A stretch of DNA of 64,000 bases from Komagataeibacter saccharivorans. GTDB taxonomy: Bacteria; Pseudomonadota; Alphaproteobacteria; Acetobacterales; Acetobacteraceae. The position numbers and the translations under genes were made by a program. Location of the stretch: positions 1 to 64,000 of the forward strand of contig NZ_NKTY01000010.1 in NCBI RefSeq assembly GCF_003207825.1, given 5' to 3'. The notes under the pieces were generated by a model. It saw only the letters and a program-made list of their open reading frames with translations. It was not told the DNA's origin and made no database searches. Numbering within the stretch: position 1 is the first letter of the stretch; each line of letters starts with the position of its first letter. This document shows, piece by piece, positions 1 through 64,000 of the stretch.

Positions 1-415
1 CCGCATACCGTTTCCGCGTAACCTTGCCCATAAAACCCGTCCTCGTTCAGGCCAGATGATAGCTTACCGCCCTGTCCGAAAAATGGGGGCCACTTCTATG
101 TGCCCTTACGGAAAGCGAACAAAAGACAAATCAGGCCGCTGTTGCAGCGCGTCCTCGCGAACACGGGTACAGGCACAAGAAGCGGCCTGTGGCCAAAGAC
201 ATAATAACCCGGTCGACAACACTGATGAATAACAGTGAATGACGCCATAACGGTGTGTGGTGGTCGACGGATTATTCCATTCCCGATAATATGGACATAA
301 TCGGGAAACAGATGATCTTTCATCCTATCGCAGGGAAAATGGCTTGCGGATCATCGGTTGAGAAGCCTATCAGGCACCATGGCAGGGCCAGACCGGCAGG
401 GAAGTATAAAAATCG
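1..415. other. Intergenic region with no convincing gene
   Basis: No ORF here has a believable start, ribosome binding site or family resemblance. Two inverted repeats are visible: CAGGCCGCT (132-140) against AGCGGCCTG (181-189), and TCCCGAT (281-287) against ATCGGGA (300-306). The second lies about 110 bases before the SDR start and could be an operator or a small hairpin. The upstream gene is outside the window, so the first repeat could instead belong to its terminator. Confidence 0.4.
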
Positions 416-1240
416 TTGGAAAATAGTGATTTAAACGAAAAAAGAGGGGCATCTTCCCGCAGAATCGCCGTTGTAACAGGAGCAACCGGGGGGATCGGGC
501 AGGCCCTTGTACGCGACATGACCCAACGCGGTTACACGGTCATCATCCTGTCGCGGCAGTCTCTGCCACAGATGCCCGGCGTTTCGACGGTGCGATGCGA
601 CCTGACCGATATGGACAGCGTCCGTCAAGCTGCCGCCGACATTCTCGGGCAGGCACCGCAGATAGACATTCTTGTTCATTGCGCCGGTATCATTACGCCA
701 CAGCCCGTAGGCCAGTTGGACAGCGTGACGGTGGCCAGCCAGATTGCGGTTGACCTGAGCGCCCCGATCGAACTGACCAATGCCCTGCTGCCCGCCATGG
801 GGGCCGGGGGGCATATCGTGTTCGTCAATTCGATGGCGGCTGTCTTTCCACTGGCTGGCAGCAGCGTCTATACCGCCGCCAAATTCGGCCTGCGCGGCTT
901 TGCCCGGGCGCTGGAGCAGGAACTGCGGCCACGGCGCATCCGCGTCTCGTCAATCTATCCCGCCAGCGTCAATACACCCATGCTCAAACGGGAAATGGAG
1001 ACTGGCGGGTCGATGTACAACTTTATCGACCCACCGCTGGAGCCGGAGGTCATCGCCCGGCGGATACTGAAATGCTGTGAGTCCGCCAGCCGCGAAACCT
1101 TCAGTTCCGTATTCGACAAGCTGTTCACCCATGCCTGCCTGCTGTCCATGCCGCTGCTCAACCTCAGCCTGCCGATCATGAAAATGCTCGCCCGCCGGGG
1201 CTACCGCGCCCACCAGCGCCGGGATTCCTCACGTTCCTGA
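416..1240 (+). CDS. SDR family NAD(P)-dependent oxidoreductase
   Basis: Classical short-chain dehydrogenase/reductase of 274 aa, probably cytoplasmic; the substrate cannot be told from sequence. The cofactor-binding TGATGGIG motif is at residues 21-28, the CAG structural motif near 89-91, and the catalytic Tyr-x-x-x-Lys is YTAAK at 152-156, with a serine in the usual place about a dozen residues before. The start is a TTG; a purine-rich AGGGAAG about 11 bases upstream supports it and no ATG lies before the nucleotide-binding motif. The C-terminal 50 residues, after the core fold, are basic and mildly hydrophobic. It faces the next gene convergently across a strong hairpin. Confidence 0.85.
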   Translation: MENSDLNEKRGASSRRIAVVTGATGGIGQALVRDMTQRGYTVIILSRQSLPQMPGVSTVRCDLTDMDSVRQAAADILGQAPQIDILVHCAGIITPQPVGQLDSVTVASQIAVDLSAPIELTNALLPAMGAGGHIVFVNSMAAVFPLAGSSVYTAAKFGLRGFARALEQELRPRRIRVSSIYPASVNTPMLKREMETGGSMYNFIDPPLEPEVIARRILKCCESASRETFSSVFDKLFTHACLLSMPLLNLSLPIMKMLARRGYRAHQRRDSSRS

Positions 1241-1243
1241 TTC

Positions 1244-1278
1244 TTCACGGCGGAACATTCAGGAATGTTCCCCGTGAA
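1244..1278. terminator. Bidirectional hairpin between convergent genes
   Basis: TTCACGG-C-GGAACATT, a 4-base CAGG loop, then AATGTTCC-CCGTGAA form a stem of 15 pairs with a single bulge. It sits between the SDR stop and the stop of the opposite-strand deaminase. Neither side has a clean T-run, so factor-independent termination is likely but not certain. Confidence 0.6.
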
Positions 1279-1286
1279 ACAATACT

Positions 1287-2654
1287 TCAGACTTTTTCCA
1301 GCAGTTCACGCGCCAATTCGTTATGCCGCCGGGCCAGCGCGAACGGATCATGCCCCGTAAACTGTCCGTCACGGATCAGTACGCGCCCGTTGACAATGCT
1401 GCACGCAACGCGCCGTGGCGTGCAGAAAACCAGTGCCGCCACCGGGTCCGACTGCGCGCCCGCATGGTCGATCCCGCGCAGGTCGAATGCCACGATATCG
1501 GCCGCCATGCCGGGGGCCAGATACCCGATATCATCGCGCCCCAGCACGGCGGCCCCACCGCGCGTAGCCAGTTCCAGCACTTCACGCGCACGCATCATCG
1601 GCTGATTGTCGGGGGTTTCCAGCAGGCGCCCCAGCAGCATGGCCTGACGGGCCTCACCCAGCATATGACTGCCATCATTGGAGGCGGAGCCATCCACCCC
1701 CAGACCGACCCGCATACCCGCCGCAACCATCTTCCGCACAGGGGCAATACCCGACCCAAGCCGCATGTTGGAACACGGGCAATGGGCCATGCCCGTATGC
1801 GTCGCGCCAAAGCGGGCAATACCCGCGCTGTCCAGTTGCACGCAGTGGGCGTGCCATACATCCGCGCCGATCCATCCCGTATCCTCGGCATATTCAGCGG
1901 GGGTCATGTTGAATTTTTCACGGCTATAGGCGATGTCGCTGGCGTTTTCAGCCAGATGGGTATGCAACATCGTGCCGGTGGCGCGCGCCAGGGACGCCGC
2001 GTTGCGCATAAGGTCACGGCTGACCGAAAACGGGGAACAGGGCGCCACCGCGACCCGCTGCATCGCAAGCGGTGCGGGGTCATGATAGGTTTCAATCACA
2101 CGCTGGGTATCGGCCAGAATCGCGTCCTCATCCTCCACCACACGATCGGGAGGAAGACCGCCCTGACTTTCACCCACGCTCATCGCCCCACGGGCGGCGT
2201 GAAAGCGCATGCCCATCAGTTGCGCGGCTTCGATTTCATCATCAAGACGCGCGCCATTGGGGAACAGGTAAAGGTGATCGCTGCTGGTCGTGCAGCCTGA
2301 CCACAACAGTTCCGTCATGGCCGTACAGGCCGAAACCCGGATCATTTCCGGCGTCAGCCCCGCCCAGATGGGATAGAGCGCCTGCAGCCACCCGAACAGG
2401 GAGGCATCCTGCGCCGCCGGAATGACGCGCGTAAGGGTCTGGTACATGTGGTGGTGGGTATTGACCATGCCCGGCATCACCACATGGCCGGTCATGTCCA
2501 TGACCTCATCAGCGGGGGGCAGCGGGTCCGCCGGAGTGCCGATTGCAGCAATCTGCCGGTCGCGCACCAGCACCCAGCCCCTTTCGATCTCGCGCCTGTC
2601 CGCGTCCATTGTCACCAGACGCAGCGTATTCCTGAGCAAAAGAGTGCGGGCCAT
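1287..2654 (-). CDS. 8-oxoguanine deaminase-type amidohydrolase
   Basis: A 455-aa metal-dependent amidohydrolase of the guanine deaminase / AtzA-TrzN branch, expected to deaminate an oxidised or substituted purine, most likely 8-oxoguanine to urate. The metal-binding HxH lies in NTHHHM (residues 65-70), followed by the SDHLYLFPN segment that I associate with 8-oxoguanine deaminases, then LHTHLAEN, the WHAHC motif, and the late metal aspartate in GLGVDGSASND. Full length for the family. Alternative substrates are hydroxy-triazines or guanine itself; the SDHLYLFPN signature favours 8-oxoguanine. It stands alone on the minus strand, so its role (purine salvage or clean-up of oxidised bases) is inferred from family only. 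Confidence 0.8.
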   Translation of the reverse strand: MARTLLLRNTLRLVTMDADRREIERGWVLVRDRQIAAIGTPADPLPPADEVMDMTGHVVMPGMVNTHHHMYQTLTRVIPAAQDASLFGWLQALYPIWAGLTPEMIRVSACTAMTELLWSGCTTSSDHLYLFPNGARLDDEIEAAQLMGMRFHAARGAMSVGESQGGLPPDRVVEDEDAILADTQRVIETYHDPAPLAMQRVAVAPCSPFSVSRDLMRNAASLARATGTMLHTHLAENASDIAYSREKFNMTPAEYAEDTGWIGADVWHAHCVQLDSAGIARFGATHTGMAHCPCSNMRLGSGIAPVRKMVAAGMRVGLGVDGSASNDGSHMLGEARQAMLLGRLLETPDNQPMMRAREVLELATRGGAAVLGRDDIGYLAPGMAADIVAFDLRGIDHAGAQSDPVAALVFCTPRRVACSIVNGRVLIRDGQFTGHDPFALARRHNELARELLEKV

Positions 2655-2832
2655 GCATTACCACCGTACACAAACATAGAAACATGCCGCTTATGCAGGT
2701 TTTTCGGTGGGCTGCCTATATGGGACCGAAACGAACCGGTATCCATCTACCTTTTTACAGGCCGTCCAATAGCATTTACGGGTAAAATATCCCGTGCGTC
2801 TTCATCCCGAATGACAAAAGGAAACCGTGATC

Positions 2833-3396
2833 ATGTCACTCTCCCCTACCCCAATTCATGCCGATCCGCTGGAATGGGGACATGGCCCCAGGGTTTTTGA
2901 AGTTTTTCTGGAACCAACCTGCCCGTTTTCGGTCCGCGCCTTCAACAAGCTCGACGAATTGCTGACCAGGGCGACAGCCGAACGCATCACCATCAGGATC
3001 CGGCTTCAGTCCCAGCCGTGGCATATGTTTTCAGGCGTGATCGTGCGCTGCATTCTGGCGGCATCGACACTGGAAGGTGGCCGGGAAACGGCGCGCGCGG
3101 TCATGGCGGCAGTTGGCGCGCACCGGGAAGAATTCGAATTCACCGATCACTGCGCCGGTTCCAATATGGATGCCACCCCCAATGACATCATCCGTCGCAT
3201 CGAGAAATACAGTGGCGTTGCACTGGCGCAGGCATTTGCCCGGCCCGAACTGCAGAAAGTCATAAAATGGCAGTGCAGATATTCCCGCCAGAATGGCATC
3301 CACGTCTCACCCACCTTCATGGTCGACGGGCTGATCGACCCCGCAATCAGCAGTGGCGACAGCGTGGAATCATGGATGGAACGCATCTTCGCGTGA
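2833..3396 (+). CDS. DsbA-like thioredoxin-fold protein with a single active-site cysteine
   Basis: A 187-aa protein with a thioredoxin-like fold of the DsbA type. The FEVFLEPTCPFSVRAF segment (about residues 20-35) has the position of the DsbA active site, but reads CPFS rather than CxxC, so a simple disulfide oxidase activity is unlikely; a glutathione-linked or binding role is possible. The VSPTFMVDG segment near the C-terminus is the typical cis-proline region (SPTF). There is no signal peptide, suggesting a cytosolic location. A GTG at 2827 is in frame, but AAGGAA at 2818-2823 is spaced correctly for the ATG at 2833, so the ATG is chosen. Confidence 0.7.
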   Translation: MSLSPTPIHADPLEWGHGPRVFEVFLEPTCPFSVRAFNKLDELLTRATAERITIRIRLQSQPWHMFSGVIVRCILAASTLEGGRETARAVMAAVGAHREEFEFTDHCAGSNMDATPNDIIRRIEKYSGVALAQAFARPELQKVIKWQCRYSRQNGIHVSPTFMVDGLIDPAISSGDSVESWMERIFA

Positions 3397-3440
3397 TGGC
3401 CTGCCGGCCGTCCTGACTGCCAATCGGGCCAGGGCAGCCG

Positions 3441-3617
3441 ATGATGCGGAACCGAGCGCCGCCGATCCAGCAGCATCCACAACCGTCTCGACCGGGCATC
3501 GAGACGGTGCAGGAAGCGGAAACCGAAACAGCAGCGGCAGACAGCAAGCCAGAGGCGACCGAAGCCACCGCCGGAAAGGAAATCAGGGCCAAAGACCGCA
3601 ACGCCAGAACCGAATGA
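3441..3617 (+). CDS. Possible small hydrophilic protein (58 aa)
   Basis: A short frame begins with two consecutive ATGs (3441, 3444), preceded by AGGG at a spacing of 6. It encodes a basic, proline/glutamine-rich start and then a Glu/Ala/Thr-rich tail ending in ARTE. The codons (GAA, GCG, ACC, GCC) resemble those of local genes. It follows the DsbA-like gene by 44 bases. No family is recognised. The opposite strand reads as a hydrophobic pseudo-signal peptide, which is what the complement of an Ala/Glu/Thr-rich gene gives. It may be real or chance in a high-GC genome. Confidence 0.3.
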   Translation: MMRNRAPPIQQHPQPSRPGIETVQEAETETAAADSKPEATEATAGKEIRAKDRNARTE

Positions 3618-3711
3618 TTTGACGGTAAAGCCCATGCCGTCTTTTTGACGGGTCCGTATGCGAGACATGCGCCCCGTGCGCTTTTTCAGGTCACTGTTTT
3701 GTATGGGGATA

Positions 3712-3786
3712 TGGTGCCGGGTGAGGGATTTGAACCCCCGGCCTTCGGTTTACAAAACCGCTGCACTACCACTGTGCTAACCCGGC
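3712..3786 (-). tRNA. tRNA-Thr (anticodon TGT)
   Basis: Read on the minus strand the gene opens with GCCGGGT and closes with ACCCGGCA plus an encoded CCA (3712-3714), giving a 7-bp acceptor stem with A73. The D arm contains TTAGCACAGTGGTAG, the anticodon loop is TTTGTAA (anticodon TGT), and the T arm carries the GGTTCAAAT element. The anticodon stem has a G-A mismatch at its outermost pair. It reads ACA codons. It lies downstream of the AsmA-family gene on the same strand. Confidence 0.93.
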
Positions 3787-3882
3787 CCAGCAATGGATCA
3801 GACCCCTTTAACGGGTCATCCAGTGCATCTGTTCCCCCTTTTTGCCGAAATGCCCTGCATGGTCAAGCAGGGATTCCACCCT

Positions 3883-6024
3883 TTAATGCCTGCTCATCCG
3901 TCCTGCCCATACGGACTGGATGTAATCACGTTCAGCCGGGCTCAACCCGTCCGAACCCTTCCTCGCCGCGCCATGCCCATGCGCGGTGGCCGGGGTTTTC
4001 CGCGCCGCCACATCCGCACGGCGCGCAGGACGGCTGGCATGGGGCGCGATGCCTGCTGCCGGGTTGGTATTAACCTCCCGTATGGCGTCGGCACAGGCGG
4101 ACTTCTTGCCCACCCCGGCTTCGATCGTGGGCAGCAGACCGACAGGGGAGAAAACGAAGCCCGTCAGCACGGATGCGACAGCCCGGCCGATTACCTCCGC
4201 CCCCGGGCGGACACTGGGGCTTTTCAGCGCACCGGTGATGTAAAGCGGACCGGGAAAGGATGCGACGGCAAAATGGCGCGACCGCGTCAGAAGGGCATAT
4301 TTGATGGTATTGTTGTTGAAATTGACATCCCCCTTGCCAACCGTGCTGGTGTCCCCCGTTTCCATCAGCATGGTGTGGGTATGGAACACCCCTTCCTGCA
4401 GGGGCATATCCACAATCAGGCATTTCAGATCGGTGCGACCGGGCAGGCCGAGGGCGGACAGCAGCGCCTTGCCCAGTTCCAGCCCCAGCAGATCGGGCAG
4501 GATGGCGGAAATATCGCCCCCTTCATCCAGCGCCATGGTCACGCCGCCATTGCCGCTGCCGACAATTTCAGCCAGCGAGCGACCACGACCATGCACCATG
4601 ATGTGGCCGCCAATCGTGCCCTGCCCATGGTAGTTCCCCAGCGCCTGCATGAGACGCGACAGGTCGATCTCCTCCATGTCAACGCGGATGCGCGCATCCA
4701 CGCCATTGCCTGCCGGGATAAAGGTGCCACTGCTGGCCAGCCTGCCGCTGCCCACGCCAAAATTCAGGTGATGGACGTCAATCGTGCCATCACGCACGTC
4801 CAGCAGCACATCGATATTGTCCAGCGGCGTATGCCGGTTTTCGATGTGATCGCCGTGATAGGCCAGATGGACATTGGTGGCCCTGAGCTTGGGCATATTG
4901 ATCGGCGTATTCGGCAGGACCGCGCCGCTGGCCTCATGCGCCTTTTCTTCCGCCGCCTGCTGCGCGGTCGATGGGTGATCGCCCGGCGTGGCCCCGAAAA
5001 ACCCGCCCAGATCGGCCAGGTCAACATGACGCGAATGCAGGTCTGTATCCACGAATGTCACCGCCTGATGCGGATCGATGCTCAGCGTGCCGCCAAGGTC
5101 GCTGGACCCCACCTTGCCCTCGAAATCATGGAAGCGGATGCGCCGGTCCAGGTAATCAAGGCTGCCCGCCACATTATAGGCGGGCGTCTGCGGGATCACC
5201 ACGCCGGTCAGCGGATAGAGCAGGGACATGTCCGGCCCCGCCAGCGTCAGGCGCAGCCGCGCGCCCCCGAAGGACAGCGGATCATCCACCGAACCCACCA
5301 GTGTAAGCTGCGTGGGGCCATGATGGACCGTCAGGTCCACCGGGTAAGGCCGCGCCCTGTCCGCAAGGGAAACCAGCGCCCCGCCGGAAAAATGGCCGGT
5401 CAGCATCTGCCCGGTATAGGTACCCCGTACATCCGCCACGATCCGCGCATCCGTATTGCCCTGCGCCGGGGTCGTATGGATTTTTGCACGCATGTCGCTG
5501 CGCAGGCCCGCATGCACCAGATGTAGCTGCCCGTCCGCAATATTGAGTTCACCAATCTGCGGCATGGGGGAAGCTGAAGATCCGTCCCCCTTGCCGGGGA
5601 ACTGGTAATTGGCCCTGCCATCCTTGCGGGCGGCAAGTTCGACCGCCGGCCTGTCCAGCGCTATGACCGGCAGGTCCACCTTCCCGCCCAGCAGGTGCCA
5701 CACATTAACCCCTACCGTCAGATGGTCCGCCGTGGCGAAGGGGGGCAGGCTGTCGAAGCCTTCCGGTTCATCAATGCGCACGTCATCGGCGGTGATGCGC
5801 GTCACGCGTCCCAGCAGGACATGCAGATGCGCGATGGAGACCTTGCGGCCCAGCGCCTCCCCCGCCTTGCGATCCACGAAGGGCACGAACCAGTCCCACG
5901 ACCAGAAGATGACCAGTGCCAGCAATGCCGCCGCCAGCGCGCCCGTAACCGGAAAATATATCTGTTCCAGCACGCCGCTTCCCTGACCGTGCGGCCTGCT
6001 GTCATGACGGTCCAGTTCGGGCAT
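3883..6024 (-). CDS. AsmA family protein
   Basis: A 713-aa member of the AsmA/YhdP-like family, long beta-rich proteins anchored in the inner membrane with a periplasmic body, thought to move lipids toward the outer membrane. One transmembrane segment lies at about residues 24-46, followed by an AsmA N-terminal region and repeated short strands with many aspartate/glycine turns; an AsmA-like C-terminal domain follows to about residue 640, then a basic, low-complexity tail. The frame extends upstream to 6147, but AAGGAG at the right distance and the position of the membrane anchor fix the start at 6024. It is divergent from ilvD over about 200 bases. Confidence 0.8.
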   Translation of the reverse strand: MPELDRHDSRPHGQGSGVLEQIYFPVTGALAAALLALVIFWSWDWFVPFVDRKAGEALGRKVSIAHLHVLLGRVTRITADDVRIDEPEGFDSLPPFATADHLTVGVNVWHLLGGKVDLPVIALDRPAVELAARKDGRANYQFPGKGDGSSASPMPQIGELNIADGQLHLVHAGLRSDMRAKIHTTPAQGNTDARIVADVRGTYTGQMLTGHFSGGALVSLADRARPYPVDLTVHHGPTQLTLVGSVDDPLSFGGARLRLTLAGPDMSLLYPLTGVVIPQTPAYNVAGSLDYLDRRIRFHDFEGKVGSSDLGGTLSIDPHQAVTFVDTDLHSRHVDLADLGGFFGATPGDHPSTAQQAAEEKAHEASGAVLPNTPINMPKLRATNVHLAYHGDHIENRHTPLDNIDVLLDVRDGTIDVHHLNFGVGSGRLASSGTFIPAGNGVDARIRVDMEEIDLSRLMQALGNYHGQGTIGGHIMVHGRGRSLAEIVGSGNGGVTMALDEGGDISAILPDLLGLELGKALLSALGLPGRTDLKCLIVDMPLQEGVFHTHTMLMETGDTSTVGKGDVNFNNNTIKYALLTRSRHFAVASFPGPLYITGALKSPSVRPGAEVIGRAVASVLTGFVFSPVGLLPTIEAGVGKKSACADAIREVNTNPAAGIAPHASRPARRADVAARKTPATAHGHGAARKGSDGLSPAERDYIQSVWAGRMSRH

Positions 6025-6223
6025 GCGTTGCGGACTCCTTGCGAAACGTAAAAAAGGTATCAGATAAACGGGCAGCCACAACCGGAGTTGCGGCCCACGC
6101 GCCATCATCCCGTCCCCACGCCGCCTGCGGCACGTTTGGGCTGGCATGTGGCACGCGTGTCCTGTATGCGGTCAGGCATCCTTGTCCCGTATGGTAATCT
6201 GTTTGTCGCGAGAGGTCACTGTC

Positions 6224-8086
6224 ATGCCTGCCTACCGTTCCCGCACTACGACACATGGCCGCAATATGGCCGGTGCGCGCAGCCTGTGGCGTGCAACCGG
6301 CATGCAGGACGGTGATTTCGGCAAGCCGATCATCGCGGTCGCCAATTCCTTCACCCAGTTCGTGCCCGGCCATGTCCACCTGAAGGATCTGGGCCAGCTT
6401 GTTGCAGGCGCCGTGGCCGAAGCGGGCGGCGTCGCGCGCGAGTTCAATACCATCGCCGTGGATGACGGCATCGCCATGGGCCATGGCGGCATGCTGTACA
6501 GCCTGCCTTCGCGCGAACTGATCGCCGATGCGGTGGAATACATGGTCAACGCCCACTGCGCCGATGCGCTGGTGTGCATAAGCAACTGCGACAAGATCAC
6601 CCCGGGCATGCTGATGGCGGCCATGCGGCTGAACATCCCCACCATCTTCATATCCGGTGGGCCGATGGAAGCAGGCAAGGTGCTGAACAACGGCACGGAA
6701 CAGCGTGTTGACCTCATTTCCTCCATGGTGGCGGCGGCCAATTCGGATGTGAGCGATGAACAGTCGGCCCAGATCGAACGGTCCGCATGCCCCACCTGCG
6801 GATCGTGCTCGGGCATGTTCACCGCCAATTCCATGAACTGCCTGACCGAAGCACTTGGTCTGGCGCTGCCGGGCAACGGCAGCCTTGTGGCCACCCATGC
6901 CGACCGGCGCGAACTGTTCCTGCGCGCGGGGCGCGAGATCGTGGCCCTTGCCCGCCGCTGGTATGAAAAAGACGACGCGACCGTCCTGCCGCGCGGCATC
7001 GCCACAAAGCCCGCATTTGAAAACGCCATGTCGGTCGATATCGCCATGGGCGGGTCAACCAATACCGTGCTGCACCTGCTGGCCGCCGCCCATGAAGGGC
7101 AGGTCCATTTCACCATGGCGGACATCGACCGCCTGTCCCACCGGGTGCCGAACCTGTGCAAGGTTTCGCCCTCGCGCATGGACATCCATATGGAGGACGT
7201 GCATCGCGCCGGTGGCATTCCCGCCATCATGGGTGAACTGGCCCGCATGGGACTGCTGCACATGGATGTACCCAGCGTCCACGCCCCCAGCGTCAGCGCC
7301 GCACTTGCCAAATGGGACATCAACGTCACTACGGCGGACGAGGATGCGCGCACGTTCTTCCGCGCGGCCCCCGGCGGCGTACGCACCACGCAGGCCTTCT
7401 CCCAGTCCAGCCGTTACAAGGCGCTGGATACCGATCGGGCCAATGGCGCGATCCGCGATGCGGCCCATGCCTACAGTCAGGATGGCGGGCTTGCTGTCCT
7501 GTTCGGCAACCTTGCGGAAGATGGCGCCATCGTCAAAACCGCGGGGGTGGCGGCCAACCTGCTGACCTTTACGGGGCCTGCGCGCATTTTTGAAAGTCAG
7601 GATGCCGCCGTATCCGCCATCCTGGGCAACGAAATCGTGGCTGGCGACGTGGTGGTGATCCGCTACGAAGGTCCCAAGGGTGGACCGGGCATGCAGGAAA
7701 TGCTGTATCCGACCAGCTACCTGAAATCCAAGGGACTGGCTGAAAAATGCGCGCTGATTACCGATGGCCGTTTTTCGGGCGGTAGCTCGGGCCTGTCGAT
7801 CGGTCATATTTCGCCAGAAGCGGCGGAAGGCGGCATTATCGGGCTGCTTGAGGAAGGCGATACCATCGAAATCGACATCCCCAACCGTATCCTGCGCACC
7901 ACGGTCACGGATGCCGAACTGGCCGCGCGGCGCGACCGGATGGAAGAACGCGGCGACCGCGCATGGCAGCCCGACCGCAAGCGTACGGTTTCCGTCGCCC
8001 TGCAGGCCTACAGCGCCCTGACCACCAGCGCCGCCCGTGGCGCGGTGCGTGATGTCAGCCAGCTTGGCCGCCGCACCAGCCGCTGA
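6224..8086 (+). CDS. ilvD: Dihydroxy-acid dehydratase
   Basis: Dehydrates 2,3-dihydroxy-isovalerate and 2,3-dihydroxy-3-methylvalerate to the 2-oxo acids in valine/isoleucine (and pantothenate/leucine) synthesis; cytoplasmic. At 620 aa it is the usual length. Iron-sulfur cluster ligands are visible: Cys122 in NCDKITPG and the CPTCGSCSG run with Cys189, Cys192 and Cys195. The GGPMEAG and GRFSGGSSG motifs are also present. A frame extension to 6146 exists, but GAGAGG at 6209-6214 points to the ATG at 6224, which gives the family N-terminus. The first ligand position of the E. coli enzyme (Cys49) is a glycine here. A strong hairpin follows the gene. Confidence 0.97.
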
Positions 8087-8113
8087 ACCATCCACTGCCC
8101 TGAAACGCAGAAC

Positions 8114-8143
8114 GCCCCGGCGGGACAGGATTTCCGCCGGGGC
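8114..8143. terminator. Hairpin after ilvD
   Basis: GCCCCGGCGG (8114-8123) pairs perfectly with CCGCCGGGGC (8134-8143) around a 10-base loop, and flanking bases extend the stem imperfectly. It lies between ilvD and a small convergent ORF, so it could serve both. No clear T-run follows on the plus strand. Confidence 0.6.
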
Positions 8144-8166
8144 ATTCCGCGTTCCATCGTCCCATG

Positions 8167-8412
8167 TCAGGACTGCACCGGACGGGGCCCCGCAATCTGC
8201 CTTACATCCCCACGCACACTGCCCTGTGTGCCGATGCGGCGGAATGTTGCCGTGACACGATGCCGCAGGGCCGCCAGATCCGGCAGGATGGCGTTGTGAA
8301 GCGAGCGTACGCTTTCATGGGTCGCATAAAAGCGCAGCGATGTGGCAATGCCGGTAATGATTGCCGCCCCCACAAACACGCCATCTACTTCTATAATCTT
8401 TGAATCGAACAT
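8167..8412 (-). CDS. Small hypothetical protein with one hydrophobic segment
   Basis: An 81-aa frame starting MFDSKIIEVDG with a hydrophobic stretch at about residues 11-28 (GVFVGAAIITGIATSLRF) and a basic second half. A single membrane pass with a short outside N-terminus and cytosolic basic tail is the simplest reading. AGGA lies 5 bases before the chosen ATG; another ATG immediately upstream (8415) is also possible. No family is recognised. It converges on ilvD. Confidence 0.45.
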   Translation of the reverse strand: MFDSKIIEVDGVFVGAAIITGIATSLRFYATHESVRSLHNAILPDLAALRHRVTATFRRIGTQGSVRGDVRQIAGPRPVQS

Positions 8413-9092
8413 CATTTCCTGCCCTGAGATGCCGACGGTCCTGACAGGCCCGCGCATCTCCGTTCCAGATAAGCTGCCAACATGCCGTTTGCGGCATATT
8501 CTGCTGTTTGGGTTATTGTGACCGCGCTAACGCAGCAAAAAGGGAAGAAGTTCCACAGGCGCATGATTTTCCAAAAGAAATATACTGCAAAAAACTGTAT
8601 ATCTTTAACCGGATCGACATTATGCACCTGCCATCCATTTCTGAACGGGCGCTATCAAACCCGTTATTATGGCATTTCCATGGCTGGACACGGACCATAC
8701 GGATCGACACTGAAACAATACATCCACATCATGCCGGAAAAGAAATTATTATTAACGTAAAATATATCTTTACGGTACAGACGAAGGCGCTCTGGCATCG
8801 AAAGGCCGGGATGCGAAAAAACGTCCTGACTGACCCATCCCCGGCGGATGATCGAGCAGATACCGGGCATGAAGCCGGATGGGCGGAAACAGTTTCCTAC
8901 CCTGACTGGCAGGAAACTTGAGAAAGGCCGGGGACCGACGGGCGATGATGGCTGCCCCTACCGGGCAGGACTGTCATCTTCTGCCCCTTCATGACAGAAA
9001 GGGCGGGAAGCATTTTCCTTCCATCATGTAACCAACGGACAGGTGCCGCTTTGCCTTGCCTGACACATCATTCCTTCCCGTCATCACGCTCC
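8413..9092. other. AT-rich region without a clear gene
   Basis: About 680 bases, notably AT-rich from 8500 to 8780 compared with the surrounding sequence. Open frames exist on the plus strand (8482-8760, 8508-8921), but their translations show no family resemblance and overlap one another. Visible structure: AGTTTCCT (8891-8898) against AGGAAACT (8911-8918), CTGCCC/GGGCAG near 8952-8968, and an imperfect pair around 8980-9012 (CTTCTGCCC with GGGCGGGAAG). This may be a long upstream region of the secreted-protein gene, or a decayed insertion. Confidence 0.4.
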
Positions 9093-9731
9093 ATGTCTCG
9101 TCGCGCAACGTGGGGCGCTGCACTGGCGGTCTGCCTTGCCTTCGCCAGCCAGACGACCAGCACGCAGGCCGCTCCCGCCTATCCCGCGCCAATCGTTGGT
9201 AAGGAGACGACTGCCCATGCGTGGGGGGTCGAAACCCGCTTTACCCAGAGCACGCCGTGTCAGGTGGACATCACCCTGAACCAGACAGTTTTTCTGGCCC
9301 ATATGCCGGAGATGATCCATCAGGGAATCTTCAACAGTCAGGTCACGCCTGCACTGCAGCAGCAGGCACCGCATTACCTGATGAACACGTTCCAGACCGA
9401 TACAACGCCCGGCTTTGTCCATACGCTGTTCACCCAGAGCGGCGCGCCTGCCCGCTGCCGGTTTGCGTGGTCCTATATCACCCCGGATGGCACGCGCCAC
9501 CCGATGCTGGCTTTTGACATGACACGGCAGGCCCATGACCGGATCGACTGGAACCACCCGCGTTTTGGCGAAATGGCGGCAGCAGCCCAGAACCCGTGGG
9601 TAGACCGGGAGTTTGATACGGTGGTCAATCAGGAAACCCTGGATGTCACCATCGCCCTCGCCAAAAATCACGATTCATCGGCAGACCTGCCGCCACCATC
9701 CGACGCGGCATCCCGCACTGACCAGCCCTGA
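9093..9731 (+). CDS. Secreted hypothetical protein
   Basis: A 212-aa protein of unknown function. The chosen ATG gives a standard Sec signal peptide: a basic start (MSRRATW), a hydrophobic core to about residue 20 and a likely cleavage after TQAA near residue 27. The mature part has two cysteines in similar spacing contexts (TPCQVD, ARCRF) that could form a disulfide in the periplasm, and aromatic-rich segments. The frame extends upstream to 8991, but the signal peptide argues for 9093; no good ribosome binding site is visible, so the start is uncertain. Confidence 0.6.
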   Translation: MSRRATWGAALAVCLAFASQTTSTQAAPAYPAPIVGKETTAHAWGVETRFTQSTPCQVDITLNQTVFLAHMPEMIHQGIFNSQVTPALQQQAPHYLMNTFQTDTTPGFVHTLFTQSGAPARCRFAWSYITPDGTRHPMLAFDMTRQAHDRIDWNHPRFGEMAAAAQNPWVDREFDTVVNQETLDVTIALAKNHDSSADLPPPSDAASRTDQP

Positions 9732-9746
9732 TCACGGGGCTGACCG

Positions 9747-9914
9747 TCATGGTCCGTGCCGCAGCAGTCTTGCCGCCAGATCGATCAGCATCACGGCCAG
9801 CAGCAGCACCGTAACCACACGCAGGGCCATACGCGCCCTGCGCTGCACGGGTGTAGGGGGGCTGTTCGCGACGATGCAGGACAAAAGCACCCTGCTGCGG
9901 GTCTGTGGGGACAT
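9747..9914 (-). CDS. Small single-pass membrane protein (55 aa)
   Basis: A short frame starts MSPQTRSRVLLS and contains a strongly hydrophobic segment at about residues 31-50 (LRVVTVLLLAVMLIDLAARL) between arginine-rich flanks, as expected for a small inner-membrane protein. AGG lies about 9 bases before the ATG. It is convergent with the secreted hypothetical gene and a CAGCCC/GGGCTG hairpin (9724-9742) separates them. No family recognised. Confidence 0.4.
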   Translation of the reverse strand: MSPQTRSRVLLSCIVANSPPTPVQRRARMALRVVTVLLLAVMLIDLAARLLRHGP

Positions 9915-10019
9915 CAGATCGCCTGCTCATTGCCCTGCTCCATCCATAATCCAGTGATAGGCGTCTGTTTTGCCAGACAAGATGGATAACACCACCCCTG
10001 TGCCCGATACTTCCACATC

Positions 10020-10835
10020 ATGCGTATGATACGCCGCTTCCTTTTCCTGCCTGTCTGCCTGCTGACAGTTATCGGCAGCCCTGCCGCGCGGGCTCAGGAC
10101 TGCCCTGATTTCGGGGCCGGGCATCAGTTGCCCATTCTGGACCGGGTCCAACTGGCCCGACAGACGCAGATCCTGTGCAGCAGCGGATTCGCGGTGCTGT
10201 ATTCCGGGCTGGCGCGCGAACCGCTATGGGCGGCGGAGCATCTTGATGCCACCACGGTACGCGCTGCAATGGCAACCCCGCGCGAAGGTGATTTCCATCC
10301 CGATACCCGCCTGCCGCCCGGTTCACGCGCGGAACTGGCCGACTATGTCCGCTCCGGCTTTGACCGTGGCCACATGGCGCCATCAGGTGACATGCCGGAC
10401 AGGCAGACGCAGGCGGAATCCTTCGCCCTGTCCAACATCGTGCCCCAGCGCGCGGAACTGAACCGGGGCCGGTGGGCGGAAATCGAATCGGCGGTACGCA
10501 GGCTGGCCCTACGTGAAGGGGGACTGTACGTCGTGACAGGGCCAGCCTTCCATGCCCGTACCATTACGACCATCGGGCCGGATCGGGTCATGGTCCCGAC
10601 ATCGACATGGAAAGCGGTCTACGACCCGCACAGACAACAGACAGGGGTGTATGTGTGCCATAACGTGCCGCGCAGCCCGCGCTGCAGTTACGTCAGCGTG
10701 GCGCGACTGACCCGTATTACGGGGGTTGATCCTTTTCCTGCCCTGCCCGCAGGTATGAAACAGACATGTATGACGCTTCCCTTCGGCCATACAGGCCGCA
10801 AGCGGCACAGCCGCCATGCCCGTCCCGTCTGGTAA
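10020..10835 (+). CDS. Secreted DNA/RNA non-specific endonuclease (NucA/NUC1 family)
   Basis: A 271-aa beta-beta-alpha-metal nuclease cleaving DNA and RNA without strong sequence preference. A Sec signal peptide (basic start, hydrophobic 7-20, cleavage near ARAQ at 24-26) places it in the periplasm or outside. The catalytic DRGH motif is at 115-118 (His118 as general base) and the magnesium-binding asparagine is in the downstream LNRGRW segment, preceded by LSNIVPQ. Length and motif order match the family. A 93-aa gene follows after 17 bases with its own strong ribosome binding site, so the two are probably cotranscribed. Likely roles are nutrient scavenging or clearing extracellular DNA. Confidence 0.88.
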   Translation: MRMIRRFLFLPVCLLTVIGSPAARAQDCPDFGAGHQLPILDRVQLARQTQILCSSGFAVLYSGLAREPLWAAEHLDATTVRAAMATPREGDFHPDTRLPPGSRAELADYVRSGFDRGHMAPSGDMPDRQTQAESFALSNIVPQRAELNRGRWAEIESAVRRLALREGGLYVVTGPAFHARTITTIGPDRVMVPTSTWKAVYDPHRQQTGVYVCHNVPRSPRCSYVSVARLTRITGVDPFPALPAGMKQTCMTLPFGHTGRKRHSRHARPVW

Positions 10836-10852
10836 GGAAAAAGGAGAGGCCC

Positions 10853-11134
10853 ATGACCACCCATCGCCCCACTGCCGATACACCGGCACCCCTTGTTCCC
10901 TTTGCCGATAACGGCGCCAGCCGCACCATTGGGGGCATGACCGTTGAAAATGGCACTGACAGCATCGCGTTCTATGGCCAGACCGATCTGGACCGCGACA
11001 GGGCCGGACTGGAACGCGCGCAGGCATTGCTGGCATTTTTCCAGCAGGTGGTGGACACGCTTTCCGCCCAGAAAGACCTGCCTGACAGCCTGCCGCCCCG
11101 TAAACCGGGCAGGATACCGAATCCGTTTGCCTGA
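10853..11134 (+). CDS. Hypothetical protein downstream of the nuclease
   Basis: A 93-aa cytosolic protein of unknown function. AAGGAGAGG ideally placed before the ATG at 10853 fixes the start. The N-terminal third is Thr/Pro-rich and the second half (ERAQALLAFFQQVVDTLSA) is an amphipathic helix, ending in a proline-rich tail. It shares a likely transcript with the secreted nuclease; a nuclease inhibitor role can be imagined but nothing in the sequence proves it. Confidence 0.65.
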   Translation: MTTHRPTADTPAPLVPFADNGASRTIGGMTVENGTDSIAFYGQTDLDRDRAGLERAQALLAFFQQVVDTLSAQKDLPDSLPPRKPGRIPNPFA

Positions 11135-11275
11135 ACGCGAACAGGACGGGCAGACCTTTCGCGCCCACGTGCAGCCCGACCGGGCACCTGAAGCCTGCGC
11201 ATCCGACCGGATCGGGACCGGAGGCCGCCGCCGGTTCCGGAGCTGGCCCCCTGTAACCACAGGGGCCTGATGCAC

Positions 11276-11305
11276 AAAAGGGCCGGTCCATGACTGGACC
11301 GACCC
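11276..11305 (-). terminator. Rho-independent terminator of rplM-rpsI
   Basis: On the minus strand GGGTCGGTCCA, a 4-base GTCA loop and TGGACCGGCCC form an 11-bp stem (one G-T pair) followed by TTTT. It is placed about 45 bases after the rpsI stop, as expected for the end of this operon. Confidence 0.85.
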
Positions 11306-11349
11306 TTCTGCAAAACCTGTATCCACCCGCAGGGGCGGAAAAAGCAGGA

Positions 11350-11853
11350 TCAGCGCTTGCTGAACTGGAAGGAACGACGTGCCTTGGCGCGACCGTACTT
11401 CTTACGTTCAACAACACGCGAATCGCGCGTCAGGAAGCCCGCAGCCTTCAGGATGCTGCGCAGCGCGGGCTCGTAATGCGTCAGCGCGCGGCTGATGCCA
11501 TGACGGACCGCACCGGCCTGACCGGACAGACCACCACCGACGACGGTGCAGTACACGTCGAACTGGTTGTAGCGGTCGGCAACCAGGAAAGGCTGCGTGA
11601 TCAGCATGCGCAGGACCGGACGGGCGAAGTAGGTGCCGACCGGACGGCCATTGACGATGATGTCGCCCTTGCCCGGCTTGATCCACACGCGGGCTACCGC
11701 GTCCTTACGGCGACCCGTGGCATAGGAACGGCCCTGGGCATCGCGCTTTGCTTCGTAGACGGGTGCGGCTTCCTGGGAGGAAACAACCTGACCGGACGCA
11801 ACCGCATCCTTCAGATCGGCCAGCGTGCCTGTACGCTCTTGAGTTTCAGACAT
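11350..11853 (-). CDS. rpsI: 30S ribosomal protein S9
   Basis: Small-subunit protein S9 whose C-terminal tail reaches the decoding P site. At 167 aa it carries an N-terminal extension of about 40 residues typical of alphaproteobacteria, then the conserved core beginning [36 protein letters not shown], and the invariant basic tail ending FQFSKR. It is the second gene of a two-gene operon, starting 4 bases after the rplM stop. Confidence 0.98.
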
Positions 11854-11857
11854 ATGT

Positions 11858-12340
11858 TCAGGCCCCGAACTTCTGGGTGTTGACGGCGTTCTTGCGGTTC
11901 AGCGATGCAACATCGAGAACCTGCGGCTGCTGCCCGTCATGCGGGTGTTCGCTACCGGCATAGACGTACAGGTGCTTCATCTGCGCACGCTGCAGCGGAC
12001 CACGGGTGATCATCCGCTCGACCGCCTTGCGCACGACATGACCGGGGTTCTTGCCGGTCAGGCGCTGGGTGATCGTGCGTTCCTTGATCCCGCCGGGATA
12101 GCCGGTGTGATAATGGAACAGCTTCTGGTCCACCTTGTTGCCGGTCAGATGAATCTTCTCGGCGTTGATGACGACGATGTTGTCGCCGCAATCAACATGC
12201 GGGGTGAACTGGGGCTTGTGCTTGCCGCGCAGGCGCTGGGCGATGATGGCGGCGAGGCGACCGAGAACGAGGCCTTCGGCGTCGATCAGGGTCCAGCCAC
12301 GCGTCACCTCTGCGGGTTTCAGCGAGAGTGTGGTCTTCAT
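11858..12340 (-). CDS. rplM: 50S ribosomal protein L13
   Basis: Large-subunit assembly protein L13, 160 aa. The start MKTTLSLKP is chosen because it matches the family N-terminus; the frame runs further upstream without a better start. The core motifs [36 protein letters not shown] and [13 protein letters not shown] are all present. It leads the rplM-rpsI operon, a universally conserved pair whose products are normally made together. Confidence 0.98.
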
Positions 12341-12569
12341 GGATTCAGTGTTCCGTCCAGATAATGTAGCGGTAACGGGTGGCGCGTTATCGTCCGTACG
12401 CAACGCAAACGTCAAGGACATAATCCCCTCAGGCGGCATTTTTCCGGTAAAAAACGGCATGTGGTATCATGATACCGCCAGCTTTCCCACCCAACCTTCC
12501 CCTCAGGCGATTGCCGAACGGGGCCGGAATGCGATAGCACTCCCCAAGGTCATTACGGATGTCAGGCTC

Positions 12570-13916
12570 GTGAAGAAACTCTATCCCGCCATTCCCCTGC
12601 TTGTACTGGTGCTGCTTGTCGGCGGCTGGGGGGTGCACCATTTCGCCCAGCACAGGCTTGAAGCCGGCATTGCCGACTTCCGCGCCTCCCTCGGGCCTGA
12701 CGCCACGTTCAGCTATGCCACCGCCCGGCCGCGCACGCTGGCGCGCGGCGCGCATTTCACGGCCGTCACCTATCATAACCCGACCCTGACGCTGACGGCA
12801 GCCGATGTGCGTCTGGGCGGGCTGACCGGCAATAACGTGCAGGGCGAGAAGATCGGCAGCCTGGTGCTGCGCGATGTCAAGGTCATGACGGCAGACAGCA
12901 CGATCTCGCTGGATCAGGTGGCGCTGGACAGCCTTGTCCTGCCCAATACCGTGCGCGCCACCGCCAACATTGCCCGCCCGCTGGGTTTCGATTCCCTTGT
13001 TCTGGACCGGGGCACCTTCACCAACCTGCACCTGGCAGTGCCCGGCAGCCAGACCGACATCACGGTTGGCCGCATGGTGGTGGGACAGTACGGGCTTGGC
13101 CGGTCGTCCAGCCTCGATCTGGACCGGCTGGCGACCCAGATCAACCTGACGCCGACGCGCCGCATCTCGATCGACCACATCAAACTTGACGGTCCCGATT
13201 TCGCCGGTGAGGTCGCAAGCCTGATCCAGTCGGGCCACCTGATCCATGAAAGCCATCCGCAGACGATGGACCTGAAGAAGGTGGAAATCGACAGCACCCA
13301 CCCCATGCTCCAGATCGATCATGTCACCACATCGCGCTTCTCCACCGAGACGGAGGACAAGATGGACACGACGCTGGGCAACCTGACCGTCTGGTCCACC
13401 GGCACGGACAATCCTTCCATCCTCAACGCCTTCGGCTATGACCATTTCACCGGCAACATCCATGCCAGCAGCACCAGCGACCGCAGCGCGGGCCGCCTGC
13501 ATCTGGAACCGCTGACCATCGATGCGCCGGATATGGGCAAGCTGAGCATGGTGGCCGAACTGGACCAGATCCCCTTTGACGACATGGCCATCATCCCCGA
13601 AACCGCCCGCGTCGTCTCCGCCGCGCTGACATGGGATGACAGGTCGCTGGCAGGCCATGTGGTGGCCGGTCTGGCCAAAAGCCGGGGCGTGGATGTGGAC
13701 AGCTACCGCCAGAACCTGCTGACCGCGCTGAACACGTCCGATGATGCGTCGATGCGCGCCATGGGCCGTTTCCTGCAATCTCCGCTGGACCACCCGCTCC
13801 AGATCGCACTGCGCCCGATGAAGCCGGTCAACCTCATGATGCTGGGCGTCGCCCTGTCCATGGCGGGCGACCCGTCAGTCGCAGCCCCGCTGGGCCTGAC
13901 CATCTCCACACCCTGA
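12570..13916 (+). CDS. Membrane-anchored hypothetical protein with a large periplasmic domain
   Basis: A 448-aa protein with one N-terminal membrane segment (about residues 5-20, PAIPLLVLVLLVGGWGV) and a long beta-rich, Asp/Thr-rich body. The overall build (short anchor, then repeated short strands, no cysteines of note) resembles DUF945 (YdgA-like) or DUF2125 proteins, but I cannot confirm either. The start is taken as the GTG at 12570 just before the membrane segment; the ribosome binding site is weak and the frame is open far upstream, across rplM in antisense. Its stop overlaps the next ATG by one base (TGATG), suggesting translational coupling. Confidence 0.6.
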   Translation: MKKLYPAIPLLVLVLLVGGWGVHHFAQHRLEAGIADFRASLGPDATFSYATARPRTLARGAHFTAVTYHNPTLTLTAADVRLGGLTGNNVQGEKIGSLVLRDVKVMTADSTISLDQVALDSLVLPNTVRATANIARPLGFDSLVLDRGTFTNLHLAVPGSQTDITVGRMVVGQYGLGRSSSLDLDRLATQINLTPTRRISIDHIKLDGPDFAGEVASLIQSGHLIHESHPQTMDLKKVEIDSTHPMLQIDHVTTSRFSTETEDKMDTTLGNLTVWSTGTDNPSILNAFGYDHFTGNIHASSTSDRSAGRLHLEPLTIDAPDMGKLSMVAELDQIPFDDMAIIPETARVVSAALTWDDRSLAGHVVAGLAKSRGVDVDSYRQNLLTALNTSDDASMRAMGRFLQSPLDHPLQIALRPMKPVNLMMLGVALSMAGDPSVAAPLGLTISTP

Positions 13917-14785
13917 TGCCCGGCACAGCCCCGATCCATATTATCGGGGCCACCGGCCGTTCCGGTCTGGCGCTCTGTCATGCCCTGACCACGCAGGGAC
14001 GTTCCATCGTGCCGGTCGTACGCAGCCTGCCCCGCTGGCAGGCAACCGGACTGGCAGCCAGTGCCCGCATCACCCGTCTGGAGCAAAATCCGGCAGCCCT
14101 GCGCGCCGCACTGGCTGACGCCACGTCCATCGTCCTGACGGCCCATGCCCGCCACCTGCCCGCCGTTCTGGCTGCGGCTCCCACCAATGCCCGGATTGTC
14201 GCGCTGGGCAGCACGCGCATTTTTACCCGCTGGCCGGACGCCCATGCGCACGGCGTGATGGAAGGGGCGCGGGCCTTCGCCCGTTCGGGTCGTCATGGCG
14301 TGCTGCTGCACCCCACCATGATCTATGGCGCGCAGGGGGAAGATAACGTGCAGCGTCTGGCCACCCTGATGCGCCGCCTTCCCATCCTGCCGCTGCCCCG
14401 TGGGGGCCGTGCGCTGATCCAGCCCATCTGGCAGGGGGATGTGACACGCGCCCTCATCGCGGCACTGGACCGGCAATGGAATGGGCCGCATGAACTGGTG
14501 ATTGCAGGAGCGGATCAGGTTGCCTACCGCGATTTTACACGTCAGGTCGCGCGCGCGGCGGGACTCCGCCCGCGTGGGGTCATTCCCGTGCCGGGTGCCG
14601 TCCTCATGGCGCTGGCGCGGTTACGCCTGCCGGGACTGCCGCGCATCACGCCCGCTGAAATCCGGCGCCTGCTGGAAGACAAGATTTTCGATATCGAACC
14701 CATGCGCACGCAGCTCGGGCTACAGCCCGTCACGCTCGCAGCCGGACTGGCCCGGACATTCGGCCAGCAGAGAGCAGATTCATAA
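13916..14785 (+). CDS. NAD(P)-binding Rossmann-fold protein (atypical/extended SDR)
   Basis: A 289-aa protein of the NmrA / NAD-dependent epimerase type. The dinucleotide-binding motif IGATGRSG lies at residues 10-17, and the HPTMIYGAQGEDNV segment (about 132-145) is the counterpart of the complex-I NDUFA9-like branch rather than a classical YxxxK SDR. The C-terminal third contains the PGAVLMALARLRLPGLP helix, typical of NDUFA9-like proteins that associate with membranes. The ATG overlaps the previous stop by one base. Substrate unknown. Confidence 0.75.
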   Translation: MPGTAPIHIIGATGRSGLALCHALTTQGRSIVPVVRSLPRWQATGLAASARITRLEQNPAALRAALADATSIVLTAHARHLPAVLAAAPTNARIVALGSTRIFTRWPDAHAHGVMEGARAFARSGRHGVLLHPTMIYGAQGEDNVQRLATLMRRLPILPLPRGGRALIQPIWQGDVTRALIAALDRQWNGPHELVIAGADQVAYRDFTRQVARAAGLRPRGVIPVPGAVLMALARLRLPGLPRITPAEIRRLLEDKIFDIEPMRTQLGLQPVTLAAGLARTFGQQRADS

Positions 14786-14804
14786 TTTCAGGGAAAATAC
14801 AGGT

Positions 14805-14881
14805 TGGGGCGAACGACGGGGATCGAACCCGCGACAACCGGTACCACAAACCGGCGCTCTACCAACTGAGCTACGTCCGCC
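14805..14881 (-). tRNA. tRNA-His (anticodon GTG)
   Basis: On the minus strand the gene reads G(-1) GCGGACG TA GCTC..., with anticodon loop TTGTGGT (anticodon GTG), a normal T arm with GGTTCGATC, and 3' strand CGTTCGC followed by C73 and an encoded CCA (14805-14807). The extra 5' G at 14881 facing C73 is the histidine identity element and is genomically encoded here. Confidence 0.95.
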
Positions 14882-14923
14882 ACAACTGCGCAGTCATTTA
14901 GTAAAACCGCGCAGGCGCGTCAA

Positions 14924-16129
14924 TTACCCTTTTTGAATTTCTGCAACATTTCCTGCACACAGTTTTTCGCGTACCAGCCGCAGGCGCTGCACGGCGGATG
15001 CGATCACGCCTGTCTTCTTGCAAAAGGCAAAGCGGACGAAACGATCGGGTATGTCCGTGCCACGCGCGTCATAGAAAGCCGAGACCGGAATGGCCGCGAC
15101 CCCTACATCACGCACCATCTGGCGGCAGAAGGCGACATCACCGCCGGTAAAGCCCAGCGGCGTGATATCGGCGATAAGGAAATAGCTGCCATCACATGGC
15201 AGGACATCGAACCCGGCGCGGCCCAGCCCTTCAGCCAGCCAGTCGCGGGCGGAACGCATGCCTTCGGACAGCCGCTCGAAATAGGCGCTGTCCTTGTCCA
15301 GCCCGATGGCCACGGCGCGTTGCAGGTTGGGGGCGACCGTGAAGGTCAGCAACTGGTGCGCCTTGGCCACCAGGGCCGCCAGCGGCGCGGACGCCGTGAC
15401 GTAGCCGACCTTCCACCCGGTCATGGAAAAGCTCTTGCCCGCGCTGCCGATGCGGATCGTGCGGTCACGCATGCCCGGCAGCGCCATGAGCGGCTGGTGC
15501 CGGACGGGGGCGAATGTCAGGTGTTCATACACCTCGTCGCACACCGCATAGGCATCGTAACGGGCGACAAGCCCGGCAATGAACTCAAGTTCCTCACGGG
15601 TAAAGACCTTGCCCGTGGGGTTCATCGGGGTATTGAGCAGCACGACCTTGGTGCGGGGCGTGAAGGCTGCGGCCAGTTCCGCGCGCGGCAGGTCCCAGTG
15701 CGGCGGGGCAAGGCGCACCGTGCGCACCACCGCCCCCAGCATTTCCAGCACGGGCAGGTAGGTGTCATATAACGGTTCGAACACCACCACCTCATCCCCG
15801 CGATTGACCAGCGCCATGAGCGAGGCGGTAATGGCTTCCGTCGCGCCACACGTCACCACGACTTCGCGCAGGGGATCGACCGCGATTCCATAAAACCGCG
15901 CATTGGACCGCGCCACCGCATGCTGCAGTTCGGGTATCCCCGCCAGTGGCGGATACTGGTTGCGCCCGTCACGCAGGGCCGCGGCGGCGGCCTCGATCAG
16001 GTCCATGGGGCCTTCCGTATCCGGGAAACCCTGCCCCAGATTGATGGCGTCATGTTCCACGGCCAGAGCCGACATGACGGAGAAAATGGTTGTCGGCAGC
16101 CCCGAAAGCATGGAGTTCGTCGGTTTCAT
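14924..16129 (-). CDS. PLP-dependent aminotransferase, class I/II
   Basis: A fold-type I aminotransferase of 401 aa. Features are NLGQGFPD near the N-terminus, PPLAGIPELQ, NTPMNPTGKVF (substrate/PLP contact), DEVYEHLTF, and the PLP lysine in SAGKSFSMTGWK. This combination fits the methionine / kynurenine aminotransferase (YbdL-like) and alphaproteobacterial DapC-like group, so the substrate may be methionine, an aromatic amino acid or N-succinyl-diaminopimelate. The ATG at 16129 has AGGA 8 bases upstream; the longer frame to 16189 lacks this. It is divergent from glnB, with about 150 bases between. Confidence 0.85.
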   Translation of the reverse strand: MKPTNSMLSGLPTTIFSVMSALAVEHDAINLGQGFPDTEGPMDLIEAAAAALRDGRNQYPPLAGIPELQHAVARSNARFYGIAVDPLREVVVTCGATEAITASLMALVNRGDEVVVFEPLYDTYLPVLEMLGAVVRTVRLAPPHWDLPRAELAAAFTPRTKVVLLNTPMNPTGKVFTREELEFIAGLVARYDAYAVCDEVYEHLTFAPVRHQPLMALPGMRDRTIRIGSAGKSFSMTGWKVGYVTASAPLAALVAKAHQLLTFTVAPNLQRAVAIGLDKDSAYFERLSEGMRSARDWLAEGLGRAGFDVLPCDGSYFLIADITPLGFTGGDVAFCRQMVRDVGVAAIPVSAFYDARGTDIPDRFVRFAFCKKTGVIASAVQRLRLVREKLCAGNVAEIQKG

Positions 16130-16142
16130 CGTGGCATCCTGA

Positions 16143-16619
<477 letters not shown>

Positions 16620-16630
16620 GACGATGCATC

Positions 16631-16651
16631 CAGACATGGATACCATGTCTG
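16631..16651. promoter_or_regulatory. Perfect hairpin between glnB and glnA
   Basis: CAGACATGG (16631-16639), a 3-base ATA loop, and CCATGTCTG (16643-16651) form a perfect 9-bp inverted repeat 12 bases after the glnB stop. No T-run follows, so it is more likely a processing, attenuation or protein-binding element than a full terminator. Confidence 0.5.
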
Positions 16652-16740
16652 TAGCCTATCGACAGCGGCCTTACGTTTCCGTAACCATAGCTGCCGCGCC
16701 GCATGGAACGGCACACTAAAGTCAGGACAGGTAATTTAAC

Positions 16741-18201
16741 ATGGCAAAAAAAGCACAGGCATCTGCCTCGGCCTCCGCGCCGTCGCATTCCGCCGACGCC
16801 GTCGCGAAGGTCTTTGAAATCATCAAGGAAAACGCGGTCGAAATGGTTGACCTGCGTTTCACCGATCCGCGTGGCAAGTGGCACCACACCACCCAGTATG
16901 TCACCACGATCGAGGAAGACACCTTCCGCGAAGGCTTCATGTTTGACGGTTCGTCCATCGCCGGATGGAAAGCCATCAACGAAAGCGACATGATCCTGCT
17001 GCCTGACCCGACAACGGCCGTGATGGACCCGTTCTCCGCCAAGCCGCAGCTCATCCTGATCTGTGACATTGTCGAGCCGTCCACGGGGCAGTTCTACAAC
17101 CGCGATCCGCGCGCGACCGCCAAGCTGGCCGAGCAGTACCTGCAGTCGACCGGTCTGGGCGATACCGCCTTCTTTGGCCCCGAAGCCGAATTCTTCATCT
17201 TCGACAGCGTGCGCTTCGGCACCGGCCCGAACTTCGGCACCTATGAGCTGGACAGCATCGAAGGTCCCGGCGCGTCGCTCAAGGACTATCCCGAAGGCAA
17301 CATGGGCCACCGTCCCGGCGTCAAGGGCGGCTACTTCCCCGTGGCCCCGGTGGACAGCGAAGGCGACCTGCGCGCCGAAATGCTGACCACGATGGGCGAG
17401 ATGGGCCTGCCCATCGAAAAGCATCACCACGAAGTCGCGCAGTCGCAGCACGAGCTGGGCACGAAGTTCGCGACGCTGGTGAAGTCGGCCGACTTCATGC
17501 AGATCTACAAGTACTGCGTGCACAACGTCGCCCATTCCTACGGCAAGACGGCAACCTTCATGCCGAAGCCGATCTATGGCGACAACGGTTCGGGCATGCA
17601 TGTGCACCAGTCCATCTGGCGCGACGGCAAGCCCACATTCGGCGGCAACGGCTATGCCGACCTGTCGGATGAGGCGCTGTACTACATCGGCGGCATCATC
17701 AAGCACGCCAAGGCGCTGAACGCCTTCACCAACCCGTCCACCAACTCCTACAAGCGCCTGATCCCCGGGTTCGAAGCGCCTGTGCTGCTGGCCTATTCCG
17801 CGCGTAACCGTTCGGCTTCGTGCCGTATCCCCTACGCCACCAGCCCGAAGGCGAAGCGCGTCGAAGTCCGCTTCCCCGATCCGACGGCGAACCCCTACCT
17901 TGCGTTCGCAGCCATGCTGATGGCTGGCCTGGACGGCATCAAGAACAAGATCCACCCTGGCGACGCCATGGACAAGGATCTGTATGACCTGCCCCCCGAA
18001 GAGCTGAAGCAGATCCCGACCGTTGCGGGTTCCCTGCGCGAAGCCCTGACGGCGCTGGAAGCCGATCACGAGTTCCTGCTGGCAGGCGGCGTGTTCACCA
18101 AGGACCAGATCGAAAGCTACTGTGAAGTGAAGTGGCAGGACGTCTTCAAGTTCGAGCACACCCCGCATCCGGCCGAATTCGAGATGTACTACTCCGTCTG
18201 A
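16741..18201 (+). CDS. glnA: Glutamine synthetase type I
   Basis: ATP-dependent synthesis of glutamine from glutamate and ammonium; a dodecameric cytosolic enzyme. At 486 aa it is about 15 residues longer than usual because of a Ser/Ala-rich N-terminus. Conserved elements are [21 protein letters not shown] (metal-binding glutamates), the [10 protein letters not shown] motif (active-site histidine), and [10 protein letters not shown]. The adenylylation tyrosine is Tyr415 in LYDLPPEE, so activity is probably switched by GlnE under glnB control. It lies 121 bases after glnB and ends before a strong terminator. Confidence 0.98.
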
Positions 18202-18234
18202 TACCGCTTCCCTTTACGGAAAGCCTTCGGACAG

Positions 18235-18269
18235 GGGCGTCGGGACCATTCAGGTCCCGGCGCCCTTTT
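18235..18269 (+). terminator. Rho-independent terminator of glnA
   Basis: GGGCGTCGGGACC, a 5-base ATTCA loop and GGTCCCGGCGCCC form a 13-bp stem with one mismatch, followed directly by TTTT (18266-18269). It lies 34 bases after the glnA stop. Confidence 0.9.
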
Positions 18270-18418
18270 CATATCCGGCCGCTACCATGCGCCGGACATG
18301 GCCGGGTCCGGCAAACACACGTTTGCTCGATTCCCGCACCTGCCTGCTGTAGCTGTCGCCCATATCGCCTACACCTGAGCGTTCACATGCGGCATGCTAT
18401 ACCCACAGGAGGACAGAC

Positions 18419-19459
18419 ATGACCCAGCACGTTCCCGACACCATGCAGGCCATTACATGCGGCGAACCCGGCGGCCCGGATTCCCTGCGCCTCTCCATCC
18501 TGCCGGTTCCCCGTCCCCAGGCGGGGGAAGTGCTGGTGCGGGTCATGGCCGCAGGCATCAACCGCCCTGACATCATGCAGCGTCAGGGGCTGTATCCGCC
18601 CCCGCCGGGGGCCAGTCCGCTCATGGGGCTGGAAATTGCCGGGGAAGTCGTGGCCATCGGCCCGGACGTGCCGCCCGGCGTCTTTCCCGCCATGGGCGCG
18701 CGCATCTGCGCGCTGGTCAATGGTGGCGGCTATGCGCAGTACTGCACCGTGCCCGTGGGGCAGTGCCTGCCGTGGCCCGCGGGCTATGACGCCATCCACG
18801 CCGCCGCCATACCCGAAACCTTTTTTACCGTCTGGTCCAACCTGTTCATGCTGGCCGGGGTCAAGGCGGGGGACAGCGTGCTGGTCCATGGTGGCACCAG
18901 CGGGATCGGCACGGCGGCCATCCAGCTTGTGCGGGCAATGGGCGGCACGATCTACGCCACCGCCGGTACGGATGACAAATGCACGCTATGCACCGCACTG
19001 GGGGCAAAAGCGGCCATCAATTACCGGACCGGGGATTTTGCCGCGCGCATCAAGGAACTGACGGACGGGCGCGGCGTAGATGTCATACTGGACATGATTG
19101 GCGCATCCTATCTGGAGGGTAACCTGCGTTCTCTGGCAATAGACGGGCGGCTGGTCATCATTGCGCTTCAGGGCGGCATCAAGGCGAACGGGGTCAACCT
19201 TGCCCGCATCATGACCCGCAGGCTGGTCGTGACCGGCAGCACGCTGCGCCCGCGCGATGCCGCCTACAAGGCTGAAATCGCCCGCCAGCTTGAAGAACAT
19301 GTATGGCCCCTCCTGGCGCGCAGGGCGGTGCGTCCGCTCATCCATGCCACCTTCCCCTTTGCGCGGGTTGCCGATGCCCATAAACTCATGGAAAACGGGT
19401 CGCACATGGGCAAGATCATGCTGGATCTCCAGCAGTCATCCACCGTCACGGCAGGATAA
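18419..19459 (+). CDS. NAD(P)H quinone oxidoreductase, zinc-independent MDR family (PIG3-like)
   Basis: A 346-aa medium-chain dehydrogenase/reductase of the quinone oxidoreductase branch that reduces quinones or enals with NADPH. The Rossmann motif is [14 protein letters not shown] (about 159-172), the N-terminal catalytic domain contains [17 protein letters not shown], and the zinc-binding cysteines of alcohol dehydrogenases are absent. The PPPPG and GLEIAG features match the TP53I3/PIG3 group. An ideal AGGAGGA lies before the ATG. The next gene starts 11 bases downstream. Confidence 0.88.
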
Positions 19460-19470
19460 TAGGAACAGAG

Positions 19471-20265
19471 TTGGTGCTACTGAACGTTATCGAACGCGGC
19501 CCCGAGGAAGCAGGGCATGACAACGCGGCACGGCCGCCCATTGTCCTGCTGCACGGGCTGTTCGGGCGGGCACGCAATCTGGGCTTTTTCCAGCGTCGGC
19601 TGGCCGTCACCCGCCGTACGCTGGCCGTTGACCTGCGCAACCACGGGGACAGCCCGCATGGCCTGATGGACTACAACACCATGGCCAGCGACCTGCTGGA
19701 AACGCTGGGCCACCATAACGCCCTGCCCGCGACGCTGGTTGGTCATTCCATGGGCGGGAAAGTTGCGATGACGCTGGCGCTGACGCGTCCGGGCATGGTG
19801 CACAGCCTGCTGGTGGCCGATATTCCGCCCGCCCGCACCGGCCATGGCCAGTTCGGGCTGGGCGAACAGATGCTGCGCGTGCATTTCCCCCCCTTCCTCA
19901 ATCGCGCGGGGGCGGACAGCCTGCTGCAGCATTACATCGCCAATGCCGATGTGCGCGCGCTGATGCTGCAGAACATACAGCTTGGCGAAAACCCGCACTG
20001 GAGCATCGGCCTGCGCGAAATCGTGGACTCGATGCCCAATGTGGAAAGCTGGCCCTATATCCCTGAAGGCTATACCTATCCCGGCCCGACGCTGTTCCTG
20101 GCGGGGGGGAATTCGCCCTATATCCGGCCCGAGCATTATGCCATCATGCGCAGGCTGTTTCCGTGCTACCGGCTGGAACTGATCGAACGGGCGGGACACT
20201 GGCTGCATGTCGAAAATCCACAGCGATTTGCGCAATTACTGGAAAATTTTACTGAAAAGTATTGA
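19471..20265 (+). CDS. Alpha/beta-fold hydrolase (YbfF-like esterase)
   Basis: A 264-aa serine hydrolase. The oxyanion-hole motif HGLFG is near residue 28, the nucleophile elbow is GHSMGG (near 92), and the catalytic histidine is in the GHWLHVENP segment near the end; DLRNHGDS after strand 4 is typical of the acyl-CoA/short-chain esterase group YbfF. The start is TTG at 19471, with AGGAA five bases before; GTG at 19474 is an equally close alternative. It is probably cotranscribed with the quinone oxidoreductase. Confidence 0.85.
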   Translation: MVLLNVIERGPEEAGHDNAARPPIVLLHGLFGRARNLGFFQRRLAVTRRTLAVDLRNHGDSPHGLMDYNTMASDLLETLGHHNALPATLVGHSMGGKVAMTLALTRPGMVHSLLVADIPPARTGHGQFGLGEQMLRVHFPPFLNRAGADSLLQHYIANADVRALMLQNIQLGENPHWSIGLREIVDSMPNVESWPYIPEGYTYPGPTLFLAGGNSPYIRPEHYAIMRRLFPCYRLELIERAGHWLHVENPQRFAQLLENFTEKY

Positions 20266-20403
20266 AGCCCCTTCCGTTACACATCCGGTCCTTGACAGAC
20301 CGGCTCCCTGCGTCAGTTATGCTGATGACATAAATGCTATAACAGGGCAGGCAGGCACGCGGCCCCCACAACAGACCAACATGGCGGAGACCCGTAGCCT
20401 TTC

Positions 20404-21561
20404 ATGACGGCGACACTCAGTCCCTCCTCCCGGTGGCGCAATGCCGTGGAGCCCGTACTGATCCCACATGGCCCGCGCGGGAACGACAGCCAGCCGCCCG
20501 CGGGCGGACAGGACATGTCTTCCCCGCCCGAACGCGAACGCCTGCTGCCCGGCGGGGTTGTGGCGCAGCCACCCGGCTACCGCAAACTGCGTCCCATGCT
20601 GTCGGGCCTGATCCGTCCCGACACGGTGGAAACGCCCGGGCCGGGACGGACCATCGCCGCGTCAGGCCTGCTGCACGCAGCACTGCTGGCAGCCATCCTG
20701 ATCGAATCCGCCCATCACAGCCAGCACGGCTCGCCTGACGCCACGCAGTCCGAACCGCAGGTGGAGATGGTCTTCTCCCCGCCCACCTCCAGCGGATTGC
20801 AGGGCCAGTCGTCGCCCGACATGGCGGGGGGACAGAACGCGCAGCATCCGCAGCAGGACCAGCAGCAGCCCACATCGCAGCAGAAAACACCCGACACCCC
20901 GCAGAACCCGGAGGATTCGTCCCCCTCCGCCAACACACCCACGGAGCAGACCCCATCCAGCCCACCGCTGAGCGAGGCGCCATCCGACCTGTCCGTGCCG
21001 CAGTCGGAACAGCACGACCAGTTCAATCCCTCCATGCAGACCTCCGGCCATGGCCAGCGCGCGGCACAGCAGGCGCATAACCAGTCCCCCAACGCCTATG
21101 CCCCGCTCCATCACCCGATGAACTGGTCGCTTTCGGCATCCCCCCTGCCGCGACGCAGCCAGCATGGACGCGCGGGCGGGACGGGCGGGCCGATTGACCT
21201 GTCGCTTGGCCCCGTGGTCAGCAACGGCAAGATCAATGCCCCCTATTCCTCCAGCACCCAGATCAAGGGGGTCAGCGACGATTATGGCAACGAGCTGGAC
21301 CGCTGGATCCGCAGCCACATGTACTACCCCGAAGAAGCCGCCCGCGCGGGCGAGGAAGGGCCATCGTCGGTGCATGTGGAACTGGACCGCGACGGGCATG
21401 TAACCAAGGTGCGGCTGACCGGGCAGTCCGGTTCCTATTATCTGGATGCGGCGACGGTGGGCATGTTCCGCAACGCCCAGCTACCGCCCGTGCCGCCAGA
21501 CATGAAGGGCGATACCTTCCCCATCGACCTGACCATCAACTACATTCTCATCCGTCGCTAG
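20404..21561 (+). CDS. tonB: TonB family energy transducer
   Basis: A 385-aa TonB-like protein linking the inner membrane proton motive force to outer-membrane receptors. It has an unusually long cytosolic N-terminus of about 80 residues, one membrane segment (TIAASGLLHAALLAAILIES, about 83-102), a long Pro/Gln/Ser-rich periplasmic spacer (about 110-260), and a C-terminal TonB domain in which YYPEEAARAGEEG and GQSGSYYLDAATV are recognisable. No exbB/exbD genes are adjacent. A TTGACA (20292-20297) with a loosely matching downstream TTATGC may be its promoter. The ribosome binding site is weak. Confidence 0.85.
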   Translation: MTATLSPSSRWRNAVEPVLIPHGPRGNDSQPPAGGQDMSSPPERERLLPGGVVAQPPGYRKLRPMLSGLIRPDTVETPGPGRTIAASGLLHAALLAAILIESAHHSQHGSPDATQSEPQVEMVFSPPTSSGLQGQSSPDMAGGQNAQHPQQDQQQPTSQQKTPDTPQNPEDSSPSANTPTEQTPSSPPLSEAPSDLSVPQSEQHDQFNPSMQTSGHGQRAAQQAHNQSPNAYAPLHHPMNWSLSASPLPRRSQHGRAGGTGGPIDLSLGPVVSNGKINAPYSSSTQIKGVSDDYGNELDRWIRSHMYYPEEAARAGEEGPSSVHVELDRDGHVTKVRLTGQSGSYYLDAATVGMFRNAQLPPVPPDMKGDTFPIDLTINYILIRR

Positions 21562-21591
21562 GCGCAGCATACAGCAGGGAGATTTCGCAGC

Positions 21592-23046
21592 ATGGACACA
21601 GCCGGATTCCTGCAAAAGGCAGGGCGTGACTTCCGTACCTTCGACAGCGCCGATGCCGCCGTCGCCCATATCACCGCCCTGTACGACCACGCCGCCAGCC
21701 TGATCCGGCATGCTTTCTCCACACGCGATACGACGGGTCTGGCGGATGCGGTCTATCCCTACCTTGCCTTCGCACCACAGGCCCCGCTGCCACCCGACGG
21801 GCCGCGCCCGCCCTTTGACGTGGTGCTGGAACCGGGCTTCTACGGCACCACCCTGACGCGCCCCGCCCTGTTCGCCGATTACTGGCGCGAACAGATCGCA
21901 GGGCTGCTGCACCATTATCAGGCCCCGGTAATGGTGGGGCGCTCCCGCCAGCCCATTCCCCTGTCCTATGTGATGGAAGAAGCGGTCACGTCCCTGACGG
22001 AATCGGACCTGACATGGATCCAGTCGCACTTCGCGCTGCCGGACCTGCACGTAACCGATGATTCGATCGCCAACTGCGACTACATCCCCCGTCCCGGCTT
22101 ACCGCGTCCGCTGGCGCTGTTCACGGCGGCGCGCACGGATTACTCACTGGCGCGCCTGCATCACTATACCGGCACCGCCCCACGCCATTTCCAGCGTTTC
22201 ATCCTGCTGACCAACTATCAGCGTTATGTCGATGCCTTTCGTGAATATGGCCATGCGCAGGTCGATGGCGGGACGGAATACAACGCCTTCGTGGAACCCG
22301 GCGAGATCATCCACACCCGCGACACCCCCCATATGGCGACGCATGCGGGCCAGAGCCTGCCGCAGATGCCCGCCTACCACCTGTGCCGCCCGGATGGCGA
22401 TGGCATCACCCTTATCAACATCGGTGTGGGACCTGCCAACGCCAAGACGATTACCGACCATCTGGCCGTGCTGCGCCCGCATTGCTGGCTTATGGTCGGG
22501 CACTGCGCGGGCCTGCGCCGAAGCCAGAAGCTGGGTGATTACGTGCTGGCGCACGGTTACCTGCGCGATGACCATGTGCTGGATGACGACCTGCCGCCAT
22601 GGGTGCCCGTACCCCCCATCGCCGAAGTGCAGGTCGCCCTGCAGGACGTGACCGCGCGCGTCACCGGCCTGCACGATGCGGAGGTCAAGACCCGCCTGCG
22701 TACCGGCACGGTCATGACGACGGATAACCGTAACTGGGAACTGCGGCTTAACGCCCTGTTCACCCGCATCAACACGTCCCGCGCCATTGCGGTGGACATG
22801 GAATCGGCCACGATCGCCGCCAATGGCTTCCGCTTCCGCGTGCCCTACGGCACGCTGTTATGCGTATCGGACAAACCGCTGCATGGGGAACTGAAGCTGC
22901 GCGGCATGGCCAACGCGTTCTACCGCGAACGCGTGCGCCAGCATCTGGTGGTGGGAATCGAAACCATGCAGCAGCTTCGCGCGCAGGGCGTGGACCGACT
23001 CCATTCACGCAAGCTGCGCGGGTTTGACGAACCAGCTTTCCGCTAG
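21592..23046 (+). CDS. amn: AMP nucleosidase
   Basis: Cleaves AMP to adenine and ribose 5-phosphate, helping to set adenylate levels; cytosolic. At 484 aa it has the expected two-part build: an N-terminal Amn-specific domain and a C-terminal nucleoside-phosphorylase-like domain with LINIGVGPANAKTITDHL, the MVGHCAGLR segment, and IAVDMESATIAANG (substrate-binding Glu). GGGAGA lies well placed before the ATG, and the gene starts 30 bases after tonB. The product ribose 5-phosphate also feeds the pentose phosphate pathway encoded later in the window. Confidence 0.93.
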   Translation: MDTAGFLQKAGRDFRTFDSADAAVAHITALYDHAASLIRHAFSTRDTTGLADAVYPYLAFAPQAPLPPDGPRPPFDVVLEPGFYGTTLTRPALFADYWREQIAGLLHHYQAPVMVGRSRQPIPLSYVMEEAVTSLTESDLTWIQSHFALPDLHVTDDSIANCDYIPRPGLPRPLALFTAARTDYSLARLHHYTGTAPRHFQRFILLTNYQRYVDAFREYGHAQVDGGTEYNAFVEPGEIIHTRDTPHMATHAGQSLPQMPAYHLCRPDGDGITLINIGVGPANAKTITDHLAVLRPHCWLMVGHCAGLRRSQKLGDYVLAHGYLRDDHVLDDDLPPWVPVPPIAEVQVALQDVTARVTGLHDAEVKTRLRTGTVMTTDNRNWELRLNALFTRINTSRAIAVDMESATIAANGFRFRVPYGTLLCVSDKPLHGELKLRGMANAFYRERVRQHLVVGIETMQQLRAQGVDRLHSRKLRGFDEPAFR

Positions 23047-23118
23047 AAAGAAAGGGGAAGCCGGAGGACCGGAGGCAAGGCGGCTTTCTGCCCCATGCCC
23101 CGATCCGGGGCGGGTTTT

Positions 23119-23934
23119 TCAGAAATCAGGCAATGTCGGGGCCAGATGCCCACCCTGACGCACCGGGGCCATGCGACGGGCCAGGCCGGTCGCATCATCG
23201 GTTTCAACCATCATGCCCGCGATACTGGCTTCCCCTTCGGCAGGTTGCAGGCGCTCACCGGGCATCTTGCGCACGAAACGCGCAATGGCCGCATCCTTGC
23301 CCATGCCGATCACACTGTCATAATCGCCGCACATACCCGCATCGGTCTGGAACGCCGTGCCACCGTTGAGGATACGGTGATCCGCCGTAGGCGTGTGGGT
23401 ATGGGTTCCGATCACAAGCGAAACCCGACCGTCGAGGAAATGGCCCATGGCCCATTTCTCGCTCGTGGCTTCGGCATGCACGTCCACCACGGCGGCCTGT
23501 ACGGTCACGCCCAGCCGGTGGCGTGACAGGATATCCGTGACCGCCCGGAAGGGATCATCCATTGCATCCATGAACTGACGGCCCATGACACTGGCGACCA
23601 GCGCCTTGCGCCCGTCCACCAGTTCCACAACCACGCTCCCCTGCCCCGGCGTGCCGGGGGGGTAATTGGCGGGTCGGATAATGCGCGGTTCGCTGCCGAT
23701 ATGGCCGATCAGGTCACGGCGGTCCCAGCTATGGTTGCCCAGGGTGATGACATCCGCTCCCCCTTCCAGCAGATCCCGGCCAATGGCGGGGGAAAGGCCG
23801 AAGCCATGGCTTGCATTTTCGCCATTCACCACCACAAGGTCGAGGGCAAGGTCACGCCGCAGGGTCGGAAGACGGGAAAGAACAGCCTCGCGCCCGACAC
23901 GGCCCACGATGTCACCCAGAAACAGAATTCTCAA
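23119..23934 (-). CDS. YmdB-family metallophosphoesterase
   Basis: A 271-aa calcineurin-like phosphoesterase (TIGR00282 family). Di-metal ligands are visible in order: GDIVGRVGR (residues 7-15), VNGENASHG, the GNHSWD motif, VDVHAEATSEK, and GTHTHTPTAD. Homologues such as Bacillus YmdB act on 2',3'-cAMP and influence biofilm decisions; the role here is inferred only. The gene begins 14 bases after the stop of the cyclo-ligase gene, so both are likely on one transcript with zapA and 6S RNA. Confidence 0.9.
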   Translation of the reverse strand: MRILFLGDIVGRVGREAVLSRLPTLRRDLALDLVVVNGENASHGFGLSPAIGRDLLEGGADVITLGNHSWDRRDLIGHIGSEPRIIRPANYPPGTPGQGSVVVELVDGRKALVASVMGRQFMDAMDDPFRAVTDILSRHRLGVTVQAAVVDVHAEATSEKWAMGHFLDGRVSLVIGTHTHTPTADHRILNGGTAFQTDAGMCGDYDSVIGMGKDAAIARFVRKMPGERLQPAEGEASIAGMMVETDDATGLARRMAPVRQGGHLAPTLPDF

Positions 23935-23948
23935 GAAAACAGCCTTTT

Positions 23949-24554
23949 TTACCGCGCCCGCCTGTCACCACGACACCGGATCAGTTCACGTTCGGTCACG
24001 ATCGCGGGCAAAGCCACGTCATACAGCCCCGTGGGAATGCATGTCACTTCCTGAAAGGACAGTCCGAACCCCATGGCGCGCGCACGCGGTAGCGCGGCCA
24101 GCGTGCGATCGTAATACCCACCGCCATATCCCAGCCGCATGCCCCGCCTGTCAAACGCCAGCAGCGGCACGCACACCACATCGGGCTGCACCGGCGGGCC
24201 TTCGGGGTGGCAGGTGCCATGATGGCCCGGCTGCATGACGCAGTCCGGCTGCCACAGGCGGAAGGTAAGCGGGCGACGTTTCGCGGTAACTTCTGGCAGG
24301 GCGATGCACAGGCCATCGGCATGAAGGGCCTGCATCACGGGGCGCAGGTCGCTTTCACCGGGCAGCGGCCAGACCAGGGCGATGCAGTCCCCCGCCCCGG
24401 CCATGCCACGCAGGGTACGCACCATGCGCCGGTGCAGGCTGTATTCAGCCGCTTCCCGGTCGGGGCTGGAAAAGAAGGTGCGCCTGCGCGCGGACATGAC
24501 GCCACGCAGGGCCTGCTTGGCGTGCGTGACAGGCCAGGATTCAGGAGAAGTCAT
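23949..24554 (-). CDS. 5-formyltetrahydrofolate cyclo-ligase
   Basis: ATP-dependent return of 5-formyl-THF to 5,10-methenyl-THF, about 201 aa. The nucleotide/folate motif GYGGGYYDRTL is near the C-terminus, preceded by DVVCVPLLAFDRRGMRLG, and the N-terminal KQALRGVMSARR helix matches the family. A GTG at 24575 is in frame but would lie inside the 6S RNA; the ATG at 24554 sits just beyond the 6S 3' end and is preferred. The zapA - ssrS - cyclo-ligase order is widely conserved in proteobacteria. Confidence 0.92.
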   Translation of the reverse strand: MTSPESWPVTHAKQALRGVMSARRRTFFSSPDREAAEYSLHRRMVRTLRGMAGAGDCIALVWPLPGESDLRPVMQALHADGLCIALPEVTAKRRPLTFRLWQPDCVMQPGHHGTCHPEGPPVQPDVVCVPLLAFDRRGMRLGYGGGYYDRTLAALPRARAMGFGLSFQEVTCIPTGLYDVALPAIVTERELIRCRGDRRAR

Positions 24555-24567
24555 GAAACCATAATAC

Positions 24568-24725
24568 GGAGCCACCGTGGCCGTTGGTCGGATCAGCCCT
24601 CCCGGACCTGCTGACGCAGGTGGGCGCCAGGTAACGTGACCACGATCACGACAGTGCCAGCTCCCTAGGAAGTGCTTATCGGCCCAGGGGTTGAATCATG
24701 CCTGACGCACCCGGTAGCCCCGCCC
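24568..24725 (-). ncRNA. ssrS: 6S RNA
   Basis: The 178-base gap between zapA and the cyclo-ligase gene holds the expected 6S RNA on the minus strand. A terminal stem pairs GGGGCTACCG (24712-24721) with CGGTGGCTCC (24568-24577) over all ten positions, with wobbles. Inside are the segments CCCCTGGGCCGATAAGCACTT, GGAGCTGGCACTG and the GTGGTCACGTT arm typical of alphaproteobacterial 6S. 6S RNA mimics an open promoter and sequesters RNA polymerase with the housekeeping sigma factor in stationary phase. Ends are estimated to within about 10 bases. Confidence 0.85.
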
Positions 24726-24732
24726 TTTCATT

Positions 24733-25074
24733 CTAGTCCTCTTCCATGGCGGCTGCAATGCTTTCCGCACGCTCGACCAGATGGGCAAGCTGCTCGGTCC
24801 GCCGCTCGTTCTCGATTCGCGCCTGCCTGCCCTGTGCAAGCTGGTGGGCGGTATCGGAGGACATCTTTTCCGCCTTCAGATCATGGATCTCATCGGCCAT
24901 GAGCAGGGCCGCAAGGGCCAGAAGCCGCCCTTCCCCGCTATGACCACCCAGCGCATGGATACGCTCGATCCGGCGTTCGACTTCCTGCGCCATGGCCTGA
25001 AGATGCTTCTCCTGCCCTTCCTTGCATCCCACGGGATAGGAAAAGCCGTTGATGCGTACTGTCACCTGCGCCAT
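24733..25074 (-). CDS. zapA: Cell division protein ZapA
   Basis: A 113-aa FtsZ-ring stabiliser. The N-terminal MAQVTVRINGFSYPV strand pair and the following RLLALAALLMADEI helix are ZapA signatures; the rest is a long charged coiled coil (about 60-113). GGGGAGGG precedes the ATG. It starts 3 bases after the upstream gene, and lies directly before 6S RNA and the cyclo-ligase, an arrangement that supports the assignment. Confidence 0.92.
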   Translation of the reverse strand: MAQVTVRINGFSYPVGCKEGQEKHLQAMAQEVERRIERIHALGGHSGEGRLLALAALLMADEIHDLKAEKMSSDTAHQLAQGRQARIENERRTEQLAHLVERAESIAAAMEED

Positions 25075-25077
25075 GCG

Positions 25078-25392
25078 CTAGCCCTCCCCACCGGTCAGTC
25101 GACCTTCATCACCCAGCACATCGCGCACGCGGGCGATCAGGGCGTCGATATTGGCGGCAAGCGCCTGCAGGTCCGTATCCGGGGCGGACGGACGGCCCAC
25201 GGATGCCAGTTCGGCACGACGGTCAAGGGCAAAGGCAATGCGGTTCAGCGCCAGTTCAAGGCGGTCGGCCGGGTTCTGGTCATGATGCCGGTTCTGGCCG
25301 TTTTCCGCAGGGCCTGTATCAGCAGGCCCGGCATCCGAAGGCGTGTGCGCCATGTCGTGCTCCGGTGGCATGATAATGTCAGACACGTTCAT
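25078..25392 (-). CDS. Small helical protein upstream of zapA
   Basis: About 104 aa, with a disordered Pro/Ala-rich first half and a heptad-like helix in the second half (ADRLELALNRIAFALDRR, then LAANIDALIARVRDVL), reminiscent of DUF4164-type proteins found beside zapA in alphaproteobacteria. The stop is 3 bases from the zapA start, so they are certainly cotranscribed; a role as a ZapA partner in division is inferred. The start is uncertain: ATG at 25392 overlaps its own AAAGG, so the GTG at 25386 may be used instead. Confidence 0.6.
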   Translation of the reverse strand: MNVSDIIMPPEHDMAHTPSDAGPADTGPAENGQNRHHDQNPADRLELALNRIAFALDRRAELASVGRPSAPDTDLQALAANIDALIARVRDVLGDEGRLTGGEG

Positions 25393-25448
25393 CCTTTCCC
25401 GCATTCCTCCCCTTGAACTGATCGCGCGATGGCGTTTCAACGTCAAGC

Positions 25449-25868
25449 ATGATCGACAAACAAGACCATTGTGTGCCCGACCTTCCGCATGTGGTCATTA
25501 GCTGCGCGCGGGATCTGGCGCAGGTCATGGCGGTGTTGGCCTCATTACGTGTGGACTGCGCAGTGGTTTCGCCACCGGGGGCGGGGTGTTTCATGGGGGT
25601 GCCATGGTGGGCCGCCCTTACGGCTGGCTGCCCCCTGCCTTCCATGCTGGACTGCGGACAGGCCGCGGGCCATGCCGCAGCGGCCCTGCGTGCGGGCATG
25701 AAGCATGTGATTGTCAGCGCAACGCCCGCGCAGCAACATGCGCTTGCATCGCTGGCGCAGGCCACGGGCGGCCATGTGCTGTCCCGCCGCCCCGTGGCGC
25801 TGGACCTTCCGGCGCGTAACGCATGCGACACGCTGGAACGATACCTGTGCGCCCGTAACCTGACGTGA
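25449..25868 (+). CDS. Conserved-looking hypothetical protein before thiE
   Basis: A 139-aa protein with an alternating strand-helix pattern (PHVVISCARDLAQVMAVLASL, then KHVIVSATPAQQHALASLA), suggesting a small Rossmann-like or TIM-barrel-fragment fold. It is rich in alanine and cysteine, with no recognised catalytic motif. It starts 56 bases from the divergent zapA operon and precedes thiE by 58 bases on the same strand. No function is assigned. Confidence 0.6.
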   Translation: MIDKQDHCVPDLPHVVISCARDLAQVMAVLASLRVDCAVVSPPGAGCFMGVPWWAALTAGCPLPSMLDCGQAAGHAAAALRAGMKHVIVSATPAQQHALASLAQATGGHVLSRRPVALDLPARNACDTLERYLCARNLT

Positions 25869-25926
25869 CACGACGCCCATGCGGGGGGTGTTCGCCGCCC
25901 GCGCGGTGGCATAGGATCGACCCGAC

Positions 25927-26553
25927 ATGACCGATTGCCAGCTTTACCTCATCACGCCCGAATCGCTCGATCCCGTGGCGTTCGCCCCCCTTCTGGCCGA
26001 AGCGCTGGATGCCGGCCCCGTTGCCGCCGTCCAGCTTCGCCTGAAAAACGTGACGGACGACGCCATCCGCCATGCCGTGGCGGTGCTCCAGCCCGTGGCG
26101 CATGCGCGCAATGTCGCCTTCATCCTCAATGACCGCCCTGATCTGGCCGTTGCCTGCGGCTGTGACGGCGCGCATGTGGGTATGGAAGACATGGACGTGG
26201 CCGAAGCCCGCCGTGTGCTGGGCGATGACCTGCAACTGGGCGTGTCATGCTATGACAGCCGTGACATGGCCCTGCGCGCGGGTGAGGAAGGGGCTGACTA
26301 CATAGCCTTTGGCGCGTTCTTCCCTTCACCCTCCAAGGAAACGGAAGTCCGTGCCGATCCGGCCCTGCTGACGTGGTGGAGCAGCATGATCGAACTGCCG
26401 GTCGTGGCCATTGGCGGCATAACGCCAGCCAACTGCGCGCCGCTGGTGCAGGCGGGGGCGGATTTCCTGTGCGTCATCAGCGCCGTCTGGTCCCATCCCG
26501 ATGGGCCCGGCGCTGGTGTGCGGGCGATGAACGCCGCCATCGACGCCGCCTGA
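25927..26553 (+). CDS. thiE: Thiamine phosphate synthase
   Basis: Joins 4-amino-5-hydroxymethyl-2-methylpyrimidine pyrophosphate with the thiazole phosphate to give thiamine monophosphate; a 208-aa TIM barrel. Family features are LYLITPE at the start, AVQLRLKN (pyrophosphate-binding region), FILNDRPDLAVACGCDGAHVG, the GAFFPSPSKE loop and VVAIGGITPANC. No other thi genes and no TPP riboswitch-like sequence lie nearby; the upstream gap is only 58 bases. Confidence 0.9.
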   Translation: MTDCQLYLITPESLDPVAFAPLLAEALDAGPVAAVQLRLKNVTDDAIRHAVAVLQPVAHARNVAFILNDRPDLAVACGCDGAHVGMEDMDVAEARRVLGDDLQLGVSCYDSRDMALRAGEEGADYIAFGAFFPSPSKETEVRADPALLTWWSSMIELPVVAIGGITPANCAPLVQAGADFLCVISAVWSHPDGPGAGVRAMNAAIDAA

Positions 26554-26603
26554 ACCGCAACCGCACCCGACAGGCCGCCATCACCCGCAGTGCGGCGGCA
26601 TGG

Positions 26604-27626
26604 CTATGCCCCGTCGCCCATCCACTGCACATCGGCAATACGGGGCGTGCCGGCAGCCAGCATCACCAGCCGGTCAAAGCCCAGCGCGATGCCTGCGCAC
26701 GGCGGCAGGCTGTCCAGCGCCGCAAGGAAGGCTTCGTCCAGCTTCCAGTCCAGTCCCGCAACGTCGGGATACAGTCCGGCCCGCCGTGCGCGGTCTTGTG
26801 CAAAACGCTGGCGCTGTTCGGTGCTGTCGGTCAGTTCCTCGAACGCATTGGCAAGCTCGATTCCGCCTGCATAAAGCTCGAAACGCAGCGCCACGCGCGG
26901 GTCTGCCGGGTTCCGGCGGGCAAGGGCGGCCTGACTTGCGGGCCAGTGCGTCAGGAATGTGGGCCGCGTACGACCGATATGCGGTTCGACGCAGGCCATC
27001 ATCAGGCGGAAGAACAGGTCCTCCCACGTCTCGTCCTTACGTAATGCGCAGCCCGCGGCTGCGGCCAGAGCCGCGGCATCCCCTTCGGTTGCCAGAATAT
27101 CCACGCCCGCATGACGCAGGAATGCTTCCGCCACGCTCAGCCGTTCAAACGGGGCTGCGATAGCGATGGTATCCGTCCCCACCCCGACACTGGGGGGCAG
27201 GACCGCACGCAGCAGGGTTTCCGTCTCGTCCATCAGCGTCGCAAGCGTCGCGCCGGGCCGGTACCATTCCAGCATGGTGAATTCATGCGCATGCAGCCTG
27301 CTGCCTTCCGCGTTCCGCCACACGCGCGCAAGCTGGTACACGGGCAGGCCCGTTGCCGCGACGATGCGCTTCATGGCGAATTCGGGGCTGGTATGGAGCC
27401 AGAGCGGCTCAACCGTGCCGTCCACCCGCTCGCGTTCCGTGCGGAACACCTTCAGATGTACTTCCTCACCCGGAGTCGGAACCGCGTAGGGCGTTTCCAC
27501 TTCCATGTAGCCACGGGCATCGAAAAACGCCCGCACGCCACGCAGCACAAGGTTGCGCCGCACAAGGAAGGGCAGCCGGTCGGCAATGCGGGCCGGATCG
27601 GGACGGGAACGGACAGAATCGGGCAT
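26604..27626 (-). CDS. epmA: EF-P--(R)-beta-lysine ligase
   Basis: A 340-aa lysyl-tRNA synthetase paralogue without the anticodon-binding domain, which attaches (R)-beta-lysine to elongation factor P. Class II synthetase motif 2 is RVWRNAEGSRLHAHEFTMLEW and motif 3 is GIALGFDRLVML, with ELANAFEELTD before it as in EpmA/GenX. GGAGA about 9 bases before the ATG at 27626 decides the start; the frame extension to 27977 overlaps epmB. It is divergent from epmB with 51 bases between, so both may share one regulatory region. Confidence 0.93.
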   Translation of the reverse strand: MPDSVRSRPDPARIADRLPFLVRRNLVLRGVRAFFDARGYMEVETPYAVPTPGEEVHLKVFRTERERVDGTVEPLWLHTSPEFAMKRIVAATGLPVYQLARVWRNAEGSRLHAHEFTMLEWYRPGATLATLMDETETLLRAVLPPSVGVGTDTIAIAAPFERLSVAEAFLRHAGVDILATEGDAAALAAAAGCALRKDETWEDLFFRLMMACVEPHIGRTRPTFLTHWPASQAALARRNPADPRVALRFELYAGGIELANAFEELTDSTEQRQRFAQDRARRAGLYPDVAGLDWKLDEAFLAALDSLPPCAGIALGFDRLVMLAAGTPRIADVQWMGDGA

Positions 27627-27677
27627 GGGACGGGATCTCCGGTTGCAGCGAATACGGCGGCGCAGTACAGCCCCGGC

Positions 27678-28757
27678 ATGACATCCACGGTCAACCCTTC
27701 CACACCCCGGCGCACGGACGCCCGCCGCACGCTGCGCAGCGTGGCGGACCTGCTTGATGCGGGTCTGGTCACGCCAGAACAGGCACCGGAACTGGAACAG
27801 GTGGCCCGGCAGTATGCCACCGCCATTCCCCCCGCTTTTGCCGCCCTGATCGAGACGCCCGACGACCCGATCGCGCGGCAGGTCATCCCCGATGCCGCCG
27901 AATGCCATACCGAAGCGGTGGAAGACCCGGACCCCATCGGTGATGACGCCCTTTCCCCCGTACCGGGCATCGTGCATCGCTATGCCGACCGCGCGCTGCT
28001 CAAACCGCTGCTGGTCTGCCCGCTATACTGCCGCTTCTGCTTCCGCCGCGAACATGTCGGCCCCGGCGGCGGGGTACTGGATGATGCGGCGCTGGCCCGC
28101 GCGCTGGACTGGCTGCGCACGCATACGGACATTCATGAAGTCGTGATGACGGGGGGTGATCCCCTCATGCTCTCGCCACGCCGCATGCGCGCCATCATCG
28201 CGGCCCTGGAAACGATGGATCATATCCACACCATCCGCATCCATACCCGCGTGCCGGTGGCGGACCCCGCGCGTCTGGACGACGCCATGGCCGATGCGCT
28301 GGACACCACGCGCTCCATGTGGGTGGTGGCGCATATCAATCACGCCCGGGAACTGACACCGCAGGCGCGCGCGGCCATCCGCCGGGTGCAGGCCCGCGCC
28401 ATTCCCGTTCTGGGCCAGTCGGTCCTGCTGCGCGGGGTCAATGACACGCCCGATGCGCTGGAAGCCCTGCTGCGCGCGCAGGTCTCGGCCCGCATCCGCC
28501 CGTATTACCTGCACCAGCTTGACCCCGCACCTGGCACCGCGCGTTTCCATGTACCCATCCGCGAGGGGCAGCGCCTGCTGGCTTCCCTGCGTGGGCGGGT
28601 CACGGGTATTGCATGGCCAACCTATGTGATCGATATTCCGGGTGGGTACGGCAAGGTACCCATAGCGCCCGACTACCTGCATACCGGGGCGGATGGCTAC
28701 CTGCGGGTCACGGCACCCGATGGCGCAATCCACCGGCTTGCACGGGAACGGGGCTGA
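27678..28757 (+). CDS. epmB: EF-P beta-lysylation protein (lysine 2,3-aminomutase type radical SAM)
   Basis: A 359-aa radical S-adenosylmethionine enzyme converting L-alpha-lysine to (R)-beta-lysine, the substrate of EpmA. The cluster cysteines are Cys114, Cys118 and Cys121 in CPLYCRFCFRRE; the motif VVMTGGDPLMLSPRR and the PLP-lysine segment GGYGKVPIAPDY near the C-terminus match the KamA family. Catabolic KamA is longer; together with epmA and efp on either side, the EpmB role is the best reading. The first ATG giving the family N-terminus is at 27678. Confidence 0.92.
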   Translation: MTSTVNPSTPRRTDARRTLRSVADLLDAGLVTPEQAPELEQVARQYATAIPPAFAALIETPDDPIARQVIPDAAECHTEAVEDPDPIGDDALSPVPGIVHRYADRALLKPLLVCPLYCRFCFRREHVGPGGGVLDDAALARALDWLRTHTDIHEVVMTGGDPLMLSPRRMRAIIAALETMDHIHTIRIHTRVPVADPARLDDAMADALDTTRSMWVVAHINHARELTPQARAAIRRVQARAIPVLGQSVLLRGVNDTPDALEALLRAQVSARIRPYYLHQLDPAPGTARFHVPIREGQRLLASLRGRVTGIAWPTYVIDIPGGYGKVPIAPDYLHTGADGYLRVTAPDGAIHRLARERG

Positions 28758-28843
28758 AAAGACAGCGCGCAACCTTGCCCTTCCGCGCCGGGGACGCTAG
28801 AAGCCGAACCGCCATACTTCCCACAACCATTACAGGGACCACC

Positions 28844-29410
28844 ATGAAGCAGCAGGCAAACCTGATCCGCGCCGGACAGGTTATTGAGCACGACGGCCGT
28901 CGCTGGACGGTCCTGAAGCAGCAGATCATCACCCCGGGCAAGGGCGGCGCGTTCATCCAGGTGGAAATGCGCGACCTCAAGACCGGTAACAAGACCAACG
29001 AACGCTGGCGCACCGCCGACACCGTTGAACGCCTGATGACCGAGGAGAAGGAATACACCTACTCCTACATGGACGGCGACAACATCGTGCTGATGGACCC
29101 CGAGACGTTCGAACAGCTTCTGCTGCCGCTGGAACTGCTGGGCGATCAGGCTCCGTTCCTGCAGGACAACATGACGCTGGTCCTGAACCTTGTCGAAGGC
29201 GACCCGGTCGGTGTTGTCCTGCCCGCGCAGGTCACGCTTGAGGTGGTCGAGGCCGATCCCGTGGTCAAGGGCCAGACGGCAAGCTCGTCCTACAAGCCCG
29301 CGCGCCTGTCCAATGGCGTCAAGACCATGGTGCCCCCCTTCATCGAAGCGGGTGAGCGCATCGTGGTCCGCACCGAGGACAGCACCTACGTCGAGCGCGC
29401 CAAGTCCTGA
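28844..29410 (+). CDS. efp: Elongation factor P
   Basis: Relieves ribosome stalling at polyproline stretches; 188 aa in three beta-barrel domains. The modified lysine is Lys33 in TPGKGGAF, matching a protein beta-lysylated by EpmA/EpmB. Further signatures are KVEMRDLKTGN-like QVEMRDLKTGNK, TYSYMDGD, and the C-terminal VPPFIEAGERIVVRT. AGGGA precedes the ATG at 28844. It lies 86 bases after epmB, so substrate and modifying enzymes are grouped. No epmC (hydroxylase) is adjacent. Confidence 0.97.
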   Translation: MKQQANLIRAGQVIEHDGRRWTVLKQQIITPGKGGAFIQVEMRDLKTGNKTNERWRTADTVERLMTEEKEYTYSYMDGDNIVLMDPETFEQLLLPLELLGDQAPFLQDNMTLVLNLVEGDPVGVVLPAQVTLEVVEADPVVKGQTASSSYKPARLSNGVKTMVPPFIEAGERIVVRTEDSTYVERAKS

Positions 29411-29503
29411 CCACCCACCGGCCGGTGCGGGTCGTCCCGCGCCAGCCACTTTTCCAGACCCCTACCTTCATCCCACCGCACGAACCAGACAGGACCGATC
29501 ACC

Positions 29504-30331
29504 GTGGCAATGCGACTCTCTCCCCATATGACGGTGATGCAGAACGCTGCCCAGAAGGCTGCACGCCGTCTTCTGCGTGACTTCAACGAAGTCGAGCAGC
29601 TTCAGGTCAGCATCAAGGGCCCTGGCGATTTCGTGTCGCAGGCCGACCTGCGGGCCGAAACCACCATTCACGAGGAACTGGCCCGCGCGCGCCCCGGCTA
29701 TGCCTTCCTGATGGAAGAAAGCGGTGCGTCGGGAAGCGAAGGCTGGACGTGGCGCTGGGTTGTCGATCCGCTGGACGGCACGACCAACTTCCTGCACGGG
29801 CTGCCGCACTGGGCCATTTCCATCGGCCTGCAGCGCCGCCTGCCCGATGGCACGATCGAGATCGTGGCCGGTCTGGTCTACAACCCCGCCGCCAACGAGA
29901 TGTTCTGGGCCGAAAAGGGCGTGGGCGCCTTCCTCAACGATCGTCGCCTGCGCGTCTCCGCCCGTCGTTCAATGCAGGAATCGCTGTTCGCCACCGGCAT
30001 CCCGTTTGCGAAGGTTTCAGCACGCAACCGCCTGTCCTTTGCCCGCACGCTGGGCGCGCTCATGCCACAGGTGGCCGGCATCCGCCGATTCGGCGCAGCA
30101 GCACTCGACCTCGCATGGGTCGCGGCAGGCCGGTATGACGGTTACTGGGAACTGGGCATCAAGCCGTGGGACTGCGCCGCCGGTATCCTGCTGGTGCGTG
30201 AGGCCGGTGGTTACGCCACCAATCCCGCGGGCGAAGACCTGAACGACCTGCCCGCGTCGATCGATGCGGTGGTGGGCAACCCGCACCTGCACGCCCAGTT
30301 GCGCGAACTGGTCGCCAGCAGCATCGACTGA
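29504..30331 (+). CDS. suhB: Inositol monophosphatase family protein (SuhB-like)
   Basis: A 275-aa magnesium-dependent phosphatase of the IMPase/SuhB family. The metal sites are EESG (Glu near residue 72), WVVDPLDGTTNFLHG (about 86-99), and GIKPWDCAAGILLVREAGG near the C-terminus. SuhB also acts in rRNA transcription antitermination in E. coli; whether that holds here is unknown. The start is GTG at 29504, with ATG two codons later also possible. It follows efp by 93 bases. Confidence 0.9.
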   Translation: MAMRLSPHMTVMQNAAQKAARRLLRDFNEVEQLQVSIKGPGDFVSQADLRAETTIHEELARARPGYAFLMEESGASGSEGWTWRWVVDPLDGTTNFLHGLPHWAISIGLQRRLPDGTIEIVAGLVYNPAANEMFWAEKGVGAFLNDRRLRVSARRSMQESLFATGIPFAKVSARNRLSFARTLGALMPQVAGIRRFGAAALDLAWVAAGRYDGYWELGIKPWDCAAGILLVREAGGYATNPAGEDLNDLPASIDAVVGNPHLHAQLRELVASSID

Positions 30332-30400
30332 GGCCAATGCTGCAACCGGCCTGTTTTGCCGATTGCAGCATCCCCCGTCCCCCGGTAGCCTGCCGGGGCA

Positions 30401-31162
30401 ATGCAGCATCTATCCCTTCCCTTCTTCCGACGTTCCCTGCATGGGCTGGCCCTGCTTGGTGTCGCCACATGCGGGCTGTGCGGTCTGGCCACGCCCACGC
30501 ATGCGCAGGTTACGACCAGCAGGAGCGCGCTTGATGCCCTTGGCGCGCCCCAGCATCCCGCAGCCACCCCGCATGAGGGTGGCACAACCGCGACCGCAAC
30601 GGGTCCGGGCGGGGATGTACCGGGCAGCCATGCCCCCGCAAGCGCCATAGCCTCCCCTGCCGCCCTTGCATCGCTGCCACCAATCGCCACGAAGCCGCCT
30701 GACAATCCCGTGCTCCGGCCGCCGGAACTGCATGTCCCGCAGCATCCCTTCCCGCCCCCGCCGGAGGTCAAGGCCAATCCTGATGCCCGTGGACGCGCGG
30801 AACGGATTCCCGGCGGCACGCGCCTGCACTTCACCAGCCAGTCGGCGGACATGAATTCCCGCATGATTACGGCCCTGCAAACATTTGCCACAGTCATGGC
30901 GAAACTGCCCGATCAGCATGTGATCGTGGCCGCGTATGGCGAGGGACGGCAGGATGATCCGTCCACGCCCCGCCGTGTTGCGCTGTCGCGCGGGCTGGCG
31001 GCGCGTTCGGTGCTGATCCATGCGGGCGTGGCCCCCACGCGCATCTATGTCCGCGCCATCGGCCTCCCCGATGAAAACGCGCATGGTGCGGGCGCGGATT
31101 GTATTGACGTCACCCGTTCCGGTGTGGTGGCCTCGGACACTACAGGTTCATCTGCGCATTAA
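30401..31162 (+). CDS. OmpA-family periplasmic protein
   Basis: A 253-aa secreted protein: a signal peptide (hydrophobic 15-30, cleavage near THAQ at 33-36), a long Pro/Ala-rich linker (about 40-125), and a C-terminal OmpA-like peptidoglycan-binding domain in which MNSRMITALQTFATVMAKLP and the STPRRVALSRGLAARSVLI helix replace the usual NxxLSxxRA region. The typical arginine/aspartate peptidoglycan contacts are only partly conserved. It starts the three-gene module with a MotA-like and a MotB-like protein, 12 bases upstream of the former. Confidence 0.75.
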   Translation: MQHLSLPFFRRSLHGLALLGVATCGLCGLATPTHAQVTTSRSALDALGAPQHPAATPHEGGTTATATGPGGDVPGSHAPASAIASPAALASLPPIATKPPDNPVLRPPELHVPQHPFPPPPEVKANPDARGRAERIPGGTRLHFTSQSADMNSRMITALQTFATVMAKLPDQHVIVAAYGEGRQDDPSTPRRVALSRGLAARSVLIHAGVAPTRIYVRAIGLPDENAHGAGADCIDVTRSGVVASDTTGSSAH

Positions 31163-31174
31163 GGAAATCACTGC

Positions 31175-32221
31175 GTGACACGTCCGACGACCTATCTTGT
31201 ACGGGTTCTGCTGTTTCTTCTGGCGGTCGGGGGTGTCACAGCCCTGCTTTCCTCCACACTTTATCAGGCATTCTGCAACAATCCCTATCTCGACGGGCTG
31301 ATCGTCGGCATCCTCCTGCTGGGGATCGGGTGGAACATCACCATGATCCTGCGCCTGGTGCCCGAGGTCCGGTGGGTCAACATCCTGCGCCATCCACGTG
31401 ACGGACTGACGACACCGCCGCCACCGCGCCTGCTGGCCCCGATGGCGTCCATGCTGGCAACGCACGAGAAGGGCCGCAGGCTGACCCTGTCCGCCCCGGT
31501 CATGCAGTCCCTGCTGGACAGCCTGTCCGCCCGCCTGGACGAAGGACGCGAACTGTCGCGTTACCTGACGGGGCTGCTGATCTTCCTTGGCCTGCTGGGC
31601 ACGTTCTACGGCCTGCTGCTGACCGTGGGGTCCATTGCGGATGTGATCGGCAACATGAGCGTGGGCAGCGGCGACATGAACGTCATGTTCGACCAGCTCA
31701 AATCCGGGCTGGCCGGACCGCTGCATGGCATGGGCACGGCGTTTTCGGGGTCCATGTTCGGGCTGGCGGGCGCGCTGGTTCTGGGCTTTCTGGACCTGAC
31801 GGCAGGACAGGCGCAGACCCGGTTTTTCAACGAACTGGAAGAATGGCTGGCCAGCATCACGCGCCTGTCTGCCGGCGGGCTGCAGGTTGGCGGCAGTGAC
31901 GCGACGGTTCCCGCCTATGTGCAGGCACTGCTTGAGCACACGGCCGAGAACATGGACAAGCTTCAGGTCCTGCTTTCACGCAGCGAGGAGACACGCGCGC
32001 AGGAACACCGCCTGCTGACCGCGCTGAACGACCGGCTGGTGCAGATGACCGACAGGAGTGGTGAAGACCACCTGCAGGGCATCGAATCCCTTCTGGCGCG
32101 GCTGGTACAGGAATCGGCGGCGGGACGGGAGCAGATGGTGACAGACATCCGCAATGACCTGCGCCTGCTCGCGCGCACCATTGCTGCCAGCGCCCCCGGA
32201 AAGAACCCTTCCGCCTCCTGA
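31175..32221 (+). CDS. MotA/TolQ/ExbB-type proton channel protein
   Basis: A 348-aa inner-membrane protein. Predicted segments are TM1 (about 7-28), TM2 (40-60), TM3 (131-151, LTGLLIFLGLLGTFYGLLLTV) and TM4 (187-207, GTAFSGSMFGLAGALVLGFL). The TM3-TM4 pair with a G-T-F-Y-G-L motif is the MotA/TolQ/ExbB core that lines the ion path. A cytosolic domain lies at 61-130 and the C-terminal 130 residues are a coiled coil. The start is GTG at 31175 with AAGGAA upstream. It is linked to the MotB-like gene, 21 bases downstream. Confidence 0.82.
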   Translation: MTRPTTYLVRVLLFLLAVGGVTALLSSTLYQAFCNNPYLDGLIVGILLLGIGWNITMILRLVPEVRWVNILRHPRDGLTTPPPPRLLAPMASMLATHEKGRRLTLSAPVMQSLLDSLSARLDEGRELSRYLTGLLIFLGLLGTFYGLLLTVGSIADVIGNMSVGSGDMNVMFDQLKSGLAGPLHGMGTAFSGSMFGLAGALVLGFLDLTAGQAQTRFFNELEEWLASITRLSAGGLQVGGSDATVPAYVQALLEHTAENMDKLQVLLSRSEETRAQEHRLLTALNDRLVQMTDRSGEDHLQGIESLLARLVQESAAGREQMVTDIRNDLRLLARTIAASAPGKNPSAS

Positions 32222-32242
32222 CCGCATATTAAGGTTCATCCC

Positions 32243-33205
32243 ATGGCGCGCCGCTCCCGTCGCTCGATCCGTTCCGAACTCAACGCCTGGCCCGGCTATG
32301 TCGATGCGCTGTCAACGCTGCTGATGGTCATCATCTTCGTGCTGCTTGTTTTCGTGCTGGGGCAGGCTTTCCTGTCGGTAGCACTGAACAAGCGCCAGCA
32401 GGCGCTGACCCAGCTTGAACATGAAGTTGCCAAACTGGGGCAGATGCTCTCGCTTGAGCGCAGTCATACCAGCGCGCTCCAGCATGAGGTCGCAGGTCTG
32501 CAGAAAACCCATGAGGCGGACGCCGCGACCGCAACATCCCTGACCGCGCAGCTTAACCAGCAGACCAGCGAGCGCGACAACGCGCAGGCCCGCGCCACCG
32601 CGCTGGATGAGCAGGTCGCCCAGCTACGCCAGCAGCTCAGCGCGCTTTCCACCGCGCTGGATGTGACGGAAAACGACGTGCGGGAGCGCGACAGGAAGAT
32701 TGACGCGCTTGGCATGCAGCTCAATGTCGCGCTGGCGGAAAAGGTGGAACAGCTACAGCATTACCGTTCCGAATTCTTCGGGCGGCTGCGCGACGTATTG
32801 CAGGGCCACAAGGGCGTGCAGATCGTAGGCGACCGCTTTGTGTTCCAAAGCGAGGTGCTGTTCCCCCCCGGCGGGGCCGAGCTGTCACCCGAAGGGGTGA
32901 AGGAGATCAGGATTCTGGCGCAGACCCTGCGGCAGATCGCGCAGCAGATTCCGTCTGACGTACCATGGATACTGCGCGTGGACGGCCATGCCGACCGTCA
33001 GCCGATCCACACCGCCTTCCCCAGCAACTGGGAACTGTCATCCGCCCGCGCCATCACGGTGGTCAAGCTGCTGATTGCGGAAGGGATCGATCCGCACCAT
33101 CTGGCCGCAACCGGCTTTTCGGATTACCAGCCGCTGGACCACGGCACGACACAGGAAGCCTTTGCCCATAACCGGCGCATCGAATTCCGCCTGACGGATC
33201 GCTAG
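32243..33205 (+). CDS. MotB-like protein with OmpA peptidoglycan-binding domain
   Basis: A 320-aa partner for the MotA-like channel. A single membrane segment (about 22-45) directly follows PGYVDALSTLLMV, whose Asp21 is in the position of the proton-carrying aspartate of MotB. A coiled coil at about 48-175 forms a stalk, and the C-terminal OmpA domain contains VDGHADRQPI, NWELSSARAITVVKLLI and NRRIEFRLTD, all standard peptidoglycan-binding signatures. No flagellar genes are nearby, so a role in envelope mechanics or a rotary motor of non-flagellar type is likely. Confidence 0.85.
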   Translation: MARRSRRSIRSELNAWPGYVDALSTLLMVIIFVLLVFVLGQAFLSVALNKRQQALTQLEHEVAKLGQMLSLERSHTSALQHEVAGLQKTHEADAATATSLTAQLNQQTSERDNAQARATALDEQVAQLRQQLSALSTALDVTENDVRERDRKIDALGMQLNVALAEKVEQLQHYRSEFFGRLRDVLQGHKGVQIVGDRFVFQSEVLFPPGGAELSPEGVKEIRILAQTLRQIAQQIPSDVPWILRVDGHADRQPIHTAFPSNWELSSARAITVVKLLIAEGIDPHHLAATGFSDYQPLDHGTTQEAFAHNRRIEFRLTDR

Positions 33206-33340
33206 GGGCGATCATACAGCCGTCTTTCGGTCCAGAACTGATCGCCAGTCGGTTTCTTTTGGGGCGTGGGATAGATGCCGGACCGGATGTACGGTTCGGG
33301 TCCTGCGCTCTTCCAATGGATGTAATCCGCAGTACCCATT

Positions 33341-33410
33341 GGTGAATCTTTTTTCAAAAAGCTTCAGGCAACACCGCCTTTTTGAAAAAGGCGCGCCCAA
33401 AAACTTCTTC
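33341..33410 (-). repeat. Interspersed palindromic element, copy A
   Basis: About 70 bases made of two adjacent hairpins: an imperfect one around CTTTTTTCAAAAAG (33348-33361) and a perfect 9-bp stem CGCCTTTTT / AAAAAGGCG (33375-33393). Outer flanks GGTGAA and AAAAACTT match those of copy B at 53664-53740 in the opposite orientation. Intergenic, between the MotB-like gene and the TPR gene. It may serve as a convergent terminator. Confidence 0.7.
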
Positions 33411-33448
33411 TATTTTTTATCGACGGATTGTTTGAAGGCCGCTTTTAC

Positions 33449-34147
33449 TCAGGTCGGCTGGCCAAAGGCCTTAAGCCGCAGGCGTTCGGTTTCATGGGCG
33501 GCATCGGGCGTTGTGGGATCAAGTTCCACCACATGCTGCCATGCCTTCCACGCCGCCAGCCAGTCGCCGCGCTGCTGCTCGGCATTCACAAGAATCTTCC
33601 ACGCCATGATATCGCGCCCGTCATGATGCAGCGCCACGCCCAGATCCGCCACGGCACCATCAGGATTGGCCGCCGCCAGACGCGCCTGCGCACGGTTGCG
33701 CCACAGCACTTCCACATCGGGCTGAAGCAGCAGGGCATCATCCATGTCCTGCGTCGCATCCAGCGGGCGCTGGGCGTTCAGGTCATCCTGCGCGCGACGC
33801 AGCAGCAGGGTGGTGGTGGGGGCCAGATCCTTTATGCGCAACTGCTCGATCCGCCCCAGCAGATCACGTGCGGCCTGCACGCTGGCCGCATGCGCCAGTT
33901 CCGTTTCCAGCCCGTCAATTCCCGTACCGGCCTGCTGCCGGCTACTGGCATAACCGCGGGCCGGTGGCCCTGCATGCTGGCCCAGATCATGGGGCGGGGT
34001 CACATCGGAGGCCTGCGCGGGTAACAGACCGGCGGCAACAAGCAGGGGTACGCACGAAAAGCCACGCAAACAGGCTTTTAAAAACCTGTCTACGCAGCTT
34101 TGCGGCTGTCTGAAGAAAATGCTGACGGACAAAACGCCGTCCGGCAC
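33449..34147 (-). CDS. Secreted tetratricopeptide-repeat protein
   Basis: About 232 aa with TPR-like helical repeats: AARDLLGRIEQLRI, LLLRRAQDDLNAQRPLDAT, VLWRNRAQARLAAANPDGA and MAWKILVNAEQQRGDWLAA, with the typical A/W/G/Y spacing. A hydrophobic export segment (CVPLLVAAGLLPAQA) precedes them, so the protein is likely periplasmic. The start is unclear: GTG at 34147 lies only 2 bases past the rpmJ stop with AGGG upstream, while TTGs at 34132 and 34069 would give shorter signal peptides. Tight spacing points to cotranscription with rpmJ. Confidence 0.6.
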   Translation of the reverse strand: MPDGVLSVSIFFRQPQSCVDRFLKACLRGFSCVPLLVAAGLLPAQASDVTPPHDLGQHAGPPARGYASSRQQAGTGIDGLETELAHAASVQAARDLLGRIEQLRIKDLAPTTTLLLRRAQDDLNAQRPLDATQDMDDALLLQPDVEVLWRNRAQARLAAANPDGAVADLGVALHHDGRDIMAWKILVNAEQQRGDWLAAWKAWQHVVELDPTTPDAAHETERLRLKAFGQPT

Positions 34148-34149
34148 AA

Positions 34150-34275
34150 TCAGCCCTGACGGGCCTTCATGCGCGGGTTCTTCTTGTTGATGACATAGAC
34201 CTTGCCACGGCGACGGACCACGCGGCAGTCCTTGTCGCGAACCTTTGCCGATTTCAGGCTGTTTCTGATTTTCAT
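34150..34275 (-). CDS. rpmJ: 50S ribosomal protein L36
   Basis: A 41-aa ribosomal protein beginning [11 protein letters not shown] and ending [10 protein letters not shown]. One cysteine (Cys19 in RDKDCRVV) remains, but the full zinc-ribbon cysteine set is absent, placing it in the C-minus L36 type that works without zinc. GAGGG is properly spaced before the ATG at 34275; the longer frame to 34341 is not needed. The next gene begins 2 bases after its stop. Confidence 0.95.
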
Positions 34276-34373
34276 GATCCGACCCTCGACTAGCGGCGGA
34301 ATACCGCCAAAGAGGCGCCCGAATACCCCTGCCTGCGCCAAGAGTCAACTCCATGGCCGGATTCTGGTGGTTT

Positions 34374-35309
34374 TTATAGCAGCGAATTCGCCTCCGGGAT
34401 GGAATCGGGCACGAAAAACGGGGCGATGGTATGAAAATCCGTCGCACGTGGCGAACGCGGCCGCCATGCAAGCCCGATGGTGCGCCATGCCTGCGCCCCC
34501 GTTACGGGCCTGACCGCCAGAAGCTGCCCATCCAGCAGGGGAGAATCGACCGCAAGCTGCGGCACCAGCGCCAGCCCCATGCCCGCGGCCACCATTTCCA
34601 GCATTGTGTAAAGGGACGTCACCGCACAGGTGGCATCCTCCCCGTTCTGGCTCCAGCCGCGCACCTGACGGCACATGGCCAGCGTCTGGTCGCGCAGGCA
34701 GTGCCCGTCCTCCAGCATGATCATGTTTTCATGCACGATGCTGTCCACCGGCACCGATGGCAGTTTCGCCAGCGGATGGTCACGCGGCATGACCAGCATG
34801 AACGGGTCGCGCCACAGGGGCAGCGTCTCGCTATCATCACAGTCGCAGGGCATGGCCAGCAGCACCAGGTCCAGCCTGCCCAGCGCCAGCTTTTCCATCA
34901 TGTTGTGGGTCATGTCCTCATTGAGCGAAAGCCGGAGCTGCGGATAGGCATGCGGCAGCCGACGGACCAGCGAGGGCAGGACAAACGGCCCGATGGTGGG
35001 AATGACGCCGATGCGCAGCAGTCCGCTCATCGGTTCGCGCGCCGCCACGGCTACATCCAGCACGCCCTGAAGGGCATCAAGGGCGATACGGGCGCGGGCC
35101 AGCACCTTGTCCCCCAGCGGGGTGAACACGACCTTCTTGCCGACATCGCGGTCAAGCAGCCTTGCATCCATCTGGCGCTCAAGGGCCAGTATCCCGGCTG
35201 AAAGCGTGGACTGGGTCACGGCGCAGGCCCGTGCCGCCCGGCCGAAATGACGCAGTTCGGCCAGAGTGACAAGATAACGCAACTGCTGGGCGGAAGGCAT
35301 CGGCAGCAT
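34374..35309 (-). CDS. oxyR: Hydrogen peroxide-sensing regulator OxyR (LysR family)
   Basis: A 311-aa LysR-type transcription factor. The N-terminal winged helix-turn-helix is at about 6-65 (HFGRAARACAVTQSTLSAGILALE). In the effector domain MLEDGHCLRDQTLAMC carries Cys204 and Cys213, nine residues apart exactly as Cys199 and Cys208 of E. coli OxyR, so peroxide sensing by a disulfide switch is very probable. The VAAGMGLALVPQLAV segment also matches OxyR. No catalase or peroxiredoxin gene is adjacent; targets lie elsewhere. Confidence 0.92.
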   Translation of the reverse strand: MLPMPSAQQLRYLVTLAELRHFGRAARACAVTQSTLSAGILALERQMDARLLDRDVGKKVVFTPLGDKVLARARIALDALQGVLDVAVAAREPMSGLLRIGVIPTIGPFVLPSLVRRLPHAYPQLRLSLNEDMTHNMMEKLALGRLDLVLLAMPCDCDDSETLPLWRDPFMLVMPRDHPLAKLPSVPVDSIVHENMIMLEDGHCLRDQTLAMCRQVRGWSQNGEDATCAVTSLYTMLEMVAAGMGLALVPQLAVDSPLLDGQLLAVRPVTGAQAWRTIGLAWRPRSPRATDFHTIAPFFVPDSIPEANSLL

Positions 35310-35573
35310 CGGTAATTCCGATCAGGCATATGTGGATTATTCCCCATCACGATAGCATTACCGTCGGCACGGATACAGGCTGCCAGTCGTAACGCTGCCA
35401 CCCGGGCAGCCTGCTTCCACACGGAAAGGGCCTGCGCATGCCCTGCTGCCAGCAAAACGCCCTCAACATGATGTTCAGGACGTTTTTTTTCGTCTGCCCT
35501 GTTGCCATGACGGGACCGGCCTGTTATTTGCCCTTTCACCGAACGGTTGCAGCCCCACGGGGCGGCAGCGGAT

Positions 35574-35650
<77 letters not shown>

Positions 35651-35794
35651 TTTTACGGTGCCCTCCCCACATAATATCTATCTGCCCTGCTGCAGCCTTG
35701 CACGGCCCCTGTATGCCACGCATGCCTGACGCATTGCGTCATCTGCCAGACAGGATCAGTCTGTCCGCCATTCCGTGCTGATGGATGCAGAAAA

Positions 35795-36892
35795 ATGACT
35801 GATCTCTTTACCCCCTACACACTCAGGGGCACGACCCTGCGCAATCGCATCGTGGTCTCGCCCATGTGCCAGTACATGGCGGTCGATGGTGTCGTGAACG
35901 ACTGGCATCATGCGCATTACGCGGCGCTGGCGCGGGGCGGCAGCGGACTTGTGGTGGTGGAAGCGACCGCCGTTTCACCAGAAGGACGGATCACCCCCGG
36001 ATGCCTCGGGTTATGGAACGATGCACAGGCCGAAGCCTTTCGCCCACTGGTGCGCGCCATGCGTGACGCGGGGGCGGTGCCGGGCATCCAGATTGCCCAT
36101 GCGGGCCGCAAGGCCAGCGCCAACCGCCCGTGGGAAGGAGACGATTCGATCGCAGCCGATGACCCGCGTGGCTGGGAAACCATCGCCCCTTCGGCCCTGG
36201 CCTTTGGCGCGGGACTGCCCAAGGTGCCGCGCGCCATGACGGTGGCGGATATTACCCGCGTGCGGCAGGATTTCGTGGCGGCGGCGAAGCGGGCGCGCGA
36301 TGTGGGCTTTGGCTGGCTCATGCTGCATTTCGCCCATGGCTATCTGGGGCAGAGCTTCCTTTCCCCCCATTCCAACCAGCGTGATGACAGTTACGGCGGC
36401 AGCCTTGAAAACCGTGCGCGGTTTCTGGTGGAAACCCTGCTGGAAGTACGCACCATCTGGCCGGAGGACCGCCCGCTCAGCGCACGGCTTGGCATGATCG
36501 AGTTTGATGGACAGGACGAACAGACGCTTCAGGACGCCATCACGGTTGCCAGGATCTTTCGCGAATCCGGACTGGATTTTCTGGATGTCAGCATCGGCTT
36601 TTCAACACCGGCGGCGAAAATTCCGTGGGGACCGTCCTTCATGGCCCCGGTTGCGCGCCGTGTCCGTCAGGAAAGCGGCCTGCCGGTCGCCACAAGCTGG
36701 TATCTGGGCAATGCGCAGACCATTGACGGGCTGATCCGCACGGAACAGATCGATCTGGCCATGATTGGCCGCCCCCTGCTGGAAAACCCGCACTGGCCTT
36801 ACGCCGCTGCCCGCGCGCTGGGCCGTGAGGACGCCCCGTGGGTCCTGCCCGCGCCCTATGCCCACTGGCTGTCGCGCTACCGCTCCCTTTAG
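35795..36892 (+). CDS. NADH:flavin oxidoreductase, Old Yellow Enzyme family (YqjM-like)
   Basis: A 365-aa FMN-dependent TIM-barrel enzyme that reduces activated C=C bonds using NAD(P)H. The segment VVSPMCQYMAVDG contains Cys25, corresponding to the redox-tuning cysteine of YqjM-class (class III) ene-reductases; the active-site helix AHGYLGQSFLSPHSNQR-DDSYGGSLENR and IGRPLLENPHWP are typical. The substrate-binding pair, His-Ala-His in YqjM, is in the QIAHAGRKAS segment. It stands alone on the plus strand between tRNA-Asp and the convergent pentose phosphate block. Likely role: detoxification of enals or quinones. Confidence 0.92.
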   Translation: MTDLFTPYTLRGTTLRNRIVVSPMCQYMAVDGVVNDWHHAHYAALARGGSGLVVVEATAVSPEGRITPGCLGLWNDAQAEAFRPLVRAMRDAGAVPGIQIAHAGRKASANRPWEGDDSIAADDPRGWETIAPSALAFGAGLPKVPRAMTVADITRVRQDFVAAAKRARDVGFGWLMLHFAHGYLGQSFLSPHSNQRDDSYGGSLENRARFLVETLLEVRTIWPEDRPLSARLGMIEFDGQDEQTLQDAITVARIFRESGLDFLDVSIGFSTPAAKIPWGPSFMAPVARRVRQESGLPVATSWYLGNAQTIDGLIRTEQIDLAMIGRPLLENPHWPYAAARALGREDAPWVLPAPYAHWLSRYRSL

Positions 36893-36916
36893 GCCAGATC
36901 AGGCGGGATTGCGCCT

Positions 36917-37744
36917 TCAGGCGCGTCCCGCACCCGCCACATCGAGATAATGCGCCACCAGCGGCATATAGGTCGCGCCAAAGCGGCGCAGATGCACAAG
37001 CGCGATCCACAGCCGGTAGATGGCGAAACGCACTTCATACCCCGCCTCAACACCACCATGGGCCGTGTAGAAAGCGGCGCTGGGGCGATCAAATACCCCT
37101 GCTGTCGCCAGATCGACCTCCGCATGACCGTAATGGCAGCAGGGGTCGATCAGCCCTGATACCCGGCTGCCCGATACCAGCACGTTCCCGCCCCACAGAT
37201 CACCATGCAGCAGGGATGGAACCGGTTTGTGCGGCAACAGGTCAGGCAGGCGACGCATCAGGTTTTCAAGCTGGCGGGCAAGGTCCGGTCCGACATGATC
37301 CAGATGCACGCCAATGCGGTGACGTGCCCAGAATTCGGGCCAGTTTTCCGTCCATTCATTGCATACCGCCACGTCCCCGAAGGCATGGTCGGCATGCCAG
37401 CCATAACGGATTGCATCCCCCTCCGGCCTGCCGGTATGGACCTGCGCCAGCACCCGCCCCAGATCGTCCCAGCATCCCGGCAGCCTGCCATCGGGCGGCA
37501 GGTACTGCAGCACAACTGCGTCCTCATCCACCGCCAGAACCTGCGGCACGGGCGCACCGGTCCGGCCAAGGCTGCGGAGCATCGCGGCCTCCTCCACCGG
37601 ATCGGGACCGTTCTTGACGACAACCTTGCGCCCGTCATTGAGATAGAGGAGCAGCGTCTGCGCCGTATCCCCGCCCTGCAGCGGATGCCAGTTCCATATC
37701 TGCGCCCCCAGCAGGGCAGCGCCGTGGCGGGCCAGACGGGTCAT
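36917..37744 (-). CDS. Fructosamine kinase family protein
   Basis: A 275-aa aminoglycoside-phosphotransferase-fold kinase of the fructosamine/ketosamine 3-kinase family. The catalytic loop is HGDLWGGNV (His180 to Val188, Asp182 as base) and the metal-binding aspartate is Asp200 in LIDPCC, with GHAEVDLA after it. These kinases phosphorylate O-3 of ketosamines on glycated proteins; the phosphoester makes the adduct fall off. Bacterial members mostly act on ribulosamines or erythrulosamines. It overlaps the preceding LMW-PTP gene by 4 bases (ATGA) and is the last gene of the pentose phosphate block. Confidence 0.9.
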   Translation of the reverse strand: MTRLARHGAALLGAQIWNWHPLQGGDTAQTLLLYLNDGRKVVVKNGPDPVEEAAMLRSLGRTGAPVPQVLAVDEDAVVLQYLPPDGRLPGCWDDLGRVLAQVHTGRPEGDAIRYGWHADHAFGDVAVCNEWTENWPEFWARHRIGVHLDHVGPDLARQLENLMRRLPDLLPHKPVPSLLHGDLWGGNVLVSGSRVSGLIDPCCHYGHAEVDLATAGVFDRPSAAFYTAHGGVEAGYEVRFAIYRLWIALVHLRRFGATYMPLVAHYLDVAGAGRA

Positions 37745-38214
37745 GACCGGCGCTGCAGCTTCCTGACCAAGGCTTCGACCCCCGCCATGACATCCTGCCA
37801 GGTCGTGTCAAAGCCGCTGGCGCTGCCGTAATAGGGGTCAACCACATCGCGCCCTTCCATGCCCGGCACGTGATCCATCAGCAGCGAGACTTCCGCCCGG
37901 TAACCAGCAGGACGGATGGACAGCAGATATTCCAGATGGCTGGCGTCCAGGGCGATGATATGGGTGAAACGGTCGAAATCAGCCACCTTGACCACCCGCG
38001 CACGATAGCCACTGATATCGATCCCGTGCCTGCGGGCCACGGCGCAGGCACGCCGGTCGGGTGGAGCACCTGCATGCCAGTTGCCCGTGCCCGCCGAATC
38101 GACCGTGACCGCCAGCCCCGCCTGCCGGGCGGCATGGCGGAAGGCGCCTTCTGCCAGCGGGGAGCGGCAGATATTGCCGGTACAGACGAACAGGACAGCA
38201 GGCGACTCGGTCAT
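37741..38214 (-). CDS. Low-molecular-weight protein tyrosine phosphatase family protein
   Basis: A 157-aa LMW-PTP. The catalytic P-loop is CTGNICRS (Cys11, Arg17) and the general acid is Asp126 in VVDPYYG. It abuts the gntK stop (TAAATG, no gap) and overlaps the fructosamine kinase start. Family members paired with fructosamine kinases have been proposed, and mammalian LMW-PTP shown, to remove the 5-phosphate from protein-bound ribulosamine 5-phosphate, which fits this neighbourhood better than tyrosine kinase signalling: no kinase or exopolysaccharide gene is adjacent. Confidence 0.9.
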   Translation of the reverse strand: MTESPAVLFVCTGNICRSPLAEGAFRHAARQAGLAVTVDSAGTGNWHAGAPPDRRACAVARRHGIDISGYRARVVKVADFDRFTHIIALDASHLEYLLSIRPAGYRAEVSLLMDHVPGMEGRDVVDPYYGSASGFDTTWQDVMAGVEALVRKLQRRS

Positions 38215-38784
38215 TTATTCCCGTCCGGCGGCATTGCGTTCAGGAAATTTCTGTTTCAGCAGGCCAAGGGTCTCGGCGATGAGTTCGGCCGGTGTCGCCT
38301 CCAGATGCACGACAACGGGATGCTCATCCGCCGTCGGCGGCTCCAGCGTGGCAAGCTGGCTGGGCAGCAGGCTGGCGGGCATGTAATGTCCCCGCCGCCG
38401 ACGCAGGCGATCGTACAGGGTCGATTCCGGTATTTCCAGATAGACGAACACGATATCCGCAGCCCCGTCGGCCCGCAGCAGGTCACGATAGGACCGCTTG
38501 AGCGCGGAGCAGGTCAGGATACCCCCCTGACCCGACTTCACACGTTCCAGCAGCCATGTGTGGCAGGCTTCCAGCCATGGCGTGCGGTCGGCATCGGTCA
38601 GGGGAATGCCTGCGGCCATCTTCTGTACGTTGGCGCGGGGATGCAGCAGGTCCCCTTCCTGATACGGCCAGCCCAGAAGGTTGTGCAGCCCTTCGGCAAG
38701 GGTGGTCTTGCCGCAGCCCGAAACGCCCATGACGACCAGCACCAGCGGCCGGATGCCCTGATCCTGCAACCCCGGCCCGGTCAT
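38215..38784 (-). CDS. gntK: Gluconokinase
   Basis: Phosphorylates D-gluconate to 6-phosphogluconate, the entry of gluconate into the pentose phosphate pathway; 189 aa of the thermoresistant GntK/IdnK type. The P-loop is GVSGCGKTT (20-28), then GDLLHPRANVQKMAAGIPLTDADRTPWL (substrate region), and CSALKRSYRDLLR. It overlaps rpiA by 4 bases (ATGA). In acetic acid bacteria gluconate is formed abundantly by periplasmic glucose oxidation, so this kinase recaptures it. Confidence 0.95.
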   Translation of the reverse strand: MTGPGLQDQGIRPLVLVVMGVSGCGKTTLAEGLHNLLGWPYQEGDLLHPRANVQKMAAGIPLTDADRTPWLEACHTWLLERVKSGQGGILTCSALKRSYRDLLRADGAADIVFVYLEIPESTLYDRLRRRRGHYMPASLLPSQLATLEPPTADEHPVVVHLEATPAELIAETLGLLKQKFPERNAAGRE

Positions 38785-39485
38785 GCCACGCGCAGCCGCT
38801 GCAGGCCATCCACCGTGGCAACGATCACTTCCGACGTGCGGCCGATGAACAGCCCGGTCTCGATCACGCCGACGATCCCGTCCAGTCGCCGCTGCAGTTC
38901 GACCGAATCGGCAATTTCACCGAAATGGCAGTCGAGGATCATGTTGCCCCCGTCTGTTACGAACACATTGCCGCTGCGGTCCAGGCGCTGGGTCACGCGC
39001 GCGCCCAGACCTTCAAGCTGGCGGGCCGTGCTGGTCCACCCGAAGGAGGCGACTTCCACCGGCACCGGCACGCGCGCGCCCAGCCGGTCGACCAGCTTGC
39101 TGTCATCCACCACCACGACGAATTTGCGTGAAGCCGCCGCCACGATCTTTTCACGGAACAGCGCCCCGCCCAGCCCCTTGATGAGGTTGAGGGAACCGCG
39201 TTCCACCTCATCCGCACCGTCGATGTCTATGTCGATCTGGGGATGGGTTGCGAACGTCACCAGTCTGATCCCGTGCGAACGCGCCTGCTCGGCTGAGCGT
39301 TCGGATGTGGGAATCGCGCAGAACCGCAGCCCTTCGGCCCAGCGGCGGCCCAGTTCCTCGATCATGAAGGCGGACGTGCTGCCGGAACCCAGGCCGACAA
39401 CCATGCCTTCCGTGACCATGTCGGCCGCTTCGATCGCGGCCTGCCGCTTCAGTTCTGCCCTCGGGTCCGTAGTGTGGGTGGACAT
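38781..39485 (-). CDS. rpiA: Ribose-5-phosphate isomerase A
   Basis: Interconverts ribose 5-phosphate and ribulose 5-phosphate; 234 aa. Conserved motifs are VVGLGSGSTSAFMI, IDIDGADEVE (catalytic Asp), and KGLGGALFREKIVA, followed by VVDDSKLV. A good AGAGGAAA precedes the ATG. A hairpin (39505-39529) lies just before this ribosome binding site, and the stop overlaps gntK. Confidence 0.96.
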   Translation of the reverse strand: MSTHTTDPRAELKRQAAIEAADMVTEGMVVGLGSGSTSAFMIEELGRRWAEGLRFCAIPTSERSAEQARSHGIRLVTFATHPQIDIDIDGADEVERGSLNLIKGLGGALFREKIVAAASRKFVVVVDDSKLVDRLGARVPVPVEVASFGWTSTARQLEGLGARVTQRLDRSGNVFVTDGGNMILDCHFGEIADSVELQRRLDGIVGVIETGLFIGRTSEVIVATVDGLQRLRVA

Positions 39486-39504
39486 GCGCTGTTTCCTCTG
39501 CTGC

Positions 39505-39529
39505 GGGGCATCCCTTTCCCGGGTGCCCC
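39505..39529 (-). promoter_or_regulatory. Hairpin between pgl and rpiA
   Basis: On the minus strand GGGGCACCC pairs with GGGATGCCCC across a short loop, with one bulged base. It lies immediately upstream of the rpiA ribosome binding site in a 98-base gap. No T-run follows, so it may influence mRNA processing or rpiA translation. Confidence 0.4.
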
Positions 39530-39583
39530 GTCATTCTTATTTGCGTAACGCGTATCCAGGCGGCCAGATACGCTTCTCCGCAC

Positions 39584-40324
39584 TTATTGCCCTGCTGCCG
39601 CCTTGTCCATAAGCCAGATGAGTTCGCCTTCGGTTGTGATGTGGCTGGCCGGTTCCGCCGGATCACCCGCGCGCACTTTCGCAAAGGCTTCCTGCTTGCC
39701 CGCGCCCGCCAGCATGAACACTACATGGCGGCTGGAATGGATGGCGGGATAGGTCAGGGTCAGGCGCGTATGCGGCGCGTCATCGGGCACGCAGGTCGAA
39801 ACCCACAGCTTCGTTTCCTTCAGCACCGGCTGGCGGGGGAAAAGCGATGCGGTATGCCCGTTATCCCCCAGCCCCAGCATCACCACATCAAATAGCGGGC
39901 GACCCGGTTCAAGCGTGCTGCCGCCATAGACCTTTTCCAGTTCCGCCTGATACGCCGCCGCCGCCTGCACCGGATCGCCCGATGTCGGCATGGGATGCAC
40001 GTTGGCGGGCGGCACGGGAACGTGGGCCAGCATTTCGGTCTCGACCATGTGGTAGTTGCTGGCCGGATCGCTGTCGGGCACGAAACGCTCGTCCCCGAAG
40101 AAGAACTGCGTGTTCGCCCACGGGAAGCGGTCGCGGTAGGCGTCGGATGCAAGGATCTGGTACAGCCGCTTCGGCGTGGACCCGCCCGACAGGGACAGCA
40201 CGAACGGGCCGTCCTTCTTCGCCAGCGCCTGTTCCGTCAGCCACTTCGCCATATGTTGGGCAATGGCCTCCCCATCGGGGAGGACAACCATCGCGCCCGT
40301 TTTCACGTCATGTCCACCGGTCAT
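39584..40324 (-). CDS. pgl: 6-phosphogluconolactonase
   Basis: Hydrolyses 6-phosphoglucono-1,5-lactone, the product of Zwf; about 246 aa. Family features are LSLSGGSTPKRLYQ, FFFGDERFVPDSDPASNY, and LGLGDNGHTASLFP. Two ATGs are possible: at 40333 the GGGAG would touch the codon, at 40324 the spacing is 9, so 40324 is chosen. Its start is 1 base from the stop of the preceding HAD gene. Confidence 0.95.
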   Translation of the reverse strand: MTGGHDVKTGAMVVLPDGEAIAQHMAKWLTEQALAKKDGPFVLSLSGGSTPKRLYQILASDAYRDRFPWANTQFFFGDERFVPDSDPASNYHMVETEMLAHVPVPPANVHPMPTSGDPVQAAAAYQAELEKVYGGSTLEPGRPLFDVVMLGLGDNGHTASLFPRQPVLKETKLWVSTCVPDDAPHTRLTLTYPAIHSSRHVVFMLAGAGKQEAFAKVRAGDPAEPASHITTEGELIWLMDKAAAGQ

Positions 40325-40325
40325 G

Positions 40326-41156
40326 TCACGCATCTCCCAGCACGTATTTCTCGATCCCGTTGGCGAACCCTTCCTCCTCGCACGAGGTGGAAACGTATGT
40401 CGCCTGCTTCTGCACTTCGGGGCAGGCCTGTCCCATGGCGATCGACATGCCGCTCTTGCGGAACATCAGCACATCATTGGGCTGGTCGCCCAGTGTCACC
40501 ATCTGCGCCGCAGGAATGCCCAGCAGGCGTTCCAGCGTCATGACCACGCCGCCCTTGTTCGCATCCCTGTTGGTCACGTCCACATAGTACGGCTGCGACA
40601 GGGCTGCCGAAGCCGTATCGCCCAGCACCTGCTGCAGGTCGTGTTCAAGCCGTTTCATGAGATCGAGGTCATCGCTGACACCGGTGATCTTGACCACCTG
40701 ATCCAGCTTTTCTTCCACATTGCCGACCACCGGCGGGAATTTGACCGTCCACTGCTCACGCGCCACATGCGCGGCGTCGGCATTGGAAACGATCCAGTCA
40801 TTGCCGTTATAGACCCACGGATCGGCCTTGTGATCGCGGATGATGCCAATGACCTTGCGCGCGGTATCAGCAGGCAGCGTGCGGGCCTCGATCACGGTAA
40901 AATCGGGCCGGACCATCATGCCGCCGTTGAAGCCTGCGATAGGTTCGGAAATTTTCAGCGGATCGATCACCATCTTCATCCCCTTGGGCGGACGCCCGCT
41001 GGTGATGGTGAACAGGATGCCACGTTCGCGCAGGCGTTCGACCGCACGGATGGCACGCGGCGTCAGGATCTTGTCTTTCGTGACCAGCGTGCCATCCACA
41101 TCCGCCAGCACCAGCCTGATCTGATCGGCCGATGGTTTAACTGCATCCTGTGGCAT
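40326..41156 (-). CDS. Cof-type HAD hydrolase (second of a tandem pair)
   Basis: A 276-aa haloacid dehalogenase-superfamily phosphatase with a Cof (C2B) cap. Motif I is VLADVDGTLVT, motif II TSGRPP, motif III the lysine before NKGGVVMTLERLL, and motif IV GDQPNDVLMF (the typical GDxxND). Members act on sugar phosphates, nucleotides or pyridoxal phosphate; the substrate here is unknown. GGGAGA precedes the ATG. It is a paralogue of the next gene upstream in the operon and lies between zwf and pgl. Confidence 0.88.
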   Translation of the reverse strand: MPQDAVKPSADQIRLVLADVDGTLVTKDKILTPRAIRAVERLRERGILFTITSGRPPKGMKMVIDPLKISEPIAGFNGGMMVRPDFTVIEARTLPADTARKVIGIIRDHKADPWVYNGNDWIVSNADAAHVAREQWTVKFPPVVGNVEEKLDQVVKITGVSDDLDLMKRLEHDLQQVLGDTASAALSQPYYVDVTNRDANKGGVVMTLERLLGIPAAQMVTLGDQPNDVLMFRKSGMSIAMGQACPEVQKQATYVSTSCEEEGFANGIEKYVLGDA

Positions 41157-41183
41157 GTTCTCTCCCTGTCATGTGCCGCGCGA

Positions 41184-42011
41184 TCATGCGCGGGATAGTA
41201 CGAAACTTTCCATGGCAAACGCCCATCCGTCCTGCGTGTTGGGCCTTGTCACGAAACGGGCATGGGCCTTCACATTATCCGGGGCGTTGCCCATGGCGAT
41301 GCTGACCCCGGCTTCCTTCAGCATGGGTATGTCGTTGTTCATATCCCCGATGCATGCCGTATTGCGGATATCAGTATCCAGCAGATGCGCCAGTTCTTTT
41401 GCCGCATAGCCCTTGTTCGCGCGCGGATGCGTAATATCAAGGTAGATGGGGGAAGACTGGTGTACGCTCGCCCCCCCACCCAGCATGGCCGCCAGTTCAC
41501 GCTCCACGCCCGGCAGGCGGGCGGGGTCCGCCGAAACGCCCATGATCTTGCCGACATCACTGTAATGCCCGGCAAAATCGTCCACCTGCACCGGGGTGGT
41601 GCGGACCACCGCGCATTCATGGTGAACCTGTGGCGTATCGGCGCGTCGCACCAGCCAGTCATGGCCGATGAACAGCCACGGCTCGACCCCGTTGGCCAGC
41701 AGGAATTCCACGGCCCGGCGGGCAACATCCGCCTCCAGCGACAGGCGTTCGCGGATCGTGCCATCGGGATCACAGATCAGCCCGCCATTCAACCCGGCTA
41801 TGGGCGTGCTGATCTTCAGTTCCTTCACGAACTGCATCATCCCGCGCGGGGCACGGCTGCTGACAAGGCTGAGCCGGATTCCCGCGCGTTCCAGATCGCG
41901 CGCGGCACTATGGGCGGCGGCTGTGATCTGGCGTTCGGGAGTAATCAGGGTGCCATCGATATCGGATACGACCAGACGGACACCATCCGCCGGAGTAACG
42001 GGTATGGACAT
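41184..42011 (-). CDS. Cof-type HAD hydrolase (first of a tandem pair)
   Basis: A 275-aa HAD phosphatase similar over its whole length to its neighbour (compare KISTPIAGLNGG with KISEPIAGFNGG). Motif I is VVSDIDGTLIT, motif II VSSRAPRG, motif III in PRANKGYAAKELA, motif IV GDMNNDIPML. It starts 4 bases after zwf, so it is on the same transcript. The pair probably arose by tandem duplication; a role in clearing non-canonical or excess sugar phosphates made by pathway side reactions is plausible but unproven. Confidence 0.88.
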   Translation of the reverse strand: MSIPVTPADGVRLVVSDIDGTLITPERQITAAAHSAARDLERAGIRLSLVSSRAPRGMMQFVKELKISTPIAGLNGGLICDPDGTIRERLSLEADVARRAVEFLLANGVEPWLFIGHDWLVRRADTPQVHHECAVVRTTPVQVDDFAGHYSDVGKIMGVSADPARLPGVERELAAMLGGGASVHQSSPIYLDITHPRANKGYAAKELAHLLDTDIRNTACIGDMNNDIPMLKEAGVSIAMGNAPDNVKAHARFVTRPNTQDGWAFAMESFVLSRA

Positions 42012-42015
42012 GGGA

Positions 42016-43545
42016 TTATCCGATCTTCAGCCAGTGGCGGTTGTCGCGGGCCAGCAGGGCATCGGCTGCGGCGGGCCCTTCGCTGCCCGCGGCATAGGGG
42101 GCCAGTGTCCGCCCGTCCTGCCCCCAGTCCAGTATCGGCTGCACGGCCCGCCATCCGGCTTCGATATTGTCCGCGCGCTGGAACAGGGTCGCATCCCCGA
42201 TCATGCAGTCATAGATCAGGGTTTCATATCCGGTGCTTGGCCCTTCGCTGAACCATTCGGCATAGTCGAACTTCATGCGCACACCGCCCAGCCTGACGGC
42301 AGGACCGGGAATCTTGGCTGAAAACTGCAGCGTTACCCCTTCGGTCGGCTGGATATGGATGACCATGATGTTGGGGGTCAGGCTTTCCACCGGCGTATCG
42401 CGGAACAGGGCATAGGGCGCGGATTTGAAGTGGATTGCGATTTCCGTCTTGCGTGCCGCCAGCCGTTTGCCCGTGCGCACGTAAAACGGCACCCCGGCCC
42501 AGCGCCAGTTATCGATCTGGAACTTCATGGCCGCGTATGTCTCGGTCAGGGAATGGGGATCGACCCCCGGTTCCTGCCGGTAGCCGGGCACATCCTTGCC
42601 GCCCACGACACCAGCCGCGTACTGCCCGCGCACCACATCCCCGGGCGCCAGGGTGTGGATGGCGTCGAGTACCTTGGTCTTCTCGTTGCGCACCGCATCG
42701 GCGTCGAACGAAATCGGGGCTTCCATCGCCGTCATGGCCAGAAGCTGCATGACATGGTTGGGCACCATGTCACGCACGGCACCCGTACCTTCATAGAATT
42801 TCGCACGCTGTTCCACGCCCACCGTTTCGGCGGCGGTGATCTGTACGTGATCGATGTTCTGGCGGTTCCATAAGGGTTCGAAAAACCCGTTGGAAAAACG
42901 CAGCGCAAGGATGTTCTGGACCGTTTCCTTGCCCAGATAATGGTCGATACGATAGATCTGCTGCTCGTCAAGGGTGTTGAGCAGTCGTGTATTGAGCGCA
43001 ATCGCCGATGGCAGGTCATGGCCGAACGGCTTTTCCACCACCACGCGGCGGAATGTGTTGCGGCCTTCGGTCACCAGCCCGGCTTCACCCAGCCGGTCCA
43101 CGATGGGTCCGAAGAAACGCGCGGCAACGGCAAGGTAGAAAATGCAGTTCCGCTCACCTATGGCGACGGCAATATCCTGATAGGTCTGTTCGGTTTCAAA
43201 ATCGCCCCGCACGTAGCTTATGCGCGGCTCCAGCCAGGTCCATACGTCATTACGCAGGGCTACGGCTTCCGCCCCGCGACGGGCGACGAAATCTTCCAGT
43301 GCGGCGTGCATGTTCTGGCGTAGCTGCGCATCGGTCAGATCCGCACGGTCAACCGCGATGACACTGAAACCGTCATCCAGCAGGTCGGCGCAGGCAAGAT
43401 TGTAAATGGCGGGCAGCAGGAGGCGGTGCGTCAGGTCGCCGCCGCCACCAAAAATGACAAACGACCCCGGCGGACTGCGTCGGGGGGCATTTTCCCGTCC
43501 GGCGTCGTCTACCTGCGAGACCGCAGATGCGATGATATTTTCCAT
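42016..43545 (-). CDS. zwf: Glucose-6-phosphate 1-dehydrogenase
   Basis: First step of the oxidative branch, producing 6-phosphogluconolactone and NAD(P)H; 509 aa. The coenzyme motif is FGGGGDLTHRLLLPAIY (about 32-48), the substrate motif RIDHYLGKETVQN contains the catalytic histidine/lysine, and the FRDTPVESLTPNIMVIHIQP and YETLIYDCMIGD segments are family-typical. AGGA precedes the ATG. It is separated from gnd by 155 bases containing two perfect hairpins. Confidence 0.97.
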   Translation of the reverse strand: MENIIASAVSQVDDAGRENAPRRSPPGSFVIFGGGGDLTHRLLLPAIYNLACADLLDDGFSVIAVDRADLTDAQLRQNMHAALEDFVARRGAEAVALRNDVWTWLEPRISYVRGDFETEQTYQDIAVAIGERNCIFYLAVAARFFGPIVDRLGEAGLVTEGRNTFRRVVVEKPFGHDLPSAIALNTRLLNTLDEQQIYRIDHYLGKETVQNILALRFSNGFFEPLWNRQNIDHVQITAAETVGVEQRAKFYEGTGAVRDMVPNHVMQLLAMTAMEAPISFDADAVRNEKTKVLDAIHTLAPGDVVRGQYAAGVVGGKDVPGYRQEPGVDPHSLTETYAAMKFQIDNWRWAGVPFYVRTGKRLAARKTEIAIHFKSAPYALFRDTPVESLTPNIMVIHIQPTEGVTLQFSAKIPGPAVRLGGVRMKFDYAEWFSEGPSTGYETLIYDCMIGDATLFQRADNIEAGWRAVQPILDWGQDGRTLAPYAAGSEGPAAADALLARDNRHWLKIG

Positions 43546-43645
43546 TGCAATACTGTTCCTGAACTGTTTTCCGCCTGTGTTCCTCCTCCGGCTGTTCCGG
43601 GCGCAGTCATTTGATTGCTGTCTTGTGTTCTGAAACAGCCGGGGG

Positions 43646-43693
43646 GCCCGGATACGGATGTATCCGGGCGGACCCGGTCAGTTACCGACCGGG
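43646..43693 (-). promoter_or_regulatory. Double hairpin between gnd and zwf
   Basis: Two perfect inverted repeats stand side by side: GCCCGGATAC / GTATCCGGGC (43646-43655, 43660-43669; 4-base loop) and CCCGGTC / GACCGGG (43673-43679, 43687-43693). They lie directly after the gnd stop and about 100 bases before zwf. Without a T-run they look like mRNA-stabilising or processing elements rather than a strong terminator. Confidence 0.55.
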
Positions 43694-43700
43694 AACAGGG

Positions 43701-44702
43701 TCAGTTATTGGTGCCTTCGATGTGACCGCCAAAGCCGAAGCGCATGGCCGACAGCATCTTTTCGGCAAAGTTGTTGCCCGTGCGCGAACGGAAACGCGTG
43801 AACAGCGATGCCGTGATGACGGGAACCGGCACGGCTTCCTCAATCGCGGCTTCGATGGTCCAGCGGCCCTCGCCCGAATCGGCAACGTCACCCTTGTAGT
43901 TGGACAGGTCCGGGTTGCCCGCCAGCGCGCTGGCCGAAAGGTCGAGCAGCCACGACGACACCACGCTGCCGCGACGCCAGACTTCGGCAATGTCCGCCAT
44001 GTTCAGATCAAAGCGCTGTTCTTCGGGCAGGTCGGTGGAGTTCTTGGACTTCATCACGTCAAACCCTTCCGCGAAGGCCTGCATGATGCCGTATTCGATG
44101 CCGTTATGGACCATCTTCACGAAGTGGCCCGAACCGGCGGGACCACAGTGCAGGTAGCCCTGCTCCGCACGGGGATCAAAGCCATCCTTGCCGTCGCGGC
44201 CCGGCGTGCGCGCAATGTCGCCAATGCCCGGTGCCAGGGCGGACAGGATGGGATCGATGTAATCGGTCGCGGCCTTGGTGCCGCCGTACATCATGCAGTA
44301 GCCACGCTCCAGCCCCCACACGCCACCGGATGTGCCGACATCGATGTAATCAATGCCTTTCTTCACCAGTTCAGCGGCGCGGCGGATATCGTCCTTGTAG
44401 AAGGAGTTGCCACCGTCGATCACGATGTCACCCGGTCCCATCAGCGTACCGAGTTCCTGTACCGCCTGTTCCGTCACCTCGCCTGCGGGCAGCATGAGCC
44501 AGATCACCTTGCGGCCTGACAGCTTGCCAACCATGTCCTTGAGGCCGGTGGCCGGGGTGGCGCGACCGGCTTCGGCCTGTTCGCACACTTTCGCGGTAAC
44601 GGCGGAATCGCGATCATAGGCCACCACATCATGACCGTGGCGTGTCAGGCGGATGGAAATATTGCCGCCCATCTTGCCAAGACCAACAATACCGATTTGC
44701 AT
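43701..44702 (-). CDS. gnd: 6-phosphogluconate dehydrogenase, decarboxylating (short GndA type)
   Basis: Oxidative decarboxylation of 6-phosphogluconate to ribulose 5-phosphate. At 333 aa it is of the short type (YqeC-like) rather than the 470-aa enterobacterial form; the short form is often NAD-preferring. Motifs are [43 protein letters not shown], and [19 protein letters not shown] with the catalytic lysine. The ATG at 44702 has AGGAG well placed; an in-frame TTG two codons earlier is ignored. Confidence 0.95.
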
Positions 44703-44776
44703 AATCAAACACTCCTGAAGATGGGGTTAAGGCTGTATGCCTACCGCCTTCGTGACCATTTCCCAATGACCGTTAT

Positions 44777-44809
44777 CAAAAACCCGCCCCTCCGGGGGAG
44801 GGACGGGTC
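44777..44809 (-). terminator. Terminator between tal-pgi and gnd
   Basis: On the minus strand ACCCGTCCCTCC, a short loop and GGAGGGGCGGGT form a 12-bp GC-rich stem with one mismatch, followed by TTTTTG. It lies 12 bases past the tal-pgi stop, and inside the otherwise co-directional pentose phosphate block, so it may act as a partial terminator. Confidence 0.75.
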
Positions 44810-44821
44810 CGTAAATGTGGA

Positions 44822-47680
44822 TTACACCGCGCGGGCGATATCCTGGGCCAGTTTCTCAAGCCCTGATTTCAGATCGCCATGGATATGGACGCGCAGCACG
44901 CGACGCCCCCGTTCGGCCAGTACTTCCATGTCACCACGGGCCTGCGCCTCCTTCACGATGCCGAAAGTGTATTTCTCACCCGGCACGGGCAGGTTTACGG
45001 CGTCATCGCATGTGATCTGCAGGAATACGCCGGTGTCGGGGCCCCCCTTGTAGGCCTGTCCGGTCGAATGCTGGAAACGGGGACCGAATTCCGCCGCCGT
45101 CGCCACCTTCAGCGCATCGCGCAGGCCAAGGCGGACCGTCTGTATCCATTCCCGCGTTGCGGTATCACGGTCGATATAGGCCAGCAGGGCCACGTAATCA
45201 CCCGCCTTCGCACGGGCGAAATGGGCCTTCAGGATCGCATCCGCCGACGTACCGCCCTTCAGCGCCGCCGCGTTTTTCGGATCGGCATAGAAGGCAAACG
45301 GGCCATCCTTCGCAAACGGCTCGTACGGCGGCAGCTTGCCGGTTTCGTTATAGGCGGTGGTGATCTTCTTGGTTTCGATCTTCGACGCCTCGACATCGGG
45401 CTGGTTGAAGGCGTTGATCCCGATGATCGAACCCGCGACAGCGGTCGCGAATTCCCAGCGGAAGAACTCTTCCAGCACCTGACGGCGTTCATGCAGTTCG
45501 ATGGTCACGACCGGCTCACCCGCTTCGGCCAGCGCCGCGAAGGCCGCATCCTGCTTCGGGCAGGGATCTTCAGCCAGACGCAGGTAAATGAAGACCCGGT
45601 CCTTGCCATACACGTCGGGCCTGCCGATGGTCTCGTCATCGATGGGGATCAGGCCGCGGCCTTCCTTGCCCGTCGATTCCGCCAGCAACTGCTCCAGCCA
45701 TGCCCCCATGTCGTAAATGCCGGGGGATGCGATGATGGTCACCTTGTCGCGCCCGAAATCGCGCGCGGCCACACCCAGCACGCTGCCCAGCACCACACCG
45801 GCATTGCGCGCGGGCGGGACGGAAGCGGCGCATGACTTTTCGCCATACAGGGCAGATTCCAGCAGCAGCCTGAGCGGCAGACCAGCGATGGCGGCGGGCA
45901 CCAGCCCGAAATCGGACAGCACGGAATACCGGCCCCCGATCTGCTTTTCGCCATAGAAGATTTTCCAGAAACCGTCCTTCTTCGCCACGTCTTCCATGTG
46001 CGATCCGGGATCGGTCACGGCAACGAAGTGAGATCCGGCCCTGTCCCCCAGAACCTTCTTCGCTTCATCGAAGAAATAGGCCTTGAGGATGTTCGGCTCC
46101 AGCGTGCCGCCCGACTTGGACGAGACGATGAACAGGGTCTTGGAAATATCGATCTTTTTTTCGAAATCACGGATCTGCTGCGGGTCCGTGCTGTCGAGGA
46201 CATACAGGTGCGGGAAGCCTTCATGCTTGCCGAATGTCTGGGCCAGCACTTCCGGGCCAAGGCTGGAACCACCCATGCCCAGCAGCAGCGCATCGCGGAA
46301 ACCGCGTGCTTTCACTTCCGCCTGGAATTCCTCGAACTTCGACAGGGCTGCAATCTGGTCATCGGTGATGTCCAGCCATTTCAGCCAGCTTGCCTCATCC
46401 TGACCGGTCCACAGTGTTGCGTCCCGGTTCCACAGGCGACGCACCTTGCCCGCCTTGCGCCATTCCTCCAGTTCCGCATCAACGGCCTTGTGCAGATCGG
46501 CAGGCAGCTTCAGTGCCGTGGACGTAACCTTCTTGCCAAGGAATGCCGCCTGTTTGGCCGCGACCGACCCCAGCAGGTCGTCAAACGCATCCGCGAAGGA
46601 GGCGACACCTTCATCAACCAGCGTCGTGGTCACGCCATCGAGGTCAAGGCCCAGACGTTCAGCTTCCGCCAGCACCTTACGCGCGCCAGCCACATCCTGC
46701 GTCAGGGTTTCAGCCACCTTGCCGTGGTCACGGAAGGCATCGAACGTGGCAGGCGGGATGGTGTTGACCGTCTCCGGCCCGATCAGGCCATCGACATACA
46801 GCACGTCGCTGAAGGACTTGTCCTTCGTACCGGTGCTGGCCCACAGCAGGCGCTGCGGATGGGCACCGGCATCGGCCAGCTTCTTCCAGCGCGGGCTTGC
46901 CGTCACTTCCTTCCAGTATTCATAGGCCATCTTGGCGTTGGCGATGGCGACCTTGCCGCGCAGCGCCTTCAGGCTGGCCGCTTCCCTGTCGCCTGCGCCG
47001 ACGCGGGTATCGATTTCCTTGTCGATCTTCACATCGATACGGCTGACGAAGAAGGAGGCGACGCTGGCGATGCCCTTCACGCTCTCGCCACGGGCGAGGC
47101 GTTCTTCCAGCCCGGCGATATAGGCTTCCAGCACTTTTTTGTAGGCATCGATCGAGAACAGCAGGGTGACGTTGATGCTCAGACCCTGCGCGATGGCGGC
47201 CTTTACGGCGGGAACGCCTTCGTCAGTGCCGGGAATCTTGATCATGAGGTTGCGGGCATCAACCGCTTTCCACAGGCGCAGGGCCTCATGCAGCGTGCCT
47301 TCGGTATCGCGCGCCAGATAGGGCGAGACCTCAAGGCTGACATAACCGTCCACGCCCTTCGTCTGTTCATAGACGGGATAGAGCACCTTCGCCGCCGCGC
47401 GGATGTCATCAATGGCCAGCAGTTCATACAGCGTGCCCGCATCGACAATCCGGTGTTCCAGCACCGAGCGGATCTGCGCATCGTAATCCGTGCCCTGACC
47501 CATCGCCTTCTGGAAAATGGCCGGGTTGGAGGTCACGCCCTTCAGCCCGTCTTCTTCCACCAGTTTTTTCAGGCTGCCATTCTCAGTATAGGAACGCTGG
47601 ATGAAATCCAGCCAGGGGGACTGATCATACCGGGCCAGTTCCTTTAGCGGATTTTCCCCACCAGATTCACGCGCAGTCAT
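44822..47680 (-). CDS. Bifunctional transaldolase / glucose-6-phosphate isomerase
   Basis: A 952-aa natural fusion. Residues 1 to about 370 are a transaldolase of the mycobacterial/cyanobacterial type (KGVTSNPAIFQKAM, INVTLLFSIDAYKKVL, WASTGTKDKSFSDVLYVDGLIGPETVNTIPP). From about residue 400 on is phosphoglucose isomerase (GMGGSSLGPEVL, VSSKSGGTLEPN, GRYSVLSDFGLVP, and a QxxxGRGL-like KEGRGLIPIDDE). It transfers dihydroxyacetone units and interconverts glucose 6-phosphate and fructose 6-phosphate, closing the cyclic pathway. AAGGAA precedes the ATG. The fusion is known from acetic acid bacteria. Confidence 0.95.
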   Translation of the reverse strand: MTARESGGENPLKELARYDQSPWLDFIQRSYTENGSLKKLVEEDGLKGVTSNPAIFQKAMGQGTDYDAQIRSVLEHRIVDAGTLYELLAIDDIRAAAKVLYPVYEQTKGVDGYVSLEVSPYLARDTEGTLHEALRLWKAVDARNLMIKIPGTDEGVPAVKAAIAQGLSINVTLLFSIDAYKKVLEAYIAGLEERLARGESVKGIASVASFFVSRIDVKIDKEIDTRVGAGDREAASLKALRGKVAIANAKMAYEYWKEVTASPRWKKLADAGAHPQRLLWASTGTKDKSFSDVLYVDGLIGPETVNTIPPATFDAFRDHGKVAETLTQDVAGARKVLAEAERLGLDLDGVTTTLVDEGVASFADAFDDLLGSVAAKQAAFLGKKVTSTALKLPADLHKAVDAELEEWRKAGKVRRLWNRDATLWTGQDEASWLKWLDITDDQIAALSKFEEFQAEVKARGFRDALLLGMGGSSLGPEVLAQTFGKHEGFPHLYVLDSTDPQQIRDFEKKIDISKTLFIVSSKSGGTLEPNILKAYFFDEAKKVLGDRAGSHFVAVTDPGSHMEDVAKKDGFWKIFYGEKQIGGRYSVLSDFGLVPAAIAGLPLRLLLESALYGEKSCAASVPPARNAGVVLGSVLGVAARDFGRDKVTIIASPGIYDMGAWLEQLLAESTGKEGRGLIPIDDETIGRPDVYGKDRVFIYLRLAEDPCPKQDAAFAALAEAGEPVVTIELHERRQVLEEFFRWEFATAVAGSIIGINAFNQPDVEASKIETKKITTAYNETGKLPPYEPFAKDGPFAFYADPKNAAALKGGTSADAILKAHFARAKAGDYVALLAYIDRDTATREWIQTVRLGLRDALKVATAAEFGPRFQHSTGQAYKGGPDTGVFLQITCDDAVNLPVPGEKYTFGIVKEAQARGDMEVLAERGRRVLRVHIHGDLKSGLEKLAQDIARAV

Positions 47681-47750
47681 GGCTGTGCTTCCTTTATCTT
47701 CCAGCGACGCGAAAGATTTCCTGTCGCCTTACCAGTTCCTCAGAAACAGT

Positions 47751-47777
47751 GCAGGCAGGACCAAGGGTCCTGCCTGC
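47751..47777. promoter_or_regulatory. Perfect 12-bp hairpin between tkt and tal-pgi
   Basis: GCAGGCAGGACC (47751-47762), an AAG loop and GGTCCTGCCTGC (47766-47777) pair perfectly. It sits in the 111-base gap before tal-pgi. There is no T-run on the coding (minus) strand after it, so a processing or stability role is as likely as termination. Confidence 0.55.
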
Positions 47778-47791
47778 TTTCGTCGTATCCT

Positions 47792-49852
47792 CTATTTTCC
47801 GGCCTGCCTGCGGGCGGCGGCCACGACGGCCTCCACCGTGAAGCCGAACTTGACTTCCAGCTTTTCCGCCGGGGCGGATGCCCCGAAGCCGTGCATGACG
47901 ATCGTCTCACCCGCAAGGCCGGTGTAACGGTCCCATCCAAGCTGTGCCGCCATTTCCACCGCCACGCGCGCGGTGACATCCGGCGGCAGCACACTGTCGC
48001 GATAGGATTTGGGCTGGGCCTCGAACAGGTCCCATGACGGCATGGAGACAAGGCGTACCTTGATCCCGTCCGCCTTCAGTTTTTCCGCCGCCTTGATGAT
48101 CAGTCCGACTTCGCTGCCCGTGGCCATAAGGATCACATCGGGACGCCCCTCGCTATCCGCAAGGATATAGGCGCCTTTTGCCAGACCTGTTGCCGGCGCA
48201 TAGGTCTTGCGGCAGATGGTTGGCAGGTTCTGGCGGCTCAGCGCCAGCACGCTGGGCCGGTCGCGGATCTGGATCAGCGTGCGCCACGCCTCCGCCACTT
48301 CGTTCGCATCGCCGGGGCGCAGCACGGTCACGCCCGGTGTGGCGCGAAGCTGGGCAAGCTGCTCGATGGGCTGGTGGGTCGGGCCATCTTCCCCCACACC
48401 GATCGAATCATGCGTGAAGATATAGGTGACCGGCAGCTTCATCAGCGACGACAGGCGGATGGGCGGCTTCATGTAATCGGAAAAGATCAGGAAGCCCGAG
48501 CAGTAGGCATGGATGCCATACAGGGCGATACCATTGCTGATCGACCCCATGGCATGTTCACGCACGCCGAAATGCAGGTTGCGCCCGCCATAGGACCCGC
48601 CCCATTGCGGCGGCTGGAAATCGCCCGCGCCGTCAAAGGTCAGGTGCGTCTTGGTGGAAGGCGACAGATCCGCCGAACCACCGATCAGCCACGGATAGTT
48701 CTTCGCAACCGCATTGAGCACCTTGCCCGAGCTTGCGCGCGAAGCCACACCCTTCGCATCCGTGTCGAATACCGGGATGTCCCTGTCCCACCCTTCGGGC
48801 AGGGTGCCCGCGAAGATGTGGTCAAGCTGTACGGCTTCATCGGGATACCGGGCGCGATAGGCCGCGAACAGTTCGTTCCATGCCTTGCTTGCGGCGGCGC
48901 CGCGCGTTGCGATCCCCTGCTGGAAATGCGCTTCGACCCCGTCGGGCACATAGAAGTTCCTGTCTTCCGGCCAGCCGTAGAATTTCTTGGTCTCGCGGAT
49001 TTCTTCCACGCCCAGCGGCGCGCCGTGGGCTTCCGCCGTGCCGGCAAGGTGCGGCGCACCCCAGCCGATGATGGAATGGACGATGATCAGCGTGGGGCGC
49101 GACGTTTCGGCCTTGGCTTCCGCCAGCAGGCGGCGGAAGTCACCCGTATCGTTGGCGTCCTTCAGTTCAAGGACGTGCCAGCCATAGGCTTCGTAGCGCT
49201 TGTGCACGCTTTCGGTGAAGGCGAGGTCGGTCGAGCCTTCGATGGAAATGCGGTTGCTGTCATAGATCCATGTCAGGTTGCCAAGCTTCAGATGGCCCGC
49301 AATGGATGCGGCCTCGCTGGCTACGCCTTCCATGTTGTCGCCATCACCGCACAATGTGTAGATGTGATGGTCAAACAGCTTAAAGCCGGGGCGGTTATAG
49401 CGTTCGGCCAGCCATTTTTCCGCAATCGCCATGCCGACGGAGTTGCCGCAGCCCTGACCCAGCGGGCCGGTCGTGGTCTCGACACCGGCGGTATGGTGAT
49501 ATTCCGGATGACCGGGGGTGAGCGAGTCGAGCTGGCGGAACTGCTCAAGGTCTTCCAGCGTCAGGGCCGGGCCGTTGCCCGGCGCCTTCCCCGGACGCAC
49601 GTCGCGGATACCGGCAAGGTAGATCAGCGAATACAGCAGCATCGACGCGTGCCCGATCGACAGTACGAAACGGTCGCGGTTGGGCCATAGCGGTTCGGCG
49701 GGATCATAGTTCAGCACGTCGCGCCACAGCGTATAACCAACGGGGGCGAGCGCCATGGCTGTGCCGGGATGGCCGGAATTCGCCTTCTGCACCGCGTCCA
49801 TGGACAGCGTGCGAATCGTATTGATGCACAGCGTATCGATATTGGCAGGCAT
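47792..49852 (-). CDS. tkt: Transketolase
   Basis: Thiamine-diphosphate enzyme transferring two-carbon ketol units between pentose, tetrose and hexose phosphates; 686 aa. The TPP-binding motif GDGDNMEG...YDSNRIS is at about 155-190, the GGSADLSPSTKT segment and the THDSIGVGEDGPTHQPIEQL signature are in the pyrimidine domain, and a C-terminal domain follows. The frame is open to 50101, but AAGGAGG at ideal distance fixes the ATG at 49852. First gene of the co-directional block. Confidence 0.97.
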   Translation of the reverse strand: MPANIDTLCINTIRTLSMDAVQKANSGHPGTAMALAPVGYTLWRDVLNYDPAEPLWPNRDRFVLSIGHASMLLYSLIYLAGIRDVRPGKAPGNGPALTLEDLEQFRQLDSLTPGHPEYHHTAGVETTTGPLGQGCGNSVGMAIAEKWLAERYNRPGFKLFDHHIYTLCGDGDNMEGVASEAASIAGHLKLGNLTWIYDSNRISIEGSTDLAFTESVHKRYEAYGWHVLELKDANDTGDFRRLLAEAKAETSRPTLIIVHSIIGWGAPHLAGTAEAHGAPLGVEEIRETKKFYGWPEDRNFYVPDGVEAHFQQGIATRGAAASKAWNELFAAYRARYPDEAVQLDHIFAGTLPEGWDRDIPVFDTDAKGVASRASSGKVLNAVAKNYPWLIGGSADLSPSTKTHLTFDGAGDFQPPQWGGSYGGRNLHFGVREHAMGSISNGIALYGIHAYCSGFLIFSDYMKPPIRLSSLMKLPVTYIFTHDSIGVGEDGPTHQPIEQLAQLRATPGVTVLRPGDANEVAEAWRTLIQIRDRPSVLALSRQNLPTICRKTYAPATGLAKGAYILADSEGRPDVILMATGSEVGLIIKAAEKLKADGIKVRLVSMPSWDLFEAQPKSYRDSVLPPDVTARVAVEMAAQLGWDRYTGLAGETIVMHGFGASAPAEKLEVKFGFTVEAVVAAARRQAGK

Positions 49853-50279
49853 GCTGCCGCCTCCTTCTGGTGCCATCGGGGGAGATGTAAACACGGAACG
49901 CATAAAAACCGGCCTCCTTACAGCCATGGTTGATATCCGGGTCAGGCCGGGCAGGACACAGGGGGCCGGACAACCTTTCTTGCTCTTCTTTCCGCAACCA
50001 CCCGCAGCCTGTCGCCCGCAGGCCACAGAATGGGGGACACGGGGCCAAAAGGCTCTTGACGGCACGCACCTTCTCACGACCTTGGGGCCGGAACAAGCCA
50101 TCTCATCAAGCCGTTACCAGCGCCATTCGTCCCGGTATCCCCTGCCCTGCTTCCCGGTAGTACCAGCGTATGGTCGGTTATCGGGTTGCACGGGGCCGCC
50201 AGCGGGGCCGGATTTGACACGACGGCGCGGCCCCTTTCTCCTGTCCATCCAGAACGCGCAGGCACCATGGAGATCGCGC
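49853..50279. other. Divergent control region of the pentose phosphate block
   Basis: A 427-base gap between tkt (minus) and the MBL-fold gene (plus). It must carry the tkt promoter and probably that of the MBL gene, but I find no unambiguous -35/-10 pair. A weak GCCTG / CAGGC repeat lies near 50007-50023. No gene is supported; open frames here are extensions of tkt and of the MBL gene or their antisense shadows. Confidence 0.5.
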
Positions 50280-51305
50280 ATGAAGCCGCTGCCCCACAGC
50301 GATCACACGGACGGAACACGCTTTTTCAACCCGCCTTACCTTCGCCGCGAAACCGCCGGAAGCAGCCGTATCCGGCCACTTTCCATCCTGAAATGGCAGT
50401 GGAACCGGCCGAAATCGGACTGGCCTTCATGGATCGAAAATCCCCACCCCACGGGCGACCCGCATGCTGGTGTGCCACACGGCGGCGTACAACTAACATT
50501 TATCGGACACAGCACCTTCCTGATCCGGATGCCCCGTCCCGACGGGACGATAACGACCATCCTGACGGACCCGATCTTCTCACAACGTTGTTCCCCGCTG
50601 TCCTTCATGGGGCCACGACGCGTGCGCGCGCCGGGACGCCAGCTTGCGGATCTGCCGAAGGTGGACATCATGCTGGTCTCACACGCCCATTACGACCACA
50701 TGGACCTGCCCAGCCTACGCGCGCTGGCACGCCGGGGCGACGATCCGCTGGTCATCACACCGCTACAAAACGCCCGTTTCCTGCGTAAGACCGGCCTGCG
50801 ACGCATCATGGAACTGGACTGGTGGCAGGCTGTCAGCAGTGCGGGCGTGCAGATCACCTGCACGCCTGCCGTGCATGGCGCGGCCCGCACGCCTTTTGAT
50901 CACAACAAAAGTCTGTGGGGCGGGTTCATGCTGCGCGACGAAACTGGCCACCAGCTCTTCTTCGCCGGGGATACGGCGCATGGCCGCCACTGGGCGCTGA
51001 TCCGGGAACGGCTGGGCGTGCCCGATATCGCGCTGCTGCCCATCGGGGCCTATGCTCCGCGCGCGCTCATGGCCAGCGTGCATGCCACGCCCGAGGAAGC
51101 CGTATCCGGCCTGCACGAACTGGAAGCCGGACGGGGAATCGGCATGCATTTCGGCACTTTCCGCCTGACCGACGAACCGATGGATGAGCCGGTCCACCGT
51201 CTGGCGCAGGCCCTGCGTGACAGGGGCCTGCCGCCCGATACCATGGGCGTGCTACAGCATGGGGAATGCCGCAACATGACATGGTCCCCACCCGAGCGGG
51301 CATGA
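50280..51305 (+). CDS. MBL-fold metallohydrolase (UlaG / NAPE-PLD-like)
   Basis: A 341-aa zinc hydrolase. The metal motif HxHxDH is SHAHYDHMD, preceded by GHSTFLIRM and TDPIFSQRCSP, and followed by PAVHGAARTPFDHNKSLWGGF, FAGDTAHG and a late histidine in MHFGTFRLTDEP. This matches the NAPE-PLD/RomA group, whose bacterial substrates are mostly unknown. The ATG at 50280 has GGAG 7 bases upstream. It might hydrolyse a phosphodiester or lactone in the envelope or cytosol; no signal peptide. Confidence 0.85.
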   Translation: MKPLPHSDHTDGTRFFNPPYLRRETAGSSRIRPLSILKWQWNRPKSDWPSWIENPHPTGDPHAGVPHGGVQLTFIGHSTFLIRMPRPDGTITTILTDPIFSQRCSPLSFMGPRRVRAPGRQLADLPKVDIMLVSHAHYDHMDLPSLRALARRGDDPLVITPLQNARFLRKTGLRRIMELDWWQAVSSAGVQITCTPAVHGAARTPFDHNKSLWGGFMLRDETGHQLFFAGDTAHGRHWALIRERLGVPDIALLPIGAYAPRALMASVHATPEEAVSGLHELEAGRGIGMHFGTFRLTDEPMDEPVHRLAQALRDRGLPPDTMGVLQHGECRNMTWSPPERA

Positions 51306-51402
51306 TTGCCCGATGTTCTTTTCAGCCGAACCATCCTATGATGCACCGGCTCCAGGCGGAACGGCCCCCCGTTTTCCGCAAACCGACCAGCGAGACAGGC
51401 AT

Positions 51403-51957
51403 ATGAGCAATACAACCGCCAGCGACACCCCTGCCGCCGCACCCGAATCCTTCAGCACCGCGGAAATCGAGGCCCTGTTCCTGTCCGCCGCGCGCGACGG
51501 GCAGACGGATCTTGTAAACGAATTCCTTTCCGCGGGCATAAACCCCGATACACGCAACGACAAAGGCTACACGGCCCTGATCCTGGCCGCCTATAACGGC
51601 CATGCCGAAACCGTGCGCGCCCTGCTGGCCGGTGGCGCTGCCCCAGACCTGCAGGATGACAAGGGGGCGACCGCGCTGGCTGGCGTCGCCTTCAAGGGCG
51701 ACCTGCCCTGCGCCCGGGTACTCGTGGAATATGGCGCGGGCATCGACATACCCAATTTTGTGGGGCGCACGCCGCTGATCTTCGCGGTGATGTTCAACCG
51801 CGATTCCATGGTCCCCTTCCTGCTTGAACACGGCGCCAATCCCGACCTGCGGGACGGGGAGGGAATCAGCGCGCGCATCTTCGCAACACGGCAGGGCAAG
51901 ACGGCCCTGCTGGCGGCGATGAACCGCGCCCCGGATGCTGCCGCCACGCAGGCCTGA
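51403..51957 (+). CDS. Ankyrin-repeat protein
   Basis: A 184-aa protein with about four ankyrin repeats: [68 protein letters not shown] and a degenerate last one. The N-terminus (about 1-28) is disordered. A protein-binding scaffold in the cytosol; partners unknown. AGACAGG lies before the ATG at 51403. Adjacent to the MBL and hisC genes on the same strand. Confidence 0.85.
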
Positions 51958-52045
51958 TCCCTACGCCTTTCCCCCTTTATGCGCCGCCATATCGCGTTAT
52001 GGTGGCGCATATTTTTTTGCCCCTGTTGATCTGGAATTTCCCCTG

Positions 52046-53116
52046 ATGAGCCGTTTCTGGAGCCCTGTCGTCCACACCCTGACCCCGTATGTACCGGGGG
52101 AGCAGCCCAGACTGGCCAACCTGATCAAGCTGAACACCAATGAATGCCCGTACGGCCCGTCGCCGAAGGTCATCGTGGCGCTGAAAGCGGCGGTGGACGA
52201 CACGCTGCGCCTTTACCCCGACCCGACCGCGCAGGCGCTGTGCGCCACGATCGCGCAGGACCATGGCGTACCAACCGATCATGTATTTGTCGGCAATGGC
52301 TCGGACGAAGTGCTGGCCCACGCCTTCCAGGGGCTGCTCAACCACGAAAACCCGCTGCTTTTCCCCGACATCACGTACAGCTTCTACCCCGTCTATTGCG
52401 GCCTGTACGGCATCCGGCACGAGACGGTGCCGCTGGATGAGGCGATGCGCATCGACATCACCGATTACCGCAGGCCGTGCGGCGGCATCATCATTCCCAA
52501 CCCCAACGCCCCCACCGGCATAGCGCTTGACCTGTCCCGTATCCGCGTCCTGCTGGATGAACACCCCGATGCGGTGGTGGTGGTTGATGAAGCCTATGTC
52601 GATTTTGGCGCGCAGACGGCGATTTCGCTGGTTACGCAGTATCCAAACCTGCTGGTGGTGCGCACGCTGTCCAAATCCAGCGCACTCGCCGGGCTGCGCG
52701 TGGGTTATGCCATTGGCCAGCCTGATCTGGTTGCCGCCCTGACCCGCATAAAGGACAGCTTCAATTCCTATCCGCTGGACCGTCTGGCGCAGGTGGGCGC
52801 CATTGCCGCGATCGAGGACAGGGAATGGCTTGCAAAAACCACCGGGAAGATCATAAGCTCACGCAACAGGCTGACCGACAGCCTGGGAAAGATGGGGTTT
52901 GAGGTTCTGCCGTCGCAGGCAAATTTCATATTTGCCCGGCACCCGGACCGTGATGCGGCATATCTGGCGTCTGCCCTGAGGGAACGGGCGATCATCGTGC
53001 GTCATTTCCGGACCCCGCGTATCGCACAATGGCTGCGCATCAGCATCGGCACCGACGCCGAATGCGATGCCCTGGTAACAGGACTGGCCGACGTGCTTGC
53101 GCAGAACGGGGGCTAG
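52046..53116 (+). CDS. hisC: Histidinol-phosphate aminotransferase
   Basis: PLP enzyme converting imidazole acetol phosphate to histidinol phosphate; 356 aa. Motifs: [54 protein letters not shown], and the PLP lysine in [16 protein letters not shown], then the C-terminal LRISIGT. Some related enzymes also use aromatic keto acids. It is not in a his operon here, as is common outside enterobacteria. The ATG at 52046 gives the family N-terminus. Confidence 0.93.
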
Positions 53117-53247
53117 CCCCCGGTTCATCACACACTGCACCCGCTGCCCCGCCCACAGGCGGGCTACGGGTCAGTACGTGCTGTCCACCTTTCCACATAT
53201 GGTTAACAACTCATTTCCTGGACCCGAGGTCCACAGGATACCTGATC

Positions 53248-53526
53248 ATGCGCGCATTCCACGGACAGATGTCCGACAACCAGCCGATCCGTCGCACGCT
53301 TCCTGAAAAGCAGAAGCAACTGCGCGACCTGCGCGAAACGCTGGCTTCCATGAAATCGCATACATCGCCCGCCCTGCGCGAAAGCGTGCAGAAACGCATC
53401 CGCCAGCTTGAAAGCGAAATCAGCGCAGCCCCGGCGCTAAAGACCGGGGAACAGCGCAATACCCCCCGCCCCGGCGGCACGGACCGGCCGCGCAGCCCGC
53501 GCAGGCGGCCTGAACGCAGCATCTGA
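53248..53526 (+). CDS. Small coiled-coil hypothetical protein
   Basis: A 92-aa protein: a charged helix (KQKQLRDLRETLASMKS, then LRESVQKRIRQLESEIS) predicted to form a coiled coil, and a disordered Arg/Pro-rich tail (about 70-92). AGGA lies about 9 bases before the ATG; a second ATG (53269) is possible. A strong terminator follows. No family is recognised, but the basic tail could bind nucleic acid. Confidence 0.6.
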   Translation: MRAFHGQMSDNQPIRRTLPEKQKQLRDLRETLASMKSHTSPALRESVQKRIRQLESEISAAPALKTGEQRNTPRPGGTDRPRSPRRRPERSI

Positions 53527-53535
53527 ACAGACAGG

Positions 53536-53568
53536 AAAAAGGCCGGCCCCATGGGGACCGGCCTTTTT
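53536..53568 (+). terminator. Rho-independent terminator
   Basis: AAAAAGGCCGG and ACCGGCCTTTTT flank CCCC-ATG-GGG, giving a long GC-rich stem followed by a T-run (53564-53568). It lies 10 bases past the stop of the small coiled-coil gene. Confidence 0.9.
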
Positions 53569-53599
53569 CATGCCCTGTCGCCTCATATTTCCGCCCTAT

Positions 53600-53635
53600 G
53601 GTTCATCACATCGGTTCGTCACATCGGTTCGTCAC
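53600..53635. repeat. 13-bp tandem repeat
   Basis: GGTTCATCACATC, GGTTCGTCACATC and a partial GGTTCGTCAC follow one another without spacers, 2.8 copies with one base variant. Noncoding; between the terminator and repeat copy B. Confidence 0.75.
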
Positions 53636-53663
53636 TGCCTGAAAACATACGGTTGACAGGTGA

Positions 53664-53740
53664 GCGTTTCCGGATGCCGCCTTTTTTCAAGAAGACTGTG
53701 TTTTTTTGAATCTTTTTGAAAAAATCCTCACCAGAAACTT
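53664..53740 (+). repeat. Interspersed palindromic element, copy B
   Basis: Shares the order of copy A (33341-33410, read in reverse): a GTTTCCGGATGCCGCC flank, a first A/T-cored hairpin around CCTTTTTTCAAGAAG, a second around TCTTTTTGAAAAAATC, then TCACCAGAAACTT. The first hairpin is more degenerate than in copy A. Intergenic. Confidence 0.65.
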
Positions 53741-53856
53741 CGGCTATTGCCCGGTTTCCGTCCATACGACCGGTTGCGCCAGCCCGCGGGAAAATCGCCC
53801 TGAACGCCAGCATTTCAGGCTGAGCCTGTCATCTCACCTGCAACCTTGAGGACAAT

Positions 53857-53890
53857 AAAAAACGGGCCTGCCTTGCGGCAGACCCGTTTT
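53857..53890 (-). terminator. Rho-independent terminator of the MFS gene
   Basis: On the minus strand ACGGGTCTGCC, a GCAA loop and GGCAGGCCCGT form an 11-bp stem followed by a run of T (53857-53861). It is about 45 bases after the MFS stop. Confidence 0.9.
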
Positions 53891-53934
53891 CCACCCGTAT
53901 CGGAACACCCGACCGGATCAGGATTCATGATGGA

Positions 53935-55251
53935 TCAGTGACCAAGCGTCACTTCTTCCGCCACATCACCGCGTGCAGCAGCGGCGTCAATGTAACGACG
54001 GGCTTCGGGCGAGACGGTCAGCACCAGCGTCATCAGGGCCGAGGCAACATACAGGCCGGAGAAGATCCAGATGATCCCCTCGATCCCACGCCAGCTTTCA
54101 AACCACGTCACAATGGCCGGACCAACCCATGTGCTGGCACCGGCACCCAGACCCAGGGCAGACAGGGCGGCAGCCTTTTCCTTCGGGCAGATCTGCGGCA
54201 CCAGACCGGACAGCGGCACGAAGGCGGCAATCGTCGCGCCATACAGCGCACCCATGGCAGCCGCGATGGGGAAGTTGCCGGGGAACATCTGCGGCACATA
54301 GTAGAACAGCGGCACGGTGATCGCAGCACCCACGCAGCCGAACAGGGCAACAACGGTGCGGTGACCCAGACGGTCAGCCGTGATGCCGGACACAAGGTTC
54401 ACCAGAATGTTCGACAGGAAGATGATCGACAGAAGCTGCAGCCACTGCGACAGCGAGAAGCCGATCACCTTGGTGAAGAACGCCGGCATGATGACCAGAA
54501 ACGCATATTCGGACGACGTGTTGATGGTCCGCACGATCATGGCGACAAACGTCTTGGGCTCACGCCACAGGATGCTGATCGAACTGAAGAAGATCGTGCC
54601 GGGCTTCGTGCCCACCGGGGCAAGGCGGCGGGAACCGATGGGCTCACGCGTCATCAGCAGGGCCAGCAGGCCACCGAACATGACCAGCGCCAGCGAGGAC
54701 CAGAACGTCGCCATTTCGCCAATCAGCGGAATGGAGAAGCTGGCGAACAGCGAACCCAGCGTGGGCAGCCCGCCGGAGAAGGCGAACCAGAACCAGCCCG
54801 CGGCCGAGCCAAGCTGACGCGGCGGGGTCGCGGCCGCGATCCAGACCAGGAAGCCATAGGTGAACAGCGGATAGCCAAAGCCACGCATGGTATAGGCGGC
54901 CAGCATGATGGGATAGCTGTTGACGGCCACGCCGAAGGTCAGGAAGACGACCTCGAACACGCCCCAGATGGCAAGGCCGATCCACATGACCCGCTTGGGG
55001 CCCCACAGATCGGACAGCGGCCCCGATGCCCATGAGGACAGCGAGACGGTTACACCATAAATGGTAAACAGCAGCGCGGTATTGCGCGATGAAATGCCCT
55101 GCCCCTCCAGATAGGGGGCCAGATAGCCGGCCTCCACCCCATCACCGATCATGAAGAACAGCAGGCCGACAAAACCCCAGAACAGGGGTGCCGGAATGCC
55201 AAGCCGGTCAGCGAAGGACGTTGATTCGGACAGATTGTCTGTCTGTTTCAA
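53935..55251 (-). CDS. MFS transporter, polyol permease type (RbtT/DalT/CsbX-like)
   Basis: A 438-aa 12-helix major facilitator. The first helix segment MIGDGVEAGYLAPYLEGQGIS and the loop motif SGPLSDLWGPKRVMWIG match the polyol permease group (ribitol/arabitol). A mannitol dehydrogenase gene lies 6 kb away, so polyol uptake is plausible; alpha-ketoglutarate transport (CsbX) is the alternative. No ATG fits; the TTG at 55251 with AGAGGAG nine bases upstream is the best start. Confidence 0.82.
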   Translation of the reverse strand: MKQTDNLSESTSFADRLGIPAPLFWGFVGLLFFMIGDGVEAGYLAPYLEGQGISSRNTALLFTIYGVTVSLSSWASGPLSDLWGPKRVMWIGLAIWGVFEVVFLTFGVAVNSYPIMLAAYTMRGFGYPLFTYGFLVWIAAATPPRQLGSAAGWFWFAFSGGLPTLGSLFASFSIPLIGEMATFWSSLALVMFGGLLALLMTREPIGSRRLAPVGTKPGTIFFSSISILWREPKTFVAMIVRTINTSSEYAFLVIMPAFFTKVIGFSLSQWLQLLSIIFLSNILVNLVSGITADRLGHRTVVALFGCVGAAITVPLFYYVPQMFPGNFPIAAAMGALYGATIAAFVPLSGLVPQICPKEKAAALSALGLGAGASTWVGPAIVTWFESWRGIEGIIWIFSGLYVASALMTLVLTVSPEARRYIDAAAARGDVAEEVTLGH

Positions 55252-56002
55252 GGGGAGATACTCCTCTTTCACAGGCAGCCGACACGAAGATGAGGGGCTC
55301 CACCTCATTGCGGAGCGTCGATGCAGGCTGCGTCCGCACAATCCGGGCCTTGCCCGGAACTCCAGTGCGGAACCTCAGTTTCATAAGGTCGGGCATGCGG
55401 GCGCCCGGGCCGGTTACAGCAGGGAAAACGTGGCGCGGATTTCAGCGCCGGACCAGCAGCGCATCGGGCTGGAAAAGCGCTTTCCCCTCTATGTCACCGA
55501 CAGAATTCGTCAATCCAGCAGGAAAACGTGCCCTGTGGCACGACTTTCATTACAAATTGATGAAAAAACACAAAAACGTGCCGAATAGCCGGTACGATTA
55601 TGTGATCTCTCACCGCCAGAAAGACCATTAATTGAACAGATATACAAAATCGTTGCAGTTTCGAACGATTTCACAGTGATGCGATAGTTTCCAACCTCCG
55701 CCAAAGCGCAAAAAATATATTCAGTGGGATCAATCTATACTCAAAAAGCCGCATGAATGTAAGGGAATTCTCAAATTTTTGACGCAATTCCCGTTTGTCC
55801 CTTATTATATCAGAAGATTCTGGATCACATTTTGCGCAGACCTTGCATGCGCCCAGCGTCTGGACCATCTTTCATAACGGATGGGTTCCTGTCATAGTCT
55901 CCTCCCGCTCCCGCCTGTCCGGCGGGGCCTCACTCCCGCATGCGGCTGCCGTTGCCTGCCGCATCACCCATGCCGGGGATATGGACAAACGGAACGGTCA
56001 CG
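55252..56002. other. Long AT-rich divergent intergenic region
   Basis: About 750 bases without a credible gene; 55540-55870 is markedly AT-rich. AAATCGTT (55647-55654) is repeated inverted as AACGATTT (55664-55671) and could be an operator. Open frames here overlap each other, lack ribosome binding sites and show no family resemblance. Probably a long regulatory region for the MFS gene, or relic DNA. Confidence 0.45.
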
Positions 56003-56455
56003 GTGAACATCAACCCGTCTCTACGCCTTGCCGCACTGCCGATCGCGTTACTGCTTTCTTCCCCGCTGCTATGCGCGCCCGCCCATGGGCAGAGCCTGTC
56101 GGTGCAGAAAGTCCAGCGCGCGCTGGATGTGCTGCGACTCAAGCCGGATCTGGCCAGTCAGGCATGCCTCGACAAGCTCGATGACCTGCACAAGATGGAA
56201 AAGATTATCGAGGAAGCAGGCGAAAGCGCGCATAACCCCAACCTGTCGCTGGCGCATGACGTGATGACGTCCGATTATGAGGACGCGACGGAAACCTGTG
56301 TCCCCGATGCCGCCAAATTCTGCGAAGCACCCGGTTCGTCCGCCAGCGCGAACCAGAAGAAACTGTGCAATGCGCTTGATGCGGTGATGTCGGTCGATGG
56401 TTCGGATGAAGGGGAGGAAGTCATTTCCGCCCCGCAGGGCACGTCAAGCGACTGA
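56003..56455 (+). CDS. Secreted hypothetical protein
   Basis: About 150 aa. The GTG at 56003 gives a signal peptide (LRLAALPIALLLSSPLLCAPAHG) with cleavage near residue 29; GGAA lies 8 bases upstream. The mature part is helical (VQKVQRALDVLRLKPDLASQ) and holds four cysteines (QACLDK, ETCVPD, KFCEAP, KLCNAL), probably forming two disulfides in the periplasm. No family is recognised. Confidence 0.6.
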   Translation: MNINPSLRLAALPIALLLSSPLLCAPAHGQSLSVQKVQRALDVLRLKPDLASQACLDKLDDLHKMEKIIEEAGESAHNPNLSLAHDVMTSDYEDATETCVPDAAKFCEAPGSSASANQKKLCNALDAVMSVDGSDEGEEVISAPQGTSSD

Positions 56456-56476
56456 CGGCCCCACGGTCCGGGCGCG

Positions 56477-58666
56477 TCAGGGAAGCTGCGCGATCAGGCG
56501 CAGCCCCTCCGCATTGCCCAGAACGGCGGATTTTTCCGCACGGTTGAGTTCACGCACCGCCGTTTCCACATCAGGGGCCTCGCGCAGTTTCAGCAGCCCG
56601 ACCAGCAGGGCCGGATTGATCGGGTCGCCCTTGCGGCGTGGCGGCGGCAGCATGATTTCATGCACCCGCAGCAGCCCCGCCCGCGCCCGCAGGGCGGCAA
56701 TGGCTTCCTGCACCGGATGGCCCGCCATCTGGTCCATATAGGTCACGGCCTCGCTCAGAACCGAAGGCGGTGCGGTTTCTTCGGGTATCAGCAGCAGGCG
56801 GACGCGACGGAATGCCTGTCCCACCGCAACGCTTCCGGTCAGCACGGCCAGCGGAATGGCGCAGACCAGCCCAAGGGTGACCGGCAGCATCCACAGGAAC
56901 AGCGGCAGCGAGACGCTCCATGCGGCGGCGGCCAGTGCCAGACCCAGTATGGTATGGAGCATGTACAGCCGCACATTGGCCATGATCTGCAGGCCGCCCG
57001 CATCGCGCCGCTGGGCGTTCCAGCCGGAATCACGCCCCATCAGGATGGAAAGGACGCCCCCGGTCTGGATCATCATGGCGATGGGGGCCAGCAGGCCGCC
57101 CACCAGCGTTTCAGCCACAATGGATGCGGCCGCAGCAATCGCGCCCCCACAGCCGCGCCGCAGCGGTCCGTCCAGCAGCAGCAGGACATAAGCAAGCAGT
57201 TTGGGCGCCAGCAGCACGAACATGGTACCCAGGAACATGTATTCGGCCTGCACCGGGTCAACATGCGGCCAGTGGGGATAGAGCAGCTTGGTATCCCCAA
57301 AATATTCCGGCTTGTAGAACCGGTTCTGCAGCGAAACCACGATGCCCACCAGCAGGAAGACCAGCCACAGCGGCGACGTGACATAAGACCCTATGCCCAT
57401 GAGCATGTGCATGCGGCTGATCCAGTGCAGGCCCCGGGCGGATATCACCTTGGCATGCTGCAGGTTGCCCTGACACCAGCGCCGGTCGCGGATGGCGATA
57501 TCGGTCAGGGAGGGCGGGCTTTCCTCATACGATCCGTGTAGCGCCGGAACCATGTGGATTGCCCAGCCACCCCGGCGCATGAGGGCGGCTTCGACAAAAT
57601 CATGGCTCATGATCGCCCCGCCAAACGGCTTGCGGCCCGGCAGGTGCGGCAGTGCGGCCTGCTCGGCAAAAGCCCGGGTGCGGATGACCGCGTTATGCCC
57701 CCAGTAATTCCCTTCCGATCCATGCCACCATGCGATCCCGTGGGCGATCAGCGGGCCATATACACGTCCGGCAAACTGCTGCATGCGGGCGAACAGGGTG
57801 CGCCCGTTCACGATCACCGGCAGGGACTGGATCAGCCCCACGCCGGGATTACGCTCCATGGCGGCGGTCAGCCGCACGATCACGTCGCCTGACATGATGC
57901 TGTCGGCGTCCAGCGTGATCATCTGCTGGTAGGCTGCGCCATAGCTGCGCACCCACTGCGCGATGTTCCCGGCCTTGCGGTCGGTATTGACGGCACGGCG
58001 ACGGTAAAACAGCCGCCCGCCCCACCCCGTCGCACGGCACAGCGCCATATAGGCGGCTTCTTCCGCCACCCATACGTCCGGATCGGTGGTGTCGGAGAGG
58101 ATGAACACGTCAAAGGCGCGTTCCTGCAATGTGGCGCTCAGACTGTCGATGGTGGCGCGCAGGCCCGCCATGACCCGGCCAGGGTCCTCGTTATAGGTGG
58201 GCATGAGCAGCGCCGTGCGGCTGGACAGGCGCGGCAGCGGCCCGGTGCGCTCGATCCCCAGCCCCAGACCACCATGGTTGAGCATCGACCAGAACCCGGC
58301 AATGGCCGAGGTAAATGCCAGCCCGATCCATAAAAACAGCACGACGAACAGCACCAGCATCACCATGCCGGCAACCGAACGCTGCACGGCATTGAACACC
58401 AGATCCATTTCATAACCGGCAAGCCCGGTCATGACGACGGCGCCCCCGATTACCAGCAGACGCCGCAGGTGGATCAGCTTCCACTGGCTGACCGGCACAC
58501 GACCACGCCCATGCAGGTCCGGTTCATCCGCCAGCGCATGAACGGGCATGTCCAGCGGTGCCGCAGGTGGCAGCGCCGCCCAGCCCTGCGGCAGAAGGGT
58601 GGACGGCGCCCCCGCCGGCGGCCCGGACGGAGGAACTTCCCCTACGGCGTCCATCGATACACCCAT
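56477..58666 (-). CDS. opgH: Glucans biosynthesis glucosyltransferase
   Basis: A membrane glucosyltransferase polymerising the beta-1,2 backbone of osmoregulated periplasmic glucans from UDP-glucose; 729 aa. The GT2 domain shows LMPTYNEDPGRVMAGL, DADSIMSGD (DxD-type) and DRRWCQGN (the Q/RxxRW motif), between about two N-terminal and several C-terminal membrane segments. The start at 58666 overlaps the end of opgD; ATG at 58654 is also possible, and neither has an ideal ribosome binding site, consistent with translational coupling. Confidence 0.93.
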   Translation of the reverse strand: MGVSMDAVGEVPPSGPPAGAPSTLLPQGWAALPPAAPLDMPVHALADEPDLHGRGRVPVSQWKLIHLRRLLVIGGAVVMTGLAGYEMDLVFNAVQRSVAGMVMLVLFVVLFLWIGLAFTSAIAGFWSMLNHGGLGLGIERTGPLPRLSSRTALLMPTYNEDPGRVMAGLRATIDSLSATLQERAFDVFILSDTTDPDVWVAEEAAYMALCRATGWGGRLFYRRRAVNTDRKAGNIAQWVRSYGAAYQQMITLDADSIMSGDVIVRLTAAMERNPGVGLIQSLPVIVNGRTLFARMQQFAGRVYGPLIAHGIAWWHGSEGNYWGHNAVIRTRAFAEQAALPHLPGRKPFGGAIMSHDFVEAALMRRGGWAIHMVPALHGSYEESPPSLTDIAIRDRRWCQGNLQHAKVISARGLHWISRMHMLMGIGSYVTSPLWLVFLLVGIVVSLQNRFYKPEYFGDTKLLYPHWPHVDPVQAEYMFLGTMFVLLAPKLLAYVLLLLDGPLRRGCGGAIAAAASIVAETLVGGLLAPIAMMIQTGGVLSILMGRDSGWNAQRRDAGGLQIMANVRLYMLHTILGLALAAAAWSVSLPLFLWMLPVTLGLVCAIPLAVLTGSVAVGQAFRRVRLLLIPEETAPPSVLSEAVTYMDQMAGHPVQEAIAALRARAGLLRVHEIMLPPPRRKGDPINPALLVGLLKLREAPDVETAVRELNRAEKSAVLGNAEGLRLIAQLP

Positions 58667-60165
58667 TCTTCCGATACGGGGCCGTTGTCATCGGCCAGCA
58701 CGCAGTTCAGTTCAGCCACCTTTGCATCGCCGGGCGCGAACTCGAACGTACTGCGCCAGCCATGGATGGGGGGAACCGGTTCGACCACCACATTGCGTAT
58801 CTCCCCAGCCGAAGTGCGACACTGCAGGTGGAAATGCGGATTTTCGGGCAGGTGGTCGAACGGTGCGCCGACAAAGTCGAGATCGAAGAAACGGGTATGC
58901 GAATCATCCGTCGACTCACCCACGCGGGTTGCCGCGATACGGGCAAGCCGCGTGGGCCAGGGCGTGTCCCAGCCCCAGTACATGCGATAGGTGAATATGT
59001 ATTCCCGTCCCGCGGTCAGGCCATCCTGCGGACGCCAGAAGGAGACGATGTTGTCATTCACCTCATTGGGTGTGGGGATCTCGACAAGATCGACGGCACC
59101 GGCACCCCAGTCGCCTATCGGTTCGATCCACAGGGAAGGCCGCTTTTCGTAATTCAGGGCCACGTCCTCGAAATCCGTAAAGGCCCGCTTGCGCTGCATG
59201 AGGCCAAAACCATGCGGCCTGACATCGCTGAAGGCCGAGAACTGCAGATCACGTGGATTGCGTAGCGGCCGCCACAACTGCTGGCTGCTGCCCGTCCACA
59301 TCAGCAGGCCCTCGCTATCATGCGCGGCGGGACGCCAGTCATCCACGCGCGCGCGGTCGTTCGCATCGAAATAGAACATGCCCGTAAGCGGCGCGATCCC
59401 GGATTCCGCAAGGGTCTTGCGCGGATACAGGTAGGACTGGACATCGAATACCGTGGTCTCGCCGGGGCGGATGGTAAAACGGAACGCACCGGCAAGCGAT
59501 GGGCTGTCCAGCAGCGCATGAACGACCACGCTGTCCACTCCCGCCTTGGGCTTTTCCAGCCAGAACGCGCGGAACAGGGCAAATTCCTCACCCGCCGGAT
59601 CGCCTGTGCCATTGGCGAAGCCGCGTGCCGACAGACCGTAATTCTGTCCCTTCGCCACGGCGCGGAAATAGGATGCGCCGAGGAAGACGCAGAATTCCTC
59701 CATGACGCCGGGCGTGTTGATCGGCGCGCGCAGCCGCAGCCCCGCAAAGCCGATATCGTCACTCACCCGCAGGGCAGGATCGTTATAGGTAAACATGTCC
59801 GGGTTGAAGGTGATGGGACGGGACTGTCCGTCAATCACCTCGTTCATTTCGATCCGGGGGGCGTACAGATAGCCACGGGGAAAGAACTCGACATCGAAGC
59901 CCAGATTCTCGCCATGCCACAATGCCTGTTCCGAACGGAAAGCCATGGAACTGTACTGATCAAAATTCAGGTTACGCAGCGGGGCAGGCAGGGTCTGTGA
60001 AGGCGGCTGGTAAGCCTGCTGTGAAAGCTGGTGCGCCAGCGTACGCACCGTGGTGGAGTCAAAGTTACTGCTTTCAGCCGCACCGGCAGGTCGTGCCGCC
60101 CCCATACCCACCAGAGACAGGGCAGACAGGGCGGTACCCGCTTTCATGAAATCACGTCGTAACAC
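58642..60165 (-). CDS. opgD: Glucan biosynthesis protein, OpgD type (Tat-exported)
   Basis: A 507-aa periplasmic protein of the OpgG/OpgD family, which shapes or branches the glucan backbone. The N-terminus carries a twin-arginine motif, RRDFMK (3-8), with a mild hydrophobic stretch and AGA-type cleavage near 29; export by Tat distinguishes OpgD from the Sec-exported OpgG. Family segments: YSSMAFRSEQALW, FPRGYLYAPRIEMNEV, ASYFRAVAKGQNYGLSARG. The start is GTG with GGAG about 10 bases upstream. It overlaps opgH. Confidence 0.92.
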   Translation of the reverse strand: MLRRDFMKAGTALSALSLVGMGAARPAGAAESSNFDSTTVRTLAHQLSQQAYQPPSQTLPAPLRNLNFDQYSSMAFRSEQALWHGENLGFDVEFFPRGYLYAPRIEMNEVIDGQSRPITFNPDMFTYNDPALRVSDDIGFAGLRLRAPINTPGVMEEFCVFLGASYFRAVAKGQNYGLSARGFANGTGDPAGEEFALFRAFWLEKPKAGVDSVVVHALLDSPSLAGAFRFTIRPGETTVFDVQSYLYPRKTLAESGIAPLTGMFYFDANDRARVDDWRPAAHDSEGLLMWTGSSQQLWRPLRNPRDLQFSAFSDVRPHGFGLMQRKRAFTDFEDVALNYEKRPSLWIEPIGDWGAGAVDLVEIPTPNEVNDNIVSFWRPQDGLTAGREYIFTYRMYWGWDTPWPTRLARIAATRVGESTDDSHTRFFDLDFVGAPFDHLPENPHFHLQCRTSAGEIRNVVVEPVPPIHGWRSTFEFAPGDAKVAELNCVLADDNGPVSEEWVYRWTP

Positions 60166-60274
60166 TGAGTTGAACTCCAGTTCATTTTTCTTATTTAACG
60201 CGCTGACACACTATTCTTGTTTATTGGTAAAGCCGGGGCGGTAATACGTGTGATCGTGACAGCTTATGGCTTTT

Positions 60275-60619
60275 TCACGGCGGGGATGAACACATGCCCG
60301 CCAATGTTTCAAGCGGTCCCGCGGCAGCGGCGCGGGCCGCATCCTCTATTTCCCGGTACAGGCGCAGCACCGCTTCCCCTTCGGGCGAAAGGCCCGCACC
60401 ACCCCCACCACCGGGGCGGGCAGACACCAGGGGATGCGTGAAGGCGGTGTTCATCGCCTCGACCAGCAGCCATGCCCTGCGATATGACATGCCCATTGCC
60501 CGGGCCGCGGCGGAAATGGACCCCGTCTCGCCAATCTGTTCCAGCAGCCTGATCTTGCCGTGCCCCAGCAGCGGGTTGCCATTTGCGTCAAGCCGTATTG
60601 TCAGGCGCATTTTTGTCAT
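60275..60619 (-). CDS. ModE-type winged helix DNA-binding protein
   Basis: A 114-aa protein made only of the ModE N-terminal domain: LLEQIGETGSISAAARAMGMSYRRAWLLVEAMN is the helix-turn-helix, with GGGGGAGLSPEG as wing loop. It lacks the molybdate-binding (Mop) domain, so it cannot sense molybdate itself. Such short regulators occur next to varied targets; it is about 110 bases beyond the opgD start on the same strand and may control the neighbouring region. Dimer formation expected. Confidence 0.82.
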   Translation of the reverse strand: MTKMRLTIRLDANGNPLLGHGKIRLLEQIGETGSISAAARAMGMSYRRAWLLVEAMNTAFTHPLVSARPGGGGGAGLSPEGEAVLRLYREIEDAARAAAAGPLETLAGMCSSPP

Positions 60620-60700
60620 GGTTTTCCGTACTCCCGCCGGCAGCTATATCATCCGTCCCTTCTACCGGAAACGGCTTCTTCTGGAACGGAATTTTCCCCC

Positions 60701-61249
60701 ATGTGCCCATCCATCCCCTCCACCGGACCGACCACGATACCCCCCGCGAACCCATGGCGGCCCATGCGGGCTGACGATCTGGATCGCGTTGTCGCGGTGG
60801 CGGCACAACTCCATCCTGACTACCCCGAGCGGCGCGACGTGCTGGATGAACGCCGCAGGCTATGTCCGCCCGGATGCCTGATTCTGCCCGATGCGCGCGG
60901 CAATCCGGGCGGATATGTTCTGAGTCATCCGGGACGCATCGCATCCCCGCCCGCACTGGATACGTACCTCCATACCCTGCCTGAACAGCCCGATTGCTGG
61001 TACATCCATGACATCGCCATCCTCCCCGCCCTGCGCGGGCAGGGTGCGACACGGGACGCATTACAAATCGTTACAGGGCGGGCCCGCCAGCACGGACTGC
61101 ACTGGCTGGCACTTATGGCGACACCGGCCGCGCGTGGATTATGGACGCATCTGGGCTTCACCCCCATTGCGGACATCCCACCCCATATCGCCGCGACCTA
61201 TGGCAGCGAGGCCTGCCCGATGCGCAGGCCCCTTTCCCCCGGCACATAA
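60701..61249 (+). CDS. GNAT family N-acetyltransferase
   Basis: A 182-aa acetyl-CoA-dependent transferase. The acetyl-CoA loop is ILPALRGQGATRDAL (about 105-119), followed by the hydrophobic strand LMATPAARGLW and HLGFTPIAD typical of GNATs acting on small molecules or amines. The N-terminal 20 residues are Pro-rich. GGAACGGAA lies upstream of the ATG at 60701; the frame opens earlier in antisense to the ModE gene. Substrate unknown. Confidence 0.82.
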   Translation: MCPSIPSTGPTTIPPANPWRPMRADDLDRVVAVAAQLHPDYPERRDVLDERRRLCPPGCLILPDARGNPGGYVLSHPGRIASPPALDTYLHTLPEQPDCWYIHDIAILPALRGQGATRDALQIVTGRARQHGLHWLALMATPAARGLWTHLGFTPIADIPPHIAATYGSEACPMRRPLSPGT

Positions 61250-61267
61250 GCGGGGGCTAAAACCGGA

Positions 61268-62731
61268 TCACACCGGAAGCGCGGCGCGCAGTCCTCTGTC
61301 GCGGATGGCCTTGCGGGCTGCAACCACCGCTGCGTCCAGCGCCGTGGTGTCCATGTCACGCCAGCCGTCAAAGGCAGGCAGGGCAAGGGCCGCGGCAAGG
61401 TCATCGGCGCGAACCAGCGCCAGATCCTTCTCATTCAGCGTCGGTTCGACCGGCTTGTACGCCTGCCCCTTCTCATCATGTCCGCGCAGCATTTCCAGAT
61501 AGGCGGCAATGCCGAAGGCAATACGCTCAAGCGGCCGCCCGCTGGTCAGCGAACGACGCACCGTATCGGTCCAGAACACACGCACCTTCGATGCACCATC
61601 ACTGCAGATGCGCAGAAGCGTGTCAGCCACCGACGGATTGGAGAACCTGCTGAGCAGACGCTGGCGATAGGCATCCAGATCGACACCTTCCGGCGCATCG
61701 ATCTGCGGCATGGCGTCCTGCATCCAGTATGCGTTGACCAGACGTTCCAGATCCGCGTCCTGCACCGTTTCATGCGCGTAGCGGTAACCCAGCAGCAGCC
61801 CGGCCGAACCCAGCAGCAGATGCGCGGCATTGAGCATGCGCACCTTCACCTGCTCGTAACCGGCAACGTCATCCACGAACTCCACACCGACCTTTTCCAG
61901 CGCCGGGCGGCCATTGCAGAATTTGTCCTCCAGCACCCACTGGCTGAAATCCTCGGCCAGGACGGGCAGTTCATCATCCAGGCCGCTGCCCTTGTTCAGC
62001 GCCTTGCGGGTCGCGTCATCGACACCGGGGGTGATGCGATCCACCATGGCGCAGGGGAAAGTCACGTTGGCGTCGATCCATGCGGCCAGATCCGCATCCA
62101 GCGCGCGTGCGTACCCGACAAAGGCCTCATGCGCGACATGGCCGTTGCTGCGCAGGTTGTCACAGGACAGCACGGTAAACGGCGCAATCCCCGCATCCCG
62201 CCTGCGGCGCAGGGCTTCCACCACGTAACCGAACACGGTGGCGGGGGTGCCCGGGTTTTCCAGATCGGCACGGACGGCAGGGGTATCGAGGCGGAAGCGC
62301 CCCGTTTCCTCATCGATGTTGTAGCCGCCTTCGGTAATCGTCATGCTGACGATTCGCGTCTGCGGATCGGCAAGGCGGGTCAGCACGGCTTCGGGATTGG
62401 CGGGGGCAAGCAGGTATTCGCGCAACGCCCCGATCACGCGCACGCTGCGCGCGCCATCGGCGGTCACATCCGTCAGGGAATACAGGCAGTCCTGTTCCTG
62501 AAACGCCTTCGCCTTGGCCGCGCCGCGTGCGCCGCCACCAAGGCCCACCCCGACAATGCCCCATTCCGACTGCCCCGGCAGGGCGAGACATTTATCCACG
62601 TACCAGGCTTCATGCGCACGGAAGAAATTGCCAACACCAAAATGAACGATCCCTCGTCCCACCTCCGCCGGTTGGTAACCCGGCGCCTGCACGCCAGCGG
62701 GAAGATGATTCAGGGTTGTTTCATTCAGCAT
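61268..62731 (-). CDS. Mannitol dehydrogenase family protein
   Basis: A 487-aa long-chain polyol dehydrogenase, most like mannitol 2-dehydrogenase (mannitol to fructose with NAD+). Motifs: IVHFGVGNFFRAHEAWYVD, the TVLSCDNLRSNGHV segment, VDRITPGVDD, and the catalytic lysine region KVRMLNAAHLLLG near residue 295, where Lys and Asn are expected. Fructuronate or arabitol dehydrogenase are alternatives; a polyol permease gene nearby favours mannitol or arabitol. Stop is 18 bases from the convergent GNAT gene. Confidence 0.9.
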   Translation of the reverse strand: MLNETTLNHLPAGVQAPGYQPAEVGRGIVHFGVGNFFRAHEAWYVDKCLALPGQSEWGIVGVGLGGGARGAAKAKAFQEQDCLYSLTDVTADGARSVRVIGALREYLLAPANPEAVLTRLADPQTRIVSMTITEGGYNIDEETGRFRLDTPAVRADLENPGTPATVFGYVVEALRRRRDAGIAPFTVLSCDNLRSNGHVAHEAFVGYARALDADLAAWIDANVTFPCAMVDRITPGVDDATRKALNKGSGLDDELPVLAEDFSQWVLEDKFCNGRPALEKVGVEFVDDVAGYEQVKVRMLNAAHLLLGSAGLLLGYRYAHETVQDADLERLVNAYWMQDAMPQIDAPEGVDLDAYRQRLLSRFSNPSVADTLLRICSDGASKVRVFWTDTVRRSLTSGRPLERIAFGIAAYLEMLRGHDEKGQAYKPVEPTLNEKDLALVRADDLAAALALPAFDGWRDMDTTALDAAVVAARKAIRDRGLRAALPV

Positions 62732-62774
62732 GGTGTCTTTTGAACTCCTGTTTATGTCTGTTCGCGCGGCAGCC

Positions 62775-63893
62775 CTATCGCTTCACCGGCACGCTGGCGC
62801 CCGATGGTCCGAACGAAACCTCGGCCAGAACCGGGTCTCCCGCAGGGGGGAACGGACTTTCGTCGGTCTGCCCATCAGACCAGATATTGCACACGGCAAG
62901 CCGCATATCGGCGTGCAACAGTCCCAGGGCAAAACGCATGACGGGGGTCCAGTGTTCCCCTGCCTGACGCTCCAGCCGGTCCACAATGTCGCGCATGCCC
63001 TCATCCGCGGGGGCATGGCCACGGCGGCTGGCCGCCAGCGCATCGCAGCGATCGGCCATCTGGCCCAGTATCTGCGCCAGCATGTCGCGCTCATGTTCGA
63101 GCATGTCACCCGTACGGGCGGTTTCACCTTCAACCGCCGCGCGTGCGATAAAGATAGCATCCGCACGGACCCGACGCAAAAGTCCCGGCAGGCGGGCCAC
63201 CAGCGGGTCATGCCGCGCAAGGGTGCCGGGATGTTCGACCTCGGCTTCCTGCACCCCGTCGTTGATGTCCTGCAACAGGGTGCGGCACATCACATCCGCC
63301 GTGGCCAGCGCATCATAATCGGGATGCTGGTGCAGGGCGCACGAAACCAGATCGGCCAGCCTGCGCAGCAGGCTGGCGGAATTGGTCAGCACTTCGCGCC
63401 GCGCCTCGTTCCGCAGGACGAAGAACGAGACCGCAAACGACACCACAACCCCGGTCATGATCGAGGCGATACGTTGCAGGGGCCGCGAAAACGGCGCGCC
63501 GCTGGATGGAAACAGCAGCACCACCATCAGGGTTACGATCGCCACCCGCATCTTGGGTCGCAACGCCACCAGAACGGCCAGCGGCATGAGCATCACCCAG
63601 AACACCACGAACAGGGAAAACCCATACCACTGTTCAAGCGCGATGGCCGACATACCGGCGGCAGCCCCGATCAGGGTACCGACAATCTGTTCGCGCCCGG
63701 TGGAAAGGGTCTGGGTCAGGCGCGTCTGGGTAATGACGATGACGGAGGTGATAAGCGCCCAGACCGGTTCGTCCAGATGGATCATGGCCGCAACGATGCC
63801 GGACAGGACGAGCGAGACGCTCATCCGCACCACCTGCCGCCATGTGCCCTGCTGCATGATCGAATGCAGCAGGATTTTCATGCGTGCGTGCAT
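62775..63893 (-). CDS. FUSC family membrane protein
   Basis: About 372 aa with six hydrophobic segments in the first 160 residues (VSLVLSGIVAAMIHL, ALITSVIVITQT, LIGAAAGMSAIALE, SLFVVFWVMLMPLAV, RVAIVTLMVVLLF, IMTGVVVSFAVSFFVL) and a long cytosolic helical tail. This is the FUSC / aromatic-acid-exporter half (AaeB, YccS-like). The start could be 63893 or 63881. It lies 43 bases upstream of the mannitol dehydrogenase. Function here unknown; efflux of organic acids is likely. Confidence 0.8.
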   Translation of the reverse strand: MHARMKILLHSIMQQGTWRQVVRMSVSLVLSGIVAAMIHLDEPVWALITSVIVITQTRLTQTLSTGREQIVGTLIGAAAGMSAIALEQWYGFSLFVVFWVMLMPLAVLVALRPKMRVAIVTLMVVLLFPSSGAPFSRPLQRIASIMTGVVVSFAVSFFVLRNEARREVLTNSASLLRRLADLVSCALHQHPDYDALATADVMCRTLLQDINDGVQEAEVEHPGTLARHDPLVARLPGLLRRVRADAIFIARAAVEGETARTGDMLEHERDMLAQILGQMADRCDALAASRRGHAPADEGMRDIVDRLERQAGEHWTPVMRFALGLLHADMRLAVCNIWSDGQTDESPFPPAGDPVLAEVSFGPSGASVPVKR

Positions 63894-63899
63894 GTGCGA

Positions 63900-64000
63900 T
63901 CAGTGCCCGGGATTATCCGGCAGGGGGAAGGGCACCCAGCGCAGGCCATCGGCATTCTGCACAAGGAACAGGACCGTCTTGCGATGCACGGCACGCGCGG
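63900..64000 (-). CDS. 3' end of an unidentified gene, cut by the window edge
   Basis: On the minus strand an open frame enters from the right edge and ends in TGA at 63900-63902. The visible 32 codons give ...VHRKTVLFLVQNADGLRWV...PDNPGH. The stop is 6 bases from the FUSC start, so it is cotranscribed upstream of it. Too short to identify; in related loci such a position often holds a membrane-fusion or small membrane protein. Confidence 0.5.
   Translation of the reverse strand, partial: ARAVHRKTVLFLVQNADGLRWVPFPLPDNPGH

Follow-up and report, generated by a model that had tools for sequence, protein, structure and literature searches.

Positions 30401 to 33205 of the plus strand of the window (the whole stretch of 64,000 nucleotides of Komagataeibacter saccharivorans DNA analyzed here) carry three co-directional open reading frames (ORFs), and the module that they form is a class-wide alphaproteobacterial operon, not an oddity of the host genome. 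Its products are motor-type parts, namely, an OmpA-like protein, a MotA/TolQ/ZorA-like channel protein, and a MotB/ZorB-like protein, and the module is independent of flagella. Homology and conserved residues suggest a non-flagellar ion-driven motor of the MotAB/TolQR/ZorAB type, presumably with 5:2 stoichiometry, proton flow, and rotation. On balance, we consider it somewhat probable that this is a proton-driven motor fixed to the peptidoglycan by its MotB-like dimer, that the OmpA-like protein acts as an adaptor in the periplasm, and that the machine serves envelope or division upkeep.

The intergenic gaps between the three ORFs are 12 and 21 bp, and the first ORF starts 69 bp after suhB (Table 1). 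An earlier note, made from the sequence alone, had described a tight cluster encoding a secreted OmpA-type protein, a four-helix MotA/TolQ-type protein with a coiled-coil tail, and a MotB-type protein with a conserved aspartate and a peptidoglycan-binding domain. The cluster is real, and the ORFs, profile matches, structural model, and alignments confirm this description of the three products; the gene order, moreover, is shared by Acetobacteraceae and the wider class beyond what chance would give. The immediate neighbors identified with Pfam are suhB, efp, a TPR protein gene, and a LysR regulator gene. Elongation factor P (EF-P) is itself adjoined by what look like its lysylation genes (window positions 26604 to 29410). 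The polyproline linker of the OmpA-like protein (30542 to 30784) is the kind of sequence whose translation EF-P helps, and efp is nearby.

Table 1. Features of the three-gene module and its upstream neighbors in the window
Feature	Position	Strand	Basis
Class II tRNA-synthetase-like gene near efp	26604-27977	minus	
Radical SAM aminomutase gene near efp	27111-28757	plus	
efp, elongation factor P, conserved upstream neighbor	28844-29410	plus	Pfam, locus comparison
suhB, inositol monophosphatase family, conserved upstream neighbor	29504-30331	plus	Pfam, locus comparison
OmpA-like periplasmic protein, 253 aa	30401-31162	plus	ORF, weak Pfam match, C-terminal model with OmpA/Pal/MotB fold
Signal peptide, residues 1-35, putative cleavage THA^Q	30401-30505	plus	Sequence; cleavage site predicted
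Mature N-terminal short motif VTTSRSALDAL, family pattern V-x-V-[DN]-x-x-[AV]-L	30509-30541	plus	Motif count
Proline-rich linker, includes PPPP	30542-30784	plus	Sequence; pLDDT mostly <70 over much of linker
Degenerate OmpA-like domain, Arg197 kept, GHxD aspartate lost (AYGE)	30788-31120	plus	Alignment, model
MotA/TolQ/ZorA-like channel protein, 348 aa, GTG start	31175-32221	plus	ORF, PADLOC, alignment, model, Foldseek, tree
Four predicted membrane helices, residues 8-26, 41-59, 134-152, 188-206	31196-31792	plus	Alignment, AlphaFold model
Predicted C-terminal coiled-coil tail of channel, residues 247-339	31913-32191	plus	Two long helices (H247-292, H298-339) in model, moderate pLDDT
MotB/ZorB-like protein, 320 aa, NCBIfam NF006543	32243-33205	plus	ORF, NCBIfam, PADLOC, alignment
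Asp21, candidate proton-carrying residue at membrane helix	32303-32305	plus	Invariant in 39/39 orthologues
Predicted periplasmic coiled coil, residues ~46-175	32378-32767	plus	Coiled-coil profile matches, sequence
Peptidoglycan-binding OmpA-type domain, intact GHAD (248-251) and Arg269	32828-33202	plus	NCBIfam, alignment

The MotB-like protein belongs to the NCBIfam family NF006543 (“peptidoglycan-binding protein”), against which it scores 480.8 bits (curated cut-off, 305), and it also has a Pfam OmpA match (E = 4e-14). Along with Asp21, the GHxD motif and the ligand-site arginine are invariant in all 39 orthologues aligned. Some genomes have two high-scoring copies of this protein (C1:1993784 and C1:2780189 in G249, contigs C4 and C23 in G134, and contigs C14 and C5 in G241).

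The Pfam OmpA-like match of the OmpA-like protein falls below the gathering cut-off (E = 3e-4), and its C-terminal domain is predicted by modeling to have an OmpA/Pal/MotB fold. Among 37 orthologues, the LSxxRA arginine is kept in every one, whereas the GHxD aspartate is kept in only 1 (with glutamate in 3), in contrast to 39 of 39 for the MotB-like protein. Because 36 of 37 members have lost this aspartate but retain the fold and the arginine, peptidoglycan binding in the usual mode is unlikely. A role as a canonical peptidoglycan anchor was rejected on these residues, and the peptidoglycan-anchored cap that the earlier note had envisaged for this protein is, to judge from the alignment, unlikely to form in the canonical manner. 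Most orthologues have a hydrophobic N terminus ending in A-x-A/Q, i.e., an ordinary signal peptide, and the short motif that follows occurs in 24 of 39 orthologues (0.1 expected in shuffles), although these sequences are related and not independent. In Azospirillum-type loci (L123, L125, and L129), the OmpA-like protein is apparently a lipoprotein (lipobox VTAC/VAAC).

The channel protein is a weak Pfam MotA_ExbB match (E = 0.006, below the gathering cut-off), and a search of its sequence profile against the PDB returned coiled-coil noise only. In the AlphaFold model of the channel (mean pLDDT, 81), the helices are consistent with four membrane spans followed by a cytoplasmic coiled-coil tail of two helices, and a cytoplasmic loop of 74 residues lies between the second and third transmembrane helices (TM2 and TM3). 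Residues 138 to 144 read LGLLGTF, and the GLLGTF stretch, which is invariant in an alignment of 43 orthologues, resembles the GLxGTxWG motif in a membrane helix of TolQ/ExbB (GLFGTVWG in Escherichia coli ExbB). The channel is 94% identical to its counterpart in a same-genus genome and 93% and 89% identical to those of Komagataeibacter rhaeticus and K. xylinus, respectively.

Of 120 Acetobacteraceae genomes, 106 carry the channel gene, and NF006543 matched above its cut-off in 86 of 142 genomes sampled throughout Alphaproteobacteria. The order efp-suhB-ompA-motA-motB recurs across named alphaproteobacterial genera; in a set of 84 loci, many of which run into the end of a contig, the counts were 80 for motB, 69 for ompA, 59 for suhB, and 58 for efp, and two further loci have a visible but diverged ompA. 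Co-conservation of the three genes, a check that the earlier note had proposed, is therefore borne out in the same order across the family and the class. Since ompA is absent from four loci (L115, L133, L138, and L144), where suhB adjoins motA and leaves scarcely any space or none for an ompA gene, ompA is not strictly required. A phylum-wide sample gave few strong matches outside Alphaproteobacteria (genomes G320, G388, G422, G403, and G528), and in the three out-of-class loci whose neighborhoods were read, motB was found and ompA and suhB were not, which suggests horizontal transfer. One locus (L212; G515:C23), from a family (f13) in which no other sampled genome has the module, encodes a diverged channel homologue of 573 aa; an OmpA-like ORF lies immediately upstream of it, and efp is close by. 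Loci L086 and L088, at the two ends of one metagenome-assembled contig (JAMFRO010000072.1), hold the same module in opposite orientations with equal identity, probably an assembly artifact.

In 23 of 30 genomes from different families that have both on one contig, the module lies within 30 kb of tolQ, at a spacing of 14 to 26 kb. One such tolQ-to-module block, read with Pfam, comprises tolQ, ruvB, yebC, ymdB, tkt, gap, pgk, thiE, and efp, and most of its ORFs were matched in the blocks of other genomes. The recurrent gene order, often at this distance from tolQ, thus points to inherited housekeeping DNA, i.e., a core locus, and the neighborhood may be a frozen relic of an ancient gene order, not a sign of shared function. 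The statement that nothing flagellar or Tol-Pal is near the module stands for the host, where tolQ is on another contig (C73) and FlhA is absent from the genome, but, as regards tolQ, does not extend to most of the other alphaproteobacterial families in which the distance could be measured. Window positions 23119 to 26553 keep ymdB, a 5-FTHF cyclo-ligase gene, zapA, and thiE of the old alphaproteobacterial tolQ block.

Several lines of comparison place the channel closest to ZorA. When the three module proteins were scanned with PADLOC, ZorA (E = 9e-12) and ZorB (E = 3e-21) were matched at a distant, weak but significant level; six genuine ZorA3 proteins each score >500 bits, so that the module stands at the level of a sibling rather than a member. 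A Foldseek search with the channel gave ZorAB, TolQ, and ExbB as the best matches, with flagellar MotA at rank 49 and none passing an E value of 0.001. Quick trees of the A subunits group the channel with ZorA, apart from TolQ/ExbB and flagellar MotA (SH-aLRT support of 97 and of 94 on a subset). ZorA as the nearest relative is well supported but not proven. The module and ZorAB share a four-helix channel with a short cytoplasmic loop and a cytoplasmic tail, as well as a B subunit made of one membrane helix and an OmpA-type peptidoglycan-binding domain. In contrast to ZorAB, the module has a much shorter tail (~140 aa after TM4 versus ~520 to 590 aa in ZorA), a long periplasmic coiled coil, and an extra OmpA-like protein, and it sits in a core chromosomal gene order, nearly universal in Acetobacteraceae, with no recognized defense effectors alongside.

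The similarity to TolQR(-Pal)/ExbBD extends to the membrane helix motif described above, the envelope context, and the frequent proximity to tolQ. However, the module differs from these systems in having four predicted membrane helices, an OmpA-type B subunit, and a separate lineage in the trees, and the same genomes carry a separate TolQ. With the host TolQ encoded elsewhere and the channel in its own lineage, the module is not part of Tol-Pal. Replacement of Tol-Pal was likewise rejected because TolQ is still present in nearly all genomes (over the cut-off in 74 of 80).

How such a motor would work can be outlined from its relatives and its conserved residues. Five channel subunits are expected around a dimer of the MotB-like protein, whose intact C-terminal domains would sit on the tip of the coiled-coil stalk and hold the dimer to the peptidoglycan. 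Protons passing via Asp21 would turn or flex the channel ring against this fixed axle, and the five cytoplasmic coiled-coil tails, bundled as in ZorA, could pass the movement or a signal to a cytoplasmic partner. The OmpA-like protein would act through its N-terminal motif and proline-rich linker as a periplasmic adaptor and not as an anchor. The most likely job of the module would be envelope upkeep at the poles or possibly at division sites, alongside Tol-Pal and not in its place. The earlier note had already proposed a proton-driven envelope machine; the parts and their co-conservation uphold a non-flagellar module of the proton motor type, and the class-wide operon, the kinship with ZorA, and the existing data on orthologues were missing from that reading.

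The main rival, which we judge unlikely, is a sensor or signaling complex in which, as is thought for ZorAB, a change in the distance between peptidoglycan and outer membrane would open the channel and be reported by the tails. Its appeal comes from the ZorA and ZorB kinship, from the cytoplasmic coiled-coil tail of the channel, and from the importance of peptidoglycan binding, the tail, and ion flow in Zorya (PMC11890865). However, no conserved effector gene was found downstream of motB, and the shortness of the tail relative to that of ZorA also argues against this reading.

Published data bear on the upkeep motor that we prefer through Komagataeibacter hansenii ATCC 23769, whose motA (348 aa) and motB (321 aa), matched by length, gene order, and description, are very probably orthologues of the module genes. 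These were overexpressed singly (PMC6570709) and together as motAB (PMC6315621). Overexpression gave longer cells and chains with septum-like regions (motA+ and motB+, PMC6570709; motAB+, PMC6315621), together with more colony spreading, thicker fibers, and looser pellicles (PMC6570709, PMC6315621), and green fluorescent protein (GFP) fusions of MotA and MotB were each polar or bipolar (PMC6570709). Because the data come solely from overexpression, with induced chaperones and plasmid-borne GFP fusions, these phenotypes may be indirect. The passages of PMC6570709 consulted treat the pair as flagellar-type MotA/MotB and contain no description of the ompA gene, the suhB/efp gene order, or a relationship to ZorA; the authors note that K. 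hansenii is without flagella and that the partner is not known.

The changes in fibers, pellicles, and spreading would also fit a machine whose special task is cellulose export, the assembly of ribbons, or spreading over surfaces. We consider this very improbable because the module is found in many alphaproteobacterial families, including genomes of <1 Mb that are unlikely to make cellulose, and because these effects plausibly follow from the longer cells, as the authors of the overexpression work themselves argue.

An anti-phage defense system of the Zorya type, to which the PADLOC matches to ZorA and ZorB might point, is if anything even less credible. The matches are weak beside those of all six true ZorA proteins, and no zorC-, zorD-, or zorE-type gene was recognized among the Pfam-identified neighbors or in the conserved gene order, the adjacent genes being those named above. 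A mobile defense system would also not be expected to sit in a vertically conserved core gene order or to occur in nearly every genome of the family. The scores and the neighborhood together thus disfavor this candidate.

The annotation names “MotA” and “MotB” suggest a flagellar stator or its remnant. With flagellar MotAB/PomAB, the module shares a four-helix A subunit and a B subunit with a membrane aspartate and an intact, flagellar-type peptidoglycan-binding domain, and the increased colony spreading of K. hansenii (PMC6570709) is in line with such a role. However, the module lacks the large torque-interface loop (~74 aa versus 115 to 130 aa in most flagellar MotA proteins) and has a different tail. 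A search of the host genome (3.35 Mb, reported 100% complete) found no FlhA. Across 80 alphaproteobacterial genomes, 21 had the module without FlhA (including three genomes of 0.7 to 0.9 Mb), 17 had FlhA without the module, 35 had both, and 7 had neither, with no association between the two (Fisher P value = 0.61). Flagellated relatives, moreover, carry a separate, true flagellar MotA beside the module channel. As to clustering with flagellar stators, which the earlier note had named as a refutation, the best trees separate the channel from flagellar MotA, but an AU test on a 39-row subset did not reject a joint clade (P value = 0.168), so that exclusion is not firm. Given the missing FlhA in the host and the lack of association across the class, a flagellar stator or remnant is disfavored and is the least probable of the readings.

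Bacterial motors of this kind are so far known from flagella, Tol, Ton, gliding/type IX secretion, and Zorya defense. We tentatively entertain the possibility that the module is a third envelope motor, ancestral in Alphaproteobacteria and additional to Tol and Ton, and a housekeeping sibling of the Zorya motor with a shared origin, in which the pseudo-OmpA adaptor would link the motor to a periplasmic or outer membrane partner. Searches of the open-license literature turned up no study devoted to the three-gene module. According to a 2025 survey of stator homologues, which leaves ZorAB unplaced, for later, the OmpA-type domain is missing from non-flagellar B subunits, and a search of the survey text for Alphaproteobacteria found no mention (PMC12505986); the B subunit of the module, with its OmpA-type domain, does not fit that statement. 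If our reading is true, annotation has hidden an envelope machine under flagellar names, and the module would offer a non-defense relative for the origin of ZorAB. It would then be a general envelope machine in most sampled alphaproteobacterial families, one kept even in genomes of <1 Mb without flagella.
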